Assembly: GCA_903884655.1 (NCBI GenBank) | Contig: CAISFO010000035.1 | Location: 1-64,000 of the forward strand | Source of the DNA: an uncultured Holophagaceae bacterium | GTDB lineage: Bacteria > Acidobacteriota > Holophagae > Holophagales > Holophagaceae | Direction of reading: 5' to 3' | Length of the DNA stretch: 64,000 nt | Part shown: in pieces, positions 1-64,000 of the stretch | How positions within the stretch are numbered: position 1 is the first letter of the stretch | Layout of the letters: every line of letters starts with the position of its first letter | Translations under genes and position numbers: made by a program | The notes under the pieces: generated by a model | Told to the model about the DNA's origin: nothing | The model's input: the letters and a program-made list of their open reading frames with translations, nothing else | The model's database searches: none

Positions 1-100
1 AACACCTCGAAAGCATTGGGCTGGGGTGAAGCGCATTTTCACAGGTGCTGTGAATCCTAGCAGTAGGGAATTGACCTTCTTACTGGTGATATAGCCTATC

Positions 101-295
101 TTAAGTAAGGTTCAAGCTGCTGAACCTCACGGATTCAGGATCCGTCTTGTCGAACTTGACCTTGCCTTGGGCCGCCGGGATGTCAGGGGAAACATTCATG
201 GTGACGGCGTGCTGGAAAATACTGGGAAGGGCGTAGGCAGTGATGGGCGACAGGGCCAAAGCCACCGTCACCATGGTGATATGGGAAGTTCTCAT
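101..295 (-). CDS. small secreted hypothetical protein
   Basis: A 64-residue ORF. The start at 295 is chosen because a GGAG ribosome-binding site lies 7 bases upstream and the N-terminus from there (MRTSHITMV, then an Ala/Leu-rich stretch ending AYA) reads as a signal peptide cleaved near residue 22. An in-frame start at 382 would bury that signal. The mature part is only about 42 residues, polar, with no cysteines and no motif I recognise. Its 3' end is near the left window edge and no partner gene is visible. It could be a genuine small exported protein or the remnant of a longer one. Confidence 0.45.
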   Translation of the reverse strand: MRTSHITMVTVALALSPITAYALPSIFQHAVTMNVSPDIPAAQGKVKFDKTDPESVRFSSLNLT

Positions 296-1163
296 CTTTG
301 ATCTCCATCGGGAGTCGCCCTTGGAATCCAGGAAGTCTGGAGAGCGATCCATCTCTGATGCCTGGAGCAATTTCCGAACCATTGTCTAACAACCACTTTA
401 TTAGCCACTTCCAGAACAAGTGGCCATCGATGAGGCATCTTCCAATCAAAATGGTGGGACCCATTCAATCAACAATGCACAACTGAAGCGTCGCGACTCG
501 TCACCACCAAACCATGCCCAGCTACAGCGCCATGGTCGCCGTTGCCCGCGCTCTGACCTGGCGTCGACTTTGAAAACAAACCCTAGCGCGGCGAAGTTGG
601 GACGCGGCGACGAGGTTATGCCACGCGCGGACGCAGCAGCGCCTTACAACGCGTTTGTGGATGCGTCCTTTGGGGCCCACCATTCCGTCGCACGCCACTG
701 CTCATCTCACCGCTCCCTGCACTGTTCATGGGCGGCTGCCAGGGGCGAGGAGGGCAATGACGACCTTCGACCAGGGATGAGGACCCTGACCGAGGTGAAC
801 CTTTAAACGCGGCCCTCTCGAGCCAGCCGAAGGATCCCTGGGTCTACGGAATGTTTGACGAAGTGTATCGATGCGCCCCGCCTGGATGGCGACTCTCCGT
901 GTTCGCCGACCAGCTTTATCCGCACCCGGAAAGGTCGGGAACCGCCGCTGGGCCAGTCCTGGACTTGGTTTATCAAGGCCGGACCTCTGCTCCAGTGGGG
1001 AGGCTTCCCGCCGGGCACGCGAATCTTCTCCGTGCGTCCCACCCCGCACGAGGAATTTTCCCTCGAATCCGTAAGCTACACTGACGTCATCAATCAAGTC
1101 CCGTCGGAAGAGGGCCTTGGAACAGGTCACTTCTGGGTGGGGCACTTTGAAAAAGGGGTAGCC
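296..1163. other. 868-bp stretch without a supported gene
   Basis: No reading frame here looks like a protein. The in-frame extension of the malic enzyme back to 855 lacks family similarity, and the antisense frame (726-1256) is low-complexity. Base use between about 520 and 720 (many CGCG-type words) differs from the neighbouring genes, so it may be decayed or acquired DNA, but I recognise no transposase or repeat. The last part (about 1080-1163) should hold the malic-enzyme promoter; no convincing -35/-10 pair is visible. Confidence 0.5.
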
Positions 1164-2894
1164 ATGAAGACCTTCGCGTTGAAGCTCGACCAGCTCACGG
1201 GTGAGGACTACTACGAAATCTACACACGGGGGCGCCAGCTCCTGAATGATCCGCACCTCAACAAGGCCTCCGCCTTTACCCGCGAGGAGCGGTTGAGCCT
1301 GGGACTCGAGGGCCTACTGCGCACGGGCGTCTCCCCCATCGAAATCCAGGTGGAACGGGCCTACGAGGCCTTCTCAAGGAAAACGGATGATCTGGAGCGC
1401 TACATCTACCTCATCGGCCTTCAGGACAGGAGCGAGCCCCTCTTCTACCGCCTGCTGGTGGAACATCTCGAGGAGATGGTACCCATCGTCTACACACCGA
1501 CCGTGGGCCAGGCCTGCATGCAGATGAGCCACATCCAGCGCCGGTTCCGGGGCATCTACATCACTCCGGACAACATCGCCAACATCGACCAGATCTTCGG
1601 AAGCATCGCCCTTCCCCAGGTGAACCTGATCGTGGTGACCGATGGCGAGCGCATCCTCGGCCTCGGCGATCTGGGTTCGGACGGCATGGGCATTCCGGTC
1701 GGCAAGGTGAGCCTCTATGTGGCCGCCGGTGGTGTCCACCCCGCCGTGTGCCTGCCCATCTGCCTCGATGTGGGCACCAACAACCAGCGCCTGCTGGAGG
1801 ACCCGCTCTACCTCGGCTACCGGCAGCCCCGGCTACGGGGGGCGGAGTACGAGGAGATGGTCGAGAAATTCGTCCTTGGGGTTAGGCGCAACTTCCCCGA
1901 CACCCTGCTCCAGTGGGAGGACTTCGCCAAGCAGACGGCCTTCAAGAACCTGGACCGTTACCGTGAGCGCATCCTCTCCTTCAATGACGACATCCAGGGT
2001 ACGGGGTCCACTGCCCTGGCGGCCCTCATGACCGCCATGCGCATCAAGCAGAGCCGTTTCCAGGACGAGCGCTACGTCATCGTGGGCATGGGTCAGGCGG
2101 GCACCGGCATCGCCATGAACATCCGCGCCATGCTGAAGGCGGAGGGCCTTACCGATGAGGAAGCCCGGAAGCGCATCCTCGCCGTGGAGACGCAAGGCCT
2201 GCTGATCGAAGGCGACCCGCTGCTCGAAGGCCCTCAGGAGCCGCTGGCCCAGCGGCGGGCGGCCATCGATGGCTGGCAGCTGGATGACCCCAACCGCATC
2301 GGCCTGAAGGATGTGGTCCGCAATGCCCATCCCACGGTGCTGATCGGTGTCACGGCGCAGCCGGGTCTCTTCACTGAGGAGATACTGGCGGAAACGGCCA
2401 AGCACTGCGAACGTCCCATTGTGCTGGCGCTCTCCAACCCCACGCACAAGTGCGAGTGCACCCCTGAGGCCGTGTGGAAGGCGACGGACGGCAGAGGGCT
2501 CGTGGCCACGGGCAGTCCTTTCGCGCCCATGGACTGGCACGGGAAGAGCCTCCAGGCCTCCCAGTGCAACAACATGTATGTCTTCCCCGGGGTTGGACTT
2601 GGCGCCCTCGTCTGCAAGGCCTCCCGGGTGACCGACGGCATGTTCCTGGCTGCCAGCCGGGCCATCAGCGCCTTCGTGACCCCTGAACAGGAAGCCCTGG
2701 GACTTCTGCTGCCGGGCATGAAGGACATTCGGAAGGTCTCAGCCGAGGTGGCCAAGGCTGTGGGTATCGAGGCCCGGAATGCGGGGCTGGGACGTCTGCT
2801 AAGTGATGATCAGATCGAAGCTGTTGTCACCAAGGCCCAGTGGGCACCGGGCTACACGCCCTACCGGCCAGGGACCCTTCGCCAGGAATACTGA
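1164..2894 (+). CDS. maeA: NAD-dependent malic enzyme
   Basis: This 576-residue protein has the length of the large bacterial/eukaryotic malic enzymes that oxidatively decarboxylate malate to pyruvate in the cytoplasm. The N-terminal malic domain carries the tyrosine motif YTPTVGQAC and the segment GDLGSDGMGIPVGK. The NAD-binding domain carries FNDDIQGTGS, with the metal-binding Asp pair, and a Rossmann GMGQAGTG motif. I start at the ATG at 1164, preceded by an AAAAGGGG ribosome-binding site; this gives the usual family N-terminus, whereas the upstream extension to 855 has no similarity. It appears monocistronic and is followed by a hairpin at 2920. NAD rather than NADP use is inferred from the SfcA/MaeA-like length. 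Confidence 0.93.
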   Translation: MKTFALKLDQLTGEDYYEIYTRGRQLLNDPHLNKASAFTREERLSLGLEGLLRTGVSPIEIQVERAYEAFSRKTDDLERYIYLIGLQDRSEPLFYRLLVEHLEEMVPIVYTPTVGQACMQMSHIQRRFRGIYITPDNIANIDQIFGSIALPQVNLIVVTDGERILGLGDLGSDGMGIPVGKVSLYVAAGGVHPAVCLPICLDVGTNNQRLLEDPLYLGYRQPRLRGAEYEEMVEKFVLGVRRNFPDTLLQWEDFAKQTAFKNLDRYRERILSFNDDIQGTGSTALAALMTAMRIKQSRFQDERYVIVGMGQAGTGIAMNIRAMLKAEGLTDEEARKRILAVETQGLLIEGDPLLEGPQEPLAQRRAAIDGWQLDDPNRIGLKDVVRNAHPTVLIGVTAQPGLFTEEILAETAKHCERPIVLALSNPTHKCECTPEAVWKATDGRGLVATGSPFAPMDWHGKSLQASQCNNMYVFPGVGLGALVCKASRVTDGMFLAASRAISAFVTPEQEALGLLLPGMKDIRKVSAEVAKAVGIEARNAGLGRLLSDDQIEAVVTKAQWAPGYTPYRPGTLRQEY

Positions 2895-2919
2895 TCCCCT
2901 TTCTTCCTGAGGATGTGAG

Positions 2920-2947
2920 CCTCCACCTGCCCTCTGGCGGGTGGAGG
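2920..2947 (+). terminator. hairpin downstream of malic enzyme gene
   Basis: CCTCCACCTGCC and GGCGGGTGGAGG form a 12-bp stem (one T-G pair) with a CTCT loop, 26 bases after the malic enzyme stop. There is no clean T-run after it, so termination is only probable. Confidence 0.45.
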
Positions 2948-3083
2948 AGGATCTCCTCGCTCTCAGGGGCGGCTGTCTACGCCAGCCCTTTCCGGCCCGA
3001 CCAGAGGGGGCCGGAACGAGTGGACACCCTTCGGGGTGCCTCTTCACTTCGTCATACTCTGGGCATCCAGCCCGGGAGGCTCC

Positions 3084-3785
3084 ATGGAGCGAACGCCAAC
3101 GAGCAACGCTGGACCGGGCCTGCTCGGACCCGGCCTTTTCCGGTTCCTGAAGGACTTGAAGGCGCACAACGACCGCGACTGGTTCCAGGAAAACAAGGGG
3201 CGGTACGAAACTGAAGCCCGGGACCCCATGCTGCGCTTCATCGCGGATTTCAGTGGGCCCCTTTCCTCCCTCAGCCGACACTTCCTCGCCGACCCGAGGC
3301 CCTCGGGCGGTTCCATGTTCCGGATCTACCGCGACACGCGGTTCTCGAAGGACAAGAGCCCGTACAAGACCCACCTGGCGGCTCACTTCCCCCACCGGGC
3401 TGCGGCTGCAGGGGGCGTGCATGGACCGGGGTTCTACCTGCATCTGGAACCCGGTGGCAGCTTCGCCGGTGGCGGTCTCTGGCATCCCGAGCCTGACGCG
3501 CTGCTCAAGGTGCGACAGGCCATCGCCACCAGACCTGCGGCCTGGAAGGCCCTCCGGAAATCAGGCCTGGAGATCGAAGGCGAGGCCCTCAAGCGGGTTC
3601 CACAAGGCTTCGCAAACGACCATCCCTGCGCGGAAGATCTCAAGCTCAAGGACTTCTACACCACGTGCAGCTTCACGAATGCCCAGGTCCTCGCCCCTGA
3701 TTTTCTCGACCAGGTTGCCGGAGCCTGCCAGAGGGCAGCGCCCTTGGTCGCCTTCCTTTGCAAGGCCCTGGATCTGCCCTGGTAG
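3084..3785 (+). CDS. DUF2461 (TIGR02453-type) domain protein
   Basis: A 233-residue protein of the DUF2461 family, widespread in bacteria and without an established biochemical function. Recognisable family features are the N-terminal FRFLKDLKAHNDRDWF block, the MFRIYRDTRFSKDKSPYKT block (about residues 75-95) and the GPGFYLHLEPG block (about 115-125). The start at 3084 has a GGGAGG site five bases upstream; an upstream in-frame start at 3036 adds unrelated residues. It is a lone gene between the malic enzyme and the metallophosphoesterase operon, so context gives no clue to its role. Confidence 0.8.
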   Translation: MERTPTSNAGPGLLGPGLFRFLKDLKAHNDRDWFQENKGRYETEARDPMLRFIADFSGPLSSLSRHFLADPRPSGGSMFRIYRDTRFSKDKSPYKTHLAAHFPHRAAAAGGVHGPGFYLHLEPGGSFAGGGLWHPEPDALLKVRQAIATRPAAWKALRKSGLEIEGEALKRVPQGFANDHPCAEDLKLKDFYTTCSFTNAQVLAPDFLDQVAGACQRAAPLVAFLCKALDLPW

Positions 3786-3906
3786 ACCCCTTCGAGGTCA
3801 ATCCACCGAGCCGACATCCAATTCCCGGTTCCCGGCGTATCCATCCATGTCCCCCGGTTGCGGGCGGCTTCACCTGGATCCGGGCAAGTCCCGGGAGGAG
3901 GGCTCG

Positions 3907-4857
3907 ATGAGTTCACAGATGGATCGGCTCACGTTCATCAAGGCCATGGGCATCGGCGGGGTCGTGTATGCCACCGGCCTGCCGGGGTTCGCCGGTACCG
4001 TGGCGGCGGCAGGCTCGGCGAAAGCCTCGGATTTCTATTTCGTGCAGCTGACCGACACCCACTGGGGCTTCGAGGGGGCGAAGGCCAACCCCGATGCCAA
4101 GGGCACCTTGGGCAAGGCCATTGACGCCGTGAACGCCCTCGACCCGCAGCCGGATTTCGTCATCTTCACCGGGGATCTCACCCACATCACGGACGATCCG
4201 GTTCTCCGGCGGGCGCGCATGGCGGAGTTCAAGGCGCAGTCGGCACGCCTGCGTGCCAGGACCGTCCGCTACCTGCCCGGCGAGCATGACGCCGCGGGGG
4301 ACCACGGCGAGGCCTACCGGGAGCTGTTCGGCGCCTCGCGCTACGCCTTCGCCCACAAGGGCGTCCACTTCCTGGCCCTCGACAACGTCTCCCAGCAGGG
4401 CTCGATCCTCGGCGAGGAACAGCTTAAGTGGCTGGCCGCAGAGCTCGCTCTGGTGCCCAAGAACGAGCCACTGGTGGTGTTCGCCCACCGGCCGCTGTTC
4501 GACCTCTACCCCGACTGGGACTGGACCACCACCGACGGCCAGAAGGCCATCGACCTCCTGCTGGGACACCGCTTCGTGACGGTGTTCTACGGCCACATCC
4601 ACCAGGAGCACCACCACGTCACCGGCCACATTCCGCACCACTCGGCCACGTCGCTGATCTTCCCGCTGCCTGCACCAGGGTCCGTACCCAAGCGGGCCCC
4701 CATCCCCTGGGATCCCGCCCATCCCTACCAGGGCCTCGGCTTCCGGCAGCTCCATACGCAACCGGCCCAATTGAAGGCGGGTGATGGCCAGGGGTTCGTC
4801 GCCATCTCGGAGAAGGCCCTGGCCGACGCCATGAAGGTCGCCGGGACACCCGCATGA
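3907..4857 (+). CDS. secreted calcineurin-type metallophosphoesterase
   Basis: A 316-residue phosphohydrolase of the calcineurin-like superfamily. Metal-binding motifs occur in the family order: QLTDTHWG, FTGDLTH, GEHD (an Asn-to-Glu variant of GNHD), FAHRPL and GHIHQEHH. The N-terminus (about residues 1-38) is a hydrophobic Gly/Ala-rich signal sequence without a twin arginine, so export by Sec is likely. The start at 3907 follows a GGGAGGAG site. The stop overlaps the start of the Rieske gene in an ATGA, which indicates translational coupling. The substrate cannot be read from sequence; in some bacteria such enzymes are encoded next to Rieske proteins and sigma factors, as here. Confidence 0.85.
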   Translation: MSSQMDRLTFIKAMGIGGVVYATGLPGFAGTVAAAGSAKASDFYFVQLTDTHWGFEGAKANPDAKGTLGKAIDAVNALDPQPDFVIFTGDLTHITDDPVLRRARMAEFKAQSARLRARTVRYLPGEHDAAGDHGEAYRELFGASRYAFAHKGVHFLALDNVSQQGSILGEEQLKWLAAELALVPKNEPLVVFAHRPLFDLYPDWDWTTTDGQKAIDLLLGHRFVTVFYGHIHQEHHHVTGHIPHHSATSLIFPLPAPGSVPKRAPIPWDPAHPYQGLGFRQLHTQPAQLKAGDGQGFVAISEKALADAMKVAGTPA

Positions 4858-5336
4858 CCTCGTTGCCCAGTGCTGCCCCCGGGGATCAGCGGCTGGTGCA
4901 ACCGCGCCGGTCCTTCTGTGCCACCCTCGGCCTGCTGGCCATGACGGCCACCCTGCCGGGAACCGCCCAAGCCCCAGGGGCTCCGGAGCGACCGCCGGAT
5001 CCCCATCCGCTGAAGCTCACAGAAGCGACCCGGGAGGACATGAGCCCCGGGAAGGTCCTGGACTACCGCAGGCTGGGGGCCTTCTACTTGATGGCCGATG
5101 AACGAGGAATCTACGCCCTGTCGGCCATCTGCCAGCACCTGGGCTGCCTGGTGCTGTCCGAGGGGGCCTCGGGTTTCGGCTGTCCCTGCCATGACAGCGC
5201 CTACGACTTCCAGGGGGAGGTCACCCAGGGCCCCGCCAAGCGCCACCTCAACCACCATGCCGTGCGGGAAACCGATCCCAAGGGGCTGCTGCTGGTCGAT
5301 ATCTCCAGCACCGTGCCTCCCGAAACCCGCCTGTGA
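4854..5336 (+). CDS. Tat-exported Rieske [2Fe-2S] protein
   Basis: A 160-residue Rieske iron-sulfur protein. Box 1 is CQHLGC (residues 93-98) and box 2 CPCHDS (110-115), giving cluster ligands Cys93, His95, Cys110 and His113, with Cys98/Cys112 placed for the disulfide seen in high-potential Rieske proteins. The N-terminus (RRSF then a hydrophobic stretch ending TAQA, about residue 40) is a twin-arginine signal, fitting export of a folded cofactor protein. It overlaps the metallophosphoesterase stop by ATGA and its own stop overlaps a possible GTG start of the sigma factor gene. No cytochrome b gene is adjacent, so this is not a standard bc1 subunit; an electron carrier or sensory role is possible. 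Confidence 0.88.
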   Translation: MTSLPSAAPGDQRLVQPRRSFCATLGLLAMTATLPGTAQAPGAPERPPDPHPLKLTEATREDMSPGKVLDYRRLGAFYLMADERGIYALSAICQHLGCLVLSEGASGFGCPCHDSAYDFQGEVTQGPAKRHLNHHAVRETDPKGLLLVDISSTVPPETRL

Positions 5337-5398
5337 CCCAGCTGCCTGGCCTCCAGGCCCTGGCCAGATGGCCCGGTCAGGACGAGGATGGAACCATC

Positions 5399-6457
5399 AT
5401 GGCCGCCGAAGCCCGCCCACCTGCCGCCCTCAACCCTGGAGAGGACGACGAGTCGCTGCTCCGGCGGATCCGCGAGGGCCAGGAGGAGGCCCTCCAGCAG
5501 CTGCATCAGCGCTACGCACCCCTGGTCTTCCACCTGGCCTGCCGCTCACTGGACCGGGCCGCTGCGGAAGAGATCGTCCAGGACACCTTCCTGGCGGTCT
5601 GGCGCAGGGCCCGCGATTTCGACCCCTCGCGGGGCTCCTTCCGCACCTGGCTCCTGAGCATCGGCCACCACCGGATGCTGGATGAACTCCGGACCCGCGC
5701 TCGGCGGCCCCAGATGTCTGGCGAGGCGCTGCTGGACCAGTGGGCCCTGTCGGCGGATGATCCGCTTCCCGATGAAGCCCTCTGGCGAGAGTATCGACGG
5801 GAGGTCGTGAGCGAGGCTGTGGCGGCGCTTCCCGAACCGCAGAGGGCCGCGCTCAGGCTGGCCTTCTTCGCCGACTTGTCCCACGAGGAAGTGGCCCGGA
5901 CGCTCAAGGTGCCGCTGGGCACTGCCAAGACGCGGATCCGCAGCGGCTTGAGGCGGCTGGAACGCCACCTCGGCGGCCTGGTGGCCCTGGTGACCGTGGC
6001 AGTCGTGGGTGTGGGCGCCTGGACCTACCGGCGGCATGCGGACCGGGATCTCACGTCGGACCGCGCCCTTCATCTCCTGGCGGACAGTCACACCCGGGCC
6101 TTGCGCCTGGTTCCTGCCGGTTCAAGCTCTCCCGGGGAGGCCGGCATCCACGCCACCTTCCGGGGTGCGCCCGGGGCCGATCTCGCGGTGCTCACCCTGA
6201 CCCGCTTCCCGCAGCTGGCACCGGGCGAACATCACGTGCTTTGGATCCGGACCAGCCAGGGGTGGCGCCACCAGGATCTGGTCGCTCCCGATGGGGAAGG
6301 GAAGTCGCTCCAGGTTCTGGAGACGCCATGGCTCAGGAAGGACTGGCCCCTGGAGCTTCGCATCAGTCGGGAGCGCCACCAGGTGGAACAGCCCTCGGGT
6401 CCAATGCTCGTCGAATGGCGTGAATCAGCGAGTCCGAATCAGCCCGCGTTGCCCTGA
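5399..6457 (+). CDS. ECF sigma factor fused to membrane helix and RskA-like domain
   Basis: A 352-residue hybrid. Residues about 35-100 are sigma-70 region 2 and 140-190 region 4 with the helix-turn-helix. A single hydrophobic helix follows (about 192-209), then a C-terminal region (about 215-352) resembling the extracytoplasmic domain of anti-sigma-K proteins, with an APGEHHVLWI segment. The zinc-binding anti-sigma domain that normally precedes such a helix is absent. The sigma factor is therefore probably tethered to the inner membrane with a periplasmic sensor. I chose the ATG at 5399 (GAGG upstream); a GTG at 5333 that overlaps the Rieske stop would add 22 residues. Co-transcription with the Rieske and phosphoesterase genes suggests a shared envelope or redox response. 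Confidence 0.82.
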   Translation: MAAEARPPAALNPGEDDESLLRRIREGQEEALQQLHQRYAPLVFHLACRSLDRAAAEEIVQDTFLAVWRRARDFDPSRGSFRTWLLSIGHHRMLDELRTRARRPQMSGEALLDQWALSADDPLPDEALWREYRREVVSEAVAALPEPQRAALRLAFFADLSHEEVARTLKVPLGTAKTRIRSGLRRLERHLGGLVALVTVAVVGVGAWTYRRHADRDLTSDRALHLLADSHTRALRLVPAGSSSPGEAGIHATFRGAPGADLAVLTLTRFPQLAPGEHHVLWIRTSQGWRHQDLVAPDGEGKSLQVLETPWLRKDWPLELRISRERHQVEQPSGPMLVEWRESASPNQPALP

Positions 6458-7485
6458 GCGGCCCGGGAGGAACGGAGCACCGTCCGGAAAACCTCCTCCA
6501 CGCCCTGGGCATCCAGGCCAACCTCCCTGGCCCAGGCCCGGCGGGCCTGCAGCTGCGCGGCTTCCCGTTCAGGGTCGTGGATGGGGAGGTGCAGTTCGGC
6601 CTTGGCCCGACCCGCCCAGAGCACCAGTTCGGTGCGGCGCGAGAGCAGGCTCACCAGTTCCCGGTCCAGCTCGTCGATGTGATCCCGGACTTCCTGCAGA
6701 GCCGGTGACCTGGTGCCGAGACCGGGGATGGCCAGCTGCTCGCCGCCGCCGGTCTCGGCGGCCTCCGCGAGGCTCTTGTGGATGGCGGACAGGGCCTCCA
6801 GCAGTCCCTCCCGGGCCCCGGCCGCGAAGGGATTCTCGTTCTGCAAGGCTGCGAAAAGGTGCCCCGCGTCTTCCCGAACGGATTCGAGCGTGTGGGCGAT
6901 GGCGTGGAAAGAGGGGGGCGTGAACGGCAGGTCCGCGCCTGCGCCCACCGCCATCAGACCCTTGGCGATGAAGAACGTGAGGGCATGGGTGGTGGCCATC
7001 ACCCGATCGTGGTCCTCGGCGCTCTGGCGCAACACCTCACAGCCCAGGCTCCGGAACAGCTGTTCCGTCCGATCCGCAGCTCCGGGATGTCGAGGGGAGG
7101 AGCAGAGCACCACTCGAAGGGGTCGCTCGGCTCGCGCCAGGCTCACGGGCCCGAAGAGGGGATGGGTGCCGGCATGGGGGATGGCAGCGCCCAGATGCTC
7201 CTCCAGCAGCGCGCAGGGCCCCACTTTCACGCTGCCCACGTCCAGGACCAGATGCTGCGGGCCCAAGTGGGGCCTTAGGCTCTTCAGCACGCCTTCCAAG
7301 GTCTGCAGGGGCACCGCCAACACCAGGACCTCGTTCGCTTTGACCAGGTCCACGGGGCTGGCCGCGCGGTGATCCTGTGGCACCTCGGCGACCGGATCCC
7401 AGGCCTGGTAGGCATGCCCGGCCTGGAGAATCAGCGTGCCCAGCGCCCCCCCGAAGCGGCCATAGCCCAGGATGCCGATGTTCAT
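6439..7485 (-). CDS. tyrA: prephenate dehydrogenase with C-terminal chorismate mutase
   Basis: A 348-residue bifunctional enzyme of tyrosine synthesis. Residues 1 to about 250 form a prephenate dehydrogenase: Rossmann motif GYGRFGGALG, a THPLFGP substrate-site block and a helical dimerisation domain. Residues about 263-348 form an AroQ-type chorismate mutase, with Arg in the first helix, Lys in GRAK and the DPERE segment matching the active-site pattern. In the E. coli T-protein the mutase is at the N-terminus, so the domain order is reversed. The start at 7485 is preferred because GGTGGAG lies at the right distance; the GTG at 7497 falls within that site. It converges with the sigma gene and overlaps it by 19 bases. 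Confidence 0.88.
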   Translation of the reverse strand: MNIGILGYGRFGGALGTLILQAGHAYQAWDPVAEVPQDHRAASPVDLVKANEVLVLAVPLQTLEGVLKSLRPHLGPQHLVLDVGSVKVGPCALLEEHLGAAIPHAGTHPLFGPVSLARAERPLRVVLCSSPRHPGAADRTEQLFRSLGCEVLRQSAEDHDRVMATTHALTFFIAKGLMAVGAGADLPFTPPSFHAIAHTLESVREDAGHLFAALQNENPFAAGAREGLLEALSAIHKSLAEAAETGGGEQLAIPGLGTRSPALQEVRDHIDELDRELVSLLSRRTELVLWAGRAKAELHLPIHDPEREAAQLQARRAWAREVGLDAQGVEEVFRTVLRSSRAAQGNAG

Positions 7486-7526
7486 GGGACGCTCCACCGA
7501 TAAGACGCCATGCTACCGCAGGCGGC

Positions 7527-8009
7527 TCACAGCATCCGCTCCCAGAAACCCACATCCACCCAGGCCCCGAACTTCCAGCCCGCTTCCTTCATGTGGCCGA
7601 CCTTCTGGAATCCCAGTTTTTCGTGCAGGCGGACGCTGGGCTCGTTGGGCAGTGCAAGGCAGCCCAGGGCCGAGTGGAACCCCTGCGCCTTGAGTTCCAC
7701 CATCAGTGTCTCGTAGAGCTTCGACCCGATACCCTTTCCCTGCCCGCCCGGGCCGAGGTAGACGGTCGTCTCCACCGCAAAGCGATAGGCATGGCGCGTC
7801 CGCCAGGTCGATCCATAGGCGTAGCCCAGCACAACGCCCTGCTCTTCCCAGACGATCCAGGGAAAGGTGGCCGTCACTCTGGCGATGCGGGCAGCCATCT
7901 CCTCGGCCGTCACTTGCTCTTCCTCGAAGGTGATGGTGGTATCCCGGATGAAGGGGTTGTAGATGTCGGCCAGGGTTGGCGCGTCGGACTGCTGCACGGG
8001 GCGGATCAT
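7527..8009 (-). CDS. GNAT N-acetyltransferase (phosphinothricin/methionine sulfoximine type)
   Basis: A 160-residue Gcn5-related acetyltransferase. The N-terminal MIRPVQQSDAPTLADIYN block, the central TTVYLGP strand and the acetyl-CoA pyrophosphate loop GGQGKGIGSKL identify the subfamily that includes phosphinothricin and methionine sulfoximine acetyltransferases. The late NEPSVRLHEKLGF block is also typical. The start at 8009 has GGAGG eight bases upstream. It overlaps the stop of the upstream DUF6544-like gene (ATGA), so the two are co-transcribed. The actual amine substrate is unknown; such enzymes often acetylate amino-acid analogues. Confidence 0.85.
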   Translation of the reverse strand: MIRPVQQSDAPTLADIYNPFIRDTTITFEEEQVTAEEMAARIARVTATFPWIVWEEQGVVLGYAYGSTWRTRHAYRFAVETTVYLGPGGQGKGIGSKLYETLMVELKAQGFHSALGCLALPNEPSVRLHEKLGFQKVGHMKEAGWKFGAWVDVGFWERML

Positions 8010-8806
8010 GGCGTTCCTCCAACGGAGGGGCACCCGAGGTTGTAGGTGATGTCCTCCACTTCGAAGCGGGCATAGGGGAAGGGTCCCCCCGGTTCGGCCC
8101 AGACCGCGTCGCCCCTGGCCATGAGGCGGAGTCCGGCAACTTCCTGGTATTCGCACACCGGCGTGGACCAGGGGTACTTCACATAGGCTTTGCCATCCGC
8201 TGACTGGTAGCGATCCCCGGACAGGTAGTTCACCAGATCCCCGTCGGCATTGAAGGTCAGGTCCGCTGCCACGGTGCGTCCCTGATGGTGGAAGGTTCCT
8301 CTGAGGGTCTTCTCATCGATTTCCAGCCATTGAATGTCGGCCTCCAGCAGGGCCGCGGGGTCCAGCAGGCAGAGGTCGTTGAAGAAGGTGACGGTCTCAC
8401 CCTGGTCCATCTCTGGGCCCCTGGCGTCCACCACCTGGAAGAGCGAGGCCACACGCACCTGCATGGTGGCCGTGGGACCCACAAAGCGGTGGAAGGCCTC
8501 GAAGGGAAGACCCAGGTAGGACGCCTTCATCAGGAACAGGCGGGCGGGTTCGGGCCCCAGAAAGGTGTGCTGCTCGGCCCGGATCCTCATCCAGCCAGAG
8601 CCGTGGCTGCGGCGAATCTCACCGCGGAATCGGGCCCGGAAATTCTGAGTCCGGGGCCTGCCCACCACACCGACCCTCCGGAGGTAGGCCTGCAGCAGCC
8701 GCGGCAGACCGTCCAGGTCCCGATCCAAGAGCAATCTTTCGGGCTGCAGCCGCTTCAGGCCGTCGGTGACGTCGCGTTCGTAGCGGGCTCTGAATCCGGG
8801 CTTCAT
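8006..8806 (-). CDS. conserved hypothetical protein (DUF6544/DUF6920-like)
   Basis: A 266-residue protein without signal peptide or membrane segment. It resembles bacterial proteins annotated as DUF6544 or DUF6920, with the RTQNFRARFRGEIR block near residue 55, a WMRIRAEQ strand, and a central FNDLCLLDPAALL block followed by a beta-rich C-terminus. The family has a lipocalin/LolA-like beta character by eye, but no function is established. The start at 8806 has an AGGAGG site; the next gene starts inside its stop codon. I assign the family with moderate confidence only. Confidence 0.65.
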   Translation of the reverse strand: MKPGFRARYERDVTDGLKRLQPERLLLDRDLDGLPRLLQAYLRRVGVVGRPRTQNFRARFRGEIRRSHGSGWMRIRAEQHTFLGPEPARLFLMKASYLGLPFEAFHRFVGPTATMQVRVASLFQVVDARGPEMDQGETVTFFNDLCLLDPAALLEADIQWLEIDEKTLRGTFHHQGRTVAADLTFNADGDLVNYLSGDRYQSADGKAYVKYPWSTPVCEYQEVAGLRLMARGDAVWAEPGGPFPYARFEVEDITYNLGCPSVGGTP

Positions 8807-9006
8807 GGTCTTTCCTCCTGGCTGCAAGGGTGGGCGAGCAGACAGCCTCACCCATCCTTCCAGGTTCCCCCGGTCATCAGCATGGCCAGGCGCACGTTCA
8901 GGCTGCGGCCTGACCCAGCGGCACAGTCTCCTCGGCCGGGGGCCGGGGGAGCACCGAAGCGCTTGGGCCAGGGGTAAGGTCGCCCCCGGGGCCCTGCCAG
9001 GCTGCC

Positions 9007-9330
9007 CTAGTGGCAGCCGCAGTCCTCGCCGCAGTCGCCCTTCTCGCCGCCTTCACCTTCGCAGGAGCAGTCGCCCCCGCAGCAGCCGCCCTCGGTAAGG
9101 GTGGATTGGGCCAGGCCCAGGATCATCTGGTGGGGATCGCCCTTCACTCGCAGGGCCATGTTCACCGCCTGGATCATGTCGTCCTTGGAGACGCCGAGGG
9201 CCTCCAGCCGGCTCTGGTGGGCCTTGAAGGCCCGCTCGGCATTGGCAGCGACGGCTGCGCCGAGCGCCACGAGGTTGAGGGTGGTTTCGCTGAGGCCGGT
9301 CTCGGTCTGGGGATCGGTCTGGGTGGTCAT
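9007..9330 (-). CDS. carboxymuconolactone decarboxylase-like protein with Cys-rich tail
   Basis: A 107-residue protein. Residues about 15-75 resemble the helical AhpD/carboxymuconolactone decarboxylase fold (LNLVALGAAVAAN, then an AVNMALRVKG helix), but the CxxC redox pair expected in AhpD-type enzymes is missing from that region. Instead, seven cysteines are packed into the last 26 residues (GGCCGGDCSCEG and GDCGEDCGCH). This tail looks like a metal-binding or metallochaperone extension. The gene follows an ArsR regulator with its own cysteine clusters by 33 bases and is probably co-transcribed with it, which supports a metal-related role. The exact function is unknown. Confidence 0.7.
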   Translation of the reverse strand: MTTQTDPQTETGLSETTLNLVALGAAVAANAERAFKAHQSRLEALGVSKDDMIQAVNMALRVKGDPHQMILGLAQSTLTEGGCCGGDCSCEGEGGEKGDCGEDCGCH

Positions 9331-9363
9331 GAAGGCTCCTTGAGGGTGTTGGGAAGGATGGGC

Positions 9364-9747
9364 TCAGCTGTGAGCGGGTTCAGGGTCGGGACATTCAGAG
9401 GAGTCGCAGACGTCGCATCGCAAGGCCTGGGCCCGCGCAAGATCCCTGGCTAGTTCCCCTTCCGCGGTGGCCATGAGGGGCCAGAGCGAATCAAGGACAG
9501 GGCGCATGGAGGGCTCATCCGAGAGGGCCACATGGACCCAGCGGCCCACCTTCCACTCGCGCACCAGGCCCGTGCGTCGCAAGCCGGTGAGGTGTTCCGA
9601 CACCGTGGAAGGCGCCAGCCCCAGGATGCCTGCCACTTCGCACACGCAGAGCTCGCCCCCCCGGAGCAGCGCCAGGATGCGCAGGCGCACGGGGTGGGCC
9701 AGGGATTTGAGGGTACCCACGAGGGGGCGGAGGGTATCTGTCGTCAT
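9364..9747 (-). CDS. ArsR/SmtB-family metal-responsive repressor
   Basis: A 127-residue winged-helix regulator. The core is typical ArsR: LKSLAHPVRLRILALL, then ELCVCEVAGILGL, which carries the CVC metal-binding box at the recognition helix, then STVSEHLTGLRRTGLV. A C-terminal CDVCDSSEC cluster adds further thiol ligands, as in some As(III)/Cd sensors. I start at the ATG at 9747; a GTG at 9801 would add 18 unrelated residues. An inverted repeat (TTTCG-N8-CGAAA, 9747-9764) overlaps the start and could be an operator, giving autoregulation. The neighbour downstream has a Cys-rich tail; no ars transporter or reductase is nearby. Confidence 0.85.
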   Translation of the reverse strand: MTTDTLRPLVGTLKSLAHPVRLRILALLRGGELCVCEVAGILGLAPSTVSEHLTGLRRTGLVREWKVGRWVHVALSDEPSMRPVLDSLWPLMATAEGELARDLARAQALRCDVCDSSECPDPEPAHS

Positions 9748-9800
9748 TTCGATCTTTTCCGAAACAATTCCAGAGTACACCTTGTTGGGTTTGAATTGCA

Positions 9801-10859
9801 CTACCGAATGGGCGCCCCTTCCCGGGCGAGACGGGTCAAGGTGGCCAGGGCGTCCGCAGGTCCCATCACCAGCAACTCGTCCCCAGCCTGGAACCGCTCG
9901 TCCCCGGAAGGGTTGAACCGGAGGCCGGCTCCTGGATGGACCAGTCCCACCAGCAGGGATCCGGTGGCGTGGCGCAGGCGGGCTTCCCGCAGGGTCTGCC
10001 CCACCAGGGGACTGCCACCGGAGATGGTGATCCGTTCCAGCCCCAGCTCGAACTGCTCCTGCTGGAGCACGATGTCGAAGAAGTTCATCATCTCGGGCTG
10101 CAGCAGCAGGCCTGCCATGCGGCGCCCGCCGATCTCGTAGGGACTCACGATGTGGTCGGCGCCGGCGGCCCTGAGCTGGCGCTCGGTGCCCAGCTTGGCG
10201 CTGCGGGCCACCACGGGCAGGTCGGGGCGGATCTGCTTGACCGTGAGGGTCACCAACACGTTGTCGGCATCCGTGGTCAGGGCAGTGATGAGTCCCTTGG
10301 CCTTCCGCACACCCGCGCGTTCGAGCACCAGGTCATCCATGGCGTTGCCGTGGAGGATCAATTCGCCCGCGAACCGAGGACTGCGGCCCTTAGTGTCGTC
10401 CTGCTCGATGATGACGAAGGGGACCCCCGCCTTCTTCAGCTCCCAGGCGGCCTGGAAACCCATCTTCCCGAAGCCGCAGACGATGACGTGGTCTTCCAGT
10501 TCATCCAGCCGTTTCTGCATGCGGCGCTCCATGATGTAGCCCCGGAGGTCCCCCTCGAGGAGCAGGGCCGTGAGGTTCGAGATGGCGTAAGTGGCCACGC
10601 CCAAGCCGATGATCAGGTAGAAGATCGTGAAAATCTTGGAGCGGGCATTCACATCGCCCAACTCCCGGAAACCCACGGTGAACAACGTGGTGATGGCCAT
10701 GTAGAAGCTGTCGAGGGTATTCAGGTTCGACAGCACGTGATAGCCGAGGGCCCCCGCGAGGATGACCACCGCCAGCAGGATGAGCGCATACCGCAGCCGC
10801 TGGAGGGGTGCCTCCGGATCCTGCACGCGGCCGATGGGGAAAGGGATGTTGGGCCGCAT
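9801..10859 (-). CDS. potassium channel protein with RCK (TrkA-N/TrkA-C) domains
   Basis: A 352-residue inner-membrane channel subunit. Two transmembrane helices (about residues 22-42 and 80-105) flank a pore loop reading TLFTVGFRELGD, a variant of the TVGYGD filter seen in several bacterial two-helix channels. A TrkA-N Rossmann domain starts at about 120 (VIVCGFGKMG) and binds nucleotide; a TrkA-C domain occupies the last 80 residues. The start at 10859 lies one base after the stop of the upstream thioesterase gene, so the pair is coupled; the longer ORF to 10952 is antisense-like. Ligand-gated K+ flux is the family role. Confidence 0.88.
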   Translation of the reverse strand: MRPNIPFPIGRVQDPEAPLQRLRYALILLAVVILAGALGYHVLSNLNTLDSFYMAITTLFTVGFRELGDVNARSKIFTIFYLIIGLGVATYAISNLTALLLEGDLRGYIMERRMQKRLDELEDHVIVCGFGKMGFQAAWELKKAGVPFVIIEQDDTKGRSPRFAGELILHGNAMDDLVLERAGVRKAKGLITALTTDADNVLVTLTVKQIRPDLPVVARSAKLGTERQLRAAGADHIVSPYEIGGRRMAGLLLQPEMMNFFDIVLQQEQFELGLERITISGGSPLVGQTLREARLRHATGSLLVGLVHPGAGLRFNPSGDERFQAGDELLVMGPADALATLTRLAREGAPIR

Positions 10860-10860
10860 G

Positions 10861-11301
10861 TCAGCCCAGCCCGTGCTTGATGGCGAAATTCGCAGTGGCC
10901 AGCGCCACCAAGTGGTCGCCGCAGGTGAGACGGCACTCGACGATGGCCCCACGATCGGAGAAACGGATCACCTTGCCCTGACCCAGCACTTCGCCTTTGG
11001 CTGGTTCCAGGTACCGGATGTGCAGGTCGGAGGTGGCGAAGGGCATGGCGCCATCGAAAGCCGTGCTGAGGGCCAGGGCCCCCACCATATCCGCCATCGT
11101 GGCCAGCACTCCGCCGTTCACGTTGCCCCTGGTCCCGTTGAGCACGGCCTTGGTCGGCACCAGGCGCATGGTGGCCTCTCCCGGCGCCGCCTCATCAATG
11201 GTGAGACCCCAATCCCGGATGAGCGGCCAGGGGTGGAACCGGGCTCGCAGCCGCTCCAGGAGATCCGGAGCGAGGGTCTCTGGAATCTGAGGCTTGACCA
11301 T
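10861..11301 (-). CDS. PaaI-family hotdog-fold thioesterase
   Basis: A 146-residue hotdog-fold protein that should hydrolyse an acyl-CoA thioester. The family block NGTRGNVNGGVLATMADM contains the region equivalent to the catalytic Asp/Asn of PaaI enzymes, and DLHIRYLEPAKG is the typical following strand. The start is uncertain: the ATG at 11301 gives the usual family length, while in-frame ATGs at 11328 and 11340 lack a better ribosome-binding site. It lies immediately upstream of the K+ channel gene, probably in one transcript, though no functional link is obvious. Substrate unknown. Confidence 0.82.
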   Translation of the reverse strand: MVKPQIPETLAPDLLERLRARFHPWPLIRDWGLTIDEAAPGEATMRLVPTKAVLNGTRGNVNGGVLATMADMVGALALSTAFDGAMPFATSDLHIRYLEPAKGEVLGQGKVIRFSDRGAIVECRLTCGDHLVALATANFAIKHGLG

Positions 11302-11408
11302 GGACCAGGATAGCCGGAGACCTGCCATATCGGCCGTCATGTGGATGGCACGCGCTGGTCACGGAGGAATTACGCCCCCATGGGTGAATGAAGACCGGAG
11401 GATCGCCC

Positions 11409-12413
11409 ATGTCTCTGCGCGTGCTCATTCCAGTTGTGGCCCTTGCCCTGGGTCTGGCATGCAATGCCCCTGAAGGTGCCCTGTTGCGTGACCCGGTCCA
11501 GGTTGCGACCCCTCCGGTCAAGGAGGTGCCACTGGCAACTTATGTGGCCCAGCGGCCTGTTTCAGGAGAATTGAAAAGCGTCGGTTCGGATTCCATGGAA
11601 CCGCTGATGGCTCTCTGGTCAGACGACTTCAAGAAATTCCAACCCCGGATCTCCACCCTCTTCATCTGCAAGGGCTCCGGCACGGCCCCGAAGGCACTCA
11701 TCGAGGGTTCAACCCTCATGGGCCAGATGAGCCGGGAGATGAACGATCAAGAGCTTGCGGCTTTCCAGGCCAAGTATGGCTATGCCCCCACCAGGATCCC
11801 GGTTGCCGTCGATGCCCTGGTGATCTACGTGAACGCCGGCAACCCTTTAAAGCAGCTTCGAATGGAGGAGATCGATGCCATCTTCTCCACGACCCGGAAG
11901 GGAGGCGCCAAGAGCGACATCCTGCGCTGGGGTGACCTTGGCCTTGGGGGAGATTGGAAACAGCGGGAGGTCCAGGCCTATGGCCGGGATGAGAACTCCG
12001 GAACCCGGGCCTTTTTCAAGGAGCACGTCCTGAAGAAGGGTGAGTTCAAGCCATCGGTGAAAGCTTTTGCGGACCAGTTTGCCGTGGTGGAAGCTCCGGC
12101 TGTGGATGGCGGTGGAATCAGCTACGGCCCCCTCCAGTACGCCAACCGGATGGTAAAGGGCGTTCCGGTGGCCGGCTTCAGCAGCGACCGTTTCATCGAG
12201 CCCAGCCTCGAGACGATCCAGAAGGCCACCTATCCGTTGACCCGGTTCCTCTACATCTACGTCAACAAGGCCCCCGGCAAGGACCTGGATCCCACCGTGA
12301 AAGAGTTCCTCCGGTTTGTCCTATCCAAGGAGGGTCAGGCGTGTGTGTCGACCTTCGGGGCCCTGGCGATCCCCGGAGACCTCGCCAGCATGGGCATGGG
12401 GCGGCTCAATTGA
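11409..12413 (+). CDS. pstS: phosphate ABC transporter substrate-binding lipoprotein
   Basis: A 334-residue periplasmic binding protein of the PstS family. A short signal peptide ends in a lipobox-like ALGLAC (Cys18), so it is likely a lipoprotein. Family blocks include SVGSDSMEPLM near the start of the mature part, the CKGSGTAPKAL phosphate-binding loop, and GRDENSGTRAFFKEHVL. The start at 11409 follows GGAGG. The membrane and ATPase genes pstC, pstA and pstB are not adjacent, so the protein must work with a transporter encoded elsewhere or act in phosphate sensing. The next gene starts 5 bases after its stop. An alkaline phosphatase and polyphosphate kinase lie within 10 kb. Confidence 0.87.
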   Translation: MSLRVLIPVVALALGLACNAPEGALLRDPVQVATPPVKEVPLATYVAQRPVSGELKSVGSDSMEPLMALWSDDFKKFQPRISTLFICKGSGTAPKALIEGSTLMGQMSREMNDQELAAFQAKYGYAPTRIPVAVDALVIYVNAGNPLKQLRMEEIDAIFSTTRKGGAKSDILRWGDLGLGGDWKQREVQAYGRDENSGTRAFFKEHVLKKGEFKPSVKAFADQFAVVEAPAVDGGGISYGPLQYANRMVKGVPVAGFSSDRFIEPSLETIQKATYPLTRFLYIYVNKAPGKDLDPTVKEFLRFVLSKEGQACVSTFGALAIPGDLASMGMGRLN

Positions 12414-12418
12414 AGGCG

Positions 12419-12952
12419 ATGCTGTGGATCATCCTTGTCCCGGTGGCCATGATTGCCGGCAACTCCATGGAGCCGGCACCCGTTCGCCCACTGTCCATTC
12501 CAGCCCCGACTCAGGTTTCGAACCTGACGGCTGAACTGAGGAGTTCGGAAGGGGGACCCGCTTTCCCTGTTCCCCCCGGAATCCAGATCACGGCCCGAAT
12601 CCATGGTTCCACGCCAATGCCAGCCACGGACCCCGGCCGGACCCGGGTGCAGGTGGAACTGGTGCTTCCCTTGCTCGCCAAGGATGGCAGGACCGTCCTG
12701 CTGCCTGCTGGTACACACCTAGTGGGCCAGGTGCACCTCTTGCATGGAGAACTGCGATTCATCGACTTCCAATCCTGCTTCCTGCCGGATGGACGGGGCG
12801 TCGGTCTCCCAGACCAGGTATTCCGCCTGGGTCCAGGGCCCCTCCTCTCCCTCCAGGATGGGACTCCAGCATTGCTGACCGTGGCCCGCCCCCTGCGCGT
12901 GGAAGCCTTCGAACCGCCCCGCCTGCTGCTCAGAGCTTCAACACACCCCTGA
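12419..12952 (+). CDS. secreted hypothetical protein
   Basis: A 177-residue protein with an N-terminal signal sequence (MLWIILVPVAMIAGNS). It follows the PstS stop closely, with AAGG five bases before the ATG, so it is coupled to that gene. The segment LLPAGTHLVGQVHLL recalls the strand pattern of the C-terminal domain of VirB10/TrbI proteins, in which a Pro-Ala-Gly-Thr turn is conserved, but the protein is far too short for that family and no secretion genes are nearby. It has no catalytic motif I recognise. It converges with mrp, overlapping its 3' end by 23 bases. Confidence 0.6.
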   Translation: MLWIILVPVAMIAGNSMEPAPVRPLSIPAPTQVSNLTAELRSSEGGPAFPVPPGIQITARIHGSTPMPATDPGRTRVQVELVLPLLAKDGRTVLLPAGTHLVGQVHLLHGELRFIDFQSCFLPDGRGVGLPDQVFRLGPGPLLSLQDGTPALLTVARPLRVEAFEPPRLLLRASTHP

Positions 12953-13964
12953 GGGTCTCGGCCATGCCCTGGAAGACCTTGGTCTGGGGGCTGTCGGGAT
13001 GCGCCGCCACCAGGGGCAGGCCGCTGTCGCTGCCTTCCCGGATGGCGAGGTCGATGGGTACTTCGCCCAGGAAGGGGAGCTCCATCCGCAGGGCGGCGGC
13101 CTTCACACCGCCGTGGCCGAAGATCTGGGTCTCCAGGCCGCAACCGGGGCAGATGAAGCTGCTCATGTTCTCGATGATGCCGAGGATGGGCACTTTCACC
13201 GTGCCGAACATGCCGATGGCCTTCTTGGCGTCAAGGAACGCGACGTCCTGGGGCGTGCTGACGATGACCGCGCCATCCACCTGGGCGTTCTGGATGAGGG
13301 TGAGCTGCACGTCGCCGGTGCCGGGCGGCAGGTCGATGAAGAGCAGGTCCAGGTCGCCCCAGGCCACATCCTTCAGGAACTGCTGGAGGGCCTTGTTGAG
13401 CATGGCGCCACGCCAGATGACGGGGCGGTCCTCCTCGATGAGCACGCCCATGGACATGACCTTCAGGCCGAAGGCGTCCAAGGGAAGGATCTGACCCTCG
13501 GGCGTCGCCAGGGGGGATTCCTTCAGGCCCAGCATCATGGGGATGGAGGGCCCGTAGATGTCAGAGTCAAGGAGACCCACCTTGAGGCCCTGCTGGGCCA
13601 TGGCGATGGCGAGGTTCACCGTGACGGTGCTCTTGCCCACCCCGCCCTTGCCCGAGCCCACCACCACGCAGCGCTTGATGCCCGGGATGAGGTTCTTGAA
13701 TTCCACTTGGGCGGTCTTCTCCCAGCCGATCTCGATCTCGGCGGAGGCCACTCCGGGCTGCTGGAGGATCAACTTCTCCAGGGCTTCCTTGATGACCTGC
13801 ACCCGGTCCTGGTAGGCCTCCATGAGCTGCAGCAGCACGGTCACCTTGCTTTCGGTGACATCGATGCCCTTGACGGCCTTCAGGGTGGTGAGGGTGGCGC
13901 TGGTACCGGGCACGACATAGGCATTGAGGGCTTCGAACAGGGCGGCGCGGCTGATCTTCGACAT
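12930..13964 (-). CDS. mrp: Mrp/NBP35-type iron-sulfur cluster carrier ATPase
   Basis: A 344-residue P-loop ATPase (ApbC/Mrp) that binds and delivers [4Fe-4S] clusters in the cytoplasm. It has an N-terminal MIP18/DUF59-like domain (about residues 1-85, VTVLLQLMEAYQDR), the deviant Walker A GSGKGGVGKST, DIYGPSIPMMLG, the Walker B/ADP region DLPPGTGDVQLT, and the FICPGCG motif whose CxxC pair binds the cluster at the dimer interface. The start at 13964 has a GGAG site; upstream in-frame residues to 14018 lack similarity. It is transcribed alone, divergently from the RsbRD-like gene. Confidence 0.93.
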   Translation of the reverse strand: MSKISRAALFEALNAYVVPGTSATLTTLKAVKGIDVTESKVTVLLQLMEAYQDRVQVIKEALEKLILQQPGVASAEIEIGWEKTAQVEFKNLIPGIKRCVVVGSGKGGVGKSTVTVNLAIAMAQQGLKVGLLDSDIYGPSIPMMLGLKESPLATPEGQILPLDAFGLKVMSMGVLIEEDRPVIWRGAMLNKALQQFLKDVAWGDLDLLFIDLPPGTGDVQLTLIQNAQVDGAVIVSTPQDVAFLDAKKAIGMFGTVKVPILGIIENMSSFICPGCGLETQIFGHGGVKAAALRMELPFLGEVPIDLAIREGSDSGLPLVAAHPDSPQTKVFQGMAETLRGVLKL

Positions 13965-14268
13965 GCGTGTCTCCAGCCCACCAGTCTGACACGGAGAGAT
14001 GGAGGTCGAAACACGCATTCAGCGGAACGAGGGGTCGCGGTCCGACATCCAGCTCTCATGCTGAGCTTTCTGACCAGCGACAACGCCGCACTCGCATCCG
14101 AGTGGTTCCATGGGCCACCACTGATTTTCAAGGGACCTCCCACTCCTTTCAAAAAATTCAATTCCCCGTCCATTTTATTTACGATATTTTGGTCGTATAT
14201 GGATTTCCGAATGGCGGTCAGCCCCCATCCAGAAGATCCAAGGAAGGTCACCGTTCGAGGAGAAGACC
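13965..14268. promoter_or_regulatory. divergent intergenic region with AT-rich patch and inverted repeat
   Basis: This 304-base gap separates mrp (left, minus) from the RsbRD-like gene (right, plus). Positions about 14140-14205 are distinctly AT-rich in an otherwise GC-rich window. They contain the inverted repeat TACGA-N8-TCGTA (14180-14197), which overlaps a -10-like TATATG at 14195. The layout suggests a regulated promoter for the plus-strand gene. No small ORF here is convincing. Confidence 0.45.
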
Positions 14269-14727
14269 ATGAACCTTGAAACCATCATGCGCGAAGACAG
14301 GCAGTCCATTCTGAGCGAGGCCGTCGAGGCCGTGAGGAGGGCGCATCTGGAGCACTACGAGCGGGTCGGCATCCGTACGGTGCACGAACGTCTCGACGAC
14401 CTGCTCGGCATGGTCATCGAGGCGGTGCTGAACCGGAACCTGGACCCCGTCATCGACCATGCCACTTCCGTGGCCACGGCCCGTTTCGAGGCGGGCGTGG
14501 ATCTCTCGGAGGTGCAGACCGCCTTCAACGCCCTCGAAGAAGCACTCTGGTTGCGAATTCTCCGATCGATCCCCGCCCCGGAACAGGCCGAGGCCCTGGG
14601 CCTCGTGGGGACGGCGTTGGGCCGTGGCAAGGACATCCTGGCCCGACAGTACGTCTCCATGGCCAGCCACGCCCGGACGCCAGCGCTGAACCTCGAAGCC
14701 CTCTTCTCCGGCTCGGACCGGTTCTAG
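14269..14727 (+). CDS. RsbRD N-terminal-like sensor domain protein
   Basis: A 152-residue all-helical protein matching the RsbRD_N-type domain found at the N-terminus of stressosome and some histidine-kinase or STAS proteins. The helices include RVGIRTVHERLDDLLGMV, a central ARFEAGVDLSEVQTAFNALEEAL block characteristic of the family, and a final LARQYVSMASHART helix. Here it stands alone, without STAS or kinase domains, so it may act by binding a partner. The start at 14269 follows AGGAG-like AGAAG sequence. It lies downstream of an AT-rich promoter region and its 3' end faces ppk. Ligand and partner unknown. Confidence 0.7.
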   Translation: MNLETIMREDRQSILSEAVEAVRRAHLEHYERVGIRTVHERLDDLLGMVIEAVLNRNLDPVIDHATSVATARFEAGVDLSEVQTAFNALEEALWLRILRSIPAPEQAEALGLVGTALGRGKDILARQYVSMASHARTPALNLEALFSGSDRF

Positions 14728-14746
14728 CCCCGCTCCTCTTGGGGCT
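14726..14746. terminator. short hairpin between convergent genes
   Basis: AGCCCC and GGGGCT form a 6-bp stem with a 9-base loop in the 42-base gap between the RsbRD-like gene and ppk. There is no T-run, so a terminator role is only suggested by position. Confidence 0.3.
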
Positions 14747-14769
14747 GGAAGCAGCAAATACGGATCCTC

Positions 14770-16902
14770 CTAGATATCCGAATCCAGCGGTCCGAGTTTC
14801 TGTGTGAGTGCACCCACGCCGCTGGCCAGCAGGGTGTGCTCATAGATGCGGAGCTGGCTGCGGAGCGGTGGATCGTTCACATCCAGGCCGCGACGGAGCA
14901 CCTCGCCCTGGCCCCCCAGGACGCGACCCTTCAAGGTGTCATGGAGCTGGAGCTCGATCATTTCCATGACCTGGGCAGCAAGGAGGGGATCGACGAGGGG
15001 AAAAGCCAGCTCCACCCGCCGGTCCAGGTTCCTGGGCATGAGGTCGGCGCTGGCGAGCAGGGTCTCGGGATCGCCGTTGTTGGAGAAGTGGTACACCCGG
15101 GCGTGCTCCAGGAAGCGGTCGATGATGGACAGGGCGCGGATGTTGTCGGACAGGCCCGGCACTCCGGGTCGCAGGCAGCAGGTGCCCCGCACGACCAGGT
15201 CCACCTTGACGCCTTCGCGGCTGGCTTCGTAGAGCATCTGGATGAGCTGGGCATCCACCAGGGCGTTCATCTTGAGCACCATGCGGGCGGAACGGCCGTT
15301 CCGGGCATGGTCGATCTCCCGCTGGATGCGCGCCTTGAGCGCCTTCTTCAGGTGCTGGGGGGCCAGCAGGATCCGATGGAACTTGGGTGGCCGGGTGTAG
15401 CCCGTGAGCATGTTGAAGAGGTTCGACAGGTCCTCGCCGAACTCGGGCCGAGCCGTGAGCAGACCCAGATCCGAGTAGAGACGGCTGGTGCGCTCGTTGT
15501 AGTTCCCGGTGCCGAGGTGGCAATAGCGCTTGATGCCGGAAGCCTCCTGGCGGACCACGAGGCAGGCTTTGCAATGGATCTTGTGATTGGGCAGGCCGTA
15601 GACCACATGGATGCCAGTCTTCTCCAGGCGCCGGGCCCAGGCGATGTTGGCGGCCTCGTCGAAGCGGGCCCGCAACTCGACGATGGCGGCCACCTGCTTG
15701 CCCCGTTCCGCGGCCCGCTCCAGGGCCGCAGCCACGGGGCTGTTCGAGGTCACGCGGTAGAGGGTCATCTTGATGGCGAGGACCTTCGGATCCTCGGCGG
15801 CCTCGCGCACGAAGCGCACGACACTGTCGTCGAAACTCTGGTAGGGATGATTGAGCAGGATGTCGTTGCGGGAGATCGCATCGAAGATGTTCCCAGCCTG
15901 TTCCAGCTGGGGCACGGGCAACGGGGGCAAAAGCCCGTCCTTGAGCTGGGGCAGGTCCAGCTGTCCGTAGAGCTGCATCAGGTCTGAGAAGGCCGTGAGG
16001 CCCGAACAGGGATAGAGGTCCTCGGGGCTGAGATCCATCTCTTCGATGAGCAGGTCCAGCACCTTGGAGGACAGGCCGTGCTCGAACTGGAGCCGGACCA
16101 CAGCGCCACGACGGCGGTCCCGGAGGCTCTCCTCCACAGTCTTCAGCAGGTCCTCGGAGGGATCCTCTTCCACGGGCAGATCGGAATCCCGGGTGACCCG
16201 GATGGCGTGGCAGCTCCGCACCGAATAGCCCAGGAACAGGCGAGACAGGTGGTGGCGCACCACGTCCTCGAGCATGACGAAGGCGTGGGACCCGGAGGCC
16301 GAGGGCACGCGCAGGAAGCGGGAAGCCAGGCCCGTGGGCACGTGGATGAAGGAGAGCTCCGAAGAGGGGAGATCCCCGTCCAGGAGGTCCTCATCAGGCT
16401 CAAGCTCCACCACCAGCACCAGGGCGCGGTTGCCCAGGCGGGGGAAGGGGTGGCCCGTGTCCACGGCCAGGGGGGTGATCAGGGGCAGCAGGCTGCGCTC
16501 GAAGTAGTCCAGGGCGAAGGCGCTCTGGACCTCATCCATGGTCCTGGGATCCAGGATGGAGATGCCCACCGCCGCCAACTGGGGTTCCAGGATGGCGTGG
16601 AAGAGCTCATGCTGGCGGGCCGAGTAGGCGTGGATCCTGGAGGAGACCTTTTCCAGCAGCTGACGGGGTGTGAGGCCGTCCGGGCCGGGCTGGCTGATGC
16701 CGGCGTCGATCTGGCGCCAAATTCCTGCCACCCGCACCATGAAGAACTCGTCCCAGTTGTTGGACACGATGCTGAGGAACTTCACCCGCTCCAGGAGGGG
16801 TACGCTGGCATCCTCGGCCTCCTCCATCACCCGGGCGTTGAAGTCCAGCCAGCTCAGCTCGCGGTTGAGCAGCTCCTCAGGGCGGGGGATGGGATGGAAC
16901 AA
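14770..16902 (-). CDS. ppk1: polyphosphate kinase 1
   Basis: A 710-residue enzyme that reversibly polymerises the gamma phosphate of ATP into polyphosphate. The four-domain layout is clear: an N-terminal helical domain (LNRELSWLDFNARV), a head domain, and two phospholipase-D-like catalytic domains. Near residue 440 the HCKACLVVR segment and CHLGTGNYNERTSRLYSD carry the expected autophosphorylated histidine region; IQMLYEAS and PRNLDRRVELAFP mark the second domain. The start is a TTG at 16902 preceded by AGAGGA; no in-frame ATG lies upstream at a sensible distance. It is divergent from rplY. PstS and alkaline phosphatase genes lie within 8 kb. Confidence 0.95.
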   Translation of the reverse strand: MFHPIPRPEELLNRELSWLDFNARVMEEAEDASVPLLERVKFLSIVSNNWDEFFMVRVAGIWRQIDAGISQPGPDGLTPRQLLEKVSSRIHAYSARQHELFHAILEPQLAAVGISILDPRTMDEVQSAFALDYFERSLLPLITPLAVDTGHPFPRLGNRALVLVVELEPDEDLLDGDLPSSELSFIHVPTGLASRFLRVPSASGSHAFVMLEDVVRHHLSRLFLGYSVRSCHAIRVTRDSDLPVEEDPSEDLLKTVEESLRDRRRGAVVRLQFEHGLSSKVLDLLIEEMDLSPEDLYPCSGLTAFSDLMQLYGQLDLPQLKDGLLPPLPVPQLEQAGNIFDAISRNDILLNHPYQSFDDSVVRFVREAAEDPKVLAIKMTLYRVTSNSPVAAALERAAERGKQVAAIVELRARFDEAANIAWARRLEKTGIHVVYGLPNHKIHCKACLVVRQEASGIKRYCHLGTGNYNERTSRLYSDLGLLTARPEFGEDLSNLFNMLTGYTRPPKFHRILLAPQHLKKALKARIQREIDHARNGRSARMVLKMNALVDAQLIQMLYEASREGVKVDLVVRGTCCLRPGVPGLSDNIRALSIIDRFLEHARVYHFSNNGDPETLLASADLMPRNLDRRVELAFPLVDPLLAAQVMEMIELQLHDTLKGRVLGGQGEVLRRGLDVNDPPLRSQLRIYEHTLLASGVGALTQKLGPLDSDI

Positions 16903-17112
16903 ATGAGTGTCCTCTGGGACGGGATCTTATCCACAAGTTGTAACAGACTGATGTCATAGGCCATGAGTCTCCTTCCAGGGAGAACCTCCTTGGTTTTTCA
17001 GGGGTTTTCAGGCACAATCATCGGTTCGGCCCTCCACCGGGAGGGCTCGAGCGGTCCGCCCGGACCCATCCCAACGAGAGGGCAACGACTGGTTGCCAGG
17101 TAGGAGGAAAGC

Positions 17113-17754
17113 ATGTCCCAGGAAGTCCTGATCGTCCCCAAACGCGAGACCTTCGGCAAGGCCGCGGTCCGTGAGCTCAAGAAGAGCGGCATGATCCCGG
17201 CCGTGGTCTACGGCCTGAAGGAACCCCCCGTCGCCATCGCCATCAGCCCCAAGGCCGTGGCCCGTGTGCTGGCCAGCGATTCCGGCATGAACTCGGTCAT
17301 GTTCCTTCAGCGCGAAGGCACCGACATCAAGCGCCACGTCATCATCAAGGACCTGCAGCGCGACCCCATCACCAGTCGCCTCCGCCATGTGGACTTCATG
17401 CGTGTGGACATGTCCCTCAAGGTCCGGGTGAAGGTGCCCGTGCGGCTTGTGGGCACTTCCATCGGTGTGAAGGCCATGGGTGGCGTGCTCGACTTCGCCC
17501 ACCGCGAGATAGAGATCGAATGCCTGCCCAACCTCATTCCCGCCCACATCGATGTGGACATCTCCAACCTGGCCGTGGGTGACGCCATCCGCTTCGAGCA
17601 GATCACCCTTGGCACCGGGGTCATCATCACCGGCGATGCTCACCAGGTGGTGTGCTCCGTCCATGGCAAGGCCGCCGAAGAAGAGGTCGCCGCACCGGTC
17701 GCCGCCGCCGAACCCGAAGTGGCCAAGAAGGGCAAGAAGGACGAGAAGAAGTAG
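17113..17754 (+). CDS. rplY: 50S ribosomal protein bL25 (Ctc type)
   Basis: A 213-residue long-form bL25, which binds 5S rRNA. The N-terminal L25 domain (about 1-95) contains GMIPAVVYG and the RRHVDFMRVD region; the C-terminal TL5/Ctc domain (about 100-190) ends in a charged Ala/Lys-rich tail. AGGAGG lies seven bases upstream of the ATG. It heads the translation cluster rplY-pth-rpsF-rpsR, an arrangement common in bacteria. A strong hairpin follows directly, so the downstream genes may be partly attenuated or served by another promoter. Confidence 0.95.
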   Translation: MSQEVLIVPKRETFGKAAVRELKKSGMIPAVVYGLKEPPVAIAISPKAVARVLASDSGMNSVMFLQREGTDIKRHVIIKDLQRDPITSRLRHVDFMRVDMSLKVRVKVPVRLVGTSIGVKAMGGVLDFAHREIEIECLPNLIPAHIDVDISNLAVGDAIRFEQITLGTGVIITGDAHQVVCSVHGKAAEEEVAAPVAAAEPEVAKKGKKDEKK

Positions 17755-17777
17755 GCTACCGATCCTCAATCCACTGT

Positions 17778-17806
17778 GCGGGCGCCTTGCGGCGCCCGCT
17801 GCTTTT
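17778..17806 (+). terminator. rho-independent terminator/attenuator after rplY
   Basis: GCGGGCGCC and GGCGCCCGC form a perfect 9-bp stem with a TTGC loop, followed by TGCTTTT. It lies 24 bases after the rplY stop and 40 before pth, so it can end the rplY transcript or reduce read-through. Confidence 0.8.
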
Positions 17807-17815
17807 GCTGAAGAC

Positions 17816-17836
17816 TGAGGATTGAGGACTGAGGAC
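17816..17836 (+). repeat. three tandem heptamers upstream of pth
   Basis: TGAGGAT TGAGGAC TGAGGAC, period 7, just before the pth start at 17846. Each unit contains a Shine-Dalgarno-like GAGGA, so the array offers several overlapping ribosome-binding sites; the last ends 9 bases before the ATG. Confidence 0.6.
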
Positions 17837-17845
17837 CAACCAGCC

Positions 17846-18433
17846 ATGTGGACACTTGTGCCGCTCGGAAATCCGGGCCCTGAATACCAGGACACTCGCC
17901 ACAACCTGGGGAGACTGCTTCTGCAGCGCTGGCTGGCGGACCGGGATCTGGCACCCACCCCCAAGAAGCGCTTTCCCTCCGGAACGCTGTACCCCCTGAC
18001 CGAGGGTCTTCAGGCCCTCGTGCCCAGCAGCTACATGAATCTTTCGGGCGAGGCCTGCCTGCAGGCCTCCTCGGCAGGCATCTACCCCCGGCGCCTCGTC
18101 CTCCTCCATGACGACAAGGACCTGCCTCTGGGCACGGGGCGCTTTCGGCTGAACGGCTCGGATGGCGGCCACAACGGGCTGGGGTCGATCTTCGAATGCC
18201 TGGGCACCGAGGATATCGCCCGCCTGCGGCTGGGCATCGGCCCCTTCCAGCGCCCCCTCGCGGAGTTCGTGCTGGGTGCCTGGACCGATGCCGAATGGGA
18301 CCGCCTCGACGCCTTGGACGGCCCCTTTGCCCGGTTCCTGGAACTGCTCGCGGGCACCGAGGACCTGGGCACCCTCGGGAATCTCGTGAACCCCGCAGGG
18401 TTCTGGGGCGACTCAGGCGAGACTTCCCCTTGA
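17846..18433 (+). CDS. pth: peptidyl-tRNA hydrolase
   Basis: A 195-residue enzyme that frees peptides from peptidyl-tRNA dropped by ribosomes. Family motifs are LGNPGPEYQDTRHNLG with the catalytic His, PSSYMNLSGEA, LLHDDKDLPLG and the GGHNGLGSI block with the substrate-binding Asn. The ATG at 17846 gives the family N-terminus and follows a repeated GAGGA array. It sits between rplY and rpsF, the common bacterial order. The C-terminal tail after about residue 185 is variable. Confidence 0.93.
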   Translation: MWTLVPLGNPGPEYQDTRHNLGRLLLQRWLADRDLAPTPKKRFPSGTLYPLTEGLQALVPSSYMNLSGEACLQASSAGIYPRRLVLLHDDKDLPLGTGRFRLNGSDGGHNGLGSIFECLGTEDIARLRLGIGPFQRPLAEFVLGAWTDAEWDRLDALDGPFARFLELLAGTEDLGTLGNLVNPAGFWGDSGETSP

Positions 18434-18538
18434 TCTTCAAGCCTTTCCACGCGAAACTACTCCTTCGCGTCCTCCGCTGGAGGGCTCTTCCTTGCTCCCT
18501 GGAATCCAAAGGGGGCTTCATATCCACAAGGAGGACAG
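18434..18538 (+). promoter_or_regulatory. rpsF leader with two hairpins
   Basis: The 105-base leader can form CGCGAA-N8-TTCGCG (18450-18469) and CCTCC-GCT-GGAGG (18471-18483) before the strong AAGGAGG site of rpsF. Many bacteria regulate rpsF by S6:S18 binding to such a leader; I cannot show that this one folds into that motif. Confidence 0.35.
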
Positions 18539-18928
18539 ATGCGTCGCTATGAGACCATCTTCATCGCCTCCCCCACGCTGACCGACGAGCAGAGCGATGA
18601 GCTCGTCAAGCAGTTCGAGGGGATCATTGCCGAGCAGGGTGGCGAACTGCTCAAGACCGACAAGTGGGGCCGCAAGAAGCTGGCCTACGAGATCCAGAAG
18701 TTCAGCGAAGGCTACTACACGCTCTTCGAGATGAACGCTGGCCCCGACCTCATCGCCGAGCTGGAGCGCCGCTTCCGCAACAACGATGCTGTCATCAAGT
18801 ACCTGAGCATCCGCATGGACGAGGCCGAAAAGGCCGCGGGCCGCACCAAGCAGCGCATCGAGCGCGAGGCCAAGCGCAAGGCCAAGGCCGGGATCAAGGA
18901 ACGTTCCGCTGAAGAGGTGATGGGATGA
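18539..18928 (+). CDS. rpsF: 30S ribosomal protein bS6
   Basis: A 129-residue bS6, which pairs with bS18 on the platform of the small subunit. The start [16 protein letters not shown], the [19 protein letters not shown] block and the [16 protein letters not shown] block are diagnostic. The charged Lys/Arg-rich C-terminal tail extends past the core as in many species. AGGAGG stands seven bases before the ATG. Its stop overlaps the rpsR start (ATGA), ensuring coupled synthesis. Confidence 0.96.
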
Positions 18929-19191
18929 AGCGCCGCGCCGATGCCAAGAAGGGCAAGCCCAAGAAGAAGAAGGCTTTTGGGGGACGACGCGCCAAGTTCT
19001 GCAAGTTCTGCGTCGAGAAGTCCCTCATGATCGACTACAAGGACGTGAAGACCCTCCAGGCCTTCACCCCCGAGCGCGGCAAGGTGCTGCCTCGCCGCAC
19101 CAGCGGTGTCTGTGCCGTCCACCAGCGCGAGCTGGTCGAAGCCATCAAGCGCGCCCGCAACATCGCGCTGCTGCCGTTCGCGGCAGATTGA
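18925..19191 (+). CDS. rpsR: 30S ribosomal protein bS18
   Basis: An 88-residue bS18. The N-terminus is basic (KKGKPKKKK), followed by CKFCVEK with a CxxC, consistent with the zinc-binding (C+) form, since a further Cys lies in [18 protein letters not shown]. The [23 protein letters not shown] region is the conserved core. It is translationally coupled to rpsF by an ATGA overlap and followed by a bidirectional terminator at 19205. Confidence 0.95.
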
Positions 19192-19204
19192 ACTTTCCGA
19201 TGGT

Positions 19205-19244
19205 CCAAAGAAAAGCGGGGGCTCAGGCCCCCGCTTTTCTTTGG
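19205..19244. terminator. bidirectional rho-independent terminator
   Basis: A perfect palindrome: an 18-base arm (CCAAAGAAAAGCGGGGGC) with a 4-base loop and its complement. T-rich sequence ends the stem on both strands, so it can stop both the rplY-rpsR transcript and the convergent alkaline phosphatase transcript. Confidence 0.9.
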
Positions 19245-19252
19245 ACTGCTTT

Positions 19253-21307
19253 CTATTCGTAGTCTTCCATCTCGTCATCCGCTGGGGCCTCCCCGCCGAG
19301 GGCACCCTTCATCAGCTTGAAGAACACATCAGTGTTCCGTTGAGAACCAACGAAGCGCAACCAGGCCTTGTTGCCGGTGCTGTAGGCGGAGACCGGAATA
19401 TCGGCAGCGGTGTGCACGGCCTGGCCCTCGCCGTTCAGCTGCCCGCGCACGAAGAAGCCGTTCTGGTCGATGGCGCGCAGCTCGGGGATGGTGGCATAGC
19501 CCTTCGTGCCGAGAATCCCGATGCTGCCCTTGAACTCGCTGGGGAGCAGGCTGTCGATGACCGGCGTGGGCTTGGACAGCCAGGACTCATAGCGGTCGCT
19601 GTTGGCGCCGAAGCCCACCAGCATCTTGTTGTCGATATCCATGGTGGCGGGGTAGCCATCACCCAGAATCTGGTAGTTGGGGAAGCCCGCGAGGTCGTAA
19701 GTGCCCACCGCATTCTGGCGGGCCGGGATCACCGAGGGCGAAAGCGCCGCGCTATCGGATGGCAGGCTCTTCAAGGCCGAGATTCCACCGCTCAGGGACA
19801 GGGCGCCGATGAGGCTGAAGCCCGAGCATTCATGGTCAGCTAGCACAAGCACGGTGGTATCGCCCAGCTTGTCCGCCCACTTGCGGGCCACACCCACCGC
19901 CCGGTCGAATTCGAGCGTTTCGCCGATGGCCCGGTCCGCATCCATCAGGTGGGACTGCTTGTCGATGTGGGCTCCTTCGATCATGAGCACGAAACCATCC
20001 TGGTGGCGGGCCAGGACCTTGAAAGCGGCCTCTGCCATCTCGTCCAGCATGGGCTGGTCGGGGGCCATGTAGTCGTCCACCGCGAAGGTAGAGGCACCGG
20101 CCGGCAGGACACCCCGACGCTTGGCGACCTTGTCCAGAGCCACGTTCATGTTGCCGTAGCCGAAGAGGCCCAGCAGCTTGTCAGGGGTGGGTCCGCTCAG
20201 GGTCGAGTTCAGGTCGGTGTGGCTGGCGGCATAGGCAAAGCCCTTGGCCTTGAAATCCGCGATCAGATCGCGAGTGGGGGTGCCCTGCCCGGCGGGCGTG
20301 GCGGGGAGACCCCAGCCAGAAATCAGGTCCGCGGGTAGACCCGCGTAGCCGGTGCTGGCAGTGCGACTGGAGTAGAGCGTGGTGGCAGGCAGGAACCAGC
20401 GGCGGCCACCGCCGAGGAGTACCCGCAGGCCGGTGCCATAGGCCTTGCTGCCGGAGGGATCGCTTTCGTCGAGGTACTGATCCACCACGCCGGTGCCGTT
20501 GTTGCGGTTGGCGGTGTGCACCGCGTTAGCGGCGGGGGTGGCGTCCTCCAGATCAGCGGTGCTGACCAGGCCCAGCACCGTGCCCTTGGTGCGGTGCAGG
20601 TACTCGGCCATGTACTCGACACGGGGCGCGAAGAAGGGATTGGTGATGTGGGCAGGGTAGACACCCTCCTGGCCATTGAAGGCGTGGTTGCCGGTGCTGT
20701 AGCAGGCCATGCCAGGGGCGGAGTCGGTGATGATGCTGTTGAGCGAATGGGTGCTCACCAGGCCGGTTCCAGGGAACTGCTCCATCTCCAGCCGGCCATT
20801 CGGGTTCCCCGCGGTGACGCCGTACCGGACAATCCGGGCGGCGGTGCGGTGGGCGACGCCCATGCCATCGCCAAGCATGATGACGATGTTCTTGGTGAGC
20901 CTTCGTTCACCCTTCCCGTGCTCGAAGGGATCGAGGATCTGGATCCGCGAGGTGGTGGTGGTGGTGCCGGTGGCGTCGGTCAGTTCCGCCTTCAGAGTGT
21001 GCCAGCCCTTGTGGGCCAGGGAGGAACCGCGCAGGTTGAAGCCGGCCCAGCCCGCGGCAGAGATCCCGTCGGTGGTGCTGGTGCCCTGGGCTCCGGAGGT
21101 GAAGCTTGCCGGCTGGCCATCGATCCAGAGCTTTGCCGAGTAGGGGCCCGTGCCCTGACCTTCGACGCGAATGTCGAAGCGCTGGTGGACGAGGAAGCGG
21201 GCGCCATCCGAAGGCACAATGGCGACTCCGGACGGGGCGGCGCTCGCGGCAATGGCAGCAAGCGCCGCAGCCATGCCGAGCAGGGTGGAGAAAACTTTCA
21301 CTTTCAT
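19253..21307 (-). CDS. secreted alkaline phosphatase with N-terminal Ig-like domain
   Basis: A 684-residue periplasmic or outer phosphomonoesterase of the PhoA superfamily. A Sec signal peptide (cleavage near residue 23, ASAAP) is followed by an Ig/fibronectin-like domain (about 28-127) and the alkaline phosphatase core. Active-site residues are visible: Asp147 in MLGDGMG, nucleophile Ser196 in ITDSAPG, the metal ligands in IEGAHIDKQSH, VLADHECSG, and a late His in AVHTAADIP. The C-terminus ends in an acidic tail. GGAGGT precedes the ATG, which overlaps the stop of the upstream gene at 21304. Phosphate-starvation control is likely for the family but no clear Pho box is seen. Confidence 0.92.
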   Translation of the reverse strand: MKVKVFSTLLGMAAALAAIAASAAPSGVAIVPSDGARFLVHQRFDIRVEGQGTGPYSAKLWIDGQPASFTSGAQGTSTTDGISAAGWAGFNLRGSSLAHKGWHTLKAELTDATGTTTTTSRIQILDPFEHGKGERRLTKNIVIMLGDGMGVAHRTAARIVRYGVTAGNPNGRLEMEQFPGTGLVSTHSLNSIITDSAPGMACYSTGNHAFNGQEGVYPAHITNPFFAPRVEYMAEYLHRTKGTVLGLVSTADLEDATPAANAVHTANRNNGTGVVDQYLDESDPSGSKAYGTGLRVLLGGGRRWFLPATTLYSSRTASTGYAGLPADLISGWGLPATPAGQGTPTRDLIADFKAKGFAYAASHTDLNSTLSGPTPDKLLGLFGYGNMNVALDKVAKRRGVLPAGASTFAVDDYMAPDQPMLDEMAEAAFKVLARHQDGFVLMIEGAHIDKQSHLMDADRAIGETLEFDRAVGVARKWADKLGDTTVLVLADHECSGFSLIGALSLSGGISALKSLPSDSAALSPSVIPARQNAVGTYDLAGFPNYQILGDGYPATMDIDNKMLVGFGANSDRYESWLSKPTPVIDSLLPSEFKGSIGILGTKGYATIPELRAIDQNGFFVRGQLNGEGQAVHTAADIPVSAYSTGNKAWLRFVGSQRNTDVFFKLMKGALGGEAPADDEMEDYE

Positions 21308-21873
21308 GGATGGACCTCCGGGGGGTTGAGGTGGCGTTTCCGCTTCGGCGCTGAGCCGAGCAGGTCTTCAGGACGATCGAGCAGCAGTCGGATATGGGTC
21401 ACCCGGTCGTCCTCTTCGACGCGGTAGCCCACATCAAGCAGGCCGGTCACTTCAAGAGCGCGGGGTGAATGGGGAATCTCTTTCCCCGCGGAGGACCGGA
21501 CCATCACGTAGACGGCTTCCGGGGGAAGGTCGGCGGTGCCCCCGCCCTCTTCGTCGCAGGACACCGGCCGCGGCGTGAGGTAGAAGGCACCCCGGGGGGC
21601 CACCTCCATCTTCGCCATGAAGCCCACCAGCTTCACCCGCTGCCCCGAGAGTTCCAGGAGGCGCTTGGACAGCCTGGGTTCCTGCGAAGACACCTCCAGG
21701 AAGTCGCCGAAGGCAATGCGAGGAAGGTCGTCCTTCCTGGTGACCACCGGCGGGACAGCCTCCTTCCCGTGGCCCTCGGGACAGACGACAAAGGCCAGGA
21801 CGAGCAACGACGGGAGCACCTTCAATCGGAGCCTTGAAGGGATGGAAATCGACTTGGCGGGGTTGGTTGTCAT
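21304..21873 (-). CDS. secreted hypothetical protein upstream of alkaline phosphatase
   Basis: A 189-residue protein with an N-terminal hydrophobic signal (LKVLPSLLVLAFVVCPEG). The mature part contains a small beta domain in which GQRVKLVGFMAKMEV, PVSCDEEGGG and LEVTGLLDVGYRV strands resemble the OB-like fold of DUF3299-type periplasmic proteins; this is a loose resemblance. The ATG at 21873 follows GAGG, and the stop overlaps the alkaline phosphatase start (ATGA), so the two proteins are made together. It may assist the phosphatase or share its regulation. Function unknown. Confidence 0.65.
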   Translation of the reverse strand: MTTNPAKSISIPSRLRLKVLPSLLVLAFVVCPEGHGKEAVPPVVTRKDDLPRIAFGDFLEVSSQEPRLSKRLLELSGQRVKLVGFMAKMEVAPRGAFYLTPRPVSCDEEGGGTADLPPEAVYVMVRSSAGKEIPHSPRALEVTGLLDVGYRVEEDDRVTHIRLLLDRPEDLLGSAPKRKRHLNPPEVHP

Positions 21874-22283
21874 GGCTGCCTCAGTGCGAGATATGTAGGC
21901 AACCGCCCCTTCACGTCAACGCGCGCAGCGTCCAGGTTTTTCCCAAGAACAAGCCGCAGTCTCCGAATGTAATACCTGCCCTGTCATGTGTTCCAGGATT
22001 AGGTTTCCAGGCGATCCGCTATCGCGAGTGCCGACAATGTCACAGAGAACTTGCCGGTTGTTCACCGGCCTCTCCCGGCGCGGGGGCCCTGGCGAAATCC
22101 CCCTCAGTGTTCTGGGCTCCAGGGTTCGGAACCAACGAAATCACCAAGCAATCCGGCGAAGTCGTGATGGCTGGCGGGGCAGAATTGAAACATCCCGACT
22201 GGCTGTTCAAAGCCTAGGGGTCCCCAACCTTCGGACCCGCGCTTACCGGAACGGACACCTGAGGTCCTGGGTTCCCGGAGATG
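21874..22283. other. 410-bp intergenic region
   Basis: This gap lies between the start of the alkaline phosphatase unit and the end of the bdh gene. It must hold the promoter of the former. No plausible gene, tRNA or terminator hairpin with a T-run is visible. A single CTGTCATGTG at about 21980 resembles half a Pho box but lacks the second repeat. Confidence 0.5.
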
Positions 22284-23066
22284 CTACTGAGCTGTCCAGC
22301 CTCCATCAATGGGGATCGGGGCCCCGGTGATCTGGGCCGCTGCGGGAGAGCACAGGAACACCGCCAGCTGGGCCAGCTGCTCGACGCTGACGAACTGCCG
22401 GGAGGGCTGCTTCTCGGCCAGCAGCGCGCGTCCCCCTTCCTCGATGTCCACACCAAGCGCCTGCGCCCGGGCGACGATCTGGGGCTCGATGAGCTCCGTG
22501 CGGGTCCAGCCTGGGCAGATGGCGTTGCAGGTGATGCCTAGGCCAGCCGTCTCCAGGGCCACCACCTTGGTGAGCCCCACGAGGCCGTGTTTGGCGGCGA
22601 TGTAGGCGGCCTTGTTGACGGAGGCCACCAGCCCATGGACCGAGGCGATGTTGATGATCCGGCCCCAGCCCTTCGCCTTCATGTGCGGCAGGGCATGATG
22701 GATGGTGTGGAACGAGGAGGAGAGGTTGATGGCCAGAATGGCGTCCCACTTCTCGGGAGGGAACGCCTCCACCGGCGCCGTGTGCTGGATGCCCGCGCAG
22801 TTGATCAGGATGTCGAGGCTGCCCAGCTGGGCCCAGGCATCCGCAACCAGGGCTTCGATCTCCCAGGGACGCGTCATGTCAGCCCTGTTGTAGGCCACCT
22901 TGACGCCGTGTTCCGACGCCAGGCCGCTGCGCACCTTTTCGATGACATCGGCATCACCGAAGCCGTTCAGCATGAGGCCGCAGCCCTGGGCGGCCAGGGC
23001 CCGGGCCATGCCCAGGCCGATGCCGCTGGTGGATCCGGTGATCAGCGCATTCTTCCCTTCCAACAC
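22284..23066 (-). CDS. bdhA: 3-hydroxybutyrate dehydrogenase
   Basis: A 260-residue short-chain dehydrogenase that interconverts 3-hydroxybutyrate and acetoacetate with NAD. Motifs are the TGSTSGIGLG cofactor loop, INCAGIQH, the catalytic Ser in NIASVHGLVAS and YIAAK with catalytic Tyr and Lys, then the long CPGWTRTELIEPQI segment typical of the D-3-hydroxybutyrate group. The start is a GTG at 23066 with GGGGGA upstream. It is the last gene of an eight-gene run with a Liv-type ABC transporter and a 3-oxoacid CoA-transferase, which strongly supports the assignment. Confidence 0.9.
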   Translation of the reverse strand: MLEGKNALITGSTSGIGLGMARALAAQGCGLMLNGFGDADVIEKVRSGLASEHGVKVAYNRADMTRPWEIEALVADAWAQLGSLDILINCAGIQHTAPVEAFPPEKWDAILAINLSSSFHTIHHALPHMKAKGWGRIINIASVHGLVASVNKAAYIAAKHGLVGLTKVVALETAGLGITCNAICPGWTRTELIEPQIVARAQALGVDIEEGGRALLAEKQPSRQFVSVEQLAQLAVFLCSPAAAQITGAPIPIDGGWTAQ

Positions 23067-23075
23067 GGCATCCCC

Positions 23076-23720
23076 CTAGGCAAGACCGGCGGCGATGGTG
23101 ATCGGTGGTTCAGTGCACTTCCTGATCTCATCCACGGTATGCCCCGGGGCCAGTTCCACCAGCTGCAGGCCGTCGGGGGTCACATCCAGCACGGCTCGGT
23201 CTGTGATGATCCGATGCACCACGCCTTTGCCGGTGAGGGGCAGGGTGCAGTGCTTGAGGATCTTGGACTCACCTTGTTTGTTGACGTGGTCCATGATCAC
23301 CACGATGCGTTTCGCACCATGCACCAGGTCCATGGCACCACCCATGCCCTTGACCATCTTGCCGGGAATCACCCAGTTGGCCAGGTCACCGGTGGCCGAG
23401 ACCTCCATCCCCCCCAGGATCGCCAGGTCGATGTGGCCGCCGCGGATCATGGCGAAGGATTCCGCGCTGCTGAAGAGGGCCGCGCCAGGGATCATCGTGA
23501 TGGTTTCCTTGCCCGCGTTGATGAGGTCGGGATCCAGGTCCGCCTCGGACGGGTACGGGCCGATGCCCAGCAGGCCATTCTCCGATTGCAGCACCACCTG
23601 CTTTCCCACAGGGATGTAGTTGGCCACCAGGGTCGGCATGCCGATCCCCAGGTTGACGTAGTAGCCCTCCTGGATCTCCTGCGCGGCCCTCTGGGCAATC
23701 TCCTCCCGGGTCCAGGTCAT
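23076..23720 (-). CDS. scoB: 3-oxoacid CoA-transferase subunit B
   Basis: A 214-residue beta subunit that, with the preceding scoA product, moves CoA from succinyl-CoA to acetoacetate. The catalytic glutamate lies in SENGLLGIG (Glu near residue 47). Other family blocks are [28 protein letters not shown] and [11 protein letters not shown]. The ATG overlaps the scoA stop. With bdhA downstream it completes a ketone-body route: 3-hydroxybutyrate to acetoacetate to acetoacetyl-CoA. Confidence 0.93.
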
Positions 23721-24415
23721 GGTGCCACCCCCTTCCGGACGGTCCTTCGCTCGATCCGCTTCTCCTGGTGCGGACAGCAGATGATGCGCTGGACGTAGAT
23801 GCTCGGCGTATGGACCTGCTCCGGCTCGAGGTCCCCGAGGGCTGCCAGGACTTCGACTTCGGCGATGGTGATCCTTCCGGCGGCGGCCATCATGGGATTG
23901 AAATTCTGGGCCGTGCGGCGGTACTTCAGGTTGCCAAGGCCATCGCCACGCCAGGCCTTGATCAGGGCGAAATCAGCCTTGAGGCCCCGTTCCAGCAGGT
24001 ACTCCTTGCCCTCGAAGACCCTTGTTTCGCGGCCCTCGGCGATGGGTGTGCCGACCCCCGCCGGGGTGTAGAAGGCCGGAATGCCCGCGCCGCCAGCCCG
24101 GAGCCGCTCCGCCAGGGTCCCCTGGGGCACCAGCTCCACTTCCAGTTCCCCGGAAAGGTACTGGCGCTCGAACTCCCGGTTCTCACCCACGTAGGAAGCG
24201 ACCATCTTCCTGATCTGGCGGTTGGCGAGCAGGAGCCCGAGGCCCCAGTCGTCCACACCGCAATTGTTGGAGATGACCGTCAGGTTCTTCACGCCGGTGT
24301 CCCGAAGGCCGATGATCAGGTTCTCGGGAATGCCCACCAGGCCGAATCCTCCGACCATGATCGTGGCGCCATCCGAAATGCCCGCCAGCGCCTCTGTGAT
24401 TGACGAGTGGACCAA
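23717..24415 (-). CDS. scoA: 3-oxoacid CoA-transferase subunit A
   Basis: A 232-residue alpha subunit of the two-chain succinyl-CoA:3-oxoacid CoA-transferase. The oxyanion-hole glycine motif is in [14 protein letters not shown]; later blocks are [22 protein letters not shown] and [12 protein letters not shown]. No ATG gives a sensible N-terminus, so I choose the TTG at 24415, which has GAGGAGG six bases upstream and yields the normal family length; the longer frame to 24505 runs into livM. It lies 25 bases after livM and overlaps scoB by ATGA-type coupling. Confidence 0.9.
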
Positions 24416-24440
24416 GTCGAACCTCCTCTTGGTTGGATGT

Positions 24441-25382
24441 TTACAACGTGCGCTTGAGCAGCCGGGCCAGCTCACCCACGAATCCGCGACGGAAGAGCAG
24501 GACACAGACCACGAAGATGCCCCCGATGATCACCGTGATCCAGGAACCCACTGAACTCAGCTCGGACTGGAGAGACACCACCGTGAAGGCGCCCACCAGG
24601 GGACCGAGCACCGTTCCGACGCCGCCCAGCAGGGTCATGAGCACCACTTCCCCGGAGGTGTGCCAGCTGACATCGGTCAGGGAGGCCAACTGGAAAACCA
24701 GGGACTTGGTTGCCCCGGCCAGGCCGGCGATGGCCGAGGAGATGACGAAGGCCATCAGCTTGAACCGGTCCACCTTGTAGCCCAGCGAAATGGCCCGGGG
24801 TTCATTCTCCCGGATGGCCTTGAGCACCTGGCCAAAGGGAGAGTGGATGGTCCGGTGGACGACCCAGAACCCCAGGCAGAACACGGCGAAGACGAAGTAG
24901 TAGAGGTTGAGACCGAGGGGCCGTCCCCCCACTAAGTAGACCCGGTTCAAGTCGATCAGCCCGAAGAGCAAGCCTCGGGGAATGCCCTGCAGGCCGTCCT
25001 CACCCCCGGTGAAGGGCAACTTGAGGGCGAGGAAATAGACGATCTGGGCCAGGGCCAGAGTGACCATGGCGAAGTAGATGCCTTGCCGGCGAATGGCGAG
25101 GCTTCCAACCAGGTAGCCCAGGAGGGCCGCAAACAAGGTCCCTCCCAGGATTCCCAGTTCGGGCGTGAGCCCGCTGTTCTTCACGAGGTGGCCCGTGATG
25201 TAGGATGCCCCTCCGAAGAAGGCCGCATGGCCGAAGGACAGCAGCCCGGTGTAGCCCAGCAGCAGGTTGAAGGCCATGGCGAACAGCGCAAAGCAGAGCA
25301 GCTTCATCATGAACACGGGATACACGACGTAGGGCGCCAGCACTCCGAGGAGGAGAAGGGCTGCCCAGATGGACTTGTTCAT
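24441..25382 (-). CDS. livM: branched-chain-type ABC transporter permease (LivM)
   Basis: A 313-residue inner-membrane permease of the hydrophobic-amino-acid uptake (HAAT) family, with about eight to nine membrane helices. Diagnostic blocks are LLGYTGLLSFGHAAFFG, GIYFAMVTLALAQ, and the cytoplasmic EAA-like loop GQVLKAIRENEPRAISLGY. The ATG follows the livH stop directly, with GGAAGGAA as binding site. In this operon, with CoA-transferase and 3-hydroxybutyrate dehydrogenase genes downstream, the imported solute may be a short-chain hydroxy- or oxo-acid rather than an amino acid; that is inference. Confidence 0.92.
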   Translation of the reverse strand: MNKSIWAALLLLGVLAPYVVYPVFMMKLLCFALFAMAFNLLLGYTGLLSFGHAAFFGGASYITGHLVKNSGLTPELGILGGTLFAALLGYLVGSLAIRRQGIYFAMVTLALAQIVYFLALKLPFTGGEDGLQGIPRGLLFGLIDLNRVYLVGGRPLGLNLYYFVFAVFCLGFWVVHRTIHSPFGQVLKAIRENEPRAISLGYKVDRFKLMAFVISSAIAGLAGATKSLVFQLASLTDVSWHTSGEVVLMTLLGGVGTVLGPLVGAFTVVSLQSELSSVGSWITVIIGGIFVVCVLLFRRGFVGELARLLKRTL

Positions 25383-26288
25383 CTAGGATTCCTTCCCGAA
25401 CAGCCCGGTGGGCTTGACCAGCAGGACGACGACCATGATAAGGAAGATCACGGTGCTGGAGGCGGGAGCGTAGACGACCTTGGTGAACCCCTCCACCATG
25501 CCCAGCAACAGGCCAGTGATGATGGAACCCATGATGGAGCCCATCCCACCGATAACCACCACCGCGAAAACCGTGATGATCATCTCCGAGCCCATGACCG
25601 GACTCACCGAGTAGATCGGCGCCGCCAGCACGCCGGCAAAGGCCGCCAGGGCTGCGCCATAGCCGTAGGTCAAGGTGATCATGAGCGGCACATTGACACC
25701 GAAGGCCTTCACCAGCTCAGGGTTTTCCGTCCCGGCACGGAGGTAGGAACCCAGCTTGGTCCGCTCGATGACGAACCAGGTGGCGAAACAGACCAAGAGA
25801 GAGATGCCGATCACCCAGAGCCGGTATTTCGGAAACAGCATGAAGCCGAGATTGACCGCGCCCTCCAGAGACTCCGGCTTGCCGTCGTAGGCATCGCCGG
25901 ACACGTTGAAGTAGTTGGTGAACACCCCCTGGATGATGAGGGCCAGGCCGAAGGTGAGCAGCAGGCCGTACAGGTGGTCGAACTTGCGCAGCCGGCGCAG
26001 CATGGTCCGCTCGACTCCGATTCCCAGCAGGCCCACCACCAGGGGCGCCACGATCAGGGCCACCCAGTAGTTGAGGTGGAAGTCCGGCTTCCCCAGCAGG
26101 GGTCCCAGCATGGTGTAGCCCAGCAGCGCCACATAGGCGCCCAGCATGTAGAGGGCGCCGTGGACGAAATTGACGATGTTCAGGAGGCCGAAGATCACCG
26201 CCAGGCCCAGGCTCAGGATGGCGTAGAACACGCCATTGTTGAGCCCGAGCATGACCTGCGACAGGACGGTCTGAAAGGACAACTCCAT
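25383..26288 (-). CDS. livH: branched-chain-type ABC transporter permease (LivH)
   Basis: A 301-residue permease partner of LivM. The N-terminal NNGVFYAILSLGLAVIFGLLN and NFVHGALYMLGAY blocks, the LRAGTENPELVKAFGVNV cytoplasmic loop and the C-terminal VVIGGMGSIMGSIITGLLLG block are typical of LivH. AAGGATCC precedes the ATG. It lies 42 bases after the binding-protein gene and abuts livM. A 413-residue open frame on the opposite strand here is a composition artefact. Confidence 0.92.
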   Translation of the reverse strand: MELSFQTVLSQVMLGLNNGVFYAILSLGLAVIFGLLNIVNFVHGALYMLGAYVALLGYTMLGPLLGKPDFHLNYWVALIVAPLVVGLLGIGVERTMLRRLRKFDHLYGLLLTFGLALIIQGVFTNYFNVSGDAYDGKPESLEGAVNLGFMLFPKYRLWVIGISLLVCFATWFVIERTKLGSYLRAGTENPELVKAFGVNVPLMITLTYGYGAALAAFAGVLAAPIYSVSPVMGSEMIITVFAVVVIGGMGSIMGSIITGLLLGMVEGFTKVVYAPASSTVIFLIMVVVLLVKPTGLFGKES

Positions 26289-26330
26289 GATCGGATCCTT
26301 CAGGCTAGACGCCTTGGGTGGTGACGAGTC

Positions 26331-27557
26331 CTACTTCTTCACCGCCGGACAGGTGCTTTCAGAGAGGGGCATGAAGGCCTCGTCCCCCGGGACGGTACGG
26401 ATGATCTTCAGGAGATCCCACTCGCCTTTGGATTCCGATGGCTTCTTCACTTCCATCAAGTACATGTCGTGGACCATCCGGCCGTCGAAGCGGATCTTGC
26501 CATGGACGGCAAAGAAATCGCTGATGTCCATGGATTTCAGCTTGACCATGACGGCGTCGGGATCATCCGTCCCGGCCGCCTTGATGGCTTTCAGGTAGTT
26601 CATGGTGGCGGAGTAGGCCCCCGCCTGGTCCATGGTGGGCATGGCCTTGTGGATGGCGTAGAAGCGTTTCGACCAGGCCCGGGCCGCATCATCCCGGTCC
26701 CAGTAGAACCCGGAGGTGAACTGCATGCCCTGCGCCACATTCAGGCCGAGGCTCTTGATGTCGGTATCGAAGATCAGCAGGCCGACCAGCCTCTGCCCTT
26801 TCTGGCCGATGCCGAATTCCCGGGCCTGCTTGATGGCGTTGATGGTGTCTCCGCCCGCGTTGGCGAGGCCGATGATCTGAGCCCCGGAGGACTGTGCCTG
26901 GAGCAGGTAGGACGAAAAATCCGCCGTCGAGAGGGGATGGCGCACCGACCCGACCACCTTCCCGCCCAGCTGGGTCACGAACTTGGTGGTGTTCTGTTCC
27001 AGGGACTGGCCGAAGGCATAATCAGCGGTGAGGAAGAACCAGCTCTTGCCGCCATGCTGGACCACGGCTTGGCCCGTCACCTTGCCGAGAGCGTAGGTGT
27101 CATAGACGTAGTGGATGCCATAGGGTGTCCAGGCCGCCTTGTTGGTCAGGTCTGTGGTGGCGGCCCCGGTGACCATGACGATCCGCTTCTTGTCGCCGGC
27201 GATTTTCTGCACCGCCAGGGCGCAGCCGGAATTCAGCAGGCCCGTGATCATGTCCACTTTCTCGTTGTCAAACCATTCCCGCGCCTTGGCGGAGGCGATG
27301 TCGGCCTTGTTCTGATGATCGGCGCCGACAACCTGGATGGGCTTGCCAAGGATCGTTCCCCCGAAATCCTTGACCGCCATCTCCACGGCCACCTGGGTGC
27401 CCTTCCCCCCGAGGGTGGAATAGACCCCCGACATGTCGGTGAGCACGCCGATTTTCACGACCCCGTCCGAGATCTTGTCCTTGGCGGCTCCGACCAGTCC
27501 ACTGCTGGCCGCCAAGGCGGCGATCAGCAGCGCCGTTCTGGACATGAAGTGGTTCAT
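26331..27557 (-). CDS. ABC transporter substrate-binding protein (LivK-like, type 1 fold)
   Basis: A 408-residue periplasmic binding protein of the branched-chain amino-acid/amide group (peripla_BP_6). A signal peptide of about 24 residues (ALLIAALAASSGLVGA) has no lipobox Cys, so the protein is soluble. The start of the mature part, KISDGVVKIGVLTDMSGVYS, and the GADHQNKADIASAKAREW block are family-typical. GGGAGGGAAG precedes the ATG. The gene lies inside the livGF-livHM unit. Binding-site residues do not reveal the ligand; the linked scoAB-bdhA genes suggest an organic acid. Confidence 0.9.
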   Translation of the reverse strand: MNHFMSRTALLIAALAASSGLVGAAKDKISDGVVKIGVLTDMSGVYSTLGGKGTQVAVEMAVKDFGGTILGKPIQVVGADHQNKADIASAKAREWFDNEKVDMITGLLNSGCALAVQKIAGDKKRIVMVTGAATTDLTNKAAWTPYGIHYVYDTYALGKVTGQAVVQHGGKSWFFLTADYAFGQSLEQNTTKFVTQLGGKVVGSVRHPLSTADFSSYLLQAQSSGAQIIGLANAGGDTINAIKQAREFGIGQKGQRLVGLLIFDTDIKSLGLNVAQGMQFTSGFYWDRDDAARAWSKRFYAIHKAMPTMDQAGAYSATMNYLKAIKAAGTDDPDAVMVKLKSMDISDFFAVHGKIRFDGRMVHDMYLMEVKKPSESKGEWDLLKIIRTVPGDEAFMPLSESTCPAVKK

Positions 27558-27585
27558 AAGGCTTCCCTCCCTGTGGGGTACCTGG

Positions 27586-28302
27586 TCACACGCCCAGGTA
27601 CTGGTTGAGTTTCTCGGTGCTGGACGCGAGTGCGTCCCTAGGGATCAGGTCGGCGATGACGCCGCGGTCGACGACGTAGTGGCGGTCCGCAAGATCAGCG
27701 GCAAAGTGGAAGTTCTGTTCCACCAGGACGATGGTGAAACCGCGTGACTTCAGCTGGCCGATGAGCTGGCCGAGGGTCTGGACGATGACGGGAGCCAGTC
27801 CCTCCGTGATCTCATCCAGCAGCAGGAGCTTCGCCCCGGTGCGCAGGATCCGGGCCATGGCGAGCATCTGCTGCTCTCCGCCCGAGAGGCGGGTGCCCAT
27901 GCTGAACCGCCGTTCCTGAAGGTTGGGAAACATGTCGTAGAGTTCAGGAACGGACATGCCGCCGTCCTTCACCACCAGCGGCAGCAGCAGATTCTCCTCC
28001 ACCGTCAGATTGGAGAAGATGCCCCGCTCCTCCGGGCAGTAGCCGATGCCCAGGCGGGCGATCTTGTGGGTGGGCATTCCGATGGTTTCGACGCCATGGA
28101 TCTGGATCGAACCGTTCCGCCGTCCGACCAGCCCCATGATGGACTTGAGGATGGTGGTGCGGCCGGAGCCATTGCGCCCGAGGAGGGTCACCACCTCACC
28201 TTCGCCCACGGTCAGATCCACACCATGGAGGATGTGGGATTCTTCGTAGAAGGCCTGCAGGCCTTTGATGCAAAGCATCTCCTTGGGTTCGAAACCGCTC
28301 AT
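27586..28302 (-). CDS. livF: ABC transporter ATP-binding protein (LivF), Walker A Lys replaced by Arg
   Basis: A 238-residue ATPase of the Liv/HAAT type. The Walker A loop reads GRNGSGRTT, so Arg stands where most P-loops have Lys; the nucleotides at about 28150-28177 confirm it. Arg at this position occurs in a subset of LivF-like proteins. The signature LSGGEQQMLAMAR, Walker B LLLLDEITEGLAP and the H-loop region LVEQN are normal. The ATG overlaps the livG stop. With LivG it should form the ATPase pair of the transporter, the consensus site being contributed by LivG. Confidence 0.92.
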   Translation of the reverse strand: MSGFEPKEMLCIKGLQAFYEESHILHGVDLTVGEGEVVTLLGRNGSGRTTILKSIMGLVGRRNGSIQIHGVETIGMPTHKIARLGIGYCPEERGIFSNLTVEENLLLPLVVKDGGMSVPELYDMFPNLQERRFSMGTRLSGGEQQMLAMARILRTGAKLLLLDEITEGLAPVIVQTLGQLIGQLKSRGFTIVLVEQNFHFAADLADRHYVVDRGVIADLIPRDALASSTEKLNQYLGV

Positions 28303-29048
28303 GGGTGCACCCCCATGTAGGCTTCCAGCACGCGGGGATCCTGCGAAACCTCCGCATAGGCGCCTTCGGAGAGGATCGCCCCCCGCTGAAGGACCGTGAT
28401 CCGGTCCGCCAGAGTGGCCACAACCTTCAGGTTGTGCTCGATCATCAGAATCGTCCGACCGGCGGAGGCCCGCTTCACCAGGGCGGTGATCTTGTCGACG
28501 TCCTCCGCGCCCATCCCCTGGGTCGGTTCATCCAGCAACACCAGCTCCGGTTCCAGCGCCAGGGTGGTGGCGATTTCCAGGGCCCGCTTCCGCCCGTAGG
28601 CGAGTTCCCCGGTGATGTCACCACTCACTTCGGCCAGTCCCACCGACTCCAGCAGATCCATGGCCCGGTCATCCAGCTGGCAGAGGCAGCGGTCGCTTCG
28701 CCAGAACTGGTAGGACGTGCCCGTGGGGCGCTGCAAGGCCAGCCGGACATTCTCGAGGGGGGTCAGGTTGGGGAAGACGGCCGAGATCTGGAAGGAGCGG
28801 ATCACGCCACGCAGGGCAATGTCTGCGGGCCGCTCCCGGGTGACGTCGATCCCGTTGAACAGAATGGTACCTGCCGTGGGAGTCAAGAACTTGGTCAGCA
28901 GGTTGAATACGGTGGTCTTCCCGGCCCCGTTGGGCCCGATCAGCGCGTGGATGTGGCCCCGCTCGACCTGCAGGTTCAGGTCATTGACCGCAGAGAAGCC
29001 CTTGAACTCCTTGGAGAGCTTCCGGGTTTCCAGAACGTAATCCGCCAT
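28299..29048 (-). CDS. livG: ABC transporter ATP-binding protein (LivG)
   Basis: A 249-residue ATPase with a normal Walker A (GPNGAGKTT), the LivG-type insertion after the Q-loop (FQISAVFPNLTPLENVRLALQ), signature region ELAYGRKRALEIA, Walker B LVLLDEPTQGMG and MIEHNLKVV. The signature reads YGRKR rather than the usual SGGQQR, as in many LivG proteins. I start at the ATG at 29048 (GGGAGAT upstream) rather than 29099, because the family N-terminus begins there. It is the first gene of the eight-gene operon and has a plausible promoter at 29071-29099. Confidence 0.92.
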   Translation of the reverse strand: MADYVLETRKLSKEFKGFSAVNDLNLQVERGHIHALIGPNGAGKTTVFNLLTKFLTPTAGTILFNGIDVTRERPADIALRGVIRSFQISAVFPNLTPLENVRLALQRPTGTSYQFWRSDRCLCQLDDRAMDLLESVGLAEVSGDITGELAYGRKRALEIATTLALEPELVLLDEPTQGMGAEDVDKITALVKRASAGRTILMIEHNLKVVATLADRITVLQRGAILSEGAYAEVSQDPRVLEAYMGVHP

Positions 29049-29070
29049 CAGGTAGATCTCCCTGTTTGGT

Positions 29071-29099
29071 GAGATAGCTGCGCCTGACTTGCCTGTCAT
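29071..29099 (-). promoter_or_regulatory. putative sigma-70 promoter for the liv-sco-bdh operon
   Basis: On the minus strand, ATGACA (29099-29094) and TATCTC (29076-29071) are separated by 17 bases, with the livG ribosome-binding site and ATG about 23 bases downstream. This fits a sigma-70-type promoter, but there is no experimental or comparative support. Confidence 0.4.
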
Positions 29100-29113
29100 G
29101 AGGTTGTTTTATC

Positions 29114-29908
29114 TTAGTGTGACATCAAGACCGGAACCGTCATTTGCTTGAGCAGTTGCCGGGCCACGGATCCGAAGGCCCTGCTTCCTTCTTCTCCATG
29201 GGCGTAGGCCCCCAGCACCAGCAGGTCGAACCCTTCGTCACACACACGGTTCAAGAGCGCATCGCCCAATGTGGCCTTGCGCGTCAACAACGAGCATGGC
29301 CTGGCCACAACCCCCCGCTTCGCCAGATGTGCGAAGAGCTCCGCGAGCTGGCCACCCTGCATCCCTCCATAGGTATCCGCATCCTTCTTGGCCATGATCT
29401 CGACTCGATGGGCCCGCTGCAGGATGGGAAGGGCATCGTTCAGGGCACGGGTCGACTCGCGCCCCGCCTTCCATGCCACCAGCACCCGCTCGCCGACGGT
29501 GGCAAAGGTCCCGGCATAGGGCACGATCAGCACGGGAAGGCCCGCCTCCAGCACCAGGCGCTCAGGGAGGTCGAAGGGCACGCCCACATCTGCGGCTTCA
29601 CCCGACCCCTGGCCGATGACGAGCAGGTCACTGGAGGGAGTGCGGGAAAGCAGGACCTCGGTCATGCCAGCACCTGCGGAAGATCCGTCCACACACTGCC
29701 AGCGCCCCTTGATGCCAGCCGCCGCCACCCGCTGCTCGAAACAACTCTGTGCCGCCGCGACGGCAGCCTCGGTCGGATACCGATGCCGGACCACCAGCAA
29801 CCCGGTCAAACGGGCCTGATGCTGTCTGGCCAGGCTGATGGCAACCTCCAACCTGGCACCGCAACTCGTCAAATGGTCGAGATGGACGAGGATATCTGTC
29901 AATCCCAT
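29114..29908 (-). CDS. universal stress protein, UspA family
   Basis: A 264-residue protein with the tandem-like length of two-domain UspA proteins. The first half starts TDILVHLDHLTSCGARLEVAISLARQH and the second half begins near residue 145 (ERVLVAWKAGRES). The C-terminal LLVLGAYAHGEEGSRAFGSVARQLL contains a degenerate G-x2-G-x9-G(S/T) nucleotide loop. The start at 29908 has GGGAGG upstream; the ORF to 30058 lacks similarity. It is upstream of the liv operon and separated from ppnP by a terminator. General stress or starvation role by family. Confidence 0.85.
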   Translation of the reverse strand: MGLTDILVHLDHLTSCGARLEVAISLARQHQARLTGLLVVRHRYPTEAAVAAAQSCFEQRVAAAGIKGRWQCVDGSSAGAGMTEVLLSRTPSSDLLVIGQGSGEAADVGVPFDLPERLVLEAGLPVLIVPYAGTFATVGERVLVAWKAGRESTRALNDALPILQRAHRVEIMAKKDADTYGGMQGGQLAELFAHLAKRGVVARPCSLLTRKATLGDALLNRVCDEGFDLLVLGAYAHGEEGSRAFGSVARQLLKQMTVPVLMSH

Positions 29909-30038
29909 CAAGGCCTCCCTAGCCGGCACTGGTCGGAGTGGACCACGCGTTCGAAGTGAGTCGCACGAGTCGGCTCCGTGGGTTGAAGGCTGGGATGCAA
30001 TGGCCTCATTTTGAGCATGCGAATGCCTGGAGGACCAG

Positions 30039-30072
30039 AAAAAAGGCACCCCTTTCACGGGGAGGACGTGCC
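30039..30072 (-). terminator. rho-independent terminator of ppnP
   Basis: Read on the minus strand, GGCAC...CCCC-GTGAAA-GGGG...GTGCC forms a nested stem, followed by six T residues. It lies 47 bases after the ppnP stop and ends that transcript before the stress-protein gene. Confidence 0.75.
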
Positions 30073-30118
30073 GACCCGTTGGCTCCTAGCGGAAGGCCCT
30101 ATGCCCTCATCAATCGGC

Positions 30119-30433
30119 TCAAGGGATGAACGAGCAGCAGTAGTCCGCGACGGTCGGTACCTTCATGAGGAAGGTCGACTGGGGGGGGACCTGGAAGGAC
30201 TCTCCCCCCTTCACGGCCTTCCACTCGGCGGCGCCCTTCAGCTGCCACTCCAGGGTGCCGGAGAGAAGCTCCATGATCTCGGCAACCCCAGTGGAGAATT
30301 CATACTCACCCGCCTGCATGATGCCGAGGGTCTTCTTGCTGCCGTCAGGGAAGAGCACCGTATGACTGGCGACCTTGCCCCCGAAGTAGAGGTTGGCCTC
30401 CTTCACCACCGTGACGTTGCTGAACTCGGACAT
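30119..30433 (-). CDS. ppnP: pyrimidine/purine nucleoside phosphorylase (YaiE/DUF1255)
   Basis: A 104-residue small cupin-fold enzyme of the PpnP family, which phosphorolyses a range of nucleosides. Family blocks are NVTVVKEANLYFGGKV, SHTVLFPDGSKKTLGIM and the C-terminal GESFQVPPQSTFLMKV with ADYCCSF. AAAGGAG precedes the ATG by six bases. The gene is single, with a clear terminator downstream. Confidence 0.92.
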   Translation of the reverse strand: MSEFSNVTVVKEANLYFGGKVASHTVLFPDGSKKTLGIMQAGEYEFSTGVAEIMELLSGTLEWQLKGAAEWKAVKGGESFQVPPQSTFLMKVPTVADYCCSFIP

Positions 30434-30562
30434 GCGGTCTCCTTTTACCTGTCCTCATTCTCACCGGGGGCGAGGCCTACCAAGAAGCCCTGATGTGGTC
30501 CTGGCGCCGGTTCCATAAAGGCCGATCATCGAAGGACCATACCGTTAGCCAAAGGGGGTGCC

Positions 30563-31399
30563 ATGTCACTGGCCAGGAGCCTTGCACTGACGCCCATCCT
30601 GAGCGCGTGGCTGTGGGCACAATTCCCCCCGGCCGGAGTCCGGACGGACGTGCTCCTGATCGGAGACCCCGCAGCCATGGCCCGGGCGGGTAACTACGGA
30701 GGGGCCATGTACCCCGCCCAACGGTACCTCGAGTCCCACCCCGACAGCTGGGGAGCGCGCTGGTATCTGGCGGGGGCCCTCTACCACCATGGATCCATCG
30801 ACCCAAGGTCCACGGACGAGGCCATTCTGGCCTATGGGATGGTGCTCACCCGCATGCCCCCGGAACCTGCCCTGGTGGCCCCAGTGCAGTTCTGGAGGGG
30901 CCGGTGCCAATTGATGAAGGGTGCCTTCCAGGCGGCCCACGCCTCCTTCGGCGCTGCCCTGGCCACAGGAGATCTGCAATACCTGAAGGATGCTGCGCCC
31001 TACTACTGGGCAGGGAAGGCCGCCGTGCAGGCCAAGGACTGGAAGGTCTCCCTCACCCTGCTGGATCAGGCCATAGCCGCCACCACCAACTCGCTGAACA
31101 AGGGCGATGGCTGGCGCTGGAAAAGCGAAGCCTTGCTGGGCCTAGGGCGCCAGGGCGAGGCCCTGGACTCCGCCGAGGCCGCCATCAGGGAATACGCCAC
31201 GGTGTACCACCAGCTGCCACCTATGCTCTACCTCCAGCGCGCGGAATGCCTACTGGCTGGACCGAGTCCGATCCAGGCCATTCCTGACCTCAAGCGAGTG
31301 CTTGAGGCCCGACCTATTGGGAAAGAAGAGAAAGACTGCCAGGCCAAGGCGAAGGACCTGCTCGCCAGGTTCCCGGCCGCATCTGGGGCCGCGAAATAG
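30563..31399 (+). CDS. secreted TPR-like protein
   Basis: A 278-residue protein with a short N-terminal signal (LARSLALTPILSAWLWA). The rest is helical with tetratricopeptide-like repeats: a MYPAQRYLESHPDSWGARWYLAG unit, a later FRQAHASFGAALATGD-like unit and a final DSAEAAIREYATVYHQ unit, ending in a DLLARFPAA helix. AAAGGGGGTG precedes the ATG. Such proteins act as scaffolds in the periplasm; no partner gene is obvious. The next gene starts about 110 bases later. Confidence 0.65.
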   Translation: MSLARSLALTPILSAWLWAQFPPAGVRTDVLLIGDPAAMARAGNYGGAMYPAQRYLESHPDSWGARWYLAGALYHHGSIDPRSTDEAILAYGMVLTRMPPEPALVAPVQFWRGRCQLMKGAFQAAHASFGAALATGDLQYLKDAAPYYWAGKAAVQAKDWKVSLTLLDQAIAATTNSLNKGDGWRWKSEALLGLGRQGEALDSAEAAIREYATVYHQLPPMLYLQRAECLLAGPSPIQAIPDLKRVLEARPIGKEEKDCQAKAKDLLARFPAASGAAK

Positions 31400-31510
31400 G
31401 TGGGGACAGCCAAGCCTGGATGGTCGGTCCTCTGAGGGCCTCCGGGACACGGAGCCTCCCTGAAGAAATGACGGAGACCGGGGCCAGTTCTTTTCCTTTA
31501 AGCTGGAACC

Positions 31511-32011
31511 ATGTCCGAGCCCGTGTCTGAACTGAAACTCCCCATGCCCCTGCGCAAACAGAAGGCCCTCAAGGCCGCCTGGAAGCCCCTGCTCCTCCAG
31601 TGGCTGGTGCCGGGCGCCGGGTACTGGGTCACCGGAGAGAAGGGCCGCGCGAAAGTGTTTTTCGGTGTCTGGGCCCTGTTCTGCATCCTGGGCGCCCTGC
31701 AGATGCAGCTCGGCACCGTGGATGGCGTGAAGGGCGGCATCCTGGTACCCGTGCAGGGTTCCTGGCTGGCCATCCTCGGTTCCCTGGCCACCGGGGGCAT
31801 TGGTCCCGTGTACGGCGCCTTCGCCTGGGCCTTTGGCGGGGCAGGCACGGAACCCGTGCGCACCCTCACCCAGGAGTACGGGGCAACCTACGTGATGGTG
31901 GCGGGCCTGCTGAACTGGCTGTGCTGCTTCGACCTCTGGGACCGGATCACCGGCCGTTGGGTCTTCCGCCTGCCCAAGGACGAACAGATCCGGATCGCCA
32001 AGGGCGAGTAG
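31511..32011 (+). CDS. membrane hypothetical protein (DUF6677-like)
   Basis: A 166-residue protein with about three to four membrane segments (about residues 45-65, 80-110 and 125-145) after a basic N-terminus. LLLQWLVPGAGYW followed by GEKGRAKVFF resembles a TM2-like pattern in which a Gly-rich first turn is followed by a charged loop, as in small acidobacterial membrane proteins annotated DUF6677. No catalytic motif is visible. It is followed closely by the spermidine-synthase-like gene and may be co-transcribed. Function unknown. Confidence 0.6.
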   Translation: MSEPVSELKLPMPLRKQKALKAAWKPLLLQWLVPGAGYWVTGEKGRAKVFFGVWALFCILGALQMQLGTVDGVKGGILVPVQGSWLAILGSLATGGIGPVYGAFAWAFGGAGTEPVRTLTQEYGATYVMVAGLLNWLCCFDLWDRITGRWVFRLPKDEQIRIAKGE

Positions 32012-32078
32012 GGCCCCTCGATCGAGTGTGGCGGCCCTGCTCCAAGCTGCCAGAGTAGAGAACTCCCCCGGAGCATCC

Positions 32079-34166
32079 ATGGACACCCCCAGCGAAGGCG
32101 GCGCCGAAGGTTCGCTCCGGCTGCCCGCAGTCACCATCTTCCTGAGCGCCTTCCTCCTTTTCCAGGTGCAGCCGGTGGTTGGGAAGCTGGTGCTGCCCTG
32201 GTTCGGGGGCAGCGCCGGGGTGTGGACCACCTGCCTGCTGTTCTTCCAGTCCCTGCTGCTCCTGGGCTACCTCTACTCACACCTGGTGGTCCGCCACCTG
32301 TCTCACCTTGGGCAGATCAGACTTCACGGCGGGCTCCTGCTGGCCGCCCTGCTCACCTTGCCCCTGAGACTCCACGCCCTGTTCCAGCCCTCGGGGGGCG
32401 GCGAACCCCTGGGTCGTCTTCTGGGTCTGCTCACACTCACGGTGGGGTTACCCTACCTGGTGCTCTCCACCACCGGTCCGCTGGTGCAGGCCTGGGTGGC
32501 CCGGCAGGGCCGGGTCCCCTACCGTCTGTTCGCGCTGTCCAACCTCGCCTCCATGCTGGCCCTGGTGTCCTACCCGCTGCTGGTGGAGCCTTTCCTGCCC
32601 TTGAAGACCCAGTCCTGGCTGTGGTCGGCGGGCTTCGTCACCTTCTGCGGACTGGTCTTTACCCTGGCGCGACGCAATGCCCACGAGGTGCGAAATCCCG
32701 CGGTGGAAGAAGCTGCCTCGGGGACCCCCATGCCCAGCCAGAAGCTCCTCTGGATCGCTTTCGCGGCGGTGCCTTCGATGCTGCTGATGGCCGTGACCAC
32801 CCATCTGAGCACCAACGTGGCCCCCATCCCCTTCCTGTGGGTGCTGCCGCTGGGGCTCTACCTGCTCAGCTTCATCCTCTGCTTCGAGGGCACCCGTTGG
32901 TACCAGCGGGGTCTCTACCTGGGCTTGCTGCCGGTGTTTCTGGTGCTGATGTCCATGTCCCTGCGACCGGATTTCCGCTGGCTGGACTACCGGTTCGAGA
33001 CCTTGAGCCTGATCGCCCACTGGCTGGGCTCCGTGCGGGGCCAGGTGCTGCTCTTCAATGCCGGGCTCTTCCTCGCCTGCATGGTGGCCCACGGGGAGTT
33101 GGCCCGCCGCCGGCCCCATCCCCGCTTCCTCACCGGGTTCTACCTGCGGCTCAGCCTGGGCGGCGCGCTGGGCGGCATCTTCGTGGCCTTCCTCGCGCCC
33201 AGGATGTTCACGACCTACCTGGAGCTGCCCCTGGGGCTCGCCGCGGCAGGCGCGGTGGCCGCGCTGTCCCTGGGCTGGGACCTCGGGCCCAGGCAGCGCG
33301 GCGATCGCCCGATCGCCGTCCTGCTGGGGACCCTGGCCCTGGCCCTGGGGATCCACGCCTTCCGCCTGGACCGGGATGCAGACAAGATCACCCTCGCTCG
33401 GGGGAGGAACTTCTACGGCACCCTCGCCGTGTTCGACAATCCGGAACACACCTGGCGCTCCCTGGCCCATGGCACCATCACCCACGGCGGCCAGTTCCTT
33501 GACCCCGTCAAGGCCCAGCGCCCGGCCACCTACTACAGCCTGGATTCCGGTGTGGGTCTGGCCCTGGCCAGCCTGAAGGAGCCCCCCCGCAAGCTGGGGC
33601 TCGTGGGCCTGGGTGCCGGCAGCCTGGCGGCCTATGGACGGCCCGGCGACCGGATCCGGTTCTACGAGATCAACCCCCTGGTGGAGCCCTTCGCCCGGAA
33701 ATATTTCACCTATCTCGGCCAGGGCAAGGCTGCCACGGAGGTCGTGCTGGGGGATGCCCGGCTCACCCTGGAAGCCGAGCCCCCGCAGGGCTACGACCTG
33801 CTGGCCATCGATGCCTTCTCCGGCGATGCCATCCCCGTGCATCTGCTCACCCGGGAGGCCTTCGCCCTCTACTTCCGGCATCTGGCTCCCGGCGGCATCC
33901 TGGCGGTGCATGTCTCGAACCGCTATCTGGACCTGAAACCCGTGGTGCGGGCTTCTGTGGATGCCTTCGGCCGCCGGGCCCGGGTCGTCGACACGGAATC
34001 GGACCAGGAGGAGGGCACCTTTGGTTCCACCTGGGTCCTGATGAGTGAAGAGGATTCCTTCTTCACCCTGCCCGCCTTCCTAGACAGCGAGGACGTCAAG
34101 CCCCTGCCCGCCAAGGCCCTGGTGTGGCGGGACGACTTCAGCAACCTCTTCCGGGTGCTGAAGTGA
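32079..34166 (+). CDS. multi-pass membrane protein fused to spermidine-synthase-like domain
   Basis: A 695-residue fusion. The N-terminal two thirds hold about ten to twelve hydrophobic helices, starting with the conserved AVTIFLSAFLLFQVQPVVGK block. From about residue 465 a spermidine-synthase/methyltransferase-like Rossmann domain follows (GLVGLGAGSLAAYG, the acidic YEINPLVEPFARKYF and LLAIDAFSGDAIPVHLL). Such fusions are widespread but their product is not established; true polyamine synthesis is doubtful because aminopropyl-acceptor residues are not evident. The start at 32079 uses CGGAG; the frame extends upstream to 32028. Its stop directly abuts the prfB stop on the other strand. Confidence 0.8.
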   Translation: MDTPSEGGAEGSLRLPAVTIFLSAFLLFQVQPVVGKLVLPWFGGSAGVWTTCLLFFQSLLLLGYLYSHLVVRHLSHLGQIRLHGGLLLAALLTLPLRLHALFQPSGGGEPLGRLLGLLTLTVGLPYLVLSTTGPLVQAWVARQGRVPYRLFALSNLASMLALVSYPLLVEPFLPLKTQSWLWSAGFVTFCGLVFTLARRNAHEVRNPAVEEAASGTPMPSQKLLWIAFAAVPSMLLMAVTTHLSTNVAPIPFLWVLPLGLYLLSFILCFEGTRWYQRGLYLGLLPVFLVLMSMSLRPDFRWLDYRFETLSLIAHWLGSVRGQVLLFNAGLFLACMVAHGELARRRPHPRFLTGFYLRLSLGGALGGIFVAFLAPRMFTTYLELPLGLAAAGAVAALSLGWDLGPRQRGDRPIAVLLGTLALALGIHAFRLDRDADKITLARGRNFYGTLAVFDNPEHTWRSLAHGTITHGGQFLDPVKAQRPATYYSLDSGVGLALASLKEPPRKLGLVGLGAGSLAAYGRPGDRIRFYEINPLVEPFARKYFTYLGQGKAATEVVLGDARLTLEAEPPQGYDLLAIDAFSGDAIPVHLLTREAFALYFRHLAPGGILAVHVSNRYLDLKPVVRASVDAFGRRARVVDTESDQEEGTFGSTWVLMSEEDSFFTLPAFLDSEDVKPLPAKALVWRDDFSNLFRVLK

Positions 34167-35273
34167 CTAACTCTCTGCCTTGAGGCTCTTCGCCAGCAGT
34201 TGCGTACGGATGAAGACATCGATGTCCCCGTCCAGCACTTTCTGGGTCTGGCTGGTCTCCGCGCCAGTGCGGTGGTCCTTCACCATCTGATAGGGCTGTA
34301 GCACGTAGCTGCGGATCTGGCTGCCCCAGGCCACGTCGGCCTTGTCGCCACTGGCGGCGGCCACCTTGTCCAGGAACTTCCGCTGCTCCAGCTCATAGAG
34401 CCGCCCCTGCAGGACCTTCAAGGCGGTCGCCCGGTTCTTGATCTGGCTGCGCTCGTTCTGACAGCTGACGACGATCCCCGTGGGCAGGTGGGTGAAGCGC
34501 ACCGCGGACTCGGTTCGGTTCACGTGCTGACCGCCAGCCCCGCTGGCCCGGAAGACATCGATCTTCAGGTCCTTCTCGGGGATGTCCACGTTGATGGTGT
34601 CGTCCAGCTCGGGACTCACGTACACCGCCGCGAAGCTGGTGTGGCGGCGCTTGGCGGAATCGAAGGGGCTGATGCGAACCAGGCGGTGGACGCCGGCCTC
34701 GGCTCGCAGATAACCATAGGAGAAGGGCGCATCCACGATGAAGGTGGCCCCCTTGATGCCAGCCTCCTCCCCATCCTGGTAGTCGATCATTTCCGTGGCC
34801 CAGCCCTTGGCCTCGCAGAAGCGGAGGTACATGCGGAGCAGCATGGCCGCCCAGTCCTGGCTTTCGGTGCCGCCGGCGCCGGGGGCGATGGCCACGATGG
34901 CGTGATTGTTATCGAGATCGCCGCTGAGCATCATGCGCAGCTCGGCGTCTTCCACGGCCTTGCGAAGATCCCCTTCGACAGTTTCGGTCTCCACCAGCAT
35001 GCCCGCATCCTCCCGGGCCAGTTCCAGTCCGGTCTCCAGGTCTTCCATCCCACCGGTCAGCCGCTTGGCCAGGGCGATGTCGTTGGTGATGGATCCCCGC
35101 TTCTGCAGGAGCGGTTTGGCCGCCTCGGGGTCGTCCCAGAAACCCGGAACCGTGGTCCGCTCCTCGATCTGCTCCAATTCAAGGGCCTTGCGTTCGGGGT
35201 CGAGGTGGGCGACCAGCTGCTGGACGCGGGGCTCCAGTTCGTTCTTGGCCCGCACCAGGGTCTCGAAATCCAT
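34167..35273 (-). CDS. prfB: peptide chain release factor 2 (no frameshift site)
   Basis: A 368-residue class I release factor that reads UGA and UAA. The specificity tripeptide SPF (in VRISPFDS) identifies RF2, and the catalytic GGQ is in ASGAGGQHVNRTES. Many bacteria make RF2 through a +1 frameshift at an in-frame UGA near codon 25. Here the corresponding codons (HLDPE, CAC-CTC-GAC) run straight through, so autoregulation by frameshifting is absent. The gene abuts the spermidine-synthase-like gene tail to tail and is divergent from the alpha/beta hydrolase. Confidence 0.95.
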   Translation of the reverse strand: MDFETLVRAKNELEPRVQQLVAHLDPERKALELEQIEERTTVPGFWDDPEAAKPLLQKRGSITNDIALAKRLTGGMEDLETGLELAREDAGMLVETETVEGDLRKAVEDAELRMMLSGDLDNNHAIVAIAPGAGGTESQDWAAMLLRMYLRFCEAKGWATEMIDYQDGEEAGIKGATFIVDAPFSYGYLRAEAGVHRLVRISPFDSAKRRHTSFAAVYVSPELDDTINVDIPEKDLKIDVFRASGAGGQHVNRTESAVRFTHLPTGIVVSCQNERSQIKNRATALKVLQGRLYELEQRKFLDKVAAASGDKADVAWGSQIRSYVLQPYQMVKDHRTGAETSQTQKVLDGDIDVFIRTQLLAKSLKAES

Positions 35274-35358
35274 CCTGAGTCTCTCCGCCCCCAGCCCGTG
35301 GGGAACCTTCGAGTTTAAAGCAATCCGGCAGGTTACGTCCCCACGCTATTCTGGATGG

Positions 35359-36354
35359 ATGTCTGGATTCATCCCCGTGATCCCCGCCGACCTGGAGCCC
35401 ACCATCCGTGGGGTCCTGACAGGCCATGGGGGCGTCCCCCTGGCCTGGGCCCGCTGGGAACACCCGAAGCCAAAGGGCCGGGTGGTGATTTCGCATGGCT
35501 ACGGCGAGCACGGCGAGCGGTACCGGCACACTGCCCACTGGCTGCATACCCTGGGGTGGTCCGTATCCAGCATGGACCACCGGGGATTTGGCCGTTCCGG
35601 CGGCATCCGGGGCGACGCGGTGGGCATCCGGGCCTTCGTGGATGACCTCGCCTTGTTCCTTCGGCAGGAACGCCGCCATGATGCCGAGCGCACGGGCGCC
35701 ACGGCCCGGGTGGTGGACGGCGTGCCCATGCCCCCTCTGCCGGTGTGCCCGCAGGTGGTGCTGGGCCACAGTTTTGGCGGACTGGTGGCCCTCCTCACCT
35801 TGCTCTGGCACGCGGACACCCTGGACGGCCTTATTCTGTCCAGCCCCGCCGTATCCGTGAAGTCGAATTCCAAGGCCCTGGTGGTCCTGTCGCGCTTCCT
35901 GCGGTGGTTCATGCCCCACCGCCCCATCCAGCTCCACGGCGACAAGAGCCGGGTCTGTTCGGATCCGGTCATGGTGCAGCGATATGAGGTCGATCCCCTC
36001 TGCCACCGCTTCGCCACCGCCGCCTTCGGCGCGGCCCTGGACGAAGGCCGGGCCGAGGTCCTCCCCCTGGGCCACGAGCTCGACCGCCCCATCCTCCTGC
36101 TGGAATCGGAAATCGACACCGTCGTGGACCCCGATGCTTCCGAAGTGCTCTGGTCCGCGGTGCGCCCCGAACTCTTGGAACGCCACCGCCTGGCGGGGTT
36201 CTTCCATGAGATCTTCCATGACCGGCGCCGGGCCGAGGCCCAGGCCCTGGTGGAACCCTGGCTGGACAAGCTGCAGCACGCCTGGAGCCCTTCGCCCTGG
36301 AACTCTTCCCATCGTCCCGCCATGTCTGAAGTGCTGTCTCCGGAGCCTGCATGA
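35359..36354 (+). CDS. alpha/beta hydrolase, monoacylglycerol-lipase/lysophospholipase type
   Basis: A 331-residue cytoplasmic-looking hydrolase. The family pattern is clear: VISHGYGEHGERYRH, DHRGFGRSGG, the nucleophile elbow GHSFGG, the acid in LLLESEIDTVVDP and the catalytic His in FFHEIFHD. It most resembles bacterial monoacylglycerol lipases (Hydrolase_4), so fatty-acyl ester cleavage is likely. The start at 35359 is chosen from the family length; a -10-like TATTCT lies 10 bases upstream. The stop overlaps the bamD-like start (ATGA). The frame continues upstream, antisense to prfB, without similarity. Confidence 0.88.
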   Translation: MSGFIPVIPADLEPTIRGVLTGHGGVPLAWARWEHPKPKGRVVISHGYGEHGERYRHTAHWLHTLGWSVSSMDHRGFGRSGGIRGDAVGIRAFVDDLALFLRQERRHDAERTGATARVVDGVPMPPLPVCPQVVLGHSFGGLVALLTLLWHADTLDGLILSSPAVSVKSNSKALVVLSRFLRWFMPHRPIQLHGDKSRVCSDPVMVQRYEVDPLCHRFATAAFGAALDEGRAEVLPLGHELDRPILLLESEIDTVVDPDASEVLWSAVRPELLERHRLAGFFHEIFHDRRRAEAQALVEPWLDKLQHAWSPSPWNSSHRPAMSEVLSPEPA

Positions 36355-37283
36355 AGCGCACCCTCACCGTCCTCACCCTGGTCGCCACCCTGGCGGCCCT
36401 GGGCCTGGGCTGCCGCAAACCAAAGAAGGATGTCGACAAGGGCATCTCCGCCGCCGAACTGATGACGACGGCAGACAAGCAGATGAAGCAGGGCAAGTTC
36501 AATGAAGCCCGCCTGACCCTTCGTCATCTGGAACAGTACCTGCCCGGATCGGCCGAATTCCCCAAGGCCAAGCTGATGCTGGGGGACAGCTTCTTCTTCC
36601 AGGGCAGCCCCAGTTATCCCGAGGCCGAAGTCGAGTACGGCAGCTTCCTGAACTACTTCCCCCGGCATGAAATGCGGGACTACGCGATGTACCACCGCGC
36701 CCTGTGTCATTTCTCCACGATCGAGACCGCCGAACGGGATCAGGCCGAGACCCGGAAAGCCCTCGATGGGTTCCAGCAGCTCCTGAAGGAGTCTCCCGGC
36801 AGCCCCTACGCCAGTGTGGCGAGGGCCAAGGTCCTCCAGTGCTGGCGGCGAATCGCGGAGCACGAGCTGATGGTGGGGGTGTACTACGTGAACAGCTACT
36901 TCTACCCGGGCGCCGAACGGCGGCTGAAGAACCTGCTGGAGACCTATCCTGACTATGTGGATCGGGAACGGGCCTACTACTATCTCGGCGAAGCCATGCG
37001 GCAAAGGTTCCCTTCCAGCGATGAAATCACCCAGTTCAACAAGGACTATGCCGCCAAGCTTCAAAGGCCTGACCTGAAAGACCTCAGCAAGGAGCAGCTC
37101 AGTCAATTCCAGAAGGATTTCCAGGCCTTCGGCAAGGAACAGGTCAAGGTGTATCGGGCCGAGGCCAAGAGCTACTACCGGAAGCTGGTGGAGAGCTATC
37201 CCGGCTCGGAGTGGTCCCGTCGGGCCGCTGATCGTCTCATCACCATGGGCACCGAGGGTGTCAAGGAAGAGCTGGACAGCTGA
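36351..37283 (+). CDS. bamD: outer-membrane assembly lipoprotein BamD
   Basis: A 310-residue lipoprotein. The signal peptide ends in the lipobox LGLGC (Cys21). The rest carries TPR-type repeats typical of BamD/YfiO: ADKQMKQGKFNEARLTLRHLEQYLPGS, AEVEYGSFLNYFPRHEMRDYAMYHRALCHF and PGAERRLKNLLETYPDYVDRERAYYYLGEA. It should be anchored to the outer membrane in the beta-barrel assembly complex. It is longer than E. coli BamD (245) because of a helical insertion near residue 225-265. It is translationally coupled to the hydrolase gene. Confidence 0.88.
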   Translation: MKRTLTVLTLVATLAALGLGCRKPKKDVDKGISAAELMTTADKQMKQGKFNEARLTLRHLEQYLPGSAEFPKAKLMLGDSFFFQGSPSYPEAEVEYGSFLNYFPRHEMRDYAMYHRALCHFSTIETAERDQAETRKALDGFQQLLKESPGSPYASVARAKVLQCWRRIAEHELMVGVYYVNSYFYPGAERRLKNLLETYPDYVDRERAYYYLGEAMRQRFPSSDEITQFNKDYAAKLQRPDLKDLSKEQLSQFQKDFQAFGKEQVKVYRAEAKSYYRKLVESYPGSEWSRRAADRLITMGTEGVKEELDS

Positions 37284-37289
37284 TACTGT

Positions 37290-37321
37290 CCGGGGGTCCC
37301 CCGCTGCGCGGACACCCCCGG
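37290..37321 (+). terminator. GC-rich hairpin after bamD
   Basis: CCGGGGGT and ACCCCCGG form an 8-bp stem with a 16-base loop, 6 bases after the bamD stop. There is no T-run; a terminator role is uncertain. Confidence 0.3.
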
Positions 37322-37380
37322 GCCCCACTGCCGGGTTGGGGTGAACCCGCCCCGGCCTGTCCTTCAAATCGGGAGGCGTC

Positions 37381-38370
37381 ATGGAACTCAGCAGCCTCGG
37401 TCTAGGTACCTACCTGGGTCAGGAATCCGACGCCGCCGACACGGCGTACACGGAGGCCGCCAGGGCCTTCCACGCAGCCGGCGGGAACGTCTTCGACACC
37501 GCCGCCAACTACCGGGGAGGACGCTCGGAGCGGGCCCTCGGGGCGGCCTTCAAAGGTCTCCCCAGGGATGAAGTATTTGTCTCCACCAAGGCGGGCTACA
37601 TCCCCATGCCCGAGGCCGACCCCGAGGAGAACCCCCGCGCCTGGTTCCACCGAGTATTCGAGACGCCCGGCATTCTTTCAGTGGATGATCTGGTGGACGG
37701 CTGCCATGCCATGACTCCCGCCTATCTGGCCCACCAGCTGGACATCAGCCTGGCCGCCCTGGGCCTCGACACCCTGGACCTGTTCCATCTGCACAACCCG
37801 GAAGCGCAGTTGGCCCACCTCGGGCCCGAGTCCTTCTATGCCGCCATCAGTGCGGCCTTCACGGCCTGCGAAGGGTTCGTGGCAGCCGGGAAGATCCGCG
37901 CCTATGGCGTGGCCACCTGGAACGGTTTCCGGACGCCTCCCGGGCAGGAAGGACACCTGAGCCTCGCCCGCCTCCTCGAAGTCGCCAGGTTGGCTGGGGG
38001 CCGGGAGCACCACTTCCGCTGGCTCCAGCTGCCCCTGAATCTGGCCATGCCCGAGGCCTACTTGGCCCCGACCCAGCTGCTCGACGGCGCGCCCATGACC
38101 TTGCTGGAGGCGGCCCAGGCCACGGGCATGTCGGTGCAGACCTCCGCGTCCATCATGCAGGCCCGCATCCTCCGCCAGCTTCCGGACGGCTTTGCCGAAG
38201 CGCTTGGTCTCAAGACGCCCGCCCAGGCGGCCCTGCAGTTCACCCGCTCCTGCCCCGGCGTCACCACGGCCCTCTGCGGCATGGGACAGGCCGAGCATGT
38301 GGCTGAGAATGTCGCGATCCTGGCCGTTCCCAAGCTGGGGCCTTCGGCCCTCGAAAGCCTCTTCGGATGA
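37381..38370 (+). CDS. aldo/keto reductase
   Basis: A 329-residue NADPH-dependent oxidoreductase of the AKR superfamily. The catalytic tetrad positions are visible: Asp and Tyr in NVFDTAANYRGGRSE, Lys in VFVSTKAGY and His in LDLFHLHNPE. Late blocks such as ALQFTRSCPGVTTALCGMG follow the family. The GGGAGGCGTC before the ATG provides the binding site. Its stop overlaps the next gene's start (ATGA), linking it to a ThiE-like protein; whether the two share a pathway is unknown. Confidence 0.9.
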   Translation: MELSSLGLGTYLGQESDAADTAYTEAARAFHAAGGNVFDTAANYRGGRSERALGAAFKGLPRDEVFVSTKAGYIPMPEADPEENPRAWFHRVFETPGILSVDDLVDGCHAMTPAYLAHQLDISLAALGLDTLDLFHLHNPEAQLAHLGPESFYAAISAAFTACEGFVAAGKIRAYGVATWNGFRTPPGQEGHLSLARLLEVARLAGGREHHFRWLQLPLNLAMPEAYLAPTQLLDGAPMTLLEAAQATGMSVQTSASIMQARILRQLPDGFAEALGLKTPAQAALQFTRSCPGVTTALCGMGQAEHVAENVAILAVPKLGPSALESLFG

Positions 38371-38957
38371 TCCTCCTCGCCATCACACCTGGGCTCGGCT
38401 TCGACCGCGAGTCCTGGCGGACGGTGCTTTGCTCCGGCGTGGACGGCTTCCTGATCCGGGAGAAGGAACTGTCGACGCGGGCCCTCCTGGACGCCGCCCG
38501 GTTCTGCCAGGACACCGCACCGGAGGTGGCCCTGTGGGTGACCGGCCGCCTGGATGTGGCTGTTGCCGCAGGTTGCGGCCTCCATGCCCCGGAAGCCCAC
38601 CCCGAGGTGGCGCCCGGGTTGGTGCCCCTGTCCCGGCCCCTGCATCACGAGGATCAGTGGCAGGATCGGAGCCCTGTGGACCAGCTGCTGGTGTCACCGG
38701 TATTCTTCAGCCCAGGCAAGGGCGAACCCTGGGGGGCGGAGCGCCTGCATCGCTTCCTCCAGAGCCTGCCAGAGCGGGGGCCCCGGGTGCTGGCGCTGGG
38801 TGGAGTCGATCCAGCGAAGACCCACCTACTCTTGCACCCGCGTCTGGCCGGCATCGCAGCCATCCGTCCCTTCTGGAAGGGGGAGCCCAGGCTGGCGGTG
38901 GACCAGTTCCGCGGAAGTACAGACCGGTCCTTGCCTCCGCCGGACCGGCGGGACTGA
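38367..38957 (+). CDS. thiamine-phosphate synthase-like protein (ThiE/TenI family)
   Basis: A 196-residue TIM-barrel protein. The pattern AITPGLGFDRESW at the N-terminus, DGFLIREKELSTRALLD, the LLVSPVFFSPGKGE loop and RVLALGGVDP resemble ThiE/TenI proteins. ThiE joins the pyrimidine and thiazole moieties of thiamine, and TenI is a thiazole tautomerase. The full set of diphosphate-binding residues of ThiE is not evident, and the length is short, so a TenI-like or other role is possible. It is coupled to the aldo/keto reductase and converges with a secreted-protein gene. Confidence 0.75.
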   Translation: MILLAITPGLGFDRESWRTVLCSGVDGFLIREKELSTRALLDAARFCQDTAPEVALWVTGRLDVAVAAGCGLHAPEAHPEVAPGLVPLSRPLHHEDQWQDRSPVDQLLVSPVFFSPGKGEPWGAERLHRFLQSLPERGPRVLALGGVDPAKTHLLLHPRLAGIAAIRPFWKGEPRLAVDQFRGSTDRSLPPPDRRD

Positions 38958-38971
38958 GCCTGCCTGAAGGG

Positions 38972-39796
38972 TCAGGGGCGAGCGATCGGTGGCTTCTCGG
39001 AAGGACGCAGCAGAGGGGTCGGCACCTTGGGGCGATTGAGCAGCACCGGGGCCCCAGCTGGCACCACGTTCACCGTGCAGTTGGCGGGGACCTCTCCCTG
39101 GCCTATCCTCACCTTGAGCGTGAAGACATAGGCCTGACCTACCTTCATGGCCTGCGTCTGGGCACTGGAGAGATTCAAGGCCGGCTCATTGGGAAGGCGG
39201 CTGGGAAGAGCCGGCGACACACTCCAGGCATAGGTCACCAGGGCCGGACTGAGTCCGCCGCCAGCCGGCTGCAGGTCCGCCTTCAGCACCAGGGGCTGCC
39301 CCGCCTTGAGGGTCCGGTTCGCGGGGTCGCACAGGATGTTCACTTTCAGCCACACAGGGGAGGCATCCCGAGAGACGGCGGACACCGCGTAGGTGGCGAC
39401 CCCCACCTGGCTGCCCGCCTTGGCGGTCACCGTGAACAGATAGGACTGGCCTGGGGCGCACCCGAGGGTCTCCGGGCCCGTCACCACCAGGAATTCCCTG
39501 TCCAGTGCGCCTGCAAGGGACAAGGTCGGCGGAACGCTCCACAGGTAGGTCACGGGTCCCTCGAGGGGTGCTCCATCCGGATCCCGGACCTGGGTCATGA
39601 ATCGCAGGATCCCTCCGGGCAGGAAGGCCTTCCCGGGGCTGCCCATGATGGTGACCCTGAGGGGCCGCGTATCAATTCCAGCCGGCTGGGCACCCGTCTG
39701 GGGTGGCCCTGCCTGGAGGGCCTCTGTGGCGAGCCCGGGCGGACCACCCAGCCCCAGGGTGAAGACGAGCATCCAGCCCGTCAGCTGCTGGTTCAT
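38972..39796 (-). CDS. secreted protein with Ig/PKD-like beta repeats
   Basis: A 274-residue exported protein. After a signal peptide (GWMLVFTLGLGGPPGLA) there are two or three copies of a beta-sandwich-like unit, marked by GPVTYLWSVPPTLSLAG, the QSYLFTVTAKAGSQVG block, then ALVTYAWSVSPALPSR and QAYVFTLKVRIGQG. These alternating patterns recall PKD or Ig-like domains of surface proteins. AGGAGG precedes the ATG at 39796; the extension to 39841 is unsupported. The C-terminus is proline-rich. No enzymatic motif is seen. Confidence 0.65.
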   Translation of the reverse strand: MNQQLTGWMLVFTLGLGGPPGLATEALQAGPPQTGAQPAGIDTRPLRVTIMGSPGKAFLPGGILRFMTQVRDPDGAPLEGPVTYLWSVPPTLSLAGALDREFLVVTGPETLGCAPGQSYLFTVTAKAGSQVGVATYAVSAVSRDASPVWLKVNILCDPANRTLKAGQPLVLKADLQPAGGGLSPALVTYAWSVSPALPSRLPNEPALNLSSAQTQAMKVGQAYVFTLKVRIGQGEVPANCTVNVVPAGAPVLLNRPKVPTPLLRPSEKPPIARP

Positions 39797-39927
39797 GGAT
39801 CGCCTCCTGAAGAGCCTGATTCTGCTGTCGCATTCTGACATGGACCGCGGGGAGGAGGATGTTCAGCCGCTCCGGAGCCCGCCGAGGGGGCCGCTCCCTG
39901 ACCGGAGGGACCGGGTATGCTCTTCCC

Positions 39928-41352
39928 ATGTTCCGTGATCTCAGGGAGAAGGTGAGCGCGCCCCGCCGCACTTTGGCCTGGGTGCTCCTCGCCCTGCTGC
40001 TGGCGGTTGCGGCCTTCGTGCTGCCCCGCATGACGCCCCATCCCATGGCGCAGCGCGCGGCGGATGTCATCCTGTGGTCCGCCCTGGCCTATGGAGCTGT
40101 CCGGCTGATCTCCTTCCTGCTGCTGGACCCTCTGCTGAGTCAGCGGAAGACTGCCACTCCGGGCTTCGCCCGCGACCTGCTGATGGTGGCACTCTACCTC
40201 GTGGCGGCTGGCGGCATTCTGCGCCAGGTCCTGCAGGTGAGCCTGGGCCAGCTGCTCGGCACCGGCGCCATCGCCGCGGCAGTGGTGGGCCTCAGCCTCC
40301 AGGAGGTGCTGGGCAACCTCTTCGCGGGAATCTCTCTGCACCTGGATCCCGCGTTCATGGAAGGGGACTGGGTGGAGATCACGGGCAACCTGCGGGGCGG
40401 ACCTGGTCGCGAGACGCTGATCGGGCAGGTGGAGGCCATGACCTGGCGTACCGTGCAGCTGCGCACGGAAAACGGGGACATGGATATTCTCCCCAACCGC
40501 GTCCTGGCCCAGGCGGTGGTGACCAACCTCTACGTGCCGTCTGGGCTGCACCGGCGCACCGCCCGGGTCATTGTCGAGCCCCGACCGGACCTGCATGTGG
40601 GAATTGAAAAGCTGACGAGGGCCCTGGCGGGCCTCGCCCACCTGCCTTCGCACCACCCGGAAGTGGTGGTGCAGGGCTCCGACCTGGGGGGTGCGGTGCT
40701 GGAAATGCGGTTCTGGGCCCTGGGCTTCCGACATGGTCGTCAGGCGACTTTTCAGGCCAACCGGCTGGCTGCCACAGTGCTTCCGCGGGAAGGTTTCCGA
40801 CTCATGGGCCCCCATGGCCCCACACCGCTCGTGGCCTTTCCAGAGCCGGTTCCCGGAACCCTGCTCATGGGTGAGGTGGTCCGGGAATTGGGGCTTCCCG
40901 AACACTGGTCCGAGGACCTCCGGCCTCACCTCCGGCGCAGGCTGGTGGCTCCCGGGGAAGGCGTGATCCGAGAAGGGGAAACGGGCGAATCCCTGTTCGC
41001 CGTGCACCGCGGGACCCTGCAGGTGGTGCGAGCAGAGGAGCGGCAAGCCCCGTATACGGGTCTCTTCTGGAAACCCTTGGCCGACCTTGGACCTGGCCAA
41101 TGGTTCGGCGAGGCCAGCCTGCTGACCGGGGCGCCTCGGAATGCCACGGTGGTCGCCCTCACCGAGGCGGAAATCCTTGAGCTGCCCAAGGAGGCCTTCG
41201 AAGCCTCCCTCAAGCGGGAACCCGAACTGCTGGATCGGCTGGTGGACCTGATGGTCCTGCGAGAGAAGACCGCCGTCGACGTTCCCGGTCCCAAGGAAGG
41301 CCTCCGGGCCCACTGGGCCAGACAGGTTCGGACCTGGTTCAACATGAATTGA
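39928..41352 (+). CDS. MscS-type mechanosensitive channel with cyclic-nucleotide-binding domain
   Basis: A 474-residue inner-membrane protein. Four hydrophobic segments lie in residues about 15-130; the last is the pore helix LLGTGAIAAAVVGLSLQEVLGNLFAGISL, followed by the beta domain (DWVEITGN) and the DILPNRVLAQAVVTN block typical of MscS. From about residue 340 a cyclic-nucleotide-binding domain follows (GEGVIREGETGESLFAV and FGEASLLTGAPRNATVVAL). The channel may therefore be ligand-modulated. The start at 39928 gives an MscS-like N-terminus with a -10-like TATGCT 13 bases upstream; an ATG at 39859 is a longer alternative. Confidence 0.87.
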   Translation: MFRDLREKVSAPRRTLAWVLLALLLAVAAFVLPRMTPHPMAQRAADVILWSALAYGAVRLISFLLLDPLLSQRKTATPGFARDLLMVALYLVAAGGILRQVLQVSLGQLLGTGAIAAAVVGLSLQEVLGNLFAGISLHLDPAFMEGDWVEITGNLRGGPGRETLIGQVEAMTWRTVQLRTENGDMDILPNRVLAQAVVTNLYVPSGLHRRTARVIVEPRPDLHVGIEKLTRALAGLAHLPSHHPEVVVQGSDLGGAVLEMRFWALGFRHGRQATFQANRLAATVLPREGFRLMGPHGPTPLVAFPEPVPGTLLMGEVVRELGLPEHWSEDLRPHLRRRLVAPGEGVIREGETGESLFAVHRGTLQVVRAEERQAPYTGLFWKPLADLGPGQWFGEASLLTGAPRNATVVALTEAEILELPKEAFEASLKREPELLDRLVDLMVLREKTAVDVPGPKEGLRAHWARQVRTWFNMN

Positions 41353-41416
41353 GCCGGGACCCCCTCCGGCCGATTCTCCTGTATAGAGCCCAGAGTATCC
41401 TGGGGGGGGAGGCGCC

Positions 41417-41677
41417 ATGGACTTGCCAGAGCATCTGCACCAGCTGGTGAGCGAACTGGGCGATTCCCTGGTGAAGGCCCTGTCCGAAGACGACCATTGC
41501 CGGGACTTGGCGTTCCAGATCCAGGCCAAGGGCTATGGCCTCATGCTGATCCTGGAAGCGGCCCCCATGAATGCGGAGCAGAGGACGCTATCGAATCTGG
41601 AGAATCCGGAGGCCTCCCTGCCCTTCTCGGAGGATGACCTGAGGCTGATGAAGTCCTTCAAGATTCGGATGGACTGA
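41417..41677 (+). CDS. small hypothetical protein upstream of rlmN
   Basis: An 86-residue soluble, mildly acidic protein. It has an amphipathic N-terminal helix (PEHLHQLVSELGDSLVKAL), a short beta segment (KGYGLMLILEAAP) and a C-terminal FSEDDLRLMKSFKIRMD. I do not recognise a family. GGGGGGGAGG stands just before the ATG, and codon use matches its neighbours, so it is a real gene. The stop lies 2 bases before the GTG start of rlmN, so expression is probably coupled. Confidence 0.75.
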   Translation: MDLPEHLHQLVSELGDSLVKALSEDDHCRDLAFQIQAKGYGLMLILEAAPMNAEQRTLSNLENPEASLPFSEDDLRLMKSFKIRMD

Positions 41678-41679
41678 GG

Positions 41680-42780
41680 GTGAGTGCACCAGCATGGGAC
41701 CTTCCGGCCCCTGAAGTCGGCCCGGCTCCACGGGCCAATGCGGCGGGACTCGGACGCCACGAGCTGGGCTCCCTCCTGGCGGGGCTTGGTGAACCCAGGT
41801 GGCGAGGGGGGCAGGTGTTCGCGGGCCTCATGCGCCAGCGGTGGATCCGATGGGACCAGTTCTCGACCCTCGCCAAGCCCTTGCGTGCGCGCCTGCAGGC
41901 CGAAGTAGACCTGTCCTGGCCGGCCATCATCCAATCCCAAGGTTCCTCTGACGGCTCCACCAAGCACATCTTCGAGATGGGGGACGGTCGACAGATTGAG
42001 GGCGTCCACATGCCCTACGACGACCGGGTCACCCTTTGTCTTTCCAGCCAGGTGGGCTGCGCCATGGGGTGCACCTTTTGCGCCACGGGCCAGATGGGCA
42101 TCATCCGCAATCTGAGCTCGGCCGAGATCGTGGGTCAGGTGGTGGCCATGCTGAACCATCACGCGCATCCCCTGGACCGGCCCGTCAATCTTGTATTCAT
42201 GGGCATGGGCGAGCCCCTGCACAATTTCGACCACCTCATGGCGGCCTTTGAGGTCCTGACGGACGCAGAGGGCCTGGCCATCCCGCCCAGGCGCATCACC
42301 GTTTCGACCTCGGGGCTGGTGGCTGGCATCCAGCGGATGGGCAGCCTCGCTCGCCGACCCCGCCTGGCCCTCAGCCTGAACGGCACCACCGATGAACACC
42401 GCTCGCGCATCATGCCGGTGAACCGCGTCTGGGGTCTGGAAGCCCTGGCCGAGGCTCTGGGCCGCTTCCCGCTCCAATCCGGGGAACGCATCACCCTCGA
42501 ATACGTAATGCTGAAGGGGGTCACCGACTCCCTGGAGGACGCGCGCCGGCTGGCGGCCTTCGCGCGCCGCTTCCCTTCGAAGGTGAACCTCATTCCCTTC
42601 AATGCCCATGAAGGATCCGGCTATGAACCCCCGGAGGAATCCCGCATCGTGGCCTTCTGCCGATGCCTGTCGGAAGCCGGCCTGCCCGTCAGTGTGCGAC
42701 GCAGCAGGGGACAGGATGTGGGGGGCGCCTGCGGGCAGCTGGTGAGAGAGGGTCAGTCACGGCATCCGAAAATCCCCTGA
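41680..42780 (+). CDS. rlmN: dual-specificity RNA methyltransferase RlmN
   Basis: A 366-residue radical SAM enzyme that methylates C2 of A2503 in 23S rRNA and A37 of some tRNAs. The cluster motif CAMGCTFC binds [4Fe-4S] through Cys127, Cys131 and Cys134. Also present are FMGMGEPLHNF, the SAM-contact ALSLNGTTDEHR block, and the late GGACGQL with the methyl-carrying Cys. The start is a GTG at 41680, two bases after the preceding stop. The C-terminus ends in a short basic tail. Confidence 0.94.
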   Translation: MSAPAWDLPAPEVGPAPRANAAGLGRHELGSLLAGLGEPRWRGGQVFAGLMRQRWIRWDQFSTLAKPLRARLQAEVDLSWPAIIQSQGSSDGSTKHIFEMGDGRQIEGVHMPYDDRVTLCLSSQVGCAMGCTFCATGQMGIIRNLSSAEIVGQVVAMLNHHAHPLDRPVNLVFMGMGEPLHNFDHLMAAFEVLTDAEGLAIPPRRITVSTSGLVAGIQRMGSLARRPRLALSLNGTTDEHRSRIMPVNRVWGLEALAEALGRFPLQSGERITLEYVMLKGVTDSLEDARRLAAFARRFPSKVNLIPFNAHEGSGYEPPEESRIVAFCRCLSEAGLPVSVRRSRGQDVGGACGQLVREGQSRHPKIP

Positions 42781-42799
42781 CTTCGGTCATGCTGGACAC

Positions 42800-43402
42800 G
42801 TGAACCCCATCTCGAAACCCTTTTTTGTGGCCCTCCACGAGCTGCTGGACGCGGAAGGTGAAACCACACTTGGCGAGCTGCTGGATGCGGCCGGCGAGCA
42901 GACCTACGGTCTCCTGGTGCTGCTGCTCTCCCTGCCCAACCTGGTGCCGGGCCTGAACATCGGCCTGGCACCGGTGGGCGGCGCCGGGCTCATTGCACTG
43001 GGGGCCCAACTCGCCTGGGGCCGTCCCCACCCGTGGGTTCCGCGTCGCATCCAGGCTCAGCCCATCCACAAGGGACGGATCAAGGATGCCCTGGCCAGGT
43101 TCGAGGCCCAGATCCGCCGATTCCGCTGGAGCGGTTCCATCCAGCGCCCGCTCAGCCACCGCTGGATGGGGGCCGCCATCAGCTGGACCGGCTTCCTGCT
43201 GGCGCTGCCGGTTCCCCTTCCCTTCGGCAACCAGCTGCCTGCGGCCATCCTCTGCCTCCTGGGCGCGGCCCTGCTGGAGGAGCGGCCCGCCTGGGCCTGG
43301 ATCGGTGCCGTGGCCATGGCCGGCAACACCCTCTACTTCGCCCTCAGCTTCGACCTGATCCTGCACGCCTCACTGAGGGCCTTCCATGTCCTGGTGAAGT
43401 GA
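42800..43402 (+). CDS. ExoD-family membrane protein
   Basis: A 200-residue inner-membrane protein of the exopolysaccharide-synthesis ExoD family. The N-terminal TTLGELLDAAGEQTYGLLVLLLSLPNL block is diagnostic, followed by two to three further hydrophobic stretches, including FLLALPVPLPFGNQLPAAILCLLGAALLE. ExoD was named from rhizobial exopolysaccharide mutants, but its molecular role is unclear. The start is a GTG at 42800 with a -10-like CATGCT 11 bases before. It overlaps trmD by one base (TGATG), suggesting co-translation. Confidence 0.87.
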   Translation: MNPISKPFFVALHELLDAEGETTLGELLDAAGEQTYGLLVLLLSLPNLVPGLNIGLAPVGGAGLIALGAQLAWGRPHPWVPRRIQAQPIHKGRIKDALARFEAQIRRFRWSGSIQRPLSHRWMGAAISWTGFLLALPVPLPFGNQLPAAILCLLGAALLEERPAWAWIGAVAMAGNTLYFALSFDLILHASLRAFHVLVK

Positions 43403-44202
43403 TGCGCATCGACGCCCTCACCCTGTTCCCGGAATTCTTCGAGGCTGCCCGGTTAGGCATCACCGGCCGTGCCTTCCGGGAGCTGGGCCACGGCCTCCAC
43501 ACGCACAGCTACCGGCCCTTCGCGGGCAACACCTTCGGCCACGTGGACGACAGCCCCTTCGGCGGCGGACCCGGCATGGTGCTGCGCCCGGAGGTGCTGC
43601 GGGATACGCTGGCTTCGGTGCCCCGGACCGGCGCGAACCACATCATCCACTTCAGCCCGGCGGCACCTCCCCTTACCCATGCCAAGGTGCTGGAATTGGC
43701 CAAGCTTGATCAGCTCATCCTGGTCTGTACCCGCTATGAGGGCCTGGATCAGCGGGCCGTGGAGCACTGCATCGACGAAGAGCTGAGCGTGGGCGAGGCC
43801 GTCCTCAGCGGTGGCGAGCTGCCGGCCCTCTTTCTCATCGATGCGGTCTGCCGCTGGCTGCCAGGAGTACTGGGCAACGAGGCCTCGGCGGAAGCGGACA
43901 GCTTCGCCACGGGCCTGTTGGACCACCCCCACTACACCCGGCCCGCCACCTTCGAGGGGCTGGACGTGCCGCTGGTTCTCCAGGGCGGCGACCACGGGGC
44001 CATCCGCCTCTGGCGCCTCCGGGAAGCCATGGTGCGTACTCGGCGTCTGCGGCCCGATCTGTGGGCTGGCTTCCTGGCCGAGCGCCTAGCCGGCCTGGAT
44101 CGTCCCGCCCAGTGGTGCGCCTGGCAGGTGGAACATCCGGAGGACTGGAACCGGCCCAAGCCGAAGGGCTGGAAAGGCGTAAATTCAAAATTGTTGAAAT
44201 GA
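43402..44202 (+). CDS. trmD: tRNA (guanine-N1-)-methyltransferase TrmD
   Basis: A 266-residue SPOUT-class enzyme that methylates G37 of tRNA. The N-terminal MRIDALTLFPEFFEAA, the HVDDSPFGGGPGM block, VCTRYEGLDQRAVEH, and the knot/SAM segment VGEAVLSGGELPALFLIDAV are all typical. It overlaps the ExoD-like gene by one base. The usual order is rpsP-rimM-trmD-rplS, but here trmD follows rlmN and exoD, and rplS is 5.1 kb downstream with a regulator and export operon in between. The last codons (KGVNSKLLK) already lie in AT-rich DNA. Confidence 0.94.
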   Translation: MRIDALTLFPEFFEAARLGITGRAFRELGHGLHTHSYRPFAGNTFGHVDDSPFGGGPGMVLRPEVLRDTLASVPRTGANHIIHFSPAAPPLTHAKVLELAKLDQLILVCTRYEGLDQRAVEHCIDEELSVGEAVLSGGELPALFLIDAVCRWLPGVLGNEASAEADSFATGLLDHPHYTRPATFEGLDVPLVLQGGDHGAIRLWRLREAMVRTRRLRPDLWAGFLAERLAGLDRPAQWCAWQVEHPEDWNRPKPKGWKGVNSKLLK

Positions 44203-44221
44203 TGTTATTTATAAAATTTTT

Positions 44222-44293
44222 GAACATTGTTAAAAATATTTCACAACAGGGACTTGACGAATTCGAACAATGTTCTAAATTTTGAACATTGTT
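44222..44293 (+). promoter_or_regulatory. AT-rich promoter with three GAACAWTGTT operators
   Basis: Three copies of a palindromic word occur: GAACATTGTT at 44222-44231, GAACAATGTTC at 44265-44275 and GAACATTGTT at 44284-44293. They bracket a sigma-70-type promoter with TTGACG at 44254-44259 and TAAATT at 44276-44281 (16-base spacer). The middle site fills the spacer and the last covers the start of transcription, so a bound repressor would block the polymerase. The TetR gene just downstream is the natural candidate. The region from about 44180 to 44300 is strongly AT-rich compared with its surroundings. Confidence 0.8.
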
Positions 44294-44403
44294 AGGAGTG
44301 TTGCATGTCTCTTGAGGTCGCAAGGCCACTTCGGACGGCCAGGGTCATCCGGCTCAAGTACTGGCGGGCGGCTCGCTATGCTTGGATCCGACGAAGGAGC
44401 GCC

Positions 44404-45027
44404 ATGCCAAGCCCACCCCGCCGCGACCAGGCCCGGCTGGCCGCCCGGCAGACCATCATGGAAGAGGCGCGGAAGCTGTTCGTGGCCAAGGGCTACGATG
44501 CAGTGACCATGAGGGACATCGCCCGCGCCACCCAGTACACGGCCTCGGCCCTCTACTACCACTTCAAGGACAAGGCCGAGCTGATGATGGCCATCTGCTC
44601 GGAGGACTTCCTGAAGCTGGCCCAGGTCTTCCAGTCGGCCCTGGTCCATGAGGATCCCCTGGAGAACATCAAGGCCATGGGCCTGGCCTATGCCCGCTTC
44701 GCCCTCGCCAACCCGAACCACTACCGGCTCATGTTCATGTCCAAGGGACCGGTGGGCCTGTCGCCCCACGACCTCCAGCATGGGGATCCCAACCAGGACG
44801 CCTATGCGGCCCTCCATCACTTCGTCAGCCTGGCTCAGCAGAAGGGCCTGCTGCGCGAGGGGCTGGCGGACACCCACCTGGTCGCGCAGACTTTCTGGGC
44901 CGGCGTGCATGGCATGGTGTCCCTGGCCCTCGACAAGGGCGAGGAGCCCTGGATCCCCTGGGCCAGCCTCGACCAGCGGCTGGAGCTGATGACCGACACC
45001 ATGCGCCGCGGACTCGAACGGCGCTGA
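44404..45027 (+). CDS. TetR/AcrR-family transcriptional regulator
   Basis: A 207-residue repressor. The DNA-binding domain spans about residues 10-57: RQTIMEEARKLFVAKGYDAVTMRDIARATQ, then the recognition helix YTASALYYHFKDK. The C-terminal ligand domain (DUF-type TetR_C, with NPNHYRLMFMSKG) is of the WHG-like group. I start at 44404 (AAGGAG four bases upstream, -10-like TATGCT before it), but an in-frame ATG at 44305 with AGGAG would add a basic 33-residue extension. Three palindromic operators lie upstream, so it probably represses itself and the export operon that follows at 45160. Confidence 0.88.
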   Translation: MPSPPRRDQARLAARQTIMEEARKLFVAKGYDAVTMRDIARATQYTASALYYHFKDKAELMMAICSEDFLKLAQVFQSALVHEDPLENIKAMGLAYARFALANPNHYRLMFMSKGPVGLSPHDLQHGDPNQDAYAALHHFVSLAQQKGLLREGLADTHLVAQTFWAGVHGMVSLALDKGEEPWIPWASLDQRLELMTDTMRRGLERR

Positions 45028-45159
45028 ACCCGCTCCGTCCCATCTGAAATCCACATCCTGCCTGACCGGACGGCCCTCGCCGTCCCAGCTTCGCCTCATC
45101 CCCTTCCTGTTACACCTGGCCCCGGCCCCTGCCGAAGGCCCGTCTCCCGGAGCCTCTCT

Positions 45160-46287
45160 ATGGTGGATCTGGCCCTGCGCATGCTGCTGCACGACCGCTT
45201 GCGCTTCTTCATCACAGTCAGCGGCGTGGCCTTCGCCGTGAACCTCATTCTCTCTCAGGTGGGCCTCTTCTTCGGCCTCATCAGCAATTCCTCGGTCATC
45301 GTGCGCAACATCCCCGCCGAGATCTGGGTGACCTCCAAGAACACACCGAACGTCGATTTCGCCCAGGCCTTCCCGGAGGCCTATGTCCAGCGGGTGCGCT
45401 CCATCCCGGGTGTGCAGCGGGCGGACAACCTCATCGTCACCTTCCTGAATATTCACCTGCCCAACGGGGCCACGGAGGGCACCGTCACCTACGCCGTGGA
45501 GGACTTCCAGGCCTGGAACCTGCCCTGGAAACTGGAGAGCGGCGACATCCGGGACCTGCGGCGGGGGAACTTCATGTTCACGGATGCTTCCGCCGTGCGC
45601 CGCATCGGCGCCTTCCAGGCCGGCGACTACCGGGAGGTCTCGGGCGTGCGCATGCGCTACGCGGGCCGGTCCCTGGGGGCCACCTCCTTCACCACCACGC
45701 CGGTGTCCTTCATGGACTACCGCCTGGCCCAGCGCATGAACAGCAACCTGCTGGAGGGCAACACCACCTACATCCTGGTGAAAGCCGCGCCCGGCGCCAA
45801 TATCCAGGCCCTGAAGGCCGAGATCCAGCGCCGCCTTCCGCACAACGATGTCTACACCCGGAACGAGTGGGCCAAGCGCAGCGACGACTACTGGATCAAG
45901 AACACGGGCATCGGCCTGAACGCCTACCTCACCGTGGCCCTGGGCATCCTCGTGGGCGTGGTCATCGTGGCCCAGACGCTCTACACCTCCACCATGGAGC
46001 ACATCAAGGAGTTCGGGACCGTCAAGGCCATCGGCGGCTCCAACGCCGATATCTACCGCCTGCTGGGCCGCCAGGCCCTGGTGGCAGCCGTCCTCGGCTT
46101 CGCCATCGGGGCCCTGCTCACCCTGGCCATGGAACCCGGCGTGGCCGCCATCGGACTCCGGCTCATCCTGCCCGCCCCGGTCTGGTTCTCGGTGGCCCTG
46201 GGCACCGTCTTCATGTGCCTCCTTTCTGCCGGCGTGAGCTTCCGCAAGGTCGCGAACATCGACCCCGGCCTCGTCTTCAGGAGCTGA
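45160..46287 (+). CDS. ABC transporter permease, FtsX/MacB-DevC type
   Basis: A 375-residue permease. One N-terminal helix (about 15-40) is followed by a large extracytoplasmic domain of some 220 residues, then three C-terminal helices with the FtsX-like block HIKEFGTVKAIGGSNADIYRLLGRQA. This is the topology of MacB/DevC-type exporters, which act with a fusion protein and TolC in moving solutes across the outer membrane. The start at 45160 (ATG) is preceded by CGGAGCC. It is the first structural gene of a four-gene export operon: permease, ATPase, HlyD, TolC. Confidence 0.88.
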   Translation: MVDLALRMLLHDRLRFFITVSGVAFAVNLILSQVGLFFGLISNSSVIVRNIPAEIWVTSKNTPNVDFAQAFPEAYVQRVRSIPGVQRADNLIVTFLNIHLPNGATEGTVTYAVEDFQAWNLPWKLESGDIRDLRRGNFMFTDASAVRRIGAFQAGDYREVSGVRMRYAGRSLGATSFTTTPVSFMDYRLAQRMNSNLLEGNTTYILVKAAPGANIQALKAEIQRRLPHNDVYTRNEWAKRSDDYWIKNTGIGLNAYLTVALGILVGVVIVAQTLYTSTMEHIKEFGTVKAIGGSNADIYRLLGRQALVAAVLGFAIGALLTLAMEPGVAAIGLRLILPAPVWFSVALGTVFMCLLSAGVSFRKVANIDPGLVFRS

Positions 46288-46289
46288 CC

Positions 46290-46961
46290 ATGCCCGTGCT
46301 TGAAGCCAGCGACATCGTCAAGGAATACCAGGAGGGCCGGAACCGCACCCGCATCCTCCACGGGGTCAGCCTCACCGTGGAACCCGGTGAAGTCGTTGCG
46401 CTCGAAGGGCCTTCGGGCTCGGGCAAGACCACGCTGCTGCAGATCCTCGGCTGCATCCTGAGCCCCACCGAAGGCCGGGTCAAAGTGAACGGCGAACCGG
46501 CGGACCTCTCGGACGCCAGCGCCCTGGCGGAGCTCCGCAAGCGGCACATCGGGTTCGTGTTCCAGCAGTTCAACCTCTTCCCCTCGCTCAACGCTCTGGA
46601 GAACGTCCAGTACGCCCTCCAGGTCAAAGGGCATCGCGGCAGAGGGCTGAAGGAAGAAGCCCGCCGGTGGATCGAAGCCATGGAACTGTCGGACCGGGCC
46701 CACTACCTGCCCAGGGACCTGTCCGGGGGCCAGAAGCAGCGGGTGGCCATCGCCCGCGCCATGGCGGGAAATCCAGCCGCCCTGCTGGCCGACGAGCCCA
46801 CCGCCAACCTCGACAGCCAGGTGGGCACCCAGGTCCTGCAGCTGTTTCGTTCCCTGGCCACCGACCACGGCCGCGGCGTCCTCATCGTCACCCACGACCC
46901 GAAAGTCCGGGACATCGCCGATCGCGTGCTCCGAATCCGCGACGGCCTCATCCACGCCTGA
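46290..46961 (+). CDS. ABC transporter ATP-binding protein (MacB/LolD type)
   Basis: A 223-residue ATPase that powers the preceding permease. Motifs in order: Walker A GPSGSGKTT, Q-loop FVFQQFNLFPSLNALENV, signature LSGGQKQRVAIARA, Walker B ALLADEPTANLDS and H-loop VTHDPKV. AGGAG precedes the ATG, which lies 2 bases after the permease stop. Sequence is of the LolD/DevA/MacB group. Substrate unknown; the TetR regulator suggests a toxic or signalling small molecule. Confidence 0.93.
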   Translation: MPVLEASDIVKEYQEGRNRTRILHGVSLTVEPGEVVALEGPSGSGKTTLLQILGCILSPTEGRVKVNGEPADLSDASALAELRKRHIGFVFQQFNLFPSLNALENVQYALQVKGHRGRGLKEEARRWIEAMELSDRAHYLPRDLSGGQKQRVAIARAMAGNPAALLADEPTANLDSQVGTQVLQLFRSLATDHGRGVLIVTHDPKVRDIADRVLRIRDGLIHA

Positions 46962-46978
46962 ACCCCCAAGGAGACCCC

Positions 46979-47842
46979 ATGTCCATCCGCCCCTACATCG
47001 TCTGGATCCTCCCCGTCCTCGCCCTGGCCGCCGGCGCCGCCATGCTGGTCCGGGCTGAGCCCAGGGCCCCTAAGCCGCCCACCGCCCTCCCACCCTCCAG
47101 CAGCATTCTCTGCGAGGGTCGTGTCTCCACACATCCAGGTGCGGACGTGGTCCTCTCGGCGGAGTATGGTGGCCTCCTCCGTGACCTGCCTGTCCACGAA
47201 CTTGATGAAGTGAAGGCAGGTCAGGTCCTCGCGCGGCTGGATGACCGGGAGCAGGCGGCCTCACTCGCCTCCGCCGAGGCCCATGTGCGAGAGCTCGATG
47301 CCGAACTGCGCTTTCTCGAGCTGGAGCAGCGGCGCCAGAAGCAGCTGGTCGCCGACGGCGCCGTGGGCCAGCGGGCCTTCGACGAGGCCGATTCGAAGCT
47401 CCGTCTCACCCAGGCCCGGCGTGAAGCCGCCCAGGCCCAGACAGGCCAGCTGCGAGCCGCCCTCTCCAAGCTGACCCTCCGCGCCCCCTTTGGCGGCAGG
47501 GTCGTGGAGCGCATCGCCAACCCCGGTGAGCTGCTGCCCGCCGGCGGCCGGCTCCTGCGGCTGGCTGATCTGAACCGCCTGCGCATCGAGGCCGAGGTAG
47601 ACGAGTACGACCTGAGCCGGCTCCGCCTGGGGAGCGAGGTGGCCATCGAGGCCGAGGGCACTGCGTGGAGAGGTACCGGCCGGATCGAGGAAATTCCCGA
47701 CGGACTCTCCCAGCGCCGTCTCAAGGCCCTGGATCCCTCCCGTCCCACAGACATCCGGGTGGCCCTGGTGAAGGTCTCCCTGACCCCGAAGGCTCCCCTC
47801 AAGCTCGGTCAGCGCGTCGAGCTGCGCATCCAGGCCAACTGA
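46979..47842 (+). CDS. HlyD/RND-type periplasmic adaptor subunit
   Basis: A 287-residue membrane fusion protein. An N-terminal membrane anchor (IVWILPVLALAAGAAMLV) is followed by half-lipoyl blocks (ADVVLSAEYGGLLRDLPVHELDEVKAGQVLARLDD), an alpha-helical hairpin (about residues 85-150) rich in Ala, Glu, Gln and Arg, and the second lipoyl half LRAPFGGRVVERIANPGELL. It would bridge the permease and the TolC protein. AAGGAG precedes the ATG. The short hairpin fits a DevB/MacA-like adaptor. Confidence 0.9.
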   Translation: MSIRPYIVWILPVLALAAGAAMLVRAEPRAPKPPTALPPSSSILCEGRVSTHPGADVVLSAEYGGLLRDLPVHELDEVKAGQVLARLDDREQAASLASAEAHVRELDAELRFLELEQRRQKQLVADGAVGQRAFDEADSKLRLTQARREAAQAQTGQLRAALSKLTLRAPFGGRVVERIANPGELLPAGGRLLRLADLNRLRIEAEVDEYDLSRLRLGSEVAIEAEGTAWRGTGRIEEIPDGLSQRRLKALDPSRPTDIRVALVKVSLTPKAPLKLGQRVELRIQAN

Positions 47843-47865
47843 TCCCTTCGAATCCAGGAGCACCC

Positions 47866-49164
47866 ATGCGATCCAAGCCACTCGCCCTGATGGCCCTCGG
47901 CCTGGCCCTGCCCGCACTCGCCCAGACCCTCTCCGTGAATGAGGCCATCCAGTCGGCGCTTGCCCAGAACCCCCGGATCCAGGCCGCCCAGGCCGGCACT
48001 GACGCCGCCTCGGCCCAGGCCAGCCAGGCCCGTTGGGATCGGATCGGGCGATTGGAACTGGGGGCCCTTTGGGCACCTGACGTGAGGAATCCCCAGGTCG
48101 GCTTCCCGGGGGCGCCTCCAGCTTTCCCGCCCTTCCGCTTCGACCTTGCCCTCCAGCGGCGGAACAACCTGGAGCTGAGCTACGTCCAGCCCCTCTGGAC
48201 CTGGGGCGCCCTTGCCGGCCGCGTGAAGGCGGCCTCGCTACAGACGGCGGCCAGTGCGGACCTGGCGGCCCGAGAGAAGGAGCTGGTCCGGTTCGAGGCC
48301 ACCCAGCGCTTTCTCCAGGCCCTGCAAGCTGCGGAGGCGGTGAAGGTGGCAGAGCTGGCCCTCGCCCAGCAGCTGGCCTTCCAGGCCACGGCCAGGGCCC
48401 GGGTGGCCGAGGGGGTGGCCCCCCGCCTGGACGTGCTGAAGGCGGACTTGGCGGTAAGTCAGGCCGAATCCGATCTCATCACGCTGCGCAACCGCGCAAG
48501 GATCTCGCGGGAGGAACTCGCCGCCGTCACCCGAGACGAGCGGTTCCGGCAACTGCCCCTCGCCCCGGTGGAGGATCCTTCCGGTGACCTGCCCGCCGAG
48601 GCGGCCTGCCTCCAGCAGGCGAGGGACCGGAGGCTGGATCTGAAATCCCTCACCCGCCAAGTCTCGGCTCTCCGCACCAGCGCCCGGGCCGAACGAGCCT
48701 CCGGCCTGCCTTCCCTCGACTTCCAGGCCAGCTGGACCCAGCGCAGCGACCAGCTGGGCAACCTGGGAGAGACTCTGAACCGCACCTCCCTTGTGGGCCT
48801 CGCCATCCGCTGGGAGGGGCTGGCACCCAAGCGGGCCAGGGCCCGCAGCGCCGATTTCGAGGCCCGGGCCCGGCAGCGGGAAGCCCAGGCCGCCTCACTG
48901 GAGGACCAATTGGCTGTGGAGGTCCGGACTGCCCGGTGGAAGGTGGAGGATGCCAGAGCCCAGACCACCGTGGCCGGACGCGCCCTGAATCAGGCCGAGG
49001 AGCGGGCGCGGGTCTCCCGGGTCGCCTACCGGGCGGGCACCACCACTGCCGTGGAGGCCGAAGATGCCGAACTGGCCCTCAGCCAGGCCCGGTATCAGGT
49101 GCTGGCCACCCGCCTGGAAGCGGGCATCGCTTGGGCGGCCCTGGAGTTTTCGATCGGCCAGTGA
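47866..49164 (+). CDS. TolC-family outer-membrane efflux protein
   Basis: A 432-residue outer-membrane channel protein. A signal peptide ([14 protein letters not shown], cleavage near residue 19) is followed by two OEP repeats: [24 protein letters not shown] and, later, [32 protein letters not shown]. The [15 protein letters not shown] strand and the closing [31 protein letters not shown] helix are typical. CAGGAG precedes the ATG; the frame extends upstream into hlyD without similarity. It ends the TetR-controlled export operon, 152 bases before rplS. Confidence 0.9.
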
Positions 49165-49316
49165 CCAGGACCCTCAGGGCAATTTACCCAGGCGGCCCCG
49201 GGGATTCGGCCTTCCCTTTCGCTCCCATTCCGGTAGACTGGTGGACTCCCCGTTTGGGGACTTTCGAGCCATGTCCGCCTGTGATCAGGTTTGGGACCGC
49301 TGGCCCAGGAGCCCAC

Positions 49317-49676
49317 ATGAGCCATATCATCGACCAGCTCGAAGCCAGCCTGCTTCGCCATGACCTCCCCCGCATCCAGCCCGGCGACACCGTGAAGGTG
49401 CACGTCAAGGTGAAGGAAGGCGAGAAAGAGCGCATCCAGCTCTTCCAGGGCATCGTCATCGGCATCAGGGGCGGCGGCATGCGCACCTCCTTCACCGTCC
49501 GCAAGGTGGCGAGCGGCGTGGGCGTGGAGCGCGTCTTCCCCCTGAACAGCCCCACCATCGACAAGCTGGAAGTCATCCGCCACGGCAAGGTCCGTCGCGC
49601 CAAGCTCTACTTCCTCCGTGAGAAGCTCGGCAAGGCCGGCCGTCTCAAGGAGCGCCGCACCGTCGCTGGCGAATAG
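49317..49676 (+). CDS. rplS: 50S ribosomal protein bL19
   Basis: A 119-residue bL19 from the subunit interface of the ribosome. Blocks [54 protein letters not shown] and the basic [21 protein letters not shown] are diagnostic. CAGGAG precedes the ATG. Usually rplS follows trmD directly; here 5.1 kb separate them. A terminator follows at 49695, and the gene probably has its own promoter in the 152-base gap after tolC. Confidence 0.96.
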
Positions 49677-49694
49677 ACTCCGGTCGGAAACACC

Positions 49695-49722
49695 AAAAAG
49701 GCGCCTGGTCAGGCGCCTTTTT
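49695..49722. terminator. rho-independent terminator after rplS
   Basis: AAAAAGGCGCC and GGCGCCTTTTT form a perfect 11-bp stem with a TGGTCA loop, 18 bases after the rplS stop. The flanking A- and T-runs allow function on both strands. Confidence 0.9.
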
Positions 49723-49883
49723 CGTATTCCAGTCAACCGGAGGTATTAAGCATTAACTCAAGCTAGATCTTTAATTCTATATTTATTTTCACACTTTAAG
49801 GGATCAGCCTGTCCCCGATCTGTGGAAAAATGAACCCGTGGGATCCGGCTGGCCAGTTCCAGACCGCTGTTCCGGGAGGAAGC

Positions 49884-50417
49884 ATGAAGACCTCGTCCCT
49901 AGCCGCCCTGGCCGTCCTGACCACCGCCACCTTCTCCCTCAACGCGGAGCCTCCTCGCTATGGCGTCCAGGGACTGGTCAACGTGCCGCTCGGCGACCTC
50001 AAGACCTTCGTGGACAGCAGCGCCGGCCCCGGAATCGGCATCCACGGGACCTTCGACCTCATGGACGGCCACATGCTTCGGCCCCGGATGGACTACAGCG
50101 TCTACCAGGAGGCTTCCTTCGCCACCTTCAAGCAGAACGCCTCCTACATCGATCTTGGCGGGGACTATCTCTATTTCATCGCCGGCAAACCCGAGGGACT
50201 CTATTTCACGGGTGGTTTATCTGCCGTCCGTTGGTCCTTCCAGCGCAAGGATGCTCTGTCCAAGGTGACCAGTGACACCACCAAACTGGGCGTGGCAGGC
50301 GGCCTCGGCTACCAGTGGAGCGCCACCGTGGGCACGGAGCTGCGGTGGATGCACTCCCGCGTGTCCAGTGCGTTCAAGGCGGACGCCCTGCAGGCCGGCT
50401 TCACCATCCGGTTCTAG
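49884..50417 (+). CDS. small outer-membrane beta-barrel-like protein
   Basis: A 177-residue exported protein. After a signal peptide (LAALAVLTTATFSLNA, cleavage near residue 20) the sequence alternates polar and hydrophobic residues, as in an 8-strand barrel: YGVQGLVNVPLGDLKTF, GPGIGIHGTFDL, ASYIDLGGDYLYFI, GLYFTGGLSAVRW, and it ends with the strand ADALQAGFTIRF, whose final Phe is the BamA-recognised signature. GGGAGGAAG precedes the ATG. An AT-rich patch (about 49745-49800) upstream probably holds its promoter. Confidence 0.75.
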   Translation: MKTSSLAALAVLTTATFSLNAEPPRYGVQGLVNVPLGDLKTFVDSSAGPGIGIHGTFDLMDGHMLRPRMDYSVYQEASFATFKQNASYIDLGGDYLYFIAGKPEGLYFTGGLSAVRWSFQRKDALSKVTSDTTKLGVAGGLGYQWSATVGTELRWMHSRVSSAFKADALQAGFTIRF

Positions 50418-50460
50418 CCGCTTCCTGTCCTGCCCGGGCCCCTGGCCTGGCAGAGAGAGA

Positions 50461-51930
50461 TCACATCCCGTATTCTTTCCAGCGCCGTGCTACCCGGTCG
50501 AGAATCTCCGCAGGAAAGACCAGATCCCGCGGCCACTCGCGCTGGTAGCCATCCCAGGGCCGGTTCTTCCTCGTGGCGTCGATACCCACCTTGCTGCCAA
50601 AGGCGAAGCGGTCACTGGCGTGGTCCAGCACGTCCAGGGGTCCCTCGGTGAAGAGCATGTCCCGGCGTGGATCCACATTGCTGGTCAGCCGGAAGAGCAC
50701 CTCGTTCATGTCATGGGGATCGATGTCCTCATCGACCACCACGATGCCCTTGGTGAACATGATCTGGCCCGTGCCCCAGATGGCGTTCATGACCTTCTGG
50801 GCATGGCCGGGATACTCCTTGCGCATGCTCAGGATCACCAGATTGTGGAAGGCCCCGGCCGCGGGCAGGTGCATGTCGCGAACCTCAGGCAGAACCATGC
50901 GCAGGAGAGGCAGGAAAATCCGTTCGGTGGCAAGGCCCAGGTAGGCGTCCTCCTGGGGTGGGCGGCCCACGATGGTGGCGGGGAACACAGGATTCCACCG
51001 CATGGTGATGGCATCCACATGCAACACGGGGTAGTCGTCCGCCAGGGAGTAGTAGCCGGTGTGATCGCCGAAGGGGCCCTCCCGGCGCGACTCACCGGGA
51101 ATCACGTGCCCCTCGATGACGATTTCGCTGTCGGCGGGCACTTCCAGATCATTGGTCACGCAGGGCACCATCTCGATCCCTTCGCCGCGCAGGAAGCCAG
51201 TGAACATCACTTCGCTGAGGAAGGGTGGAAGGGGCGCGGTGGCCGCATACGTGAGGGCCGGATCCCCGCCAAAGCTCACCGCCACGGGCATGCGCTCGCC
51301 GAGGTCATACCCATGGCGGTTCCGGGCTCCGTCGTGGTGCAGCTGGGTATGGAACCCGAGGGTCCGGTCATCGAAGACCTGGAGCCGGTAGAGTCCCATG
51401 TTGCGATGGCCCGTCAGCTTGTTCCGGGTGTGGCTCATCCCCAGGGTGATGAAGGGTCCGCCGTCCTCGGGCCAGGTGGTGAGCACGGGCAAGTCGAAGA
51501 GCTTCACCTGGTCGCCCCGTAGCACGATCTCCTGGCAGATGCCCTTGCGAACGGTCTTCGGCATCCAGGTGCCCACCTCGGCCAGGGCAGGCAGCTTGGC
51601 CAGTTTTTCGAAAAACCCAGTACCGGGCCTGGGCATGGCCTCCTTCACCAGCCTCTCGATCCGGTCGGCGATGGCATCGAGGCCCCGCGGTTCCTGGTCC
51701 ACCCCCAGGGCCATTTCCATGCGCTTCAGGCTGCCGAAGACATTCATGGCCACCGGCAGGGCTTTTCCGGCGGGCCTCTTGAATAGGAGGGCCTTCCCAC
51801 CCCCAGGTTCCTTGGACACCCGGTCTGCCACCGCTCCCATCTCCAGGAAGGGGTCGACTTCCGGGTTGATGCTGGCCAGCTCGCCCGCGGCTTCGAGCTG
51901 TTTCAGGAAGGTCTGGAAGTCGCGGCCCAT
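50461..51930 (-). CDS. UbiD-family (prenylated-FMN) decarboxylase
   Basis: A 489-residue decarboxylase of the UbiD fold. The YRLQVFDDRTLGFHTQLHHDGARN block and later FVPCVTNDLEVPADSEIVIEG-type region with EGPFGDHTGYYS carry the conserved Arg and Glu residues that hold prenylated FMN and act in catalysis. In quinone-producing bacteria such enzymes remove a carboxyl group from ubiquinone or menaquinone precursors (UbiD or the futalosine-pathway menaquinone enzyme). No ubiX or other mqn gene is adjacent, so the substrate is not settled. GGAG precedes the ATG. It converges with the outer-membrane protein gene and is divergent from rplU. Confidence 0.88.
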   Translation of the reverse strand: MGRDFQTFLKQLEAAGELASINPEVDPFLEMGAVADRVSKEPGGGKALLFKRPAGKALPVAMNVFGSLKRMEMALGVDQEPRGLDAIADRIERLVKEAMPRPGTGFFEKLAKLPALAEVGTWMPKTVRKGICQEIVLRGDQVKLFDLPVLTTWPEDGGPFITLGMSHTRNKLTGHRNMGLYRLQVFDDRTLGFHTQLHHDGARNRHGYDLGERMPVAVSFGGDPALTYAATAPLPPFLSEVMFTGFLRGEGIEMVPCVTNDLEVPADSEIVIEGHVIPGESRREGPFGDHTGYYSLADDYPVLHVDAITMRWNPVFPATIVGRPPQEDAYLGLATERIFLPLLRMVLPEVRDMHLPAAGAFHNLVILSMRKEYPGHAQKVMNAIWGTGQIMFTKGIVVVDEDIDPHDMNEVLFRLTSNVDPRRDMLFTEGPLDVLDHASDRFAFGSKVGIDATRKNRPWDGYQREWPRDLVFPAEILDRVARRWKEYGM

Positions 51931-52007
51931 GGGAATCTCCGAACCCTGATCATCCCATCCAAGGGGCGTTCAAAGAAACCCAATGCCCCCAGGTTCATGA
52001 ATTTCCC

Positions 52008-52036
52008 TTGAGAGGACAGGGCTTTTCCCGCATACT
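52008..52036 (+). promoter_or_regulatory. putative sigma-70 promoter of rplU-rpmA
   Basis: TTGAGA (52008-52013) and CATACT (52031-52036) with a 17-base spacer stand about 80 bases before the rplU start. The following leader has a short GC-rich hairpin potential (GGGCC and GGCCG near 52040-52060) but no bL21 leader motif I can confirm. Confidence 0.5.
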
Positions 52037-52115
52037 GATGGGCCTTGCCCTGGCCGTGGGCTCCCAAGCGCGTCCGATGGACTGCCGCCCACACGCCCCA
52101 ACCAAAGAGGTTTTC

Positions 52116-52427
52116 ATGTTCGCAATCATCAAGACCGGCGGGAAGCAGTACCGCGTTTCCGAAGGTGATGTCCTCCGGGTGGAGACGCTGGAGAAGGATC
52201 CCAAGCAGGCCGTCACCTTCGACCAGGTGCTCCTCATCGACAACAACGGGGAACTGCAGATCGGCAAGCCCACCGTGGCCGGCGCCACCGTCGAGGCCGA
52301 GGTCATCACCCATGACCGCGCCAAGAAGGTGATCATCTTCAAGAAGAAGAAGACCACCACTTATCAGCGCACCCAGGGCCATCGCCAGAACTACACGGAA
52401 GTTCGCATCAAGGCGATCAAGGCATAG
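52116..52427 (+). CDS. rplU: 50S ribosomal protein bL21
   Basis: A 103-residue bL21. The start MFAIIKTGGKQYRVSEGDVLRVE, the VTFDQVLLIDN block and the end KKTTTYQRTQGHRQNYTEVRI are diagnostic. AGAGG precedes the ATG at 52116; the longer in-frame start at 52008 lies in the promoter. It heads the usual rplU-rpmA-obg order. Confidence 0.96.
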   Translation: MFAIIKTGGKQYRVSEGDVLRVETLEKDPKQAVTFDQVLLIDNNGELQIGKPTVAGATVEAEVITHDRAKKVIIFKKKKTTTYQRTQGHRQNYTEVRIKAIKA

Positions 52428-52497
52428 TTTTGCCTTTTTCGTCAGCGCGAAACGAGTTCGAAAAAGACATCAAAAATCATTCTGAAGAGGTACTTCC

Positions 52498-52758
52498 ATG
52501 GCTCATAAAAAAGGCGTTGGTTCCAGCCGCAACGGTCGCGATTCCCATTCCCAGCGCCTCGGCGTGAAGGAGTTCGGAGGGGAACTTGTCCCCGGCGGTT
52601 CCATCCTCGTCCGCCAGCGCGGCACCAAGTTCAAGGCCGGCATCAATGTCGGCATGGGCAAGGACCACACGCTCTTCGCCAAGATCGAGGGCAAGGTCCG
52701 CTTCCAGGACAAGGGCCAGAGCGGGCGTTTCATCCACATCGATCCCATCGAAGGATGA
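52498..52758 (+). CDS. rpmA: 50S ribosomal protein bL27
   Basis: An 86-residue bL27. The sequence begins directly with [16 protein letters not shown], so there is no N-terminal extension of the type cleaved by a protease in Firmicutes. The free tail reaches the peptidyl-transferase centre. [14 protein letters not shown]-type and [14 protein letters not shown] blocks are typical. AAGAGG precedes the ATG. A strong hairpin separates it from obg. Confidence 0.96.
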
Positions 52759-52782
52759 CCTTTCCCTGGGGGACCGCGCTAG

Positions 52783-53906
<1,124 letters not shown>

Positions 53907-53907
<1 letters not shown>

Positions 53908-54521
53908 TGCGCATCGGCTTGCTAGGGGGGGCATTCAATCCTCCACACGATGGTCACTTGAAACTCGCCCGTCTGGCCCTGGATCACCTCGATCTGGATG
54001 AACTTCGCTTCGTACCCACGGCCCTCAGCCCCCACAAGCCTGATCCCGGGGGACCCGGTTCCGAGGCCCGCCTCCGCCTGTTGTCCGAAGCCCTGGAGGG
54101 AGTCGACCCGCGCTGCAAGCTGGAGCCCCTTGAGCTGGAGCGGGGTGGCACCAGCTACACGGTGGATACCCTGGAGACGCTCACCGGGCGCCAGCCAGAG
54201 GCGGCGTGGATCCTGATCATGGGCAGTGACCAGCTGCCGGGGTTGCCCAGCTGGCGCCGGGTGGCGCGTGTCTTCGAACTGGCCTCGGCCGCGGTGGCCC
54301 TGCGTCCTGGGGCTCCCTTCCTGGCACCCCCCATCCCCGGCCTTCAGGCCTGTCCCTCCTGGAGTGGAAGGCCCGGCGAATTCGTGGCCCTGCCCGGCAC
54401 CGACCTGGACTTGGCTTCCACCGGCCTCCGCGAACGCCTCCAGACCTCGCCTCACGAGGATCCTGGAGGGGTCCCTCCGCAAGTTCTCAGTACCATCCGC
54501 TCTGAAAACCTGTATCGTTAG
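53907..54521 (+). CDS. nadD: nicotinate-nucleotide adenylyltransferase
   Basis: A 204-residue enzyme that makes nicotinic acid adenine dinucleotide from nicotinate mononucleotide and ATP. The N-terminal GLLGGAFNPPHDGHL with the HxGH-type motif, FVPTALSPHKP, and the GGTSYTVDTLETL block are typical; the ISSTxIR motif is altered to LASTGLRERL. The start is a GTG at 53907 overlapping the obg stop, with GATGAGG upstream. It precedes rsfS, a common pairing. Confidence 0.92.
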
Positions 54522-54538
54522 CCTGCTCTGGAGCCCGC

Positions 54539-54913
54539 ATGACCCTTGATTCCCGGCTCGCGACCGTCGTCGACGCCGCCCGGTCCAAGAAAGCCTTCCG
54601 AATCCGCCTCGTGGACGTTCAGGACATCGCCAGCTTCACGGATGTGTTCGCCTTCATGAGTGGGGGTAGCGACCGCCAGAACCGCGCCATCGCCGAAGCC
54701 ATCGAGGACGCCCTGAAGCTGACTGGAGAGCGCCCCATCTCCCGCGAGGGCGAGTCCAATGGCAACTGGGTCCTGCTGGATTACGGCAACCTCGTGGTCC
54801 ATGTCATGGACGAGGAGACCCGTCGCCACTACAACCTGGAAGGGCTGTGGAACACAGGCCGCGAGCTGGAACTGCCTGCCGAGACGCACCCCGAATCCGA
54901 TTCCCGTTCCTAG
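54539..54913 (+). CDS. rsfS: ribosome silencing factor RsfS
   Basis: A 124-residue protein of the RsfS/Iojap family, which binds uL14 and blocks subunit joining under starvation. Conserved blocks are AFRIRLVDVQDIASFTDVFAFMSGGSDRQ, NWVLLDYGNLVVHVM and ETRRHYNLEGLW. The ATG at 54539 has GGAGC nine bases upstream. It follows nadD by 17 bases and precedes glutamate dehydrogenase by 12, so all belong to one transcript. Confidence 0.93.
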   Translation: MTLDSRLATVVDAARSKKAFRIRLVDVQDIASFTDVFAFMSGGSDRQNRAIAEAIEDALKLTGERPISREGESNGNWVLLDYGNLVVHVMDEETRRHYNLEGLWNTGRELELPAETHPESDSRS

Positions 54914-54925
54914 GAGCCGACCTCC

Positions 54926-56179
54926 ATGTCCACCCTTGCGATGAACCCCTACGAAGCGATGCAGGCCCGCCTGCGCATGGCGGCCCAGCTCTACGGCCTG
55001 GACGACGCCCTCTTCAAGGTCTTCATGGCCACCAACCGGTCCATGATCGTGAGCCTGCCTGTGCTCATGGACAACGGCCAGTGGGAAGTCTTTACGGGCT
55101 TCCGGGTTCAGCACAGCACCGCCCGGGGACCCGCCAAGGGTGGCATCCGGTACGACCTGAACGTCAACCTCGAAGAGGTCAAAGCACTGGCGGCCTGGAT
55201 GACCTGGAAGTGCGCCGTGGTGGATGTGCCCTTCGGCGGCGGCAAGGGCGGCATCATCTGCGATCCCTCCCGGCTCAGCCCCGGCGAGAAAGAGCGTCTG
55301 ACCCGCCGCTACATCGCCGAGATCATGGACATCCTGGGACCCGACCGGGACGTACCCGCCAATGACATGGGCACGGACGCCCAGACCATGGCCTGGGTCA
55401 TGGACACCTATTCCATGCATGTCCGACACATCGAGAACGCGGTGGTGACAGGCAAACCGATCGGGCTCGGCGGCAGCCTCGGACGCGCTGAGGCCACCGG
55501 CCGGGGCGTGCTTATCGTCGCGCGGGAAGCCATGCAGCGCCTGGGCAAGCCCCTGGCTGGCGCCACCGTGGCGATCCAGGGCTTCGGCAATGTGGGTAGC
55601 CAGGCCGCCCGCCTGCTGCATGAAGCCGGCGCCCGCATCGTGGCTGTCAGCGACCAGAAGGGCGCCATCAAGAATGATCGGGGCCTGGATATCCACGCCC
55701 TGCTGAAGCACAAGGCGGAGACCCGGAGCGTGACCGGGTTCAAGGGCGCCGAGCCCATGGACCCTGGCTCCCTCCTGACCCATTCCGTGGACATCCTGGT
55801 GCCGGCCGCGACCGAGAACCAGATCACGGAAGTGAACGCCGCCCAGATCCGCGCCAAGGTCATTGTGGAGGGCGCCAACGGGCCCACGACACCCGAAGCC
55901 GATCCCATCCTCCTGGACCACGGGGTGCTGGTGGTGCCCGACATCCTGGCCAATGCCGGCGGCGTCACCGTCAGCTACTTCGAGTGGGTGCAGAACCGCC
56001 AGGGCTTCTACTGGCGGGAACGCGAGGTCAATGAGCGCCTGGTCGACTACATGACCCACGCCTTCCAGGCCACTTTCGCCACCACCGACAAGTACAAGAC
56101 GAATCCTCGCATCGGTGCCTACATCCTCGCGCTCGATCGTGTCGCCACTGCCATGAAGTACCGCGGCTTCTACGCCTAG
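54926..56179 (+). CDS. gdhA: glutamate dehydrogenase (Glu/Leu/Phe/Val family)
   Basis: A 417-residue hexameric-type dehydrogenase that links 2-oxoglutarate, ammonia and glutamate. The substrate domain has [17 protein letters not shown] with the substrate-binding Lys, PFGGGKGGI and the [19 protein letters not shown] block; the cofactor domain has [14 protein letters not shown]. The length and the [10 protein letters not shown] block match the NAD- or dual-specific GdhA type of many anaerobes and archaea. TAGGAGC precedes the ATG. It is the last gene of the obg-nadD-rsfS run and converges on the Ehr-like cluster. Confidence 0.93.
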
Positions 56180-56272
56180 CTGGATCTAGAAAATGCAGAG
56201 GCACGGCTTTGCCCTGGCCCTGCGCGGGGGTCCTGGGGGGAAGGCTCCGTCTCCACGAGCACAACACCGAAG

Positions 56273-56302
56273 GTGCGAGCGATTGGGGGGGGCGCCTCGC
56301 AC
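56273..56302. terminator. weak hairpin between convergent gdhA and the Ehr-like cluster
   Basis: GTGCGAG and CTCGCAC form a 7-bp stem with a 16-base G-rich loop in the 164-base gap. There is no T-run. The remainder of the gap shows nothing else. Confidence 0.3.
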
Positions 56303-56343
56303 GCGATGCATGGACGCGCGAAGCGAGGAACCCCCAGAAAGAT

Positions 56344-57108
56344 TTAATCCGTCACCCGCCCGATCAGCCTCAACAAGCCATCCAGGATGGTGAGGGGATG
56401 GGGCGGGCAGCCTGGGATGTAGAGATCCACGGGCAGCACGCTGGCGGCCCCCCCGCGTTGCTCCTCCTGGCGAAAGAAGGGGCCGCCTTGGATGGCGCAG
56501 GCCCCGACGGCGATGACGATCTTCGGGTGGGGCACCGCATCGTAGGTCTTGCGAAGAGCCAGTTCCATGTTGCGGGTCACCGGCCCGGTGACGAGGAGAC
56601 CATCCGCATGGCGCGGCGAGGCCACGTACTGGATCCCGAACCGGCCCAGGTCCCAGGAGAGGGTGCCGAGCACGTTCACATCCACTTCGCAGCCATTGCA
56701 ACCCCCGGCGCTCACCACTCGCAGTTTCAGGGAGCGTCCCAGGATCCGCTGGAGCTCGGCTCCCATGGCCTGCGCCCGCCGGTAGTCCTCTCCCGGCGTG
56801 ACCGTCAGGGCCTCGCGTGAACAGGCAGCCAGACGGTGATCCTGGGTGTATTCGATGGCCCCTTCCGGGCAGGCTTCCAGGCAATCCGGACAGAAGAGGC
56901 ATCGGCCCAGGTCCACCTGGGGGCCCTTCGAACCGATCCGGATGGCTTCGGTGGGGCAGACCTCGGCGCAGACGTGGCACCCCTCGGGGCACTTGTCCGC
57001 CAGGATCCTGGGCAGCCCCCGGAAGCGCTCGGGCAGGCCGGGCACTTCCTTGGGATAGGGCAGGGTCCGATGACCCTGGCGCCAGCGGGACAGCAGGATG
57101 TGCATCAT
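56344..57108 (-). CDS. hydrogenase-like small subunit fused to a two-cluster ferredoxin domain
   Basis: A 254-residue cytoplasmic subunit. Residues about 36-85 form a 2x[4Fe-4S] ferredoxin (Cys40, 44, 47, 51 and Cys70, 73, 76, 80), equivalent to HycF/HyfH. Residues about 130-254 form the NuoB/HycG-type domain, with GCNGCEVDVN (Cys137, Cys140), GACAIQGG (Cys204) and IPGCPPHP (Cys234) that bind the proximal [4Fe-4S] cluster. The electron path is therefore intact although the partner large subunit lacks NiFe ligands. The ATG overlaps the large-subunit stop. It is the last gene of the cluster. Confidence 0.88.
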   Translation of the reverse strand: MMHILLSRWRQGHRTLPYPKEVPGLPERFRGLPRILADKCPEGCHVCAEVCPTEAIRIGSKGPQVDLGRCLFCPDCLEACPEGAIEYTQDHRLAACSREALTVTPGEDYRRAQAMGAELQRILGRSLKLRVVSAGGCNGCEVDVNVLGTLSWDLGRFGIQYVASPRHADGLLVTGPVTRNMELALRKTYDAVPHPKIVIAVGACAIQGGPFFRQEEQRGGAASVLPVDLYIPGCPPHPLTILDGLLRLIGRVTD

Positions 57109-58622
57109 AGGTCATGCCCGCAGTAGGAGAGGTTGAAGCTCTTGTTGCAGAGCGGGAAATCGGAGATCTGCTCGCCGCGCAGCGCCAGGGCCAGGCCGAA
57201 CCAGTTGTGGAAGGACGGATCCACGATCTTGTAGCGGGAGAACCGTCCCTGGCCATCCGTGAGGGCCAGGTGCAGCACCTCGCCCCGCCACCCTTCGGTC
57301 AGGGACACGCACAGGCTGTCTGTGGCCAGGGGCGGAAGCGGGCCGGCGGGCGGGTCCTGTTCACACCGGGAGAGGTCAGCCAGGGCCAGCGAGAGGTGCT
57401 TCTGGCTTTCGGCCAGTTCCAGCCAGCGCACCCAGGCCCGGGACTGGACGTTCCCGCTTTCCGCGAGGGAGGAGGGCACAGGTTGCTGCCGGTAGGGACC
57501 GTAGGGATGGTCCTTGCGGACATCGAGATCCACCCCGCAGGCCCGGGCGGGGACGCCGACCATGCCAAGCTCCCGGACCTGGGCTGCTGCGAGGTGACCT
57601 GCGGCTTCAAACCGGAGCATCACCGATGAGGCTCCCCACAGCAGGTCGATCGCATCCCGAGAGTCAGCCCAGGCCTGGTCCAGGCGGGGGAGCAGGCGCT
57701 GGGCCATCGCGGGATCCAGGTCATGGCGCAGGCCGCCGGGCTTCAGCCAGTCGCGGCCCAGGCGGCTGCCGCACACTTCTGCGCTGAGGTTCAGCCAGTC
57801 CCCCCGGATGCGGCCGCAGAAGGAAGCGGTGGGCAGGAAACCCGCATCTCCCGAAAGGGCTCCAAGATCCCCCACGTGGTTGGCCGCACGTTCCAGCTCC
57901 AGGGCCACGCCCCGCACCCGATCCGTCCTGGTCGGCACCTCCACGCCAGCCAGGGATTCCACCAGCCTGCAATAGGCCCAGGCATGGGCGATGCTGCTGT
58001 CTCCCGAGACCGTCTCGGATTGTTTGAGACTCAAGGCATGGGGACCTCCCTGCAGGGCCCTTTCGAGGCCCCGGTGCTGGAATCCCAGGGCGACTTCAAG
58101 GTGGAAGACCGTCTCCCCGTGACACTGGAACCGGAAGTGCCCGGGTTCGATGACCCCTGCATGCACCGGTCCCACGGCGACTTCATGCACTTCGTCGCCA
58201 CTCACCTGGAAGAAGTTCGTGACGCCAGGCGGGGAATCCACCTGCCGACCCCAGGGACTGGGCTGATCCGACCAAGGCTGATGGAAGCGGACGGGCTTGA
58301 ACCAGGGATGGCCCTCAGGAATGATCCCGTACTGCTCAGCTATTTCTCGTTCAAAGAGATGGGCCTGCGGGCAGTACGGCGTCAGGGAGGGATATCTCGA
58401 ACCGTCCAGCCGCGTCCTGGCGACCCGCAAGCGCTGCTCCGCATCCTCGGCCAGCACCGCGAAGAGTCGCAGGTCCCCGTCCGCGCAGAGACAGGCGAGT
58501 CGGGCCCCGGATCGGGCGCCCTCGAGGATGGCCTCCTGGAAGGCGGGCAGGGACAGCTCCGGGACCTCGGCCAAGGGGAGCGATTCTCCATTCCGGATGA
58601 TCCGCATGGACTTGTTATTCAT
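57105..58622 (-). CDS. NuoC/NuoD-type (hydrogenase large-subunit-like) protein lacking NiFe ligands
   Basis: A 505-residue fusion. Residues 1 to about 115 resemble NuoC (PYCPQAHLFEREIAEQYGI). The rest is the NuoD/HycE-type large subunit, with VHEVAVGPVHAGVIEPGHFRF fully conserved. In NiFe enzymes this is followed by an RxCGxC motif; here the segment reads ETVSGDSSIAHAWAYC (Ser206-Ser209), so both Cys are Ser. The C-terminal CxxC pair is also missing; only Cys492 and Cys501 are present in FPLCNKSFNLSYCGHDL. The protein should therefore lack a NiFe centre, as in Ehr complexes. The ATG at 58622 overlaps the HyfF-like stop by 8 bases. Confidence 0.87.
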   Translation of the reverse strand: MNNKSMRIIRNGESLPLAEVPELSLPAFQEAILEGARSGARLACLCADGDLRLFAVLAEDAEQRLRVARTRLDGSRYPSLTPYCPQAHLFEREIAEQYGIIPEGHPWFKPVRFHQPWSDQPSPWGRQVDSPPGVTNFFQVSGDEVHEVAVGPVHAGVIEPGHFRFQCHGETVFHLEVALGFQHRGLERALQGGPHALSLKQSETVSGDSSIAHAWAYCRLVESLAGVEVPTRTDRVRGVALELERAANHVGDLGALSGDAGFLPTASFCGRIRGDWLNLSAEVCGSRLGRDWLKPGGLRHDLDPAMAQRLLPRLDQAWADSRDAIDLLWGASSVMLRFEAAGHLAAAQVRELGMVGVPARACGVDLDVRKDHPYGPYRQQPVPSSLAESGNVQSRAWVRWLELAESQKHLSLALADLSRCEQDPPAGPLPPLATDSLCVSLTEGWRGEVLHLALTDGQGRFSRYKIVDPSFHNWFGLALALRGEQISDFPLCNKSFNLSYCGHDL

Positions 58623-60096
58623 GTTGGACCTCGACCGGGGGAACCAGGTGAACCTGACGCGGGTGGGCCTTGCCATCCACGGTGGCGACCGCATGCTCCA
58701 GCAGGGTCTGCATGGGCTTCGGCAGCCACACGCCCAGGAGCCCTGCCAGACAGAGCGCCACAATCAAGGGGGCGGTGGTGGCCACGGTATCCGAATAGTG
58801 CGTTCTCACCCGCTGGTGACTGGGCGTGCCGAACACCACCTTGAGCACGGTTTCACTCATGGCGATGAAGATGCCCGCCAGCAGCACCAGGAATGTGGTC
58901 CCCGCCCAGGCATGACCAGTGGTGAAGGCCCCGGCGGCGATGTTGAACTCGCTGATGAAGGGAGCGAAGGGCGGCAGACCGGTGATGGCCAGGAAGCCGA
59001 TGAGGAAGAGCCATCCCGAGACGGGGGTGCGTCGGATCGCCCCCGTCACGTGGGGAAGGGTCTTGCTGGCATAGCTTCGATGGATGTTGCCCGCGGAAAG
59101 GAAGAGAACGCTCTTCACCAGCGCGTTGGCCGCCAGGTGAAAGAGGGCGAACCGCGCCGCCATGCCTCCGATCCCGATGCCAAAGACCAGGATGCCCATG
59201 TGCTCCACGCTGGAATAGGCAAGCATCCGCTTGAAATCCATCTGACGGACCATGAACACCATGGCCCAGGCCATGGAGAACACGCCAAAGCCCACGAGCA
59301 ACTCCTGGGCGAACTTGCCCTCCCCGGCTGCCACCACGATGCCGTAGATCCGAAGCAGGGCCAGGAAAGCGCAGCTGGTGACGCCACCCGCCAGCAAGGC
59401 GCCGACGATGCCCGGTGTTTCCCCGTAGGCATCGGGCTTCCAGGTATGCAGCGGTGCCAAACCCATCTTGGTGCCGTACCCGACCAGGCTGAGCACGAAG
59501 GCAGCCCGCAGCCAGGGCCGGGAAAGCAGGTCCGCGTTCAGCATCAACCGGGTGTACTGGAGCGGCTCCTCCAGGCCCCCGAAATGGGCAGCATAAGCCA
59601 GGAAGAGGGTGCCGAGCAGGGCCAGGGCAATGCCCACGGACCCGATGAGCAGGTACTTCCAGGTGGCCTCGAGCGAGCGGCGGTTGCGGTTGAAGTAGAT
59701 CAGGGGGGCGGTCACCAGTGTGGTGGTTTCCATGGCCACCCAGGCGACACCGGGATGCCGCGCCTGGGCGAGCAGCGAAGCCAGCCCCAGAAACGACAGC
59801 AGACTGACACAGAAGATCCGGTTGTCCCGGTCCGCCCGCAGGGCGAGATAGGACGGGGCGTAGAAGGCGCAAATGCAGAACAGCACACTGACGACCAGCA
59901 GCACCCAGGCGCCCAAGGCATCGAGCCCCAGCCAGGCATTGATCGGCAGGGTTCCCCAATGGCGCAGCGCCACCAGGAGCACCGCGAGGTGCAAGGTGCC
60001 TGCGACTGGCAGCAACCGGGATCGAAGGTCCGGAGAGGCCACCAGGTAGGCTGCCATGGCCACCAGCAGGGGGAACAGGATCAGGAAATAGGCCAT
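58615..60096 (-). CDS. HyfF-like proton-channel (NuoN/NuoM-type) subunit
   Basis: A 493-residue membrane protein with about fourteen helices, of the Mrp/NuoN-type antiporter-like family. The VAWVAMETTTLVTAPLIYFNRN block, the pore-lining YGTKMGLAPLHTWKPDAYGETP with a conserved Lys, and FMVRQMDFKRMLAYSSVEHMG with a Lys are the charged positions expected for ion translocation. It lies between HyfE-like and large-subunit genes. It overlaps the large-subunit gene by 8 bases and starts 3 bases after the HyfE-like stop. Confidence 0.9.
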   Translation of the reverse strand: MAYFLILFPLLVAMAAYLVASPDLRSRLLPVAGTLHLAVLLVALRHWGTLPINAWLGLDALGAWVLLVVSVLFCICAFYAPSYLALRADRDNRIFCVSLLSFLGLASLLAQARHPGVAWVAMETTTLVTAPLIYFNRNRRSLEATWKYLLIGSVGIALALLGTLFLAYAAHFGGLEEPLQYTRLMLNADLLSRPWLRAAFVLSLVGYGTKMGLAPLHTWKPDAYGETPGIVGALLAGGVTSCAFLALLRIYGIVVAAGEGKFAQELLVGFGVFSMAWAMVFMVRQMDFKRMLAYSSVEHMGILVFGIGIGGMAARFALFHLAANALVKSVLFLSAGNIHRSYASKTLPHVTGAIRRTPVSGWLFLIGFLAITGLPPFAPFISEFNIAAGAFTTGHAWAGTTFLVLLAGIFIAMSETVLKVVFGTPSHQRVRTHYSDTVATTAPLIVALCLAGLLGVWLPKPMQTLLEHAVATVDGKAHPRQVHLVPPVEVQHE

Positions 60097-60099
60097 GAG

Positions 60100-60735
60100 T
60101 CAGTCCTTCAACTCGGCCAGGTGCCGGGTGTCGGTGGAATCGAAAGCATTCCGGATGTGATTGATCACGATGCCCATCACGAACACTCCGACGAACAGGT
60201 CCAGCAGGATCCCAGTCTCCACGAGCAGGGGCATCTCCTCCACGAGCAGCAGGCCGAAGAGGTAGATGCCGTTCTCCAGGACGAGGTAGCCCACCACCTG
60301 GGTGAGGGCCTTCCGCCGGGAGACCAGCACGAGGAATCCCGTGAAGAGCGTCGCGAGCGCGGCAGGCACCAGCAGCACCACCGGCGTCCCCGCCTTGAGA
60401 GGGAGCATGTGGGCCAGGATCAGGCTCAGGCCGGTGCCCAGCGCGCACAGCATGAGGGAGACCGTGTAGCCGATGTAGGGATCCACTTCCCGCTGGATGT
60501 GCACCTCCCGGATCGCCCGGCGAAGGAGGAACGGGATGAGCCAGCCCTTCACCACGAGGGCCGCTAGGACCACCAGGAGGATGTGGAAGTATTTCCCCAG
60601 TCCCATCGCCAGTGGAATCAGCCCCAGCAGGACTCCCTGGACCACGACAATCTGGATGGCCTTGTTCACGCGGCTGGTGGCCACCAGCATGAAGTTGCTG
60701 ATGAGGGTCAAAGCAATGAGGAAATCCGGCGACAT
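60100..60735 (-). CDS. HyfE-like membrane subunit
   Basis: A 211-residue membrane protein with about seven helices, in the NuoK-related HyfE family of hydrogenase-4-type complexes. The GWLIPFLLRRAIREVHIQREVDPYIGY block and the ENGIYLFGLLLVEEMPLLVETGILLDLFVGVFVMGIVI block, with its buried glutamates, are typical. It probably works with the HyfF-like channel in ion pumping. It sits 9 bases after the NuoH-type gene. Confidence 0.87.
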   Translation of the reverse strand: MSPDFLIALTLISNFMLVATSRVNKAIQIVVVQGVLLGLIPLAMGLGKYFHILLVVLAALVVKGWLIPFLLRRAIREVHIQREVDPYIGYTVSLMLCALGTGLSLILAHMLPLKAGTPVVLLVPAALATLFTGFLVLVSRRKALTQVVGYLVLENGIYLFGLLLVEEMPLLVETGILLDLFVGVFVMGIVINHIRNAFDSTDTRHLAELKD

Positions 60736-60744
60736 GAGAACCCC

Positions 60745-61671
60745 CTAGACCAGCAGCAGCAGAAAGGCGAAGGCCGAGGCCAGAATTCCAGCGATCAGGA
60801 ACTGAGGGACCTTGGTCATCCTGAACCGCGCAGTCATGCTCTCCACCGCACCCACCGCCAGGGCGAGGACACCCAGCCCCGCGTAGAAGACGAGCCAGTT
60901 CTGCCAGGCATGCGTCGTGCGCGGGAGCAGCGGATCCATGAGCATGGCGCCAAGCACCAGAAGCTTGAGGCTCGCGCCATACAGCACCAGCGCGAGCGGC
61001 CGGCCGGAGTGATCGAGCACCATGACTTCATGGATCATGGTGAGTTCCAGGTGGGTGTTGGGATCGTCCACGGGAATGCGGGCGTTCTCCGCCAGGAACA
61101 CGATGGCCCAGCCCACGAGCACCAGGATCAGAGGCCCGGCAATGCGCCCTGATCCCACTCCGGGGCCCAGGAGCATGGTGGACAGGGAGAGGCTGGAGGA
61201 GGCCTTGGCCAGGGCCGCGAACCCCAGGAACAGGGCAGGTTCAGCCAGGGCCGAGAAGGTGACTTCCCGGGCCGCGCCCATGCCTTCGAAGCTCGACCCG
61301 GTGTCGAGGGCGGACAGGACGGTGAGGAACCGCGCCAGCCCGAACAGGTAGGCGAACAGGATCACGTCCCCTTCGAAGGGTAGCGGCGTGCCGGTATGCC
61401 CGAACGGCACGAGCAGACCCGCCACCAGGCCGGCGGCGACGGTGCCGATGGGACCCGCCAGGAACACCCAGGTGGTCGTCCGGCTGAAGAGCGCCCGCTT
61501 GTGGGACAGCTTGGCCAGATCGTAATAGAGCTGCAGGACGGGCGGACCACTCCGCCCCGCCAGGAGGGCCTTCACCTTGTTGATGAGCCCAGGCAGCAGG
61601 GGGGGGAGCAGCAGGAGCGTCAGCAGGTGGACGGCCCATTGGATTGACGTGGGAATCAGCGACTGGGACAT
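60745..61671 (-). CDS. NuoH/HycD-type membrane subunit
   Basis: A 308-residue membrane protein with about eight helices, equivalent to NuoH, HycD and HyfC. Family blocks are the GPPVLQLYYDLAKLSHK segment, FGLARFLTVLSALDTGSSFEGMGAARE, and ENARIPVDDPNTHLELTMIHEVM, which forms the quinone-chamber-like loop in complex I. It connects the peripheral large and small subunits to the antiporter-like subunits. It follows the HyfB-like gene with a one-base gap. Confidence 0.92.
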   Translation of the reverse strand: MSQSLIPTSIQWAVHLLTLLLLPPLLPGLINKVKALLAGRSGPPVLQLYYDLAKLSHKRALFSRTTTWVFLAGPIGTVAAGLVAGLLVPFGHTGTPLPFEGDVILFAYLFGLARFLTVLSALDTGSSFEGMGAAREVTFSALAEPALFLGFAALAKASSSLSLSTMLLGPGVGSGRIAGPLILVLVGWAIVFLAENARIPVDDPNTHLELTMIHEVMVLDHSGRPLALVLYGASLKLLVLGAMLMDPLLPRTTHAWQNWLVFYAGLGVLALAVGAVESMTARFRMTKVPQFLIAGILASAFAFLLLLV

Positions 61672-61672
61672 C

Positions 61673-63613
61673 TCAGGCCACCATCCAGAGCAGGAGCGCG
61701 AGCAGGGTCAACAGGACATAGAGCAGGTAGAGGTGGACCTGGCCCCCCTGGAAAAACCTCAGGAAAGCGGCGCCTGTCGCAACCACCCGGAACACGGGAT
61801 CGGCGATGCGCTCCAGGACGGGGTCCGGCACATGGCTGCCGTAGGCCTGAGTCGAAGGAAAGGTTCCCGCCACCTCGCCGCCGGAGGACCTGGGCCAGAG
61901 CAGCCAGCGCATGCCCCCGACCAGACCATCCGCAAAGGAAGAGGCGCTGTACTGCATGCGGGGGTTCGCTGCGGCATAGCCACAATCCCAGGTGGGGAGC
62001 GGGCCCCCAGGTGCCGCCGGTCGCAACCAACGCCACAGCAACCAGGCCGAACCCAGCAGCAGGAAAGCGAGGATGCTGAGGCTGGGCAGACTGCTGAGCA
62101 GGGACAGGGGCGGAAGGTCCGTACTCGCTCCCAGGGAGCCCACAACCCGATCCAGGGCTGGCGCAATCAGCATGGGCGCCAGACCAATGACCGCGCAGGA
62201 GGTGGCCAGGATACCCATGGGGATGAGCATGCTGCGGGGCGCTTCGTGGGCCGCCTCGGCTGCCCGGGTGCGGGGCGTCCCCTGGAAGACCGCACCATAG
62301 GCCTTGGCGAAGCAGGCCAGGGCCAGGGCGCCGATGATGGCCAGGGCCGTCAGGACAACCAGGGACCAGGGCCACGGGTAGAACCCCAGGGCCCGGAAGG
62401 ACCCGACATAGAGGAACCATTCGCTCACGAACCCGTTGAGCGGGGGCAGACCACAGATGGCCCAGGATCCCGCCAGGAAGGCCGCCGAGGTCCAGGGCAT
62501 TCGCTGTCCCAGACCCCCCATCTGCTCGAGGTTCCTTGTCCCCAGGGCATGGACCACAGAACCCGCCGACAGGAACAGCAGGCCCTTGAAAAGGCTGTGG
62601 TTGACGACATGCAGCAGGGCACCGGCGAAGCCGAGCACCTGGATCACGGGATGCCCCGTGCTCTTCCCGATGGTGCCCAGCCCCAGGCCCAGCAGGATGA
62701 TGCCGATGTTCTCGATGGAGTGGTAGGCCAGCAGGCGCTTGAGGTCGTGCTGGCCGAGGGCGAAGGCCACACCCAGGATCCCTGACAACGCACCGAGCAC
62801 CATGAGGGTCGCGCCCCACCAGAAAGGTGGATCCGGGATCCAGGACAGCAGGCGCACCAGTCCCAGGATCCCCATCTTGATGAGCACCCCGGACATCACG
62901 GAGGAGACATGGCTGGGCGCGGCCGCATGGGTCGAAGGAAGCCAGAGGTGAAGCGGCATGACACCGGCTTTCAATCCGAATCCGAACAGACAGAGCCAGA
63001 AGAGGGCGGTGCCCTGGCTGGTGCCCGCGAAGGCCCTGGGAAGGGTCGAGAAGGCCCAGTGGCCCGAAACCGAGGCGAGGATGGCGAAGGCGCCGAACAG
63101 AGCCAGGGTTCCGGTGTGGGTGCACACCAGGTAGATCCAGCCGGCGCGTTGGACCTCAGGCAAACGATCCTCCGTCATCACCAGGAGGAAGGCCGCGATG
63201 GCCATCCCTTCCCAGCCCAGGAGGAAGGGCAGCGCATGGGTGGAGACCACCAGCAAGGCCAGGAAGGCCGCCAGCAATCCGAGCACCAGCCTCAGCCTTC
63301 GGGCATTCTCCTGATGATCGTCCCAGTAGCCGATGCCATAGATCGCCGCGCAGGCGGGCAGCAGGAACACGGGCAGCGAGAACAAGGCCGCGATGGGATC
63401 GAGGGTGAGCAGGCCGGCCGAAGCCAAGGGCGCGGGGGGCAGCGTCAGGACGGCCACTGGGCCGCCCGCCAGCACCCGGACCGCTGCGGCCATTCCGAGC
63501 AAGGCTCCCAGACCCATCAAGACAGCGGCCACCTCCCCGCCCCAGCGCCTCAGGAATACCCCAGGCAACCCTGAGATCAGCACGAACACCATGGCAAGGA
63601 GGTAGAGCCTCAT
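61673..63613 (-). CDS. HyfB/NuoL-type proton-channel subunit
   Basis: A 646-residue membrane protein with about fifteen or sixteen helices. The first part is NuoL/HyfB-like: GWEGMAIAAFLLV, GFGLKAGVMPLHLWLPSTHAAAPSHVSSVMSG, with the conserved Lys in LKAG, and DLKRLLAYHSIENIG. Late in the chain a TWDCGY block and a final GGQVHLYLLYVLLTLLALLLWM helix are shared with HyfB/HycC. I start at the ATG at 63613 (GGGAGG 9 bases upstream); the frame to 63982 runs in a different phase from its homologue. It overlaps the preceding partial gene (ATGA). Confidence 0.9.
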   Translation of the reverse strand: MRLYLLAMVFVLISGLPGVFLRRWGGEVAAVLMGLGALLGMAAAVRVLAGGPVAVLTLPPAPLASAGLLTLDPIAALFSLPVFLLPACAAIYGIGYWDDHQENARRLRLVLGLLAAFLALLVVSTHALPFLLGWEGMAIAAFLLVMTEDRLPEVQRAGWIYLVCTHTGTLALFGAFAILASVSGHWAFSTLPRAFAGTSQGTALFWLCLFGFGLKAGVMPLHLWLPSTHAAAPSHVSSVMSGVLIKMGILGLVRLLSWIPDPPFWWGATLMVLGALSGILGVAFALGQHDLKRLLAYHSIENIGIILLGLGLGTIGKSTGHPVIQVLGFAGALLHVVNHSLFKGLLFLSAGSVVHALGTRNLEQMGGLGQRMPWTSAAFLAGSWAICGLPPLNGFVSEWFLYVGSFRALGFYPWPWSLVVLTALAIIGALALACFAKAYGAVFQGTPRTRAAEAAHEAPRSMLIPMGILATSCAVIGLAPMLIAPALDRVVGSLGASTDLPPLSLLSSLPSLSILAFLLLGSAWLLWRWLRPAAPGGPLPTWDCGYAAANPRMQYSASSFADGLVGGMRWLLWPRSSGGEVAGTFPSTQAYGSHVPDPVLERIADPVFRVVATGAAFLRFFQGGQVHLYLLYVLLTLLALLLWMVA

Positions 63614-64000
63614 CCCAGCAGCCTCCCCCGCAAGAACATCCAGAGGAACGCTCCCAGCAGGGCCAACAGCACATAGAGGATATAGAGCGACAAGTAGCCG
63701 GGCTGGAGGCTCCGGAAGCGGAGCAAACGCTGAGCCATCCGCTCCAGCCTGGACCCAAGGAATAGCTCTCCGACCAGGTCCCGGATCTCGGAGCGGAAGG
63801 CGACCGGTTTGGGAAAGTTCGCTGTGATCCGACGGACCTTGTACTTGAGGCCCGGCAACAGCGGTGCCCAGGCCTCCGAAAAGGAGGAGCCGGTGTACTC
63901 GGCCCGACGGACCGGCAGCGCATAGCCACAATCCCAGGTTGGAGGTGACAAGGCTTCCGGCGAGGGCGTCGAGCGTCGCCACCAGAGGTACGCCGCGAAC
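63610..64000 (-). CDS. HyfB/NuoL-type subunit, C-terminal part (cut by window edge)
   Basis: An open frame continues from the right window edge (no stop to 64000) and ends at 63610. The visible 129 residues resemble the C-terminal tail of the next gene: a TWDCGY block, then a soluble stretch, then the final PGYLSLYILYVLLALLGAFLW helix. The rest of a NuoL-like channel protein must lie beyond the edge. It is a tandem paralogue of the 61673-63613 gene, so the complex has at least three antiporter-like subunits with the HyfF-like one. It is coupled to the next gene by ATGA. Confidence 0.82.
   Translation of the reverse strand, partial: FAAYLWWRRSTPSPEALSPPTWDCGYALPVRRAEYTGSSFSEAWAPLLPGLKYKVRRITANFPKPVAFRSEIRDLVGELFLGSRLERMAQRLLRFRSLQPGYLSLYILYVLLALLGAFLWMFLRGRLLG

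Follow-up and report, generated by a model that had tools for sequence, protein, structure and literature searches.

A Geothrix-like Ehr complex lacking the NiFe ligands, with clues to what Ehr cannot be and to its possible working

The 64,000-nucleotide stretch analysed here (hereafter, the window) holds most of an operon for an Ehr (Ech/energy-converting-hydrogenase-related) complex which, judged by its sequences, is homologous to that of Geobacteraceae and belongs to the hydrogenase-4/FHL branch of the complex I superfamily. On balance, we favor reading it as an ion pump driven by low-potential electrons, with a substrate other than H2 in the former NiFe pocket. Broadly, Ehr complexes lack NiFe ligands and are of unknown function (PMC10284858, PMC7304191, PMC6349859), and are defined by a group-4-like large subunit without the Ni/Fe-coordinating Cys (PMC10284858, PMC6349859); the family has already been named in Geobacter, comammox Nitrospira, Margulisbacteria and CPR. 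The sequence-only reading had proposed a “candidate novel redox-driven ion pump” of Ehr type whose substrates are not established; the Ehr reading stands and the statement on substrates agrees with the literature (PMC10284858, PMC6349859), but the novelty was overstated, as the family carries a name and over 580 relatives are present in GTDB contigs. What is new is a Geothrix-like example of this known kind, with clues to what Ehr cannot be and to its possible working. Such complexes occur widely, and the analyses below rule out a hydrogenase function in defined lineages and narrow the Ehr site to a specific set of residues.

Operon layout and place in the Ehr family

The genes form a tightly packed minus-strand run, ordered A1, A2, B, C, D, L, S from the right, with overlaps of a few bases at A1/A2, D/L and L/S (PMC7894505 and PMC13194489 use the names EhrA-1, EhrA-2, EhrB, EhrC, EhrL and EhrS). 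The first gene, ehrA1 (HyfB/NuoL-type antiporter subunit, 654 aa; NF005086 hydrogenase 4 subunit B, 474 bits), shows its C-terminal part at 63610-64000 (-) of the window and is complete at 63610-65574 on the contig (C35, 82,402 bases), where an unrelated 860-aa gene precedes it; the operon therefore spans 56344-65574 (-). It is followed by ehrA2 (61673-63613, -; second HyfB/NuoL-type antiporter subunit, 646 aa; hydrogenase 4 subunit B, 537 bits), whose ATG sits in an ATGA overlap with ehrA1, ehrB (60745-61671, -; HyfC/HycD/NuoH-type membrane anchor, 308 aa; PF00146, 102 bits), ehrC (60100-60735, -; HyfE-type, 211 aa; NF008556, 84 bits), ehrD (58615-60096, -; HyfF-type third antiporter subunit, 493 aa; NF005044, 297 bits), ehrL (57105-58622, -; large subunit with NuoC-like and NuoD/HyfG-like parts, 505 aa, without the Ni-Fe ligands) and ehrS (56344-57108, -; small subunit, 254 aa, with a HyfH-like 2x[4Fe-4S] domain fused to a HyfI/NuoB-like domain). 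By NCBIfam and Pfam, the subunit matches (hydrogenase 4 subunit B twice, HyfF, HyfE, NuoH/NADHdh, NuoC plus NuoD domains, and a ferredoxin plus NuoB fusion) are far beyond chance. Among E. coli proteins, A1 and A2 correspond to HyfB, D to HyfF, and the N and C termini of EhrS to HycF/HyfH and HyfI/HycG, respectively; in BLASTP, EhrB reached 121 bits with HycD, 94 bits with HyfC and 15 bits with the NuoH of the host. No HyfA/HycB-type linker subunit was found in the operon, and no RNA elements in the window at gathering thresholds.

The seven co-directional, overlapping genes of a complex I/hydrogenase-4-like complex thus lie where the sequence-only reading had located them (57105-64000, with the small subunit at 56344-57108), although the operon runs on to 65574; its two NuoL-type subunits are also right, but HyfF is a third antiporter-type subunit, which makes three pump modules in all. 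A second intact large subunit beyond the right edge, which would have told against that reading, is absent: the operon starts at 65574, after the unrelated gene.

This 860-aa protein (L006:9702-12284), without any Pfam match, is encoded on the same strand 127 bp before ehrA1, and related ORFs occupy the same place in other Geothrix loci. Elsewhere in the window, a UbiD-type decarboxylase-like ORF (50461-51930, -; 489 aa) was named by eye from its translation, in an ordinary neighborhood read as rplU, rpmA, obg, nadD, rsfS and Glu/Leu dehydrogenase.

At least 582 Ehr relatives were found in GTDB contigs, the best 80 of them belonging to Planctomycetota, Verrucomicrobiota, Geobacteraceae and other deltaproteobacteria, Elusimicrobiota, Omnitrophota, Spirochaetota, Zixibacteria and more; the core order A-B-C-D-L-S is nearly constant in about 90 loci of many phyla. 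The nearest loci, with large subunits 70-80% identical, point to a Holophagaceae/Geothrix origin of the window. In the large-subunit tree, the window falls in a Geothrix clade inside a 24-row Ehr clade (100/100) that includes the Geobacteraceae Ehr, with HycE, HyfG, MbhL and L032 (a Cys-complete group-4 large subunit from another genome of the same phylum) outside, the placement of the long branches L033 and MbhL being unsure. The Ehr-type identity and intactness claimed earlier are borne out: the complex shows the ligand loss, the operon set (EhrA NuoL-like, NuoH-like, HyfE-like, HyfF-like, L and S) and a large subunit that groups with known Ehr rather than with hydrogenases.

Several loci depart from this pattern. 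A Verrucomicrobia contig carries, directly after a first Ehr operon, a second Cys-less complex (L106:12335-19907; 37% identical; SGDSS / NKSFNLSYSGND). Another Cys-less large-subunit type (L034:6318-13309 and L035:5831-12819; FAGSTA / LSVAENDR), with the order B-C-D-L-S-A, forms a separate tree clade (100/100) in which the PR pair is kept and Trp445 and Asp208 are missing. Two Ehr large subunits (L041:8680-10188 and L049:10001-11524) have Cys at the first former Ni-ligand site (CGD[ST]) and have lost the other three. Finally, in a Planctomycetaceae contig (L065:3821-12368), weak antiporter matches and what appears to be a DabA-type gene come after Ehr L and S, in place of the usual membrane genes.

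The former NiFe site, the clusters and the pump subunits

Alignment to HycE, HyfG and L032 confirmed that the large subunit lacks both NiFe Cys pairs, all four Cys being replaced in EhrL. The former CGxC loop reads ETVSGDS (residues 203-209; 57996-58016, -), with S206 and S209 in place of Cys and a new, invariant Asp208; the C-terminal DFPLCNKSFNLSYCGHDL (57108-57161, -) has S499-Y-C-G502 for CxxC, S499 and G502 standing at the Cys sites. At Trp445-Arg446 (57285-57290, -) the active-site Arg is kept and the preceding Pro of hydrogenases has become Trp. Glu159 (58146-58148, -), present in 89 of 89 Ehr rows and also in HycE/HyfG, is the counterpart of Glu21 of MbhL, which has a proton-delivery role and is listed with the residues surrounding the NiFe site (PMC11228991). 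Over 89 Ehr sequences, Glu21 corresponds to E159 (89/89), Gly69 to G207 (89), Ile70 to D208 (89), His75 to H213 (89), Pro319 to W445 (88) and Arg320 to R446 (89), the Cys68 site is A/S/C in 79/8/2 and the Cys71 site T/S/A/V in 75/10/3/1; the Cys374 site is S and the Cys377 site G in every Ehr row extending there. Ehr large subunits share 84 invariant columns, new ones including D208, S499 and G502. D208, W445, S499 and G502 were not part of the search patterns by which the sequences were collected; E159 and residues 467-474 were, so that the invariance of these is biased. As read from these alignments, the former NiFe pocket is rebuilt and not decayed, with GD[ST], W445, S499 and G502 beside the kept E159, H213 and R446.

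A first hand alignment had offered C492 (DFPLCNKS) as a surviving Ni ligand, which was rejected since it aligns with Val in L032; neither C492 nor C501 is at a ligand position. The RxCGxC and DPCxxC ligands of group 4 [NiFe] hydrogenases are missing, and neither motif, which the sequence-only reading had named as evidence against itself, was found elsewhere in EhrL. EhrL stops at the residue that pairs with Arg537 of HycE, as in 90 of 90 rows with the motif, HycE having a 32-residue tail beyond; this end can be taken only as consistent with a lack of maturation, since the Cys-complete L032 is tail-less too. The best solved relative, by sequence (E 1e-40) and by fold, is HycE of the E. coli FHL structure 7z0s (7z0s_E); the AlphaFold2 model of EhrL (pLDDT 82.8, pTM 0.87) has low confidence in the pocket loops 149-164 and 483-499.

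All 12 Fe-S Cys of EhrS are present, as had been claimed. The two [4Fe-4S] motifs (C40-C51 and C70-C80; 56869-56991, -) and the proximal-cluster ligands (C137xxC140, C204 and C234; 56407-56700, -) are kept in most of 85 relatives. The proximal cluster has CxxC spacing in hydrogenases and adjacent CC in complex I (PMC7684303); EhrS shows the hydrogenase type. Each of A1, A2 and D retains its Glu in TM5 and TM12 and its Lys in TM7 and TM10, a conservation that would fit redox-driven ion translocation; A1 and A2 also carry a C-terminal WDCGY loop, which would be the coupling loop by the three-loop description of PMC7684303.

EhrL scores above 840 bits in eight congeners (G006, G007, G008, G015, G017, G021, G024 and G025; completeness 96-99%, contamination no more than 2%), in all of which HypD is absent and no NiFe large subunit exceeds the Pfam cut-off. 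The dN/dS of L genes among HypD-less congeners is 0.12-0.33, i.e., EhrL is under purifying selection; since it is kept in this way without HypD or any Ni-Fe hydrogenase, the Ehr of these eight congeners cannot be a hydrogenase. HypD was likewise not found in 17 of the 50 Ehr genomes reached via GTDB loci (completeness not stated), including Geothrix paludis SG195. The window's own genome has HypD and one NiFe large subunit, the latter on another contig (C38).

Proposed working and competing readings

We infer the donor, substrate, direction and coupling as follows. A diffusible low-potential donor, probably reduced ferredoxin, would deliver electrons to the two [4Fe-4S] clusters in the HyfH-like domain of EhrS, from which they would pass through the hydrogenase-type proximal cluster to a substrate in the former NiFe pocket of EhrL. 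This substrate would not be H+/H2, and probably not a quinone bound in complex I style. Glu159 may supply protons, while Asp208, Ser/Thr209, His213, Trp445, Arg446 and Ser499 would shape the site, and the reaction would be coupled via EhrB/EhrC to ion movement in three antiporter-like channels (A1, A2 and D).

The gene neighborhood bears on the donor and on regulation. No redox partner gene (formate dehydrogenase, NuoEF, ferredoxin) recurs in 117 ORFs flanking Ehr operons, as tallied for the 25 commonest of 156 families; the lack of a conserved partner besides an EIIA regulator fits, and suggests, a diffusible donor. A gene with HTH_17 and PTS_EIIA_2 domains heads the operon, mostly on the same strand, in 42 of the 67 loci whose upstream flank reaches 0.9 kb or more. 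It was seen at L053:2187-2945 and in 43 other loci of many phyla (e.g., L067:1948-2697, L080:1505-2215); the EIIA His is visible in most of these proteins and lost in L073 and L119. No homologue was detected in 37 genomes of the window's genus, Geothrix (E 1e-8). The EIIA gene suggests that Ehr may be under PTS/energy-state control in most lineages; a narrow literature search found no link between Ehr and PTS-EIIA. A bolder version, which we hold as a tentative possibility, would set Ehr apart as an energy converter of its own kind: an ion pump driven by ferredoxin that needs neither H2 nor quinone and converts an unrecognised small polar substrate in the rebuilt NiFe pocket (GD[ST]/W/S signature), with a PTS-EIIA-linked transcription factor governing it in most lineages.

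The strongest competitor, to which we give about one chance in four, is a ferredoxin (or other donor):menaquinone oxidoreductase, a short complex I reducing quinone in the former NiFe cavity. The fold shared with NuoCD and the loss of NiFe ligands, which also marks complex I, agree with it; the host itself carries PF02621, a marker of the futalosine menaquinone pathway, so a quinone may serve in this host. However, the complex I quinone ligands (Nqo4 His38/Tyr87) are replaced at their positions in EhrL, both host NuoD proteins showing the complex I pattern as alignment controls, the proximal cluster of EhrS is CxxC and not CC, and the anchor subunit resembles HycD, not NuoH. Furthermore, 18 of the 50 Ehr-bearing genomes have neither PF02621 nor menD over cut-off, and in 16 of the 18 UbiD is missing as well; this is suggestive and not proof, since the genomes are mostly MAGs of unstated completeness judged by marker families. 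HypD is also missing in six of the Ehr genomes without quinone markers. MenD matches below cut-off were left uncounted because all control genomes give them, and PF01040 is too broad for judging quinone synthesis.

Less probable, at roughly one in ten, is a formate-driven complex of Ehr with formate dehydrogenase, as put forward for Riflemargulisbacteria/Saganbacteria (PMC6349859). In G. sulfurreducens, every Ehr subunit reached higher abundance in cells grown on formate than in those grown on hydrogen (PMC7894505), but formate dehydrogenase is not among the commonest neighboring families tallied above and the operon is without the linker subunit. A cryptic or decayed hydrogenase is very improbable: the catalytic ligands are gone and Ehr has been termed nonfunctional in the KN400 evolution paper (PMC13194489), yet purifying selection, the 84 invariant columns with their newly fixed residues and gene sets intact across many phyla speak against decay. 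A hydrogenase with an unusual metal site is the least credible, its kept Glu159, His213 and Arg446 being set against the missing Cys ligand set and the retention of Ehr in genomes without HypD. Geothrix isolates such as G. paludis SG195 offer natural test strains, and a reaction shown to be independent of quinone and H2 would give the complex I superfamily one more type of coupling.

Comparison with known systems

The closest known system is the Ehr of Geobacteraceae (G. sulfurreducens GSU0739-0745), with the same kind of subunit set and no NiFe ligands; the large subunit of Geobacter argillaceus is 55% identical to that of the window and falls in the same clade (100/100). The gene arrangement differs: in Geobacter loci, the extra antiporter gene and the HTH-EIIA gene stand apart and are partly divergent, and the EIIA gene is absent in Geothrix. 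E. coli hydrogenase-4/FHL-1 (Hyf, Hyc) is alike in that HycE is the best structural match of EhrL and HyfB, C, E, F, G, H and I have counterparts; in contrast, Ehr is without CGxC/DPCxxC, HyfA/HycB, a maturation protease gene and the C-terminal tail, and has HyfH and HyfI fused. As to the maturation genes of group 4 [NiFe] hydrogenases, the host has HypD and the eight congeners do without. The sulfane sulfur reductase MBS of Pyrococcus is likewise an ion-pumping complex of group-4 descent without NiFe. In MBS, however, two of the four Cys remain, Glu21 is missing and the proximal cluster has three Cys (PMC7684303), none of which was found in the complex of the window, where Glu159 is kept, no NiFe Cys remains and the proximal cluster is CxxC. 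Respiratory complex I, for which the host has separate genes (C79, C27), shares the fold, the antiporter modules and the loss of NiFe ligands; Ehr differs in having no NADH module, no His38/Tyr87 in the large subunit and CxxC instead of CC, and its large and anchor subunits resemble those of hydrogenase, not of complex I.

Follow-up and report, generated by a model that had tools for sequence, protein, structure and literature searches.

With a probability of roughly 0.75, the large subunit described here, encoded in a 64,000-nucleotide stretch of DNA from an uncultured Holophagaceae bacterium (the window), belongs to an Ehr (Ech-hydrogenase-related, or energy-converting hydrogenase-related) complex, a relative of complex I and formate hydrogenlyase that lost its [NiFe] centre in a distant ancestor and would work as an ion pump driven by redox chemistry, with its active site remodelled, rather than as a hydrogenase. 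The Ser-Gly-Asp-Ser (SGDS) that stands where hydrogenases carry the NiFe L1 CxxC motif is a genus-level variant of a family motif, x-G-D-[S/T]. Ehr complexes have been described from Geobacter sulfurreducens, Nitrospira and Margulisbacteria (PMC7894505, PMC6349859, PMC12342949, PMC10284858), and Ehr without the NiFe-binding cysteines, of unknown function, is known from several reports (PMC6349859, PMC12342949, PMC10284858). The loss of these cysteines is thus already in print; the invariant GD[S/T] motif and a sister lineage with intact cysteines were not found in the Ehr literature that we searched, which lay outside the primary Ehr papers.

The operon comprises seven genes, for two HyfB-like subunits, HyfC-, HyfE- and HyfF-like subunits, the large subunit and the small subunit (Table 1). 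The first HyfB gene crosses the edge of the window, and its remainder was taken from the contig. The named subunit kinds match those of the seven G. sulfurreducens Ehr genes; as in the named Ehr complexes, antiporter-like subunits stand beside large and small subunits that resemble group 4 but have no NiFe ligand cysteines. The present case differs from the named Ehr in its host, a Geothrix-like acidobacterium, and in the drift of residue 206 among Ala, Ser and Cys within the genus. The likeness to the seven-gene Ehr of G. sulfurreducens, GSU0739-45 (PMC7894505), and to Nitrospira EhrL rests on descriptions, while Desulfobacterota members of the clade were compared by sequence. Compared with E. 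coli formate hydrogenlyase, the Ehr operon has two HyfB-like subunits. The 12 small-subunit cluster cysteines, the E-channel Glu and the antiporter Glu/Lys are conserved among 43-57 homologues. An 860-aa open reading frame lies upstream of the operon (contig C35, 65701-68283, equal to L113 9702-12284); a 580-aa piece of it had no Pfam match.

Table 1. Positions of the Ehr operon, of its old active site and of a gene seen upstream of ehr operons at other loci
Feature	Position	Strand	Basis or remark
Small subunit: double [4Fe-4S] ferredoxin domain at the N-terminus, fused to a HycG/NuoB-like domain; 12 cluster Cys kept	56344..57108	-	
Large subunit, 505 aa, EhrL/HyfG-like, a fusion of a NuoC-like and a NuoD-like domain	57105..58622	-	Pfam, HycE match; ATG at 58622, stop at 57105
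C-terminus P490-L505 (PLCNKSFNLSYCGHDL), NiFe L2 place, no C-terminal extension	57108..57155	-	alignment
SGDS, residues 206-209, NiFe L1 CxxC motif place (HycE C241/C244)	57996..58007	-	sequence, alignment
Beta1-beta2 loop GPVHAGVIEPGHFRF (151-165) with invariant Glu159 (HycE Glu193)	58128..58172	-	
HyfF-like antiporter subunit	58615..60096	-	
HyfE-like membrane subunit	60100..60735	-	
HyfC/HycD/NuoH-like membrane anchor	60745..61671	-	
Second HyfB-like antiporter subunit	61673..63565	-	start codon approximate
First HyfB-like antiporter subunit, 3' end	63610..64000	-	gene continues to contig position 65622, beyond the window
HTH_17 + EIIA-2 gene, example	L080 1795-2490		
HTH_17 + EIIA-2 gene, example	L103 2133-2819		
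HTH_17 + EIIA-2 gene, example	L070 2160-2837		

The large subunit is HycE/NuoCD-like and matches the Pfam families Complex1_30kDa and Complex1_49kDa; PF00374, the NiFe hydrogenase family, gave no match at the reporting limit. The same genome encodes a bona fide NiFe hydrogenase elsewhere (C38:23172-27229, beside hypD), which scores 799 bits with PF00374 and carries the motifs CGVC and DPCLACAVH. The best PDB match of the large subunit is HycE (7z0s_E), both by sequence (E 1e-40) and by fold (TM 0.82). With HycE (Hyd-3) and HyfG (Hyd-4) it shares the fused NuoC-like N-domain and the equivalents of Glu193 and Arg478 (Glu159 and Arg446, both invariant in close homologues). It departs from HycE, to which it is 25% identical, at every metal ligand: residues 206-209 align without gaps with C241-G242-I243-C244, while C531 and C534 of the L2 motif become S499 and G502 and D529 becomes N497, so that all four Ni/Fe ligand cysteines are absent (S206, S209, S499, G502).

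HycE is cleaved after R537 during maturation. The large subunit ends at the position aligned with this cleavage point and lacks the HycE-type C-terminal extension, the substrate of a HycI-type protease; such an extension is not universal in group 4, being absent also from two relatives with intact cysteines (L125 and L127, below). At 149-162 and 490-505 the structure model cannot be relied on (pLDDT below 50).

Complex I NuoCD/Nqo4 has the same fold and likewise no NiFe ligands, yet its quinone residues are not found here: NuoCD H224 aligns with I158 and Y273 with G207, so the equivalents of His38 and Tyr87 (Thermus thermophilus numbering) are missing, and Glu159 and Arg446 are of the hydrogenase type, where NuoCD has G225 and K537. 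HycE Glu193 is a proposed proton donor that sits where the complex I histidine is (PMC9474812). The proximal-cluster spacing, GGCNGC (CxxC), is the same in Ehr and HycG. Since Glu159 and Arg446 are retained and the cysteine ligands replaced, the site, as read from the alignment, retains hydrogenase-type surroundings but not the metal ligands.

The original prediction held that SGDS arose by two independent Cys to Ser changes, selected for a different ligand or a quinone-type pocket rather than left by random decay. Translation of the minus strand bears out the residues (codons TCG GGA GAC AGC) and both flanks quoted with them, GPVHAGVIEPGHFRF at 151-165 and, one Ser after SGDS, IAHAWAYC at 211-218. 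Their history is another matter. A contig scan found 80 loci with 50-80% identity to the large subunit, in Acidobacteriota, Desulfobacterota, Planctomycetota, Lentisphaerota, Verrucomicrobiota, Elusimicrobiota, Omnitrophota, Atribacterota, Bipolaricaulota and others, and a close copy is present in 18 of 25 genomes of the genus, the source genome counted. Motifs were counted in 84 non-redundant close homologues, 26 of them Holophagaceae-like and the others from more than 10 phyla. The consensus at L1 is AGDT (54 rows), followed by AGDS (7), SGDS, CGDS and SGDT (6 each), SGDA (4) and CGDT (1); the Holophagaceae-like rows hold AGDT (8), SGDS and CGDS (6 each), AGDS and SGDA (3 each). SGDS is therefore not conserved (6/84 overall, 6/26 among Holophagaceae-like rows), and the counts do not support it as a specific selected replacement; CGDS occurs in Geothrix fermentans and others.

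Gly207 and Asp208 are invariant (84/84), while position 206 is Ala, Ser or Cys and 209 is Thr, Ser or Ala, so the fixed residues are those between the two former ligands, and the former ligand positions themselves seem to need only a small residue. The serines thus occupy variable positions of [A/S/C]-G-D-[T/S/A], and the cysteine loss is ancient. The close homologues also share a nearly invariant C-terminal string, NKSFNLSYCGHDL.

That the subunit is not decaying at random, as had been supposed, is upheld by dN/dS, the measure proposed for it: pairwise Nei-Gojobori estimates, from pairs with dS <1.2, have a median of 0.26, which indicates purifying selection, as does the invariance of G207-D208. 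Along the subunit, pN/pS is 0.10 at 149-190 and 0.13 at 441-505, which makes the stretches of the beta1-beta2 loop and the C-terminus the most constrained, against 0.45-0.48 for the N-domain and 301-440. The L1 stretch (200-222, 0.32) is less constrained because residues 205, 206 and 209 drift.

A tree built without the motif columns, with Nuo as outgroup, places the loss. In it the large subunit groups with the group 4 enzymes and is separated from Nuo at 100/100. EhrA and a second Ehr group, EhrB, which has mostly SGD[ST] at L1 and NLSYSGNDL or NQSYSGHDL at L2, form a single clade (97/94). Adjoining it (98/94) are L125 and L127, a rare lineage from Acidobacteriota and the nearest cysteine-bearing Ehr relatives that we found; they have GPIHAGIIEPGHFRF and PDFPLVNKSF in common with Ehr and all four NiFe cysteines present (CGVC/CGAC and ELCYSCTDR/ELCYACTDR). 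A third cysteine-free group, CyslessC, with SGTS-type L1 and GLSxAExDR, lies outside (100/100), and beyond it come HycE and other group 4 enzymes, then Nuo. The simplest reading of these sequences would be one cysteine loss before the EhrA/EhrB split. Comparison of a single loss over EhrA, EhrB and CyslessC with two losses gave an AU p of 0.19. The tree thus sets the loss at the base of Ehr, not in the present lineage, and together with the motif counts it rules out recent selection for Cys to Ser. Five other cysteines of the large subunit (57108-58622), C167, C269, C284, C492 and C501, are almost invariant in EhrA and mostly missing in HycE, EhrB and L125.

What, then, might an Ehr complex do? 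In G. sulfurreducens proteomics found higher levels of all Ehr subunits on formate than with hydrogen, and the authors suggest a tie to H2 production from formate, which speaks against the reading proposed here (PMC7894505); Nitrospira Ehr expression shows no rise with H2 (PMC12342949). Because all four ligands are lost, H2 chemistry at the Ehr large subunit is unlikely. We propose that low-potential electrons, from ferredoxin or a formate-linked carrier, would be taken up by the small subunit at its ferredoxin domain and pass to the proximal cluster, there reducing a small acceptor in a remodelled cavity. The GD[S/T] loop would form this cavity together with the almost invariant C-terminus, near 206-209 and 497-505, and proton delivery via Glu159 and the E-channel would then drive the three antiporter-like subunits to pump ions. 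As a first guess, which we hold at somewhat under even odds, the acceptor may be a quinone bound otherwise than in complex I; the guess is weakened because the His38/Tyr87 equivalents are missing. Of the different ligand or quinone pocket originally suggested, the complex I-type pocket is accordingly weakened, the quinone His and Tyr aligning with I158 and G207; another ligand, or a quinone bound through other residues, may still be what the site takes.

It is tempting to go further, and to see in the G-D-[S/T] loop and C-terminal string a defined active site that has newly arisen on the dead [NiFe] site, with an acceptor that would be neither protons, a complex I-style quinone nor sulfane sulfur, with L125/L127 and Ehr as a before-and-after pair. 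We consider this doubtful as a whole; if true, the pair would serve for studying the conversion of a hydrogenase. Ehr complexes are widespread and close to complex I. With an old, conserved x-G-D-[S/T] and C-terminal string beside drifting ligand positions, their function is testable at Asp208 and the C-terminus, not at the serines, and a named close relative with all four cysteines intact helps to make it so.

Two other accounts of the site seem improbable to much the same degree. Perhaps the large subunit is a non-catalytic scaffold: the complex would then act chiefly as an ion antiporter or channel, with the old active site left as a structural remnant. The loss of four ligands and the tolerance of A/S/C at 206 and T/S/A at 209 fit such an account, as does the finding that neighbourhood clustering of ehr operons revealed no recurring redox or soluble partner gene that could be an electron donor. 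A scaffold, however, would need none of the 12 cluster cysteines, Glu159, Arg446, Gly207, Asp208 or the C-terminal string, and their retention across many phyla therefore argues against it. Or, perhaps another metal or cofactor is held at the old site by Asp208, Ser/Thr209, Cys492, Cys501 and His503 or by the EhrA-specific Cys167, 269 and 284. Asp208 is invariant, C167, C269 and C284 are invariant or nearly so, and C492 (83/84), C501 (82/84) and H503 (81/84) are close to it; yet EhrB lacks most of these cysteines and a deep EhrA row (L137) lacks some, and C501 is replaced by Ser or Ala and H503 by Phe in some homologues.

A little less probable still is a function like that of MBS, the sulfane sulfur reductase of Pyrococcus furiosus, in which the proximal [4Fe-4S] cluster would reduce sulfur or another small substrate in the emptied cavity. 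MBS, too, is a cysteine-poor group 4 descendant that lost the NiFe ligands and has no His38/Tyr87 equivalents (PMC7684303). It keeps two of the four cysteines, and its proximal-cluster loop is three residues shorter, with one cysteine non-binding and the proton-donor Glu (MbhL E21) missing (PMC7684303). In Ehr, by contrast, all four cysteines are gone, Glu159 is kept and invariant, and the GGCNGC cluster spacing is hydrogenase-like. Weakest by far, and next to impossible, is the account in which a working hydrogenase has undergone a local mutation or its sequence contains an error: cysteine in close relatives, named beforehand as the sign of it, does occur at 206 in six Holophagaceae relatives with CGDS (e.g. 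G. fermentans, L036) but at 209, or at S499/G502, in 0/84 homologues, and a sequencing error is rejected since the frame is open over 505 aa and SGDS recurs in separate Holophagaceae genomes.

Several further observations concern ehr operons and group 4 enzymes more widely. At about 21 non-Holophagaceae loci a gene that fuses HTH_17 and PTS EIIA-2 domains lies upstream of the ehr operon (examples in Table 1) and is likely an ehr regulator; it was not seen with Geothrix-like operons. Four group 4 large subunits, L168, L170, L172 and L174 (genomes G254, G294, G256 and G330), have in-frame TGA at L1 cysteine positions, giving ERI-U-G-I-U in the last three and ERI-U-G-I-C in L168, with L2 intact in the group (DPCFSCTER). 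The pattern suggests selenocysteine as one or both of the L1 ligands; in two of the four genomes SelB scored above the cut-off, the RNA hairpin after the TGA was not clearly better than shuffles, and one literature search found no paper on it. In plasmids, a relative is present in more than 100 records, of which many are from Rhizobium, Azospirillum and Cupriavidus, and a plasmid of Variovorax sp. PBL-E5 (L191, NZ_LR594673.1) carries two tandem Ehr/Hyf-like operons; a copy on a Variovorax plasmid reads VGDS at L1.
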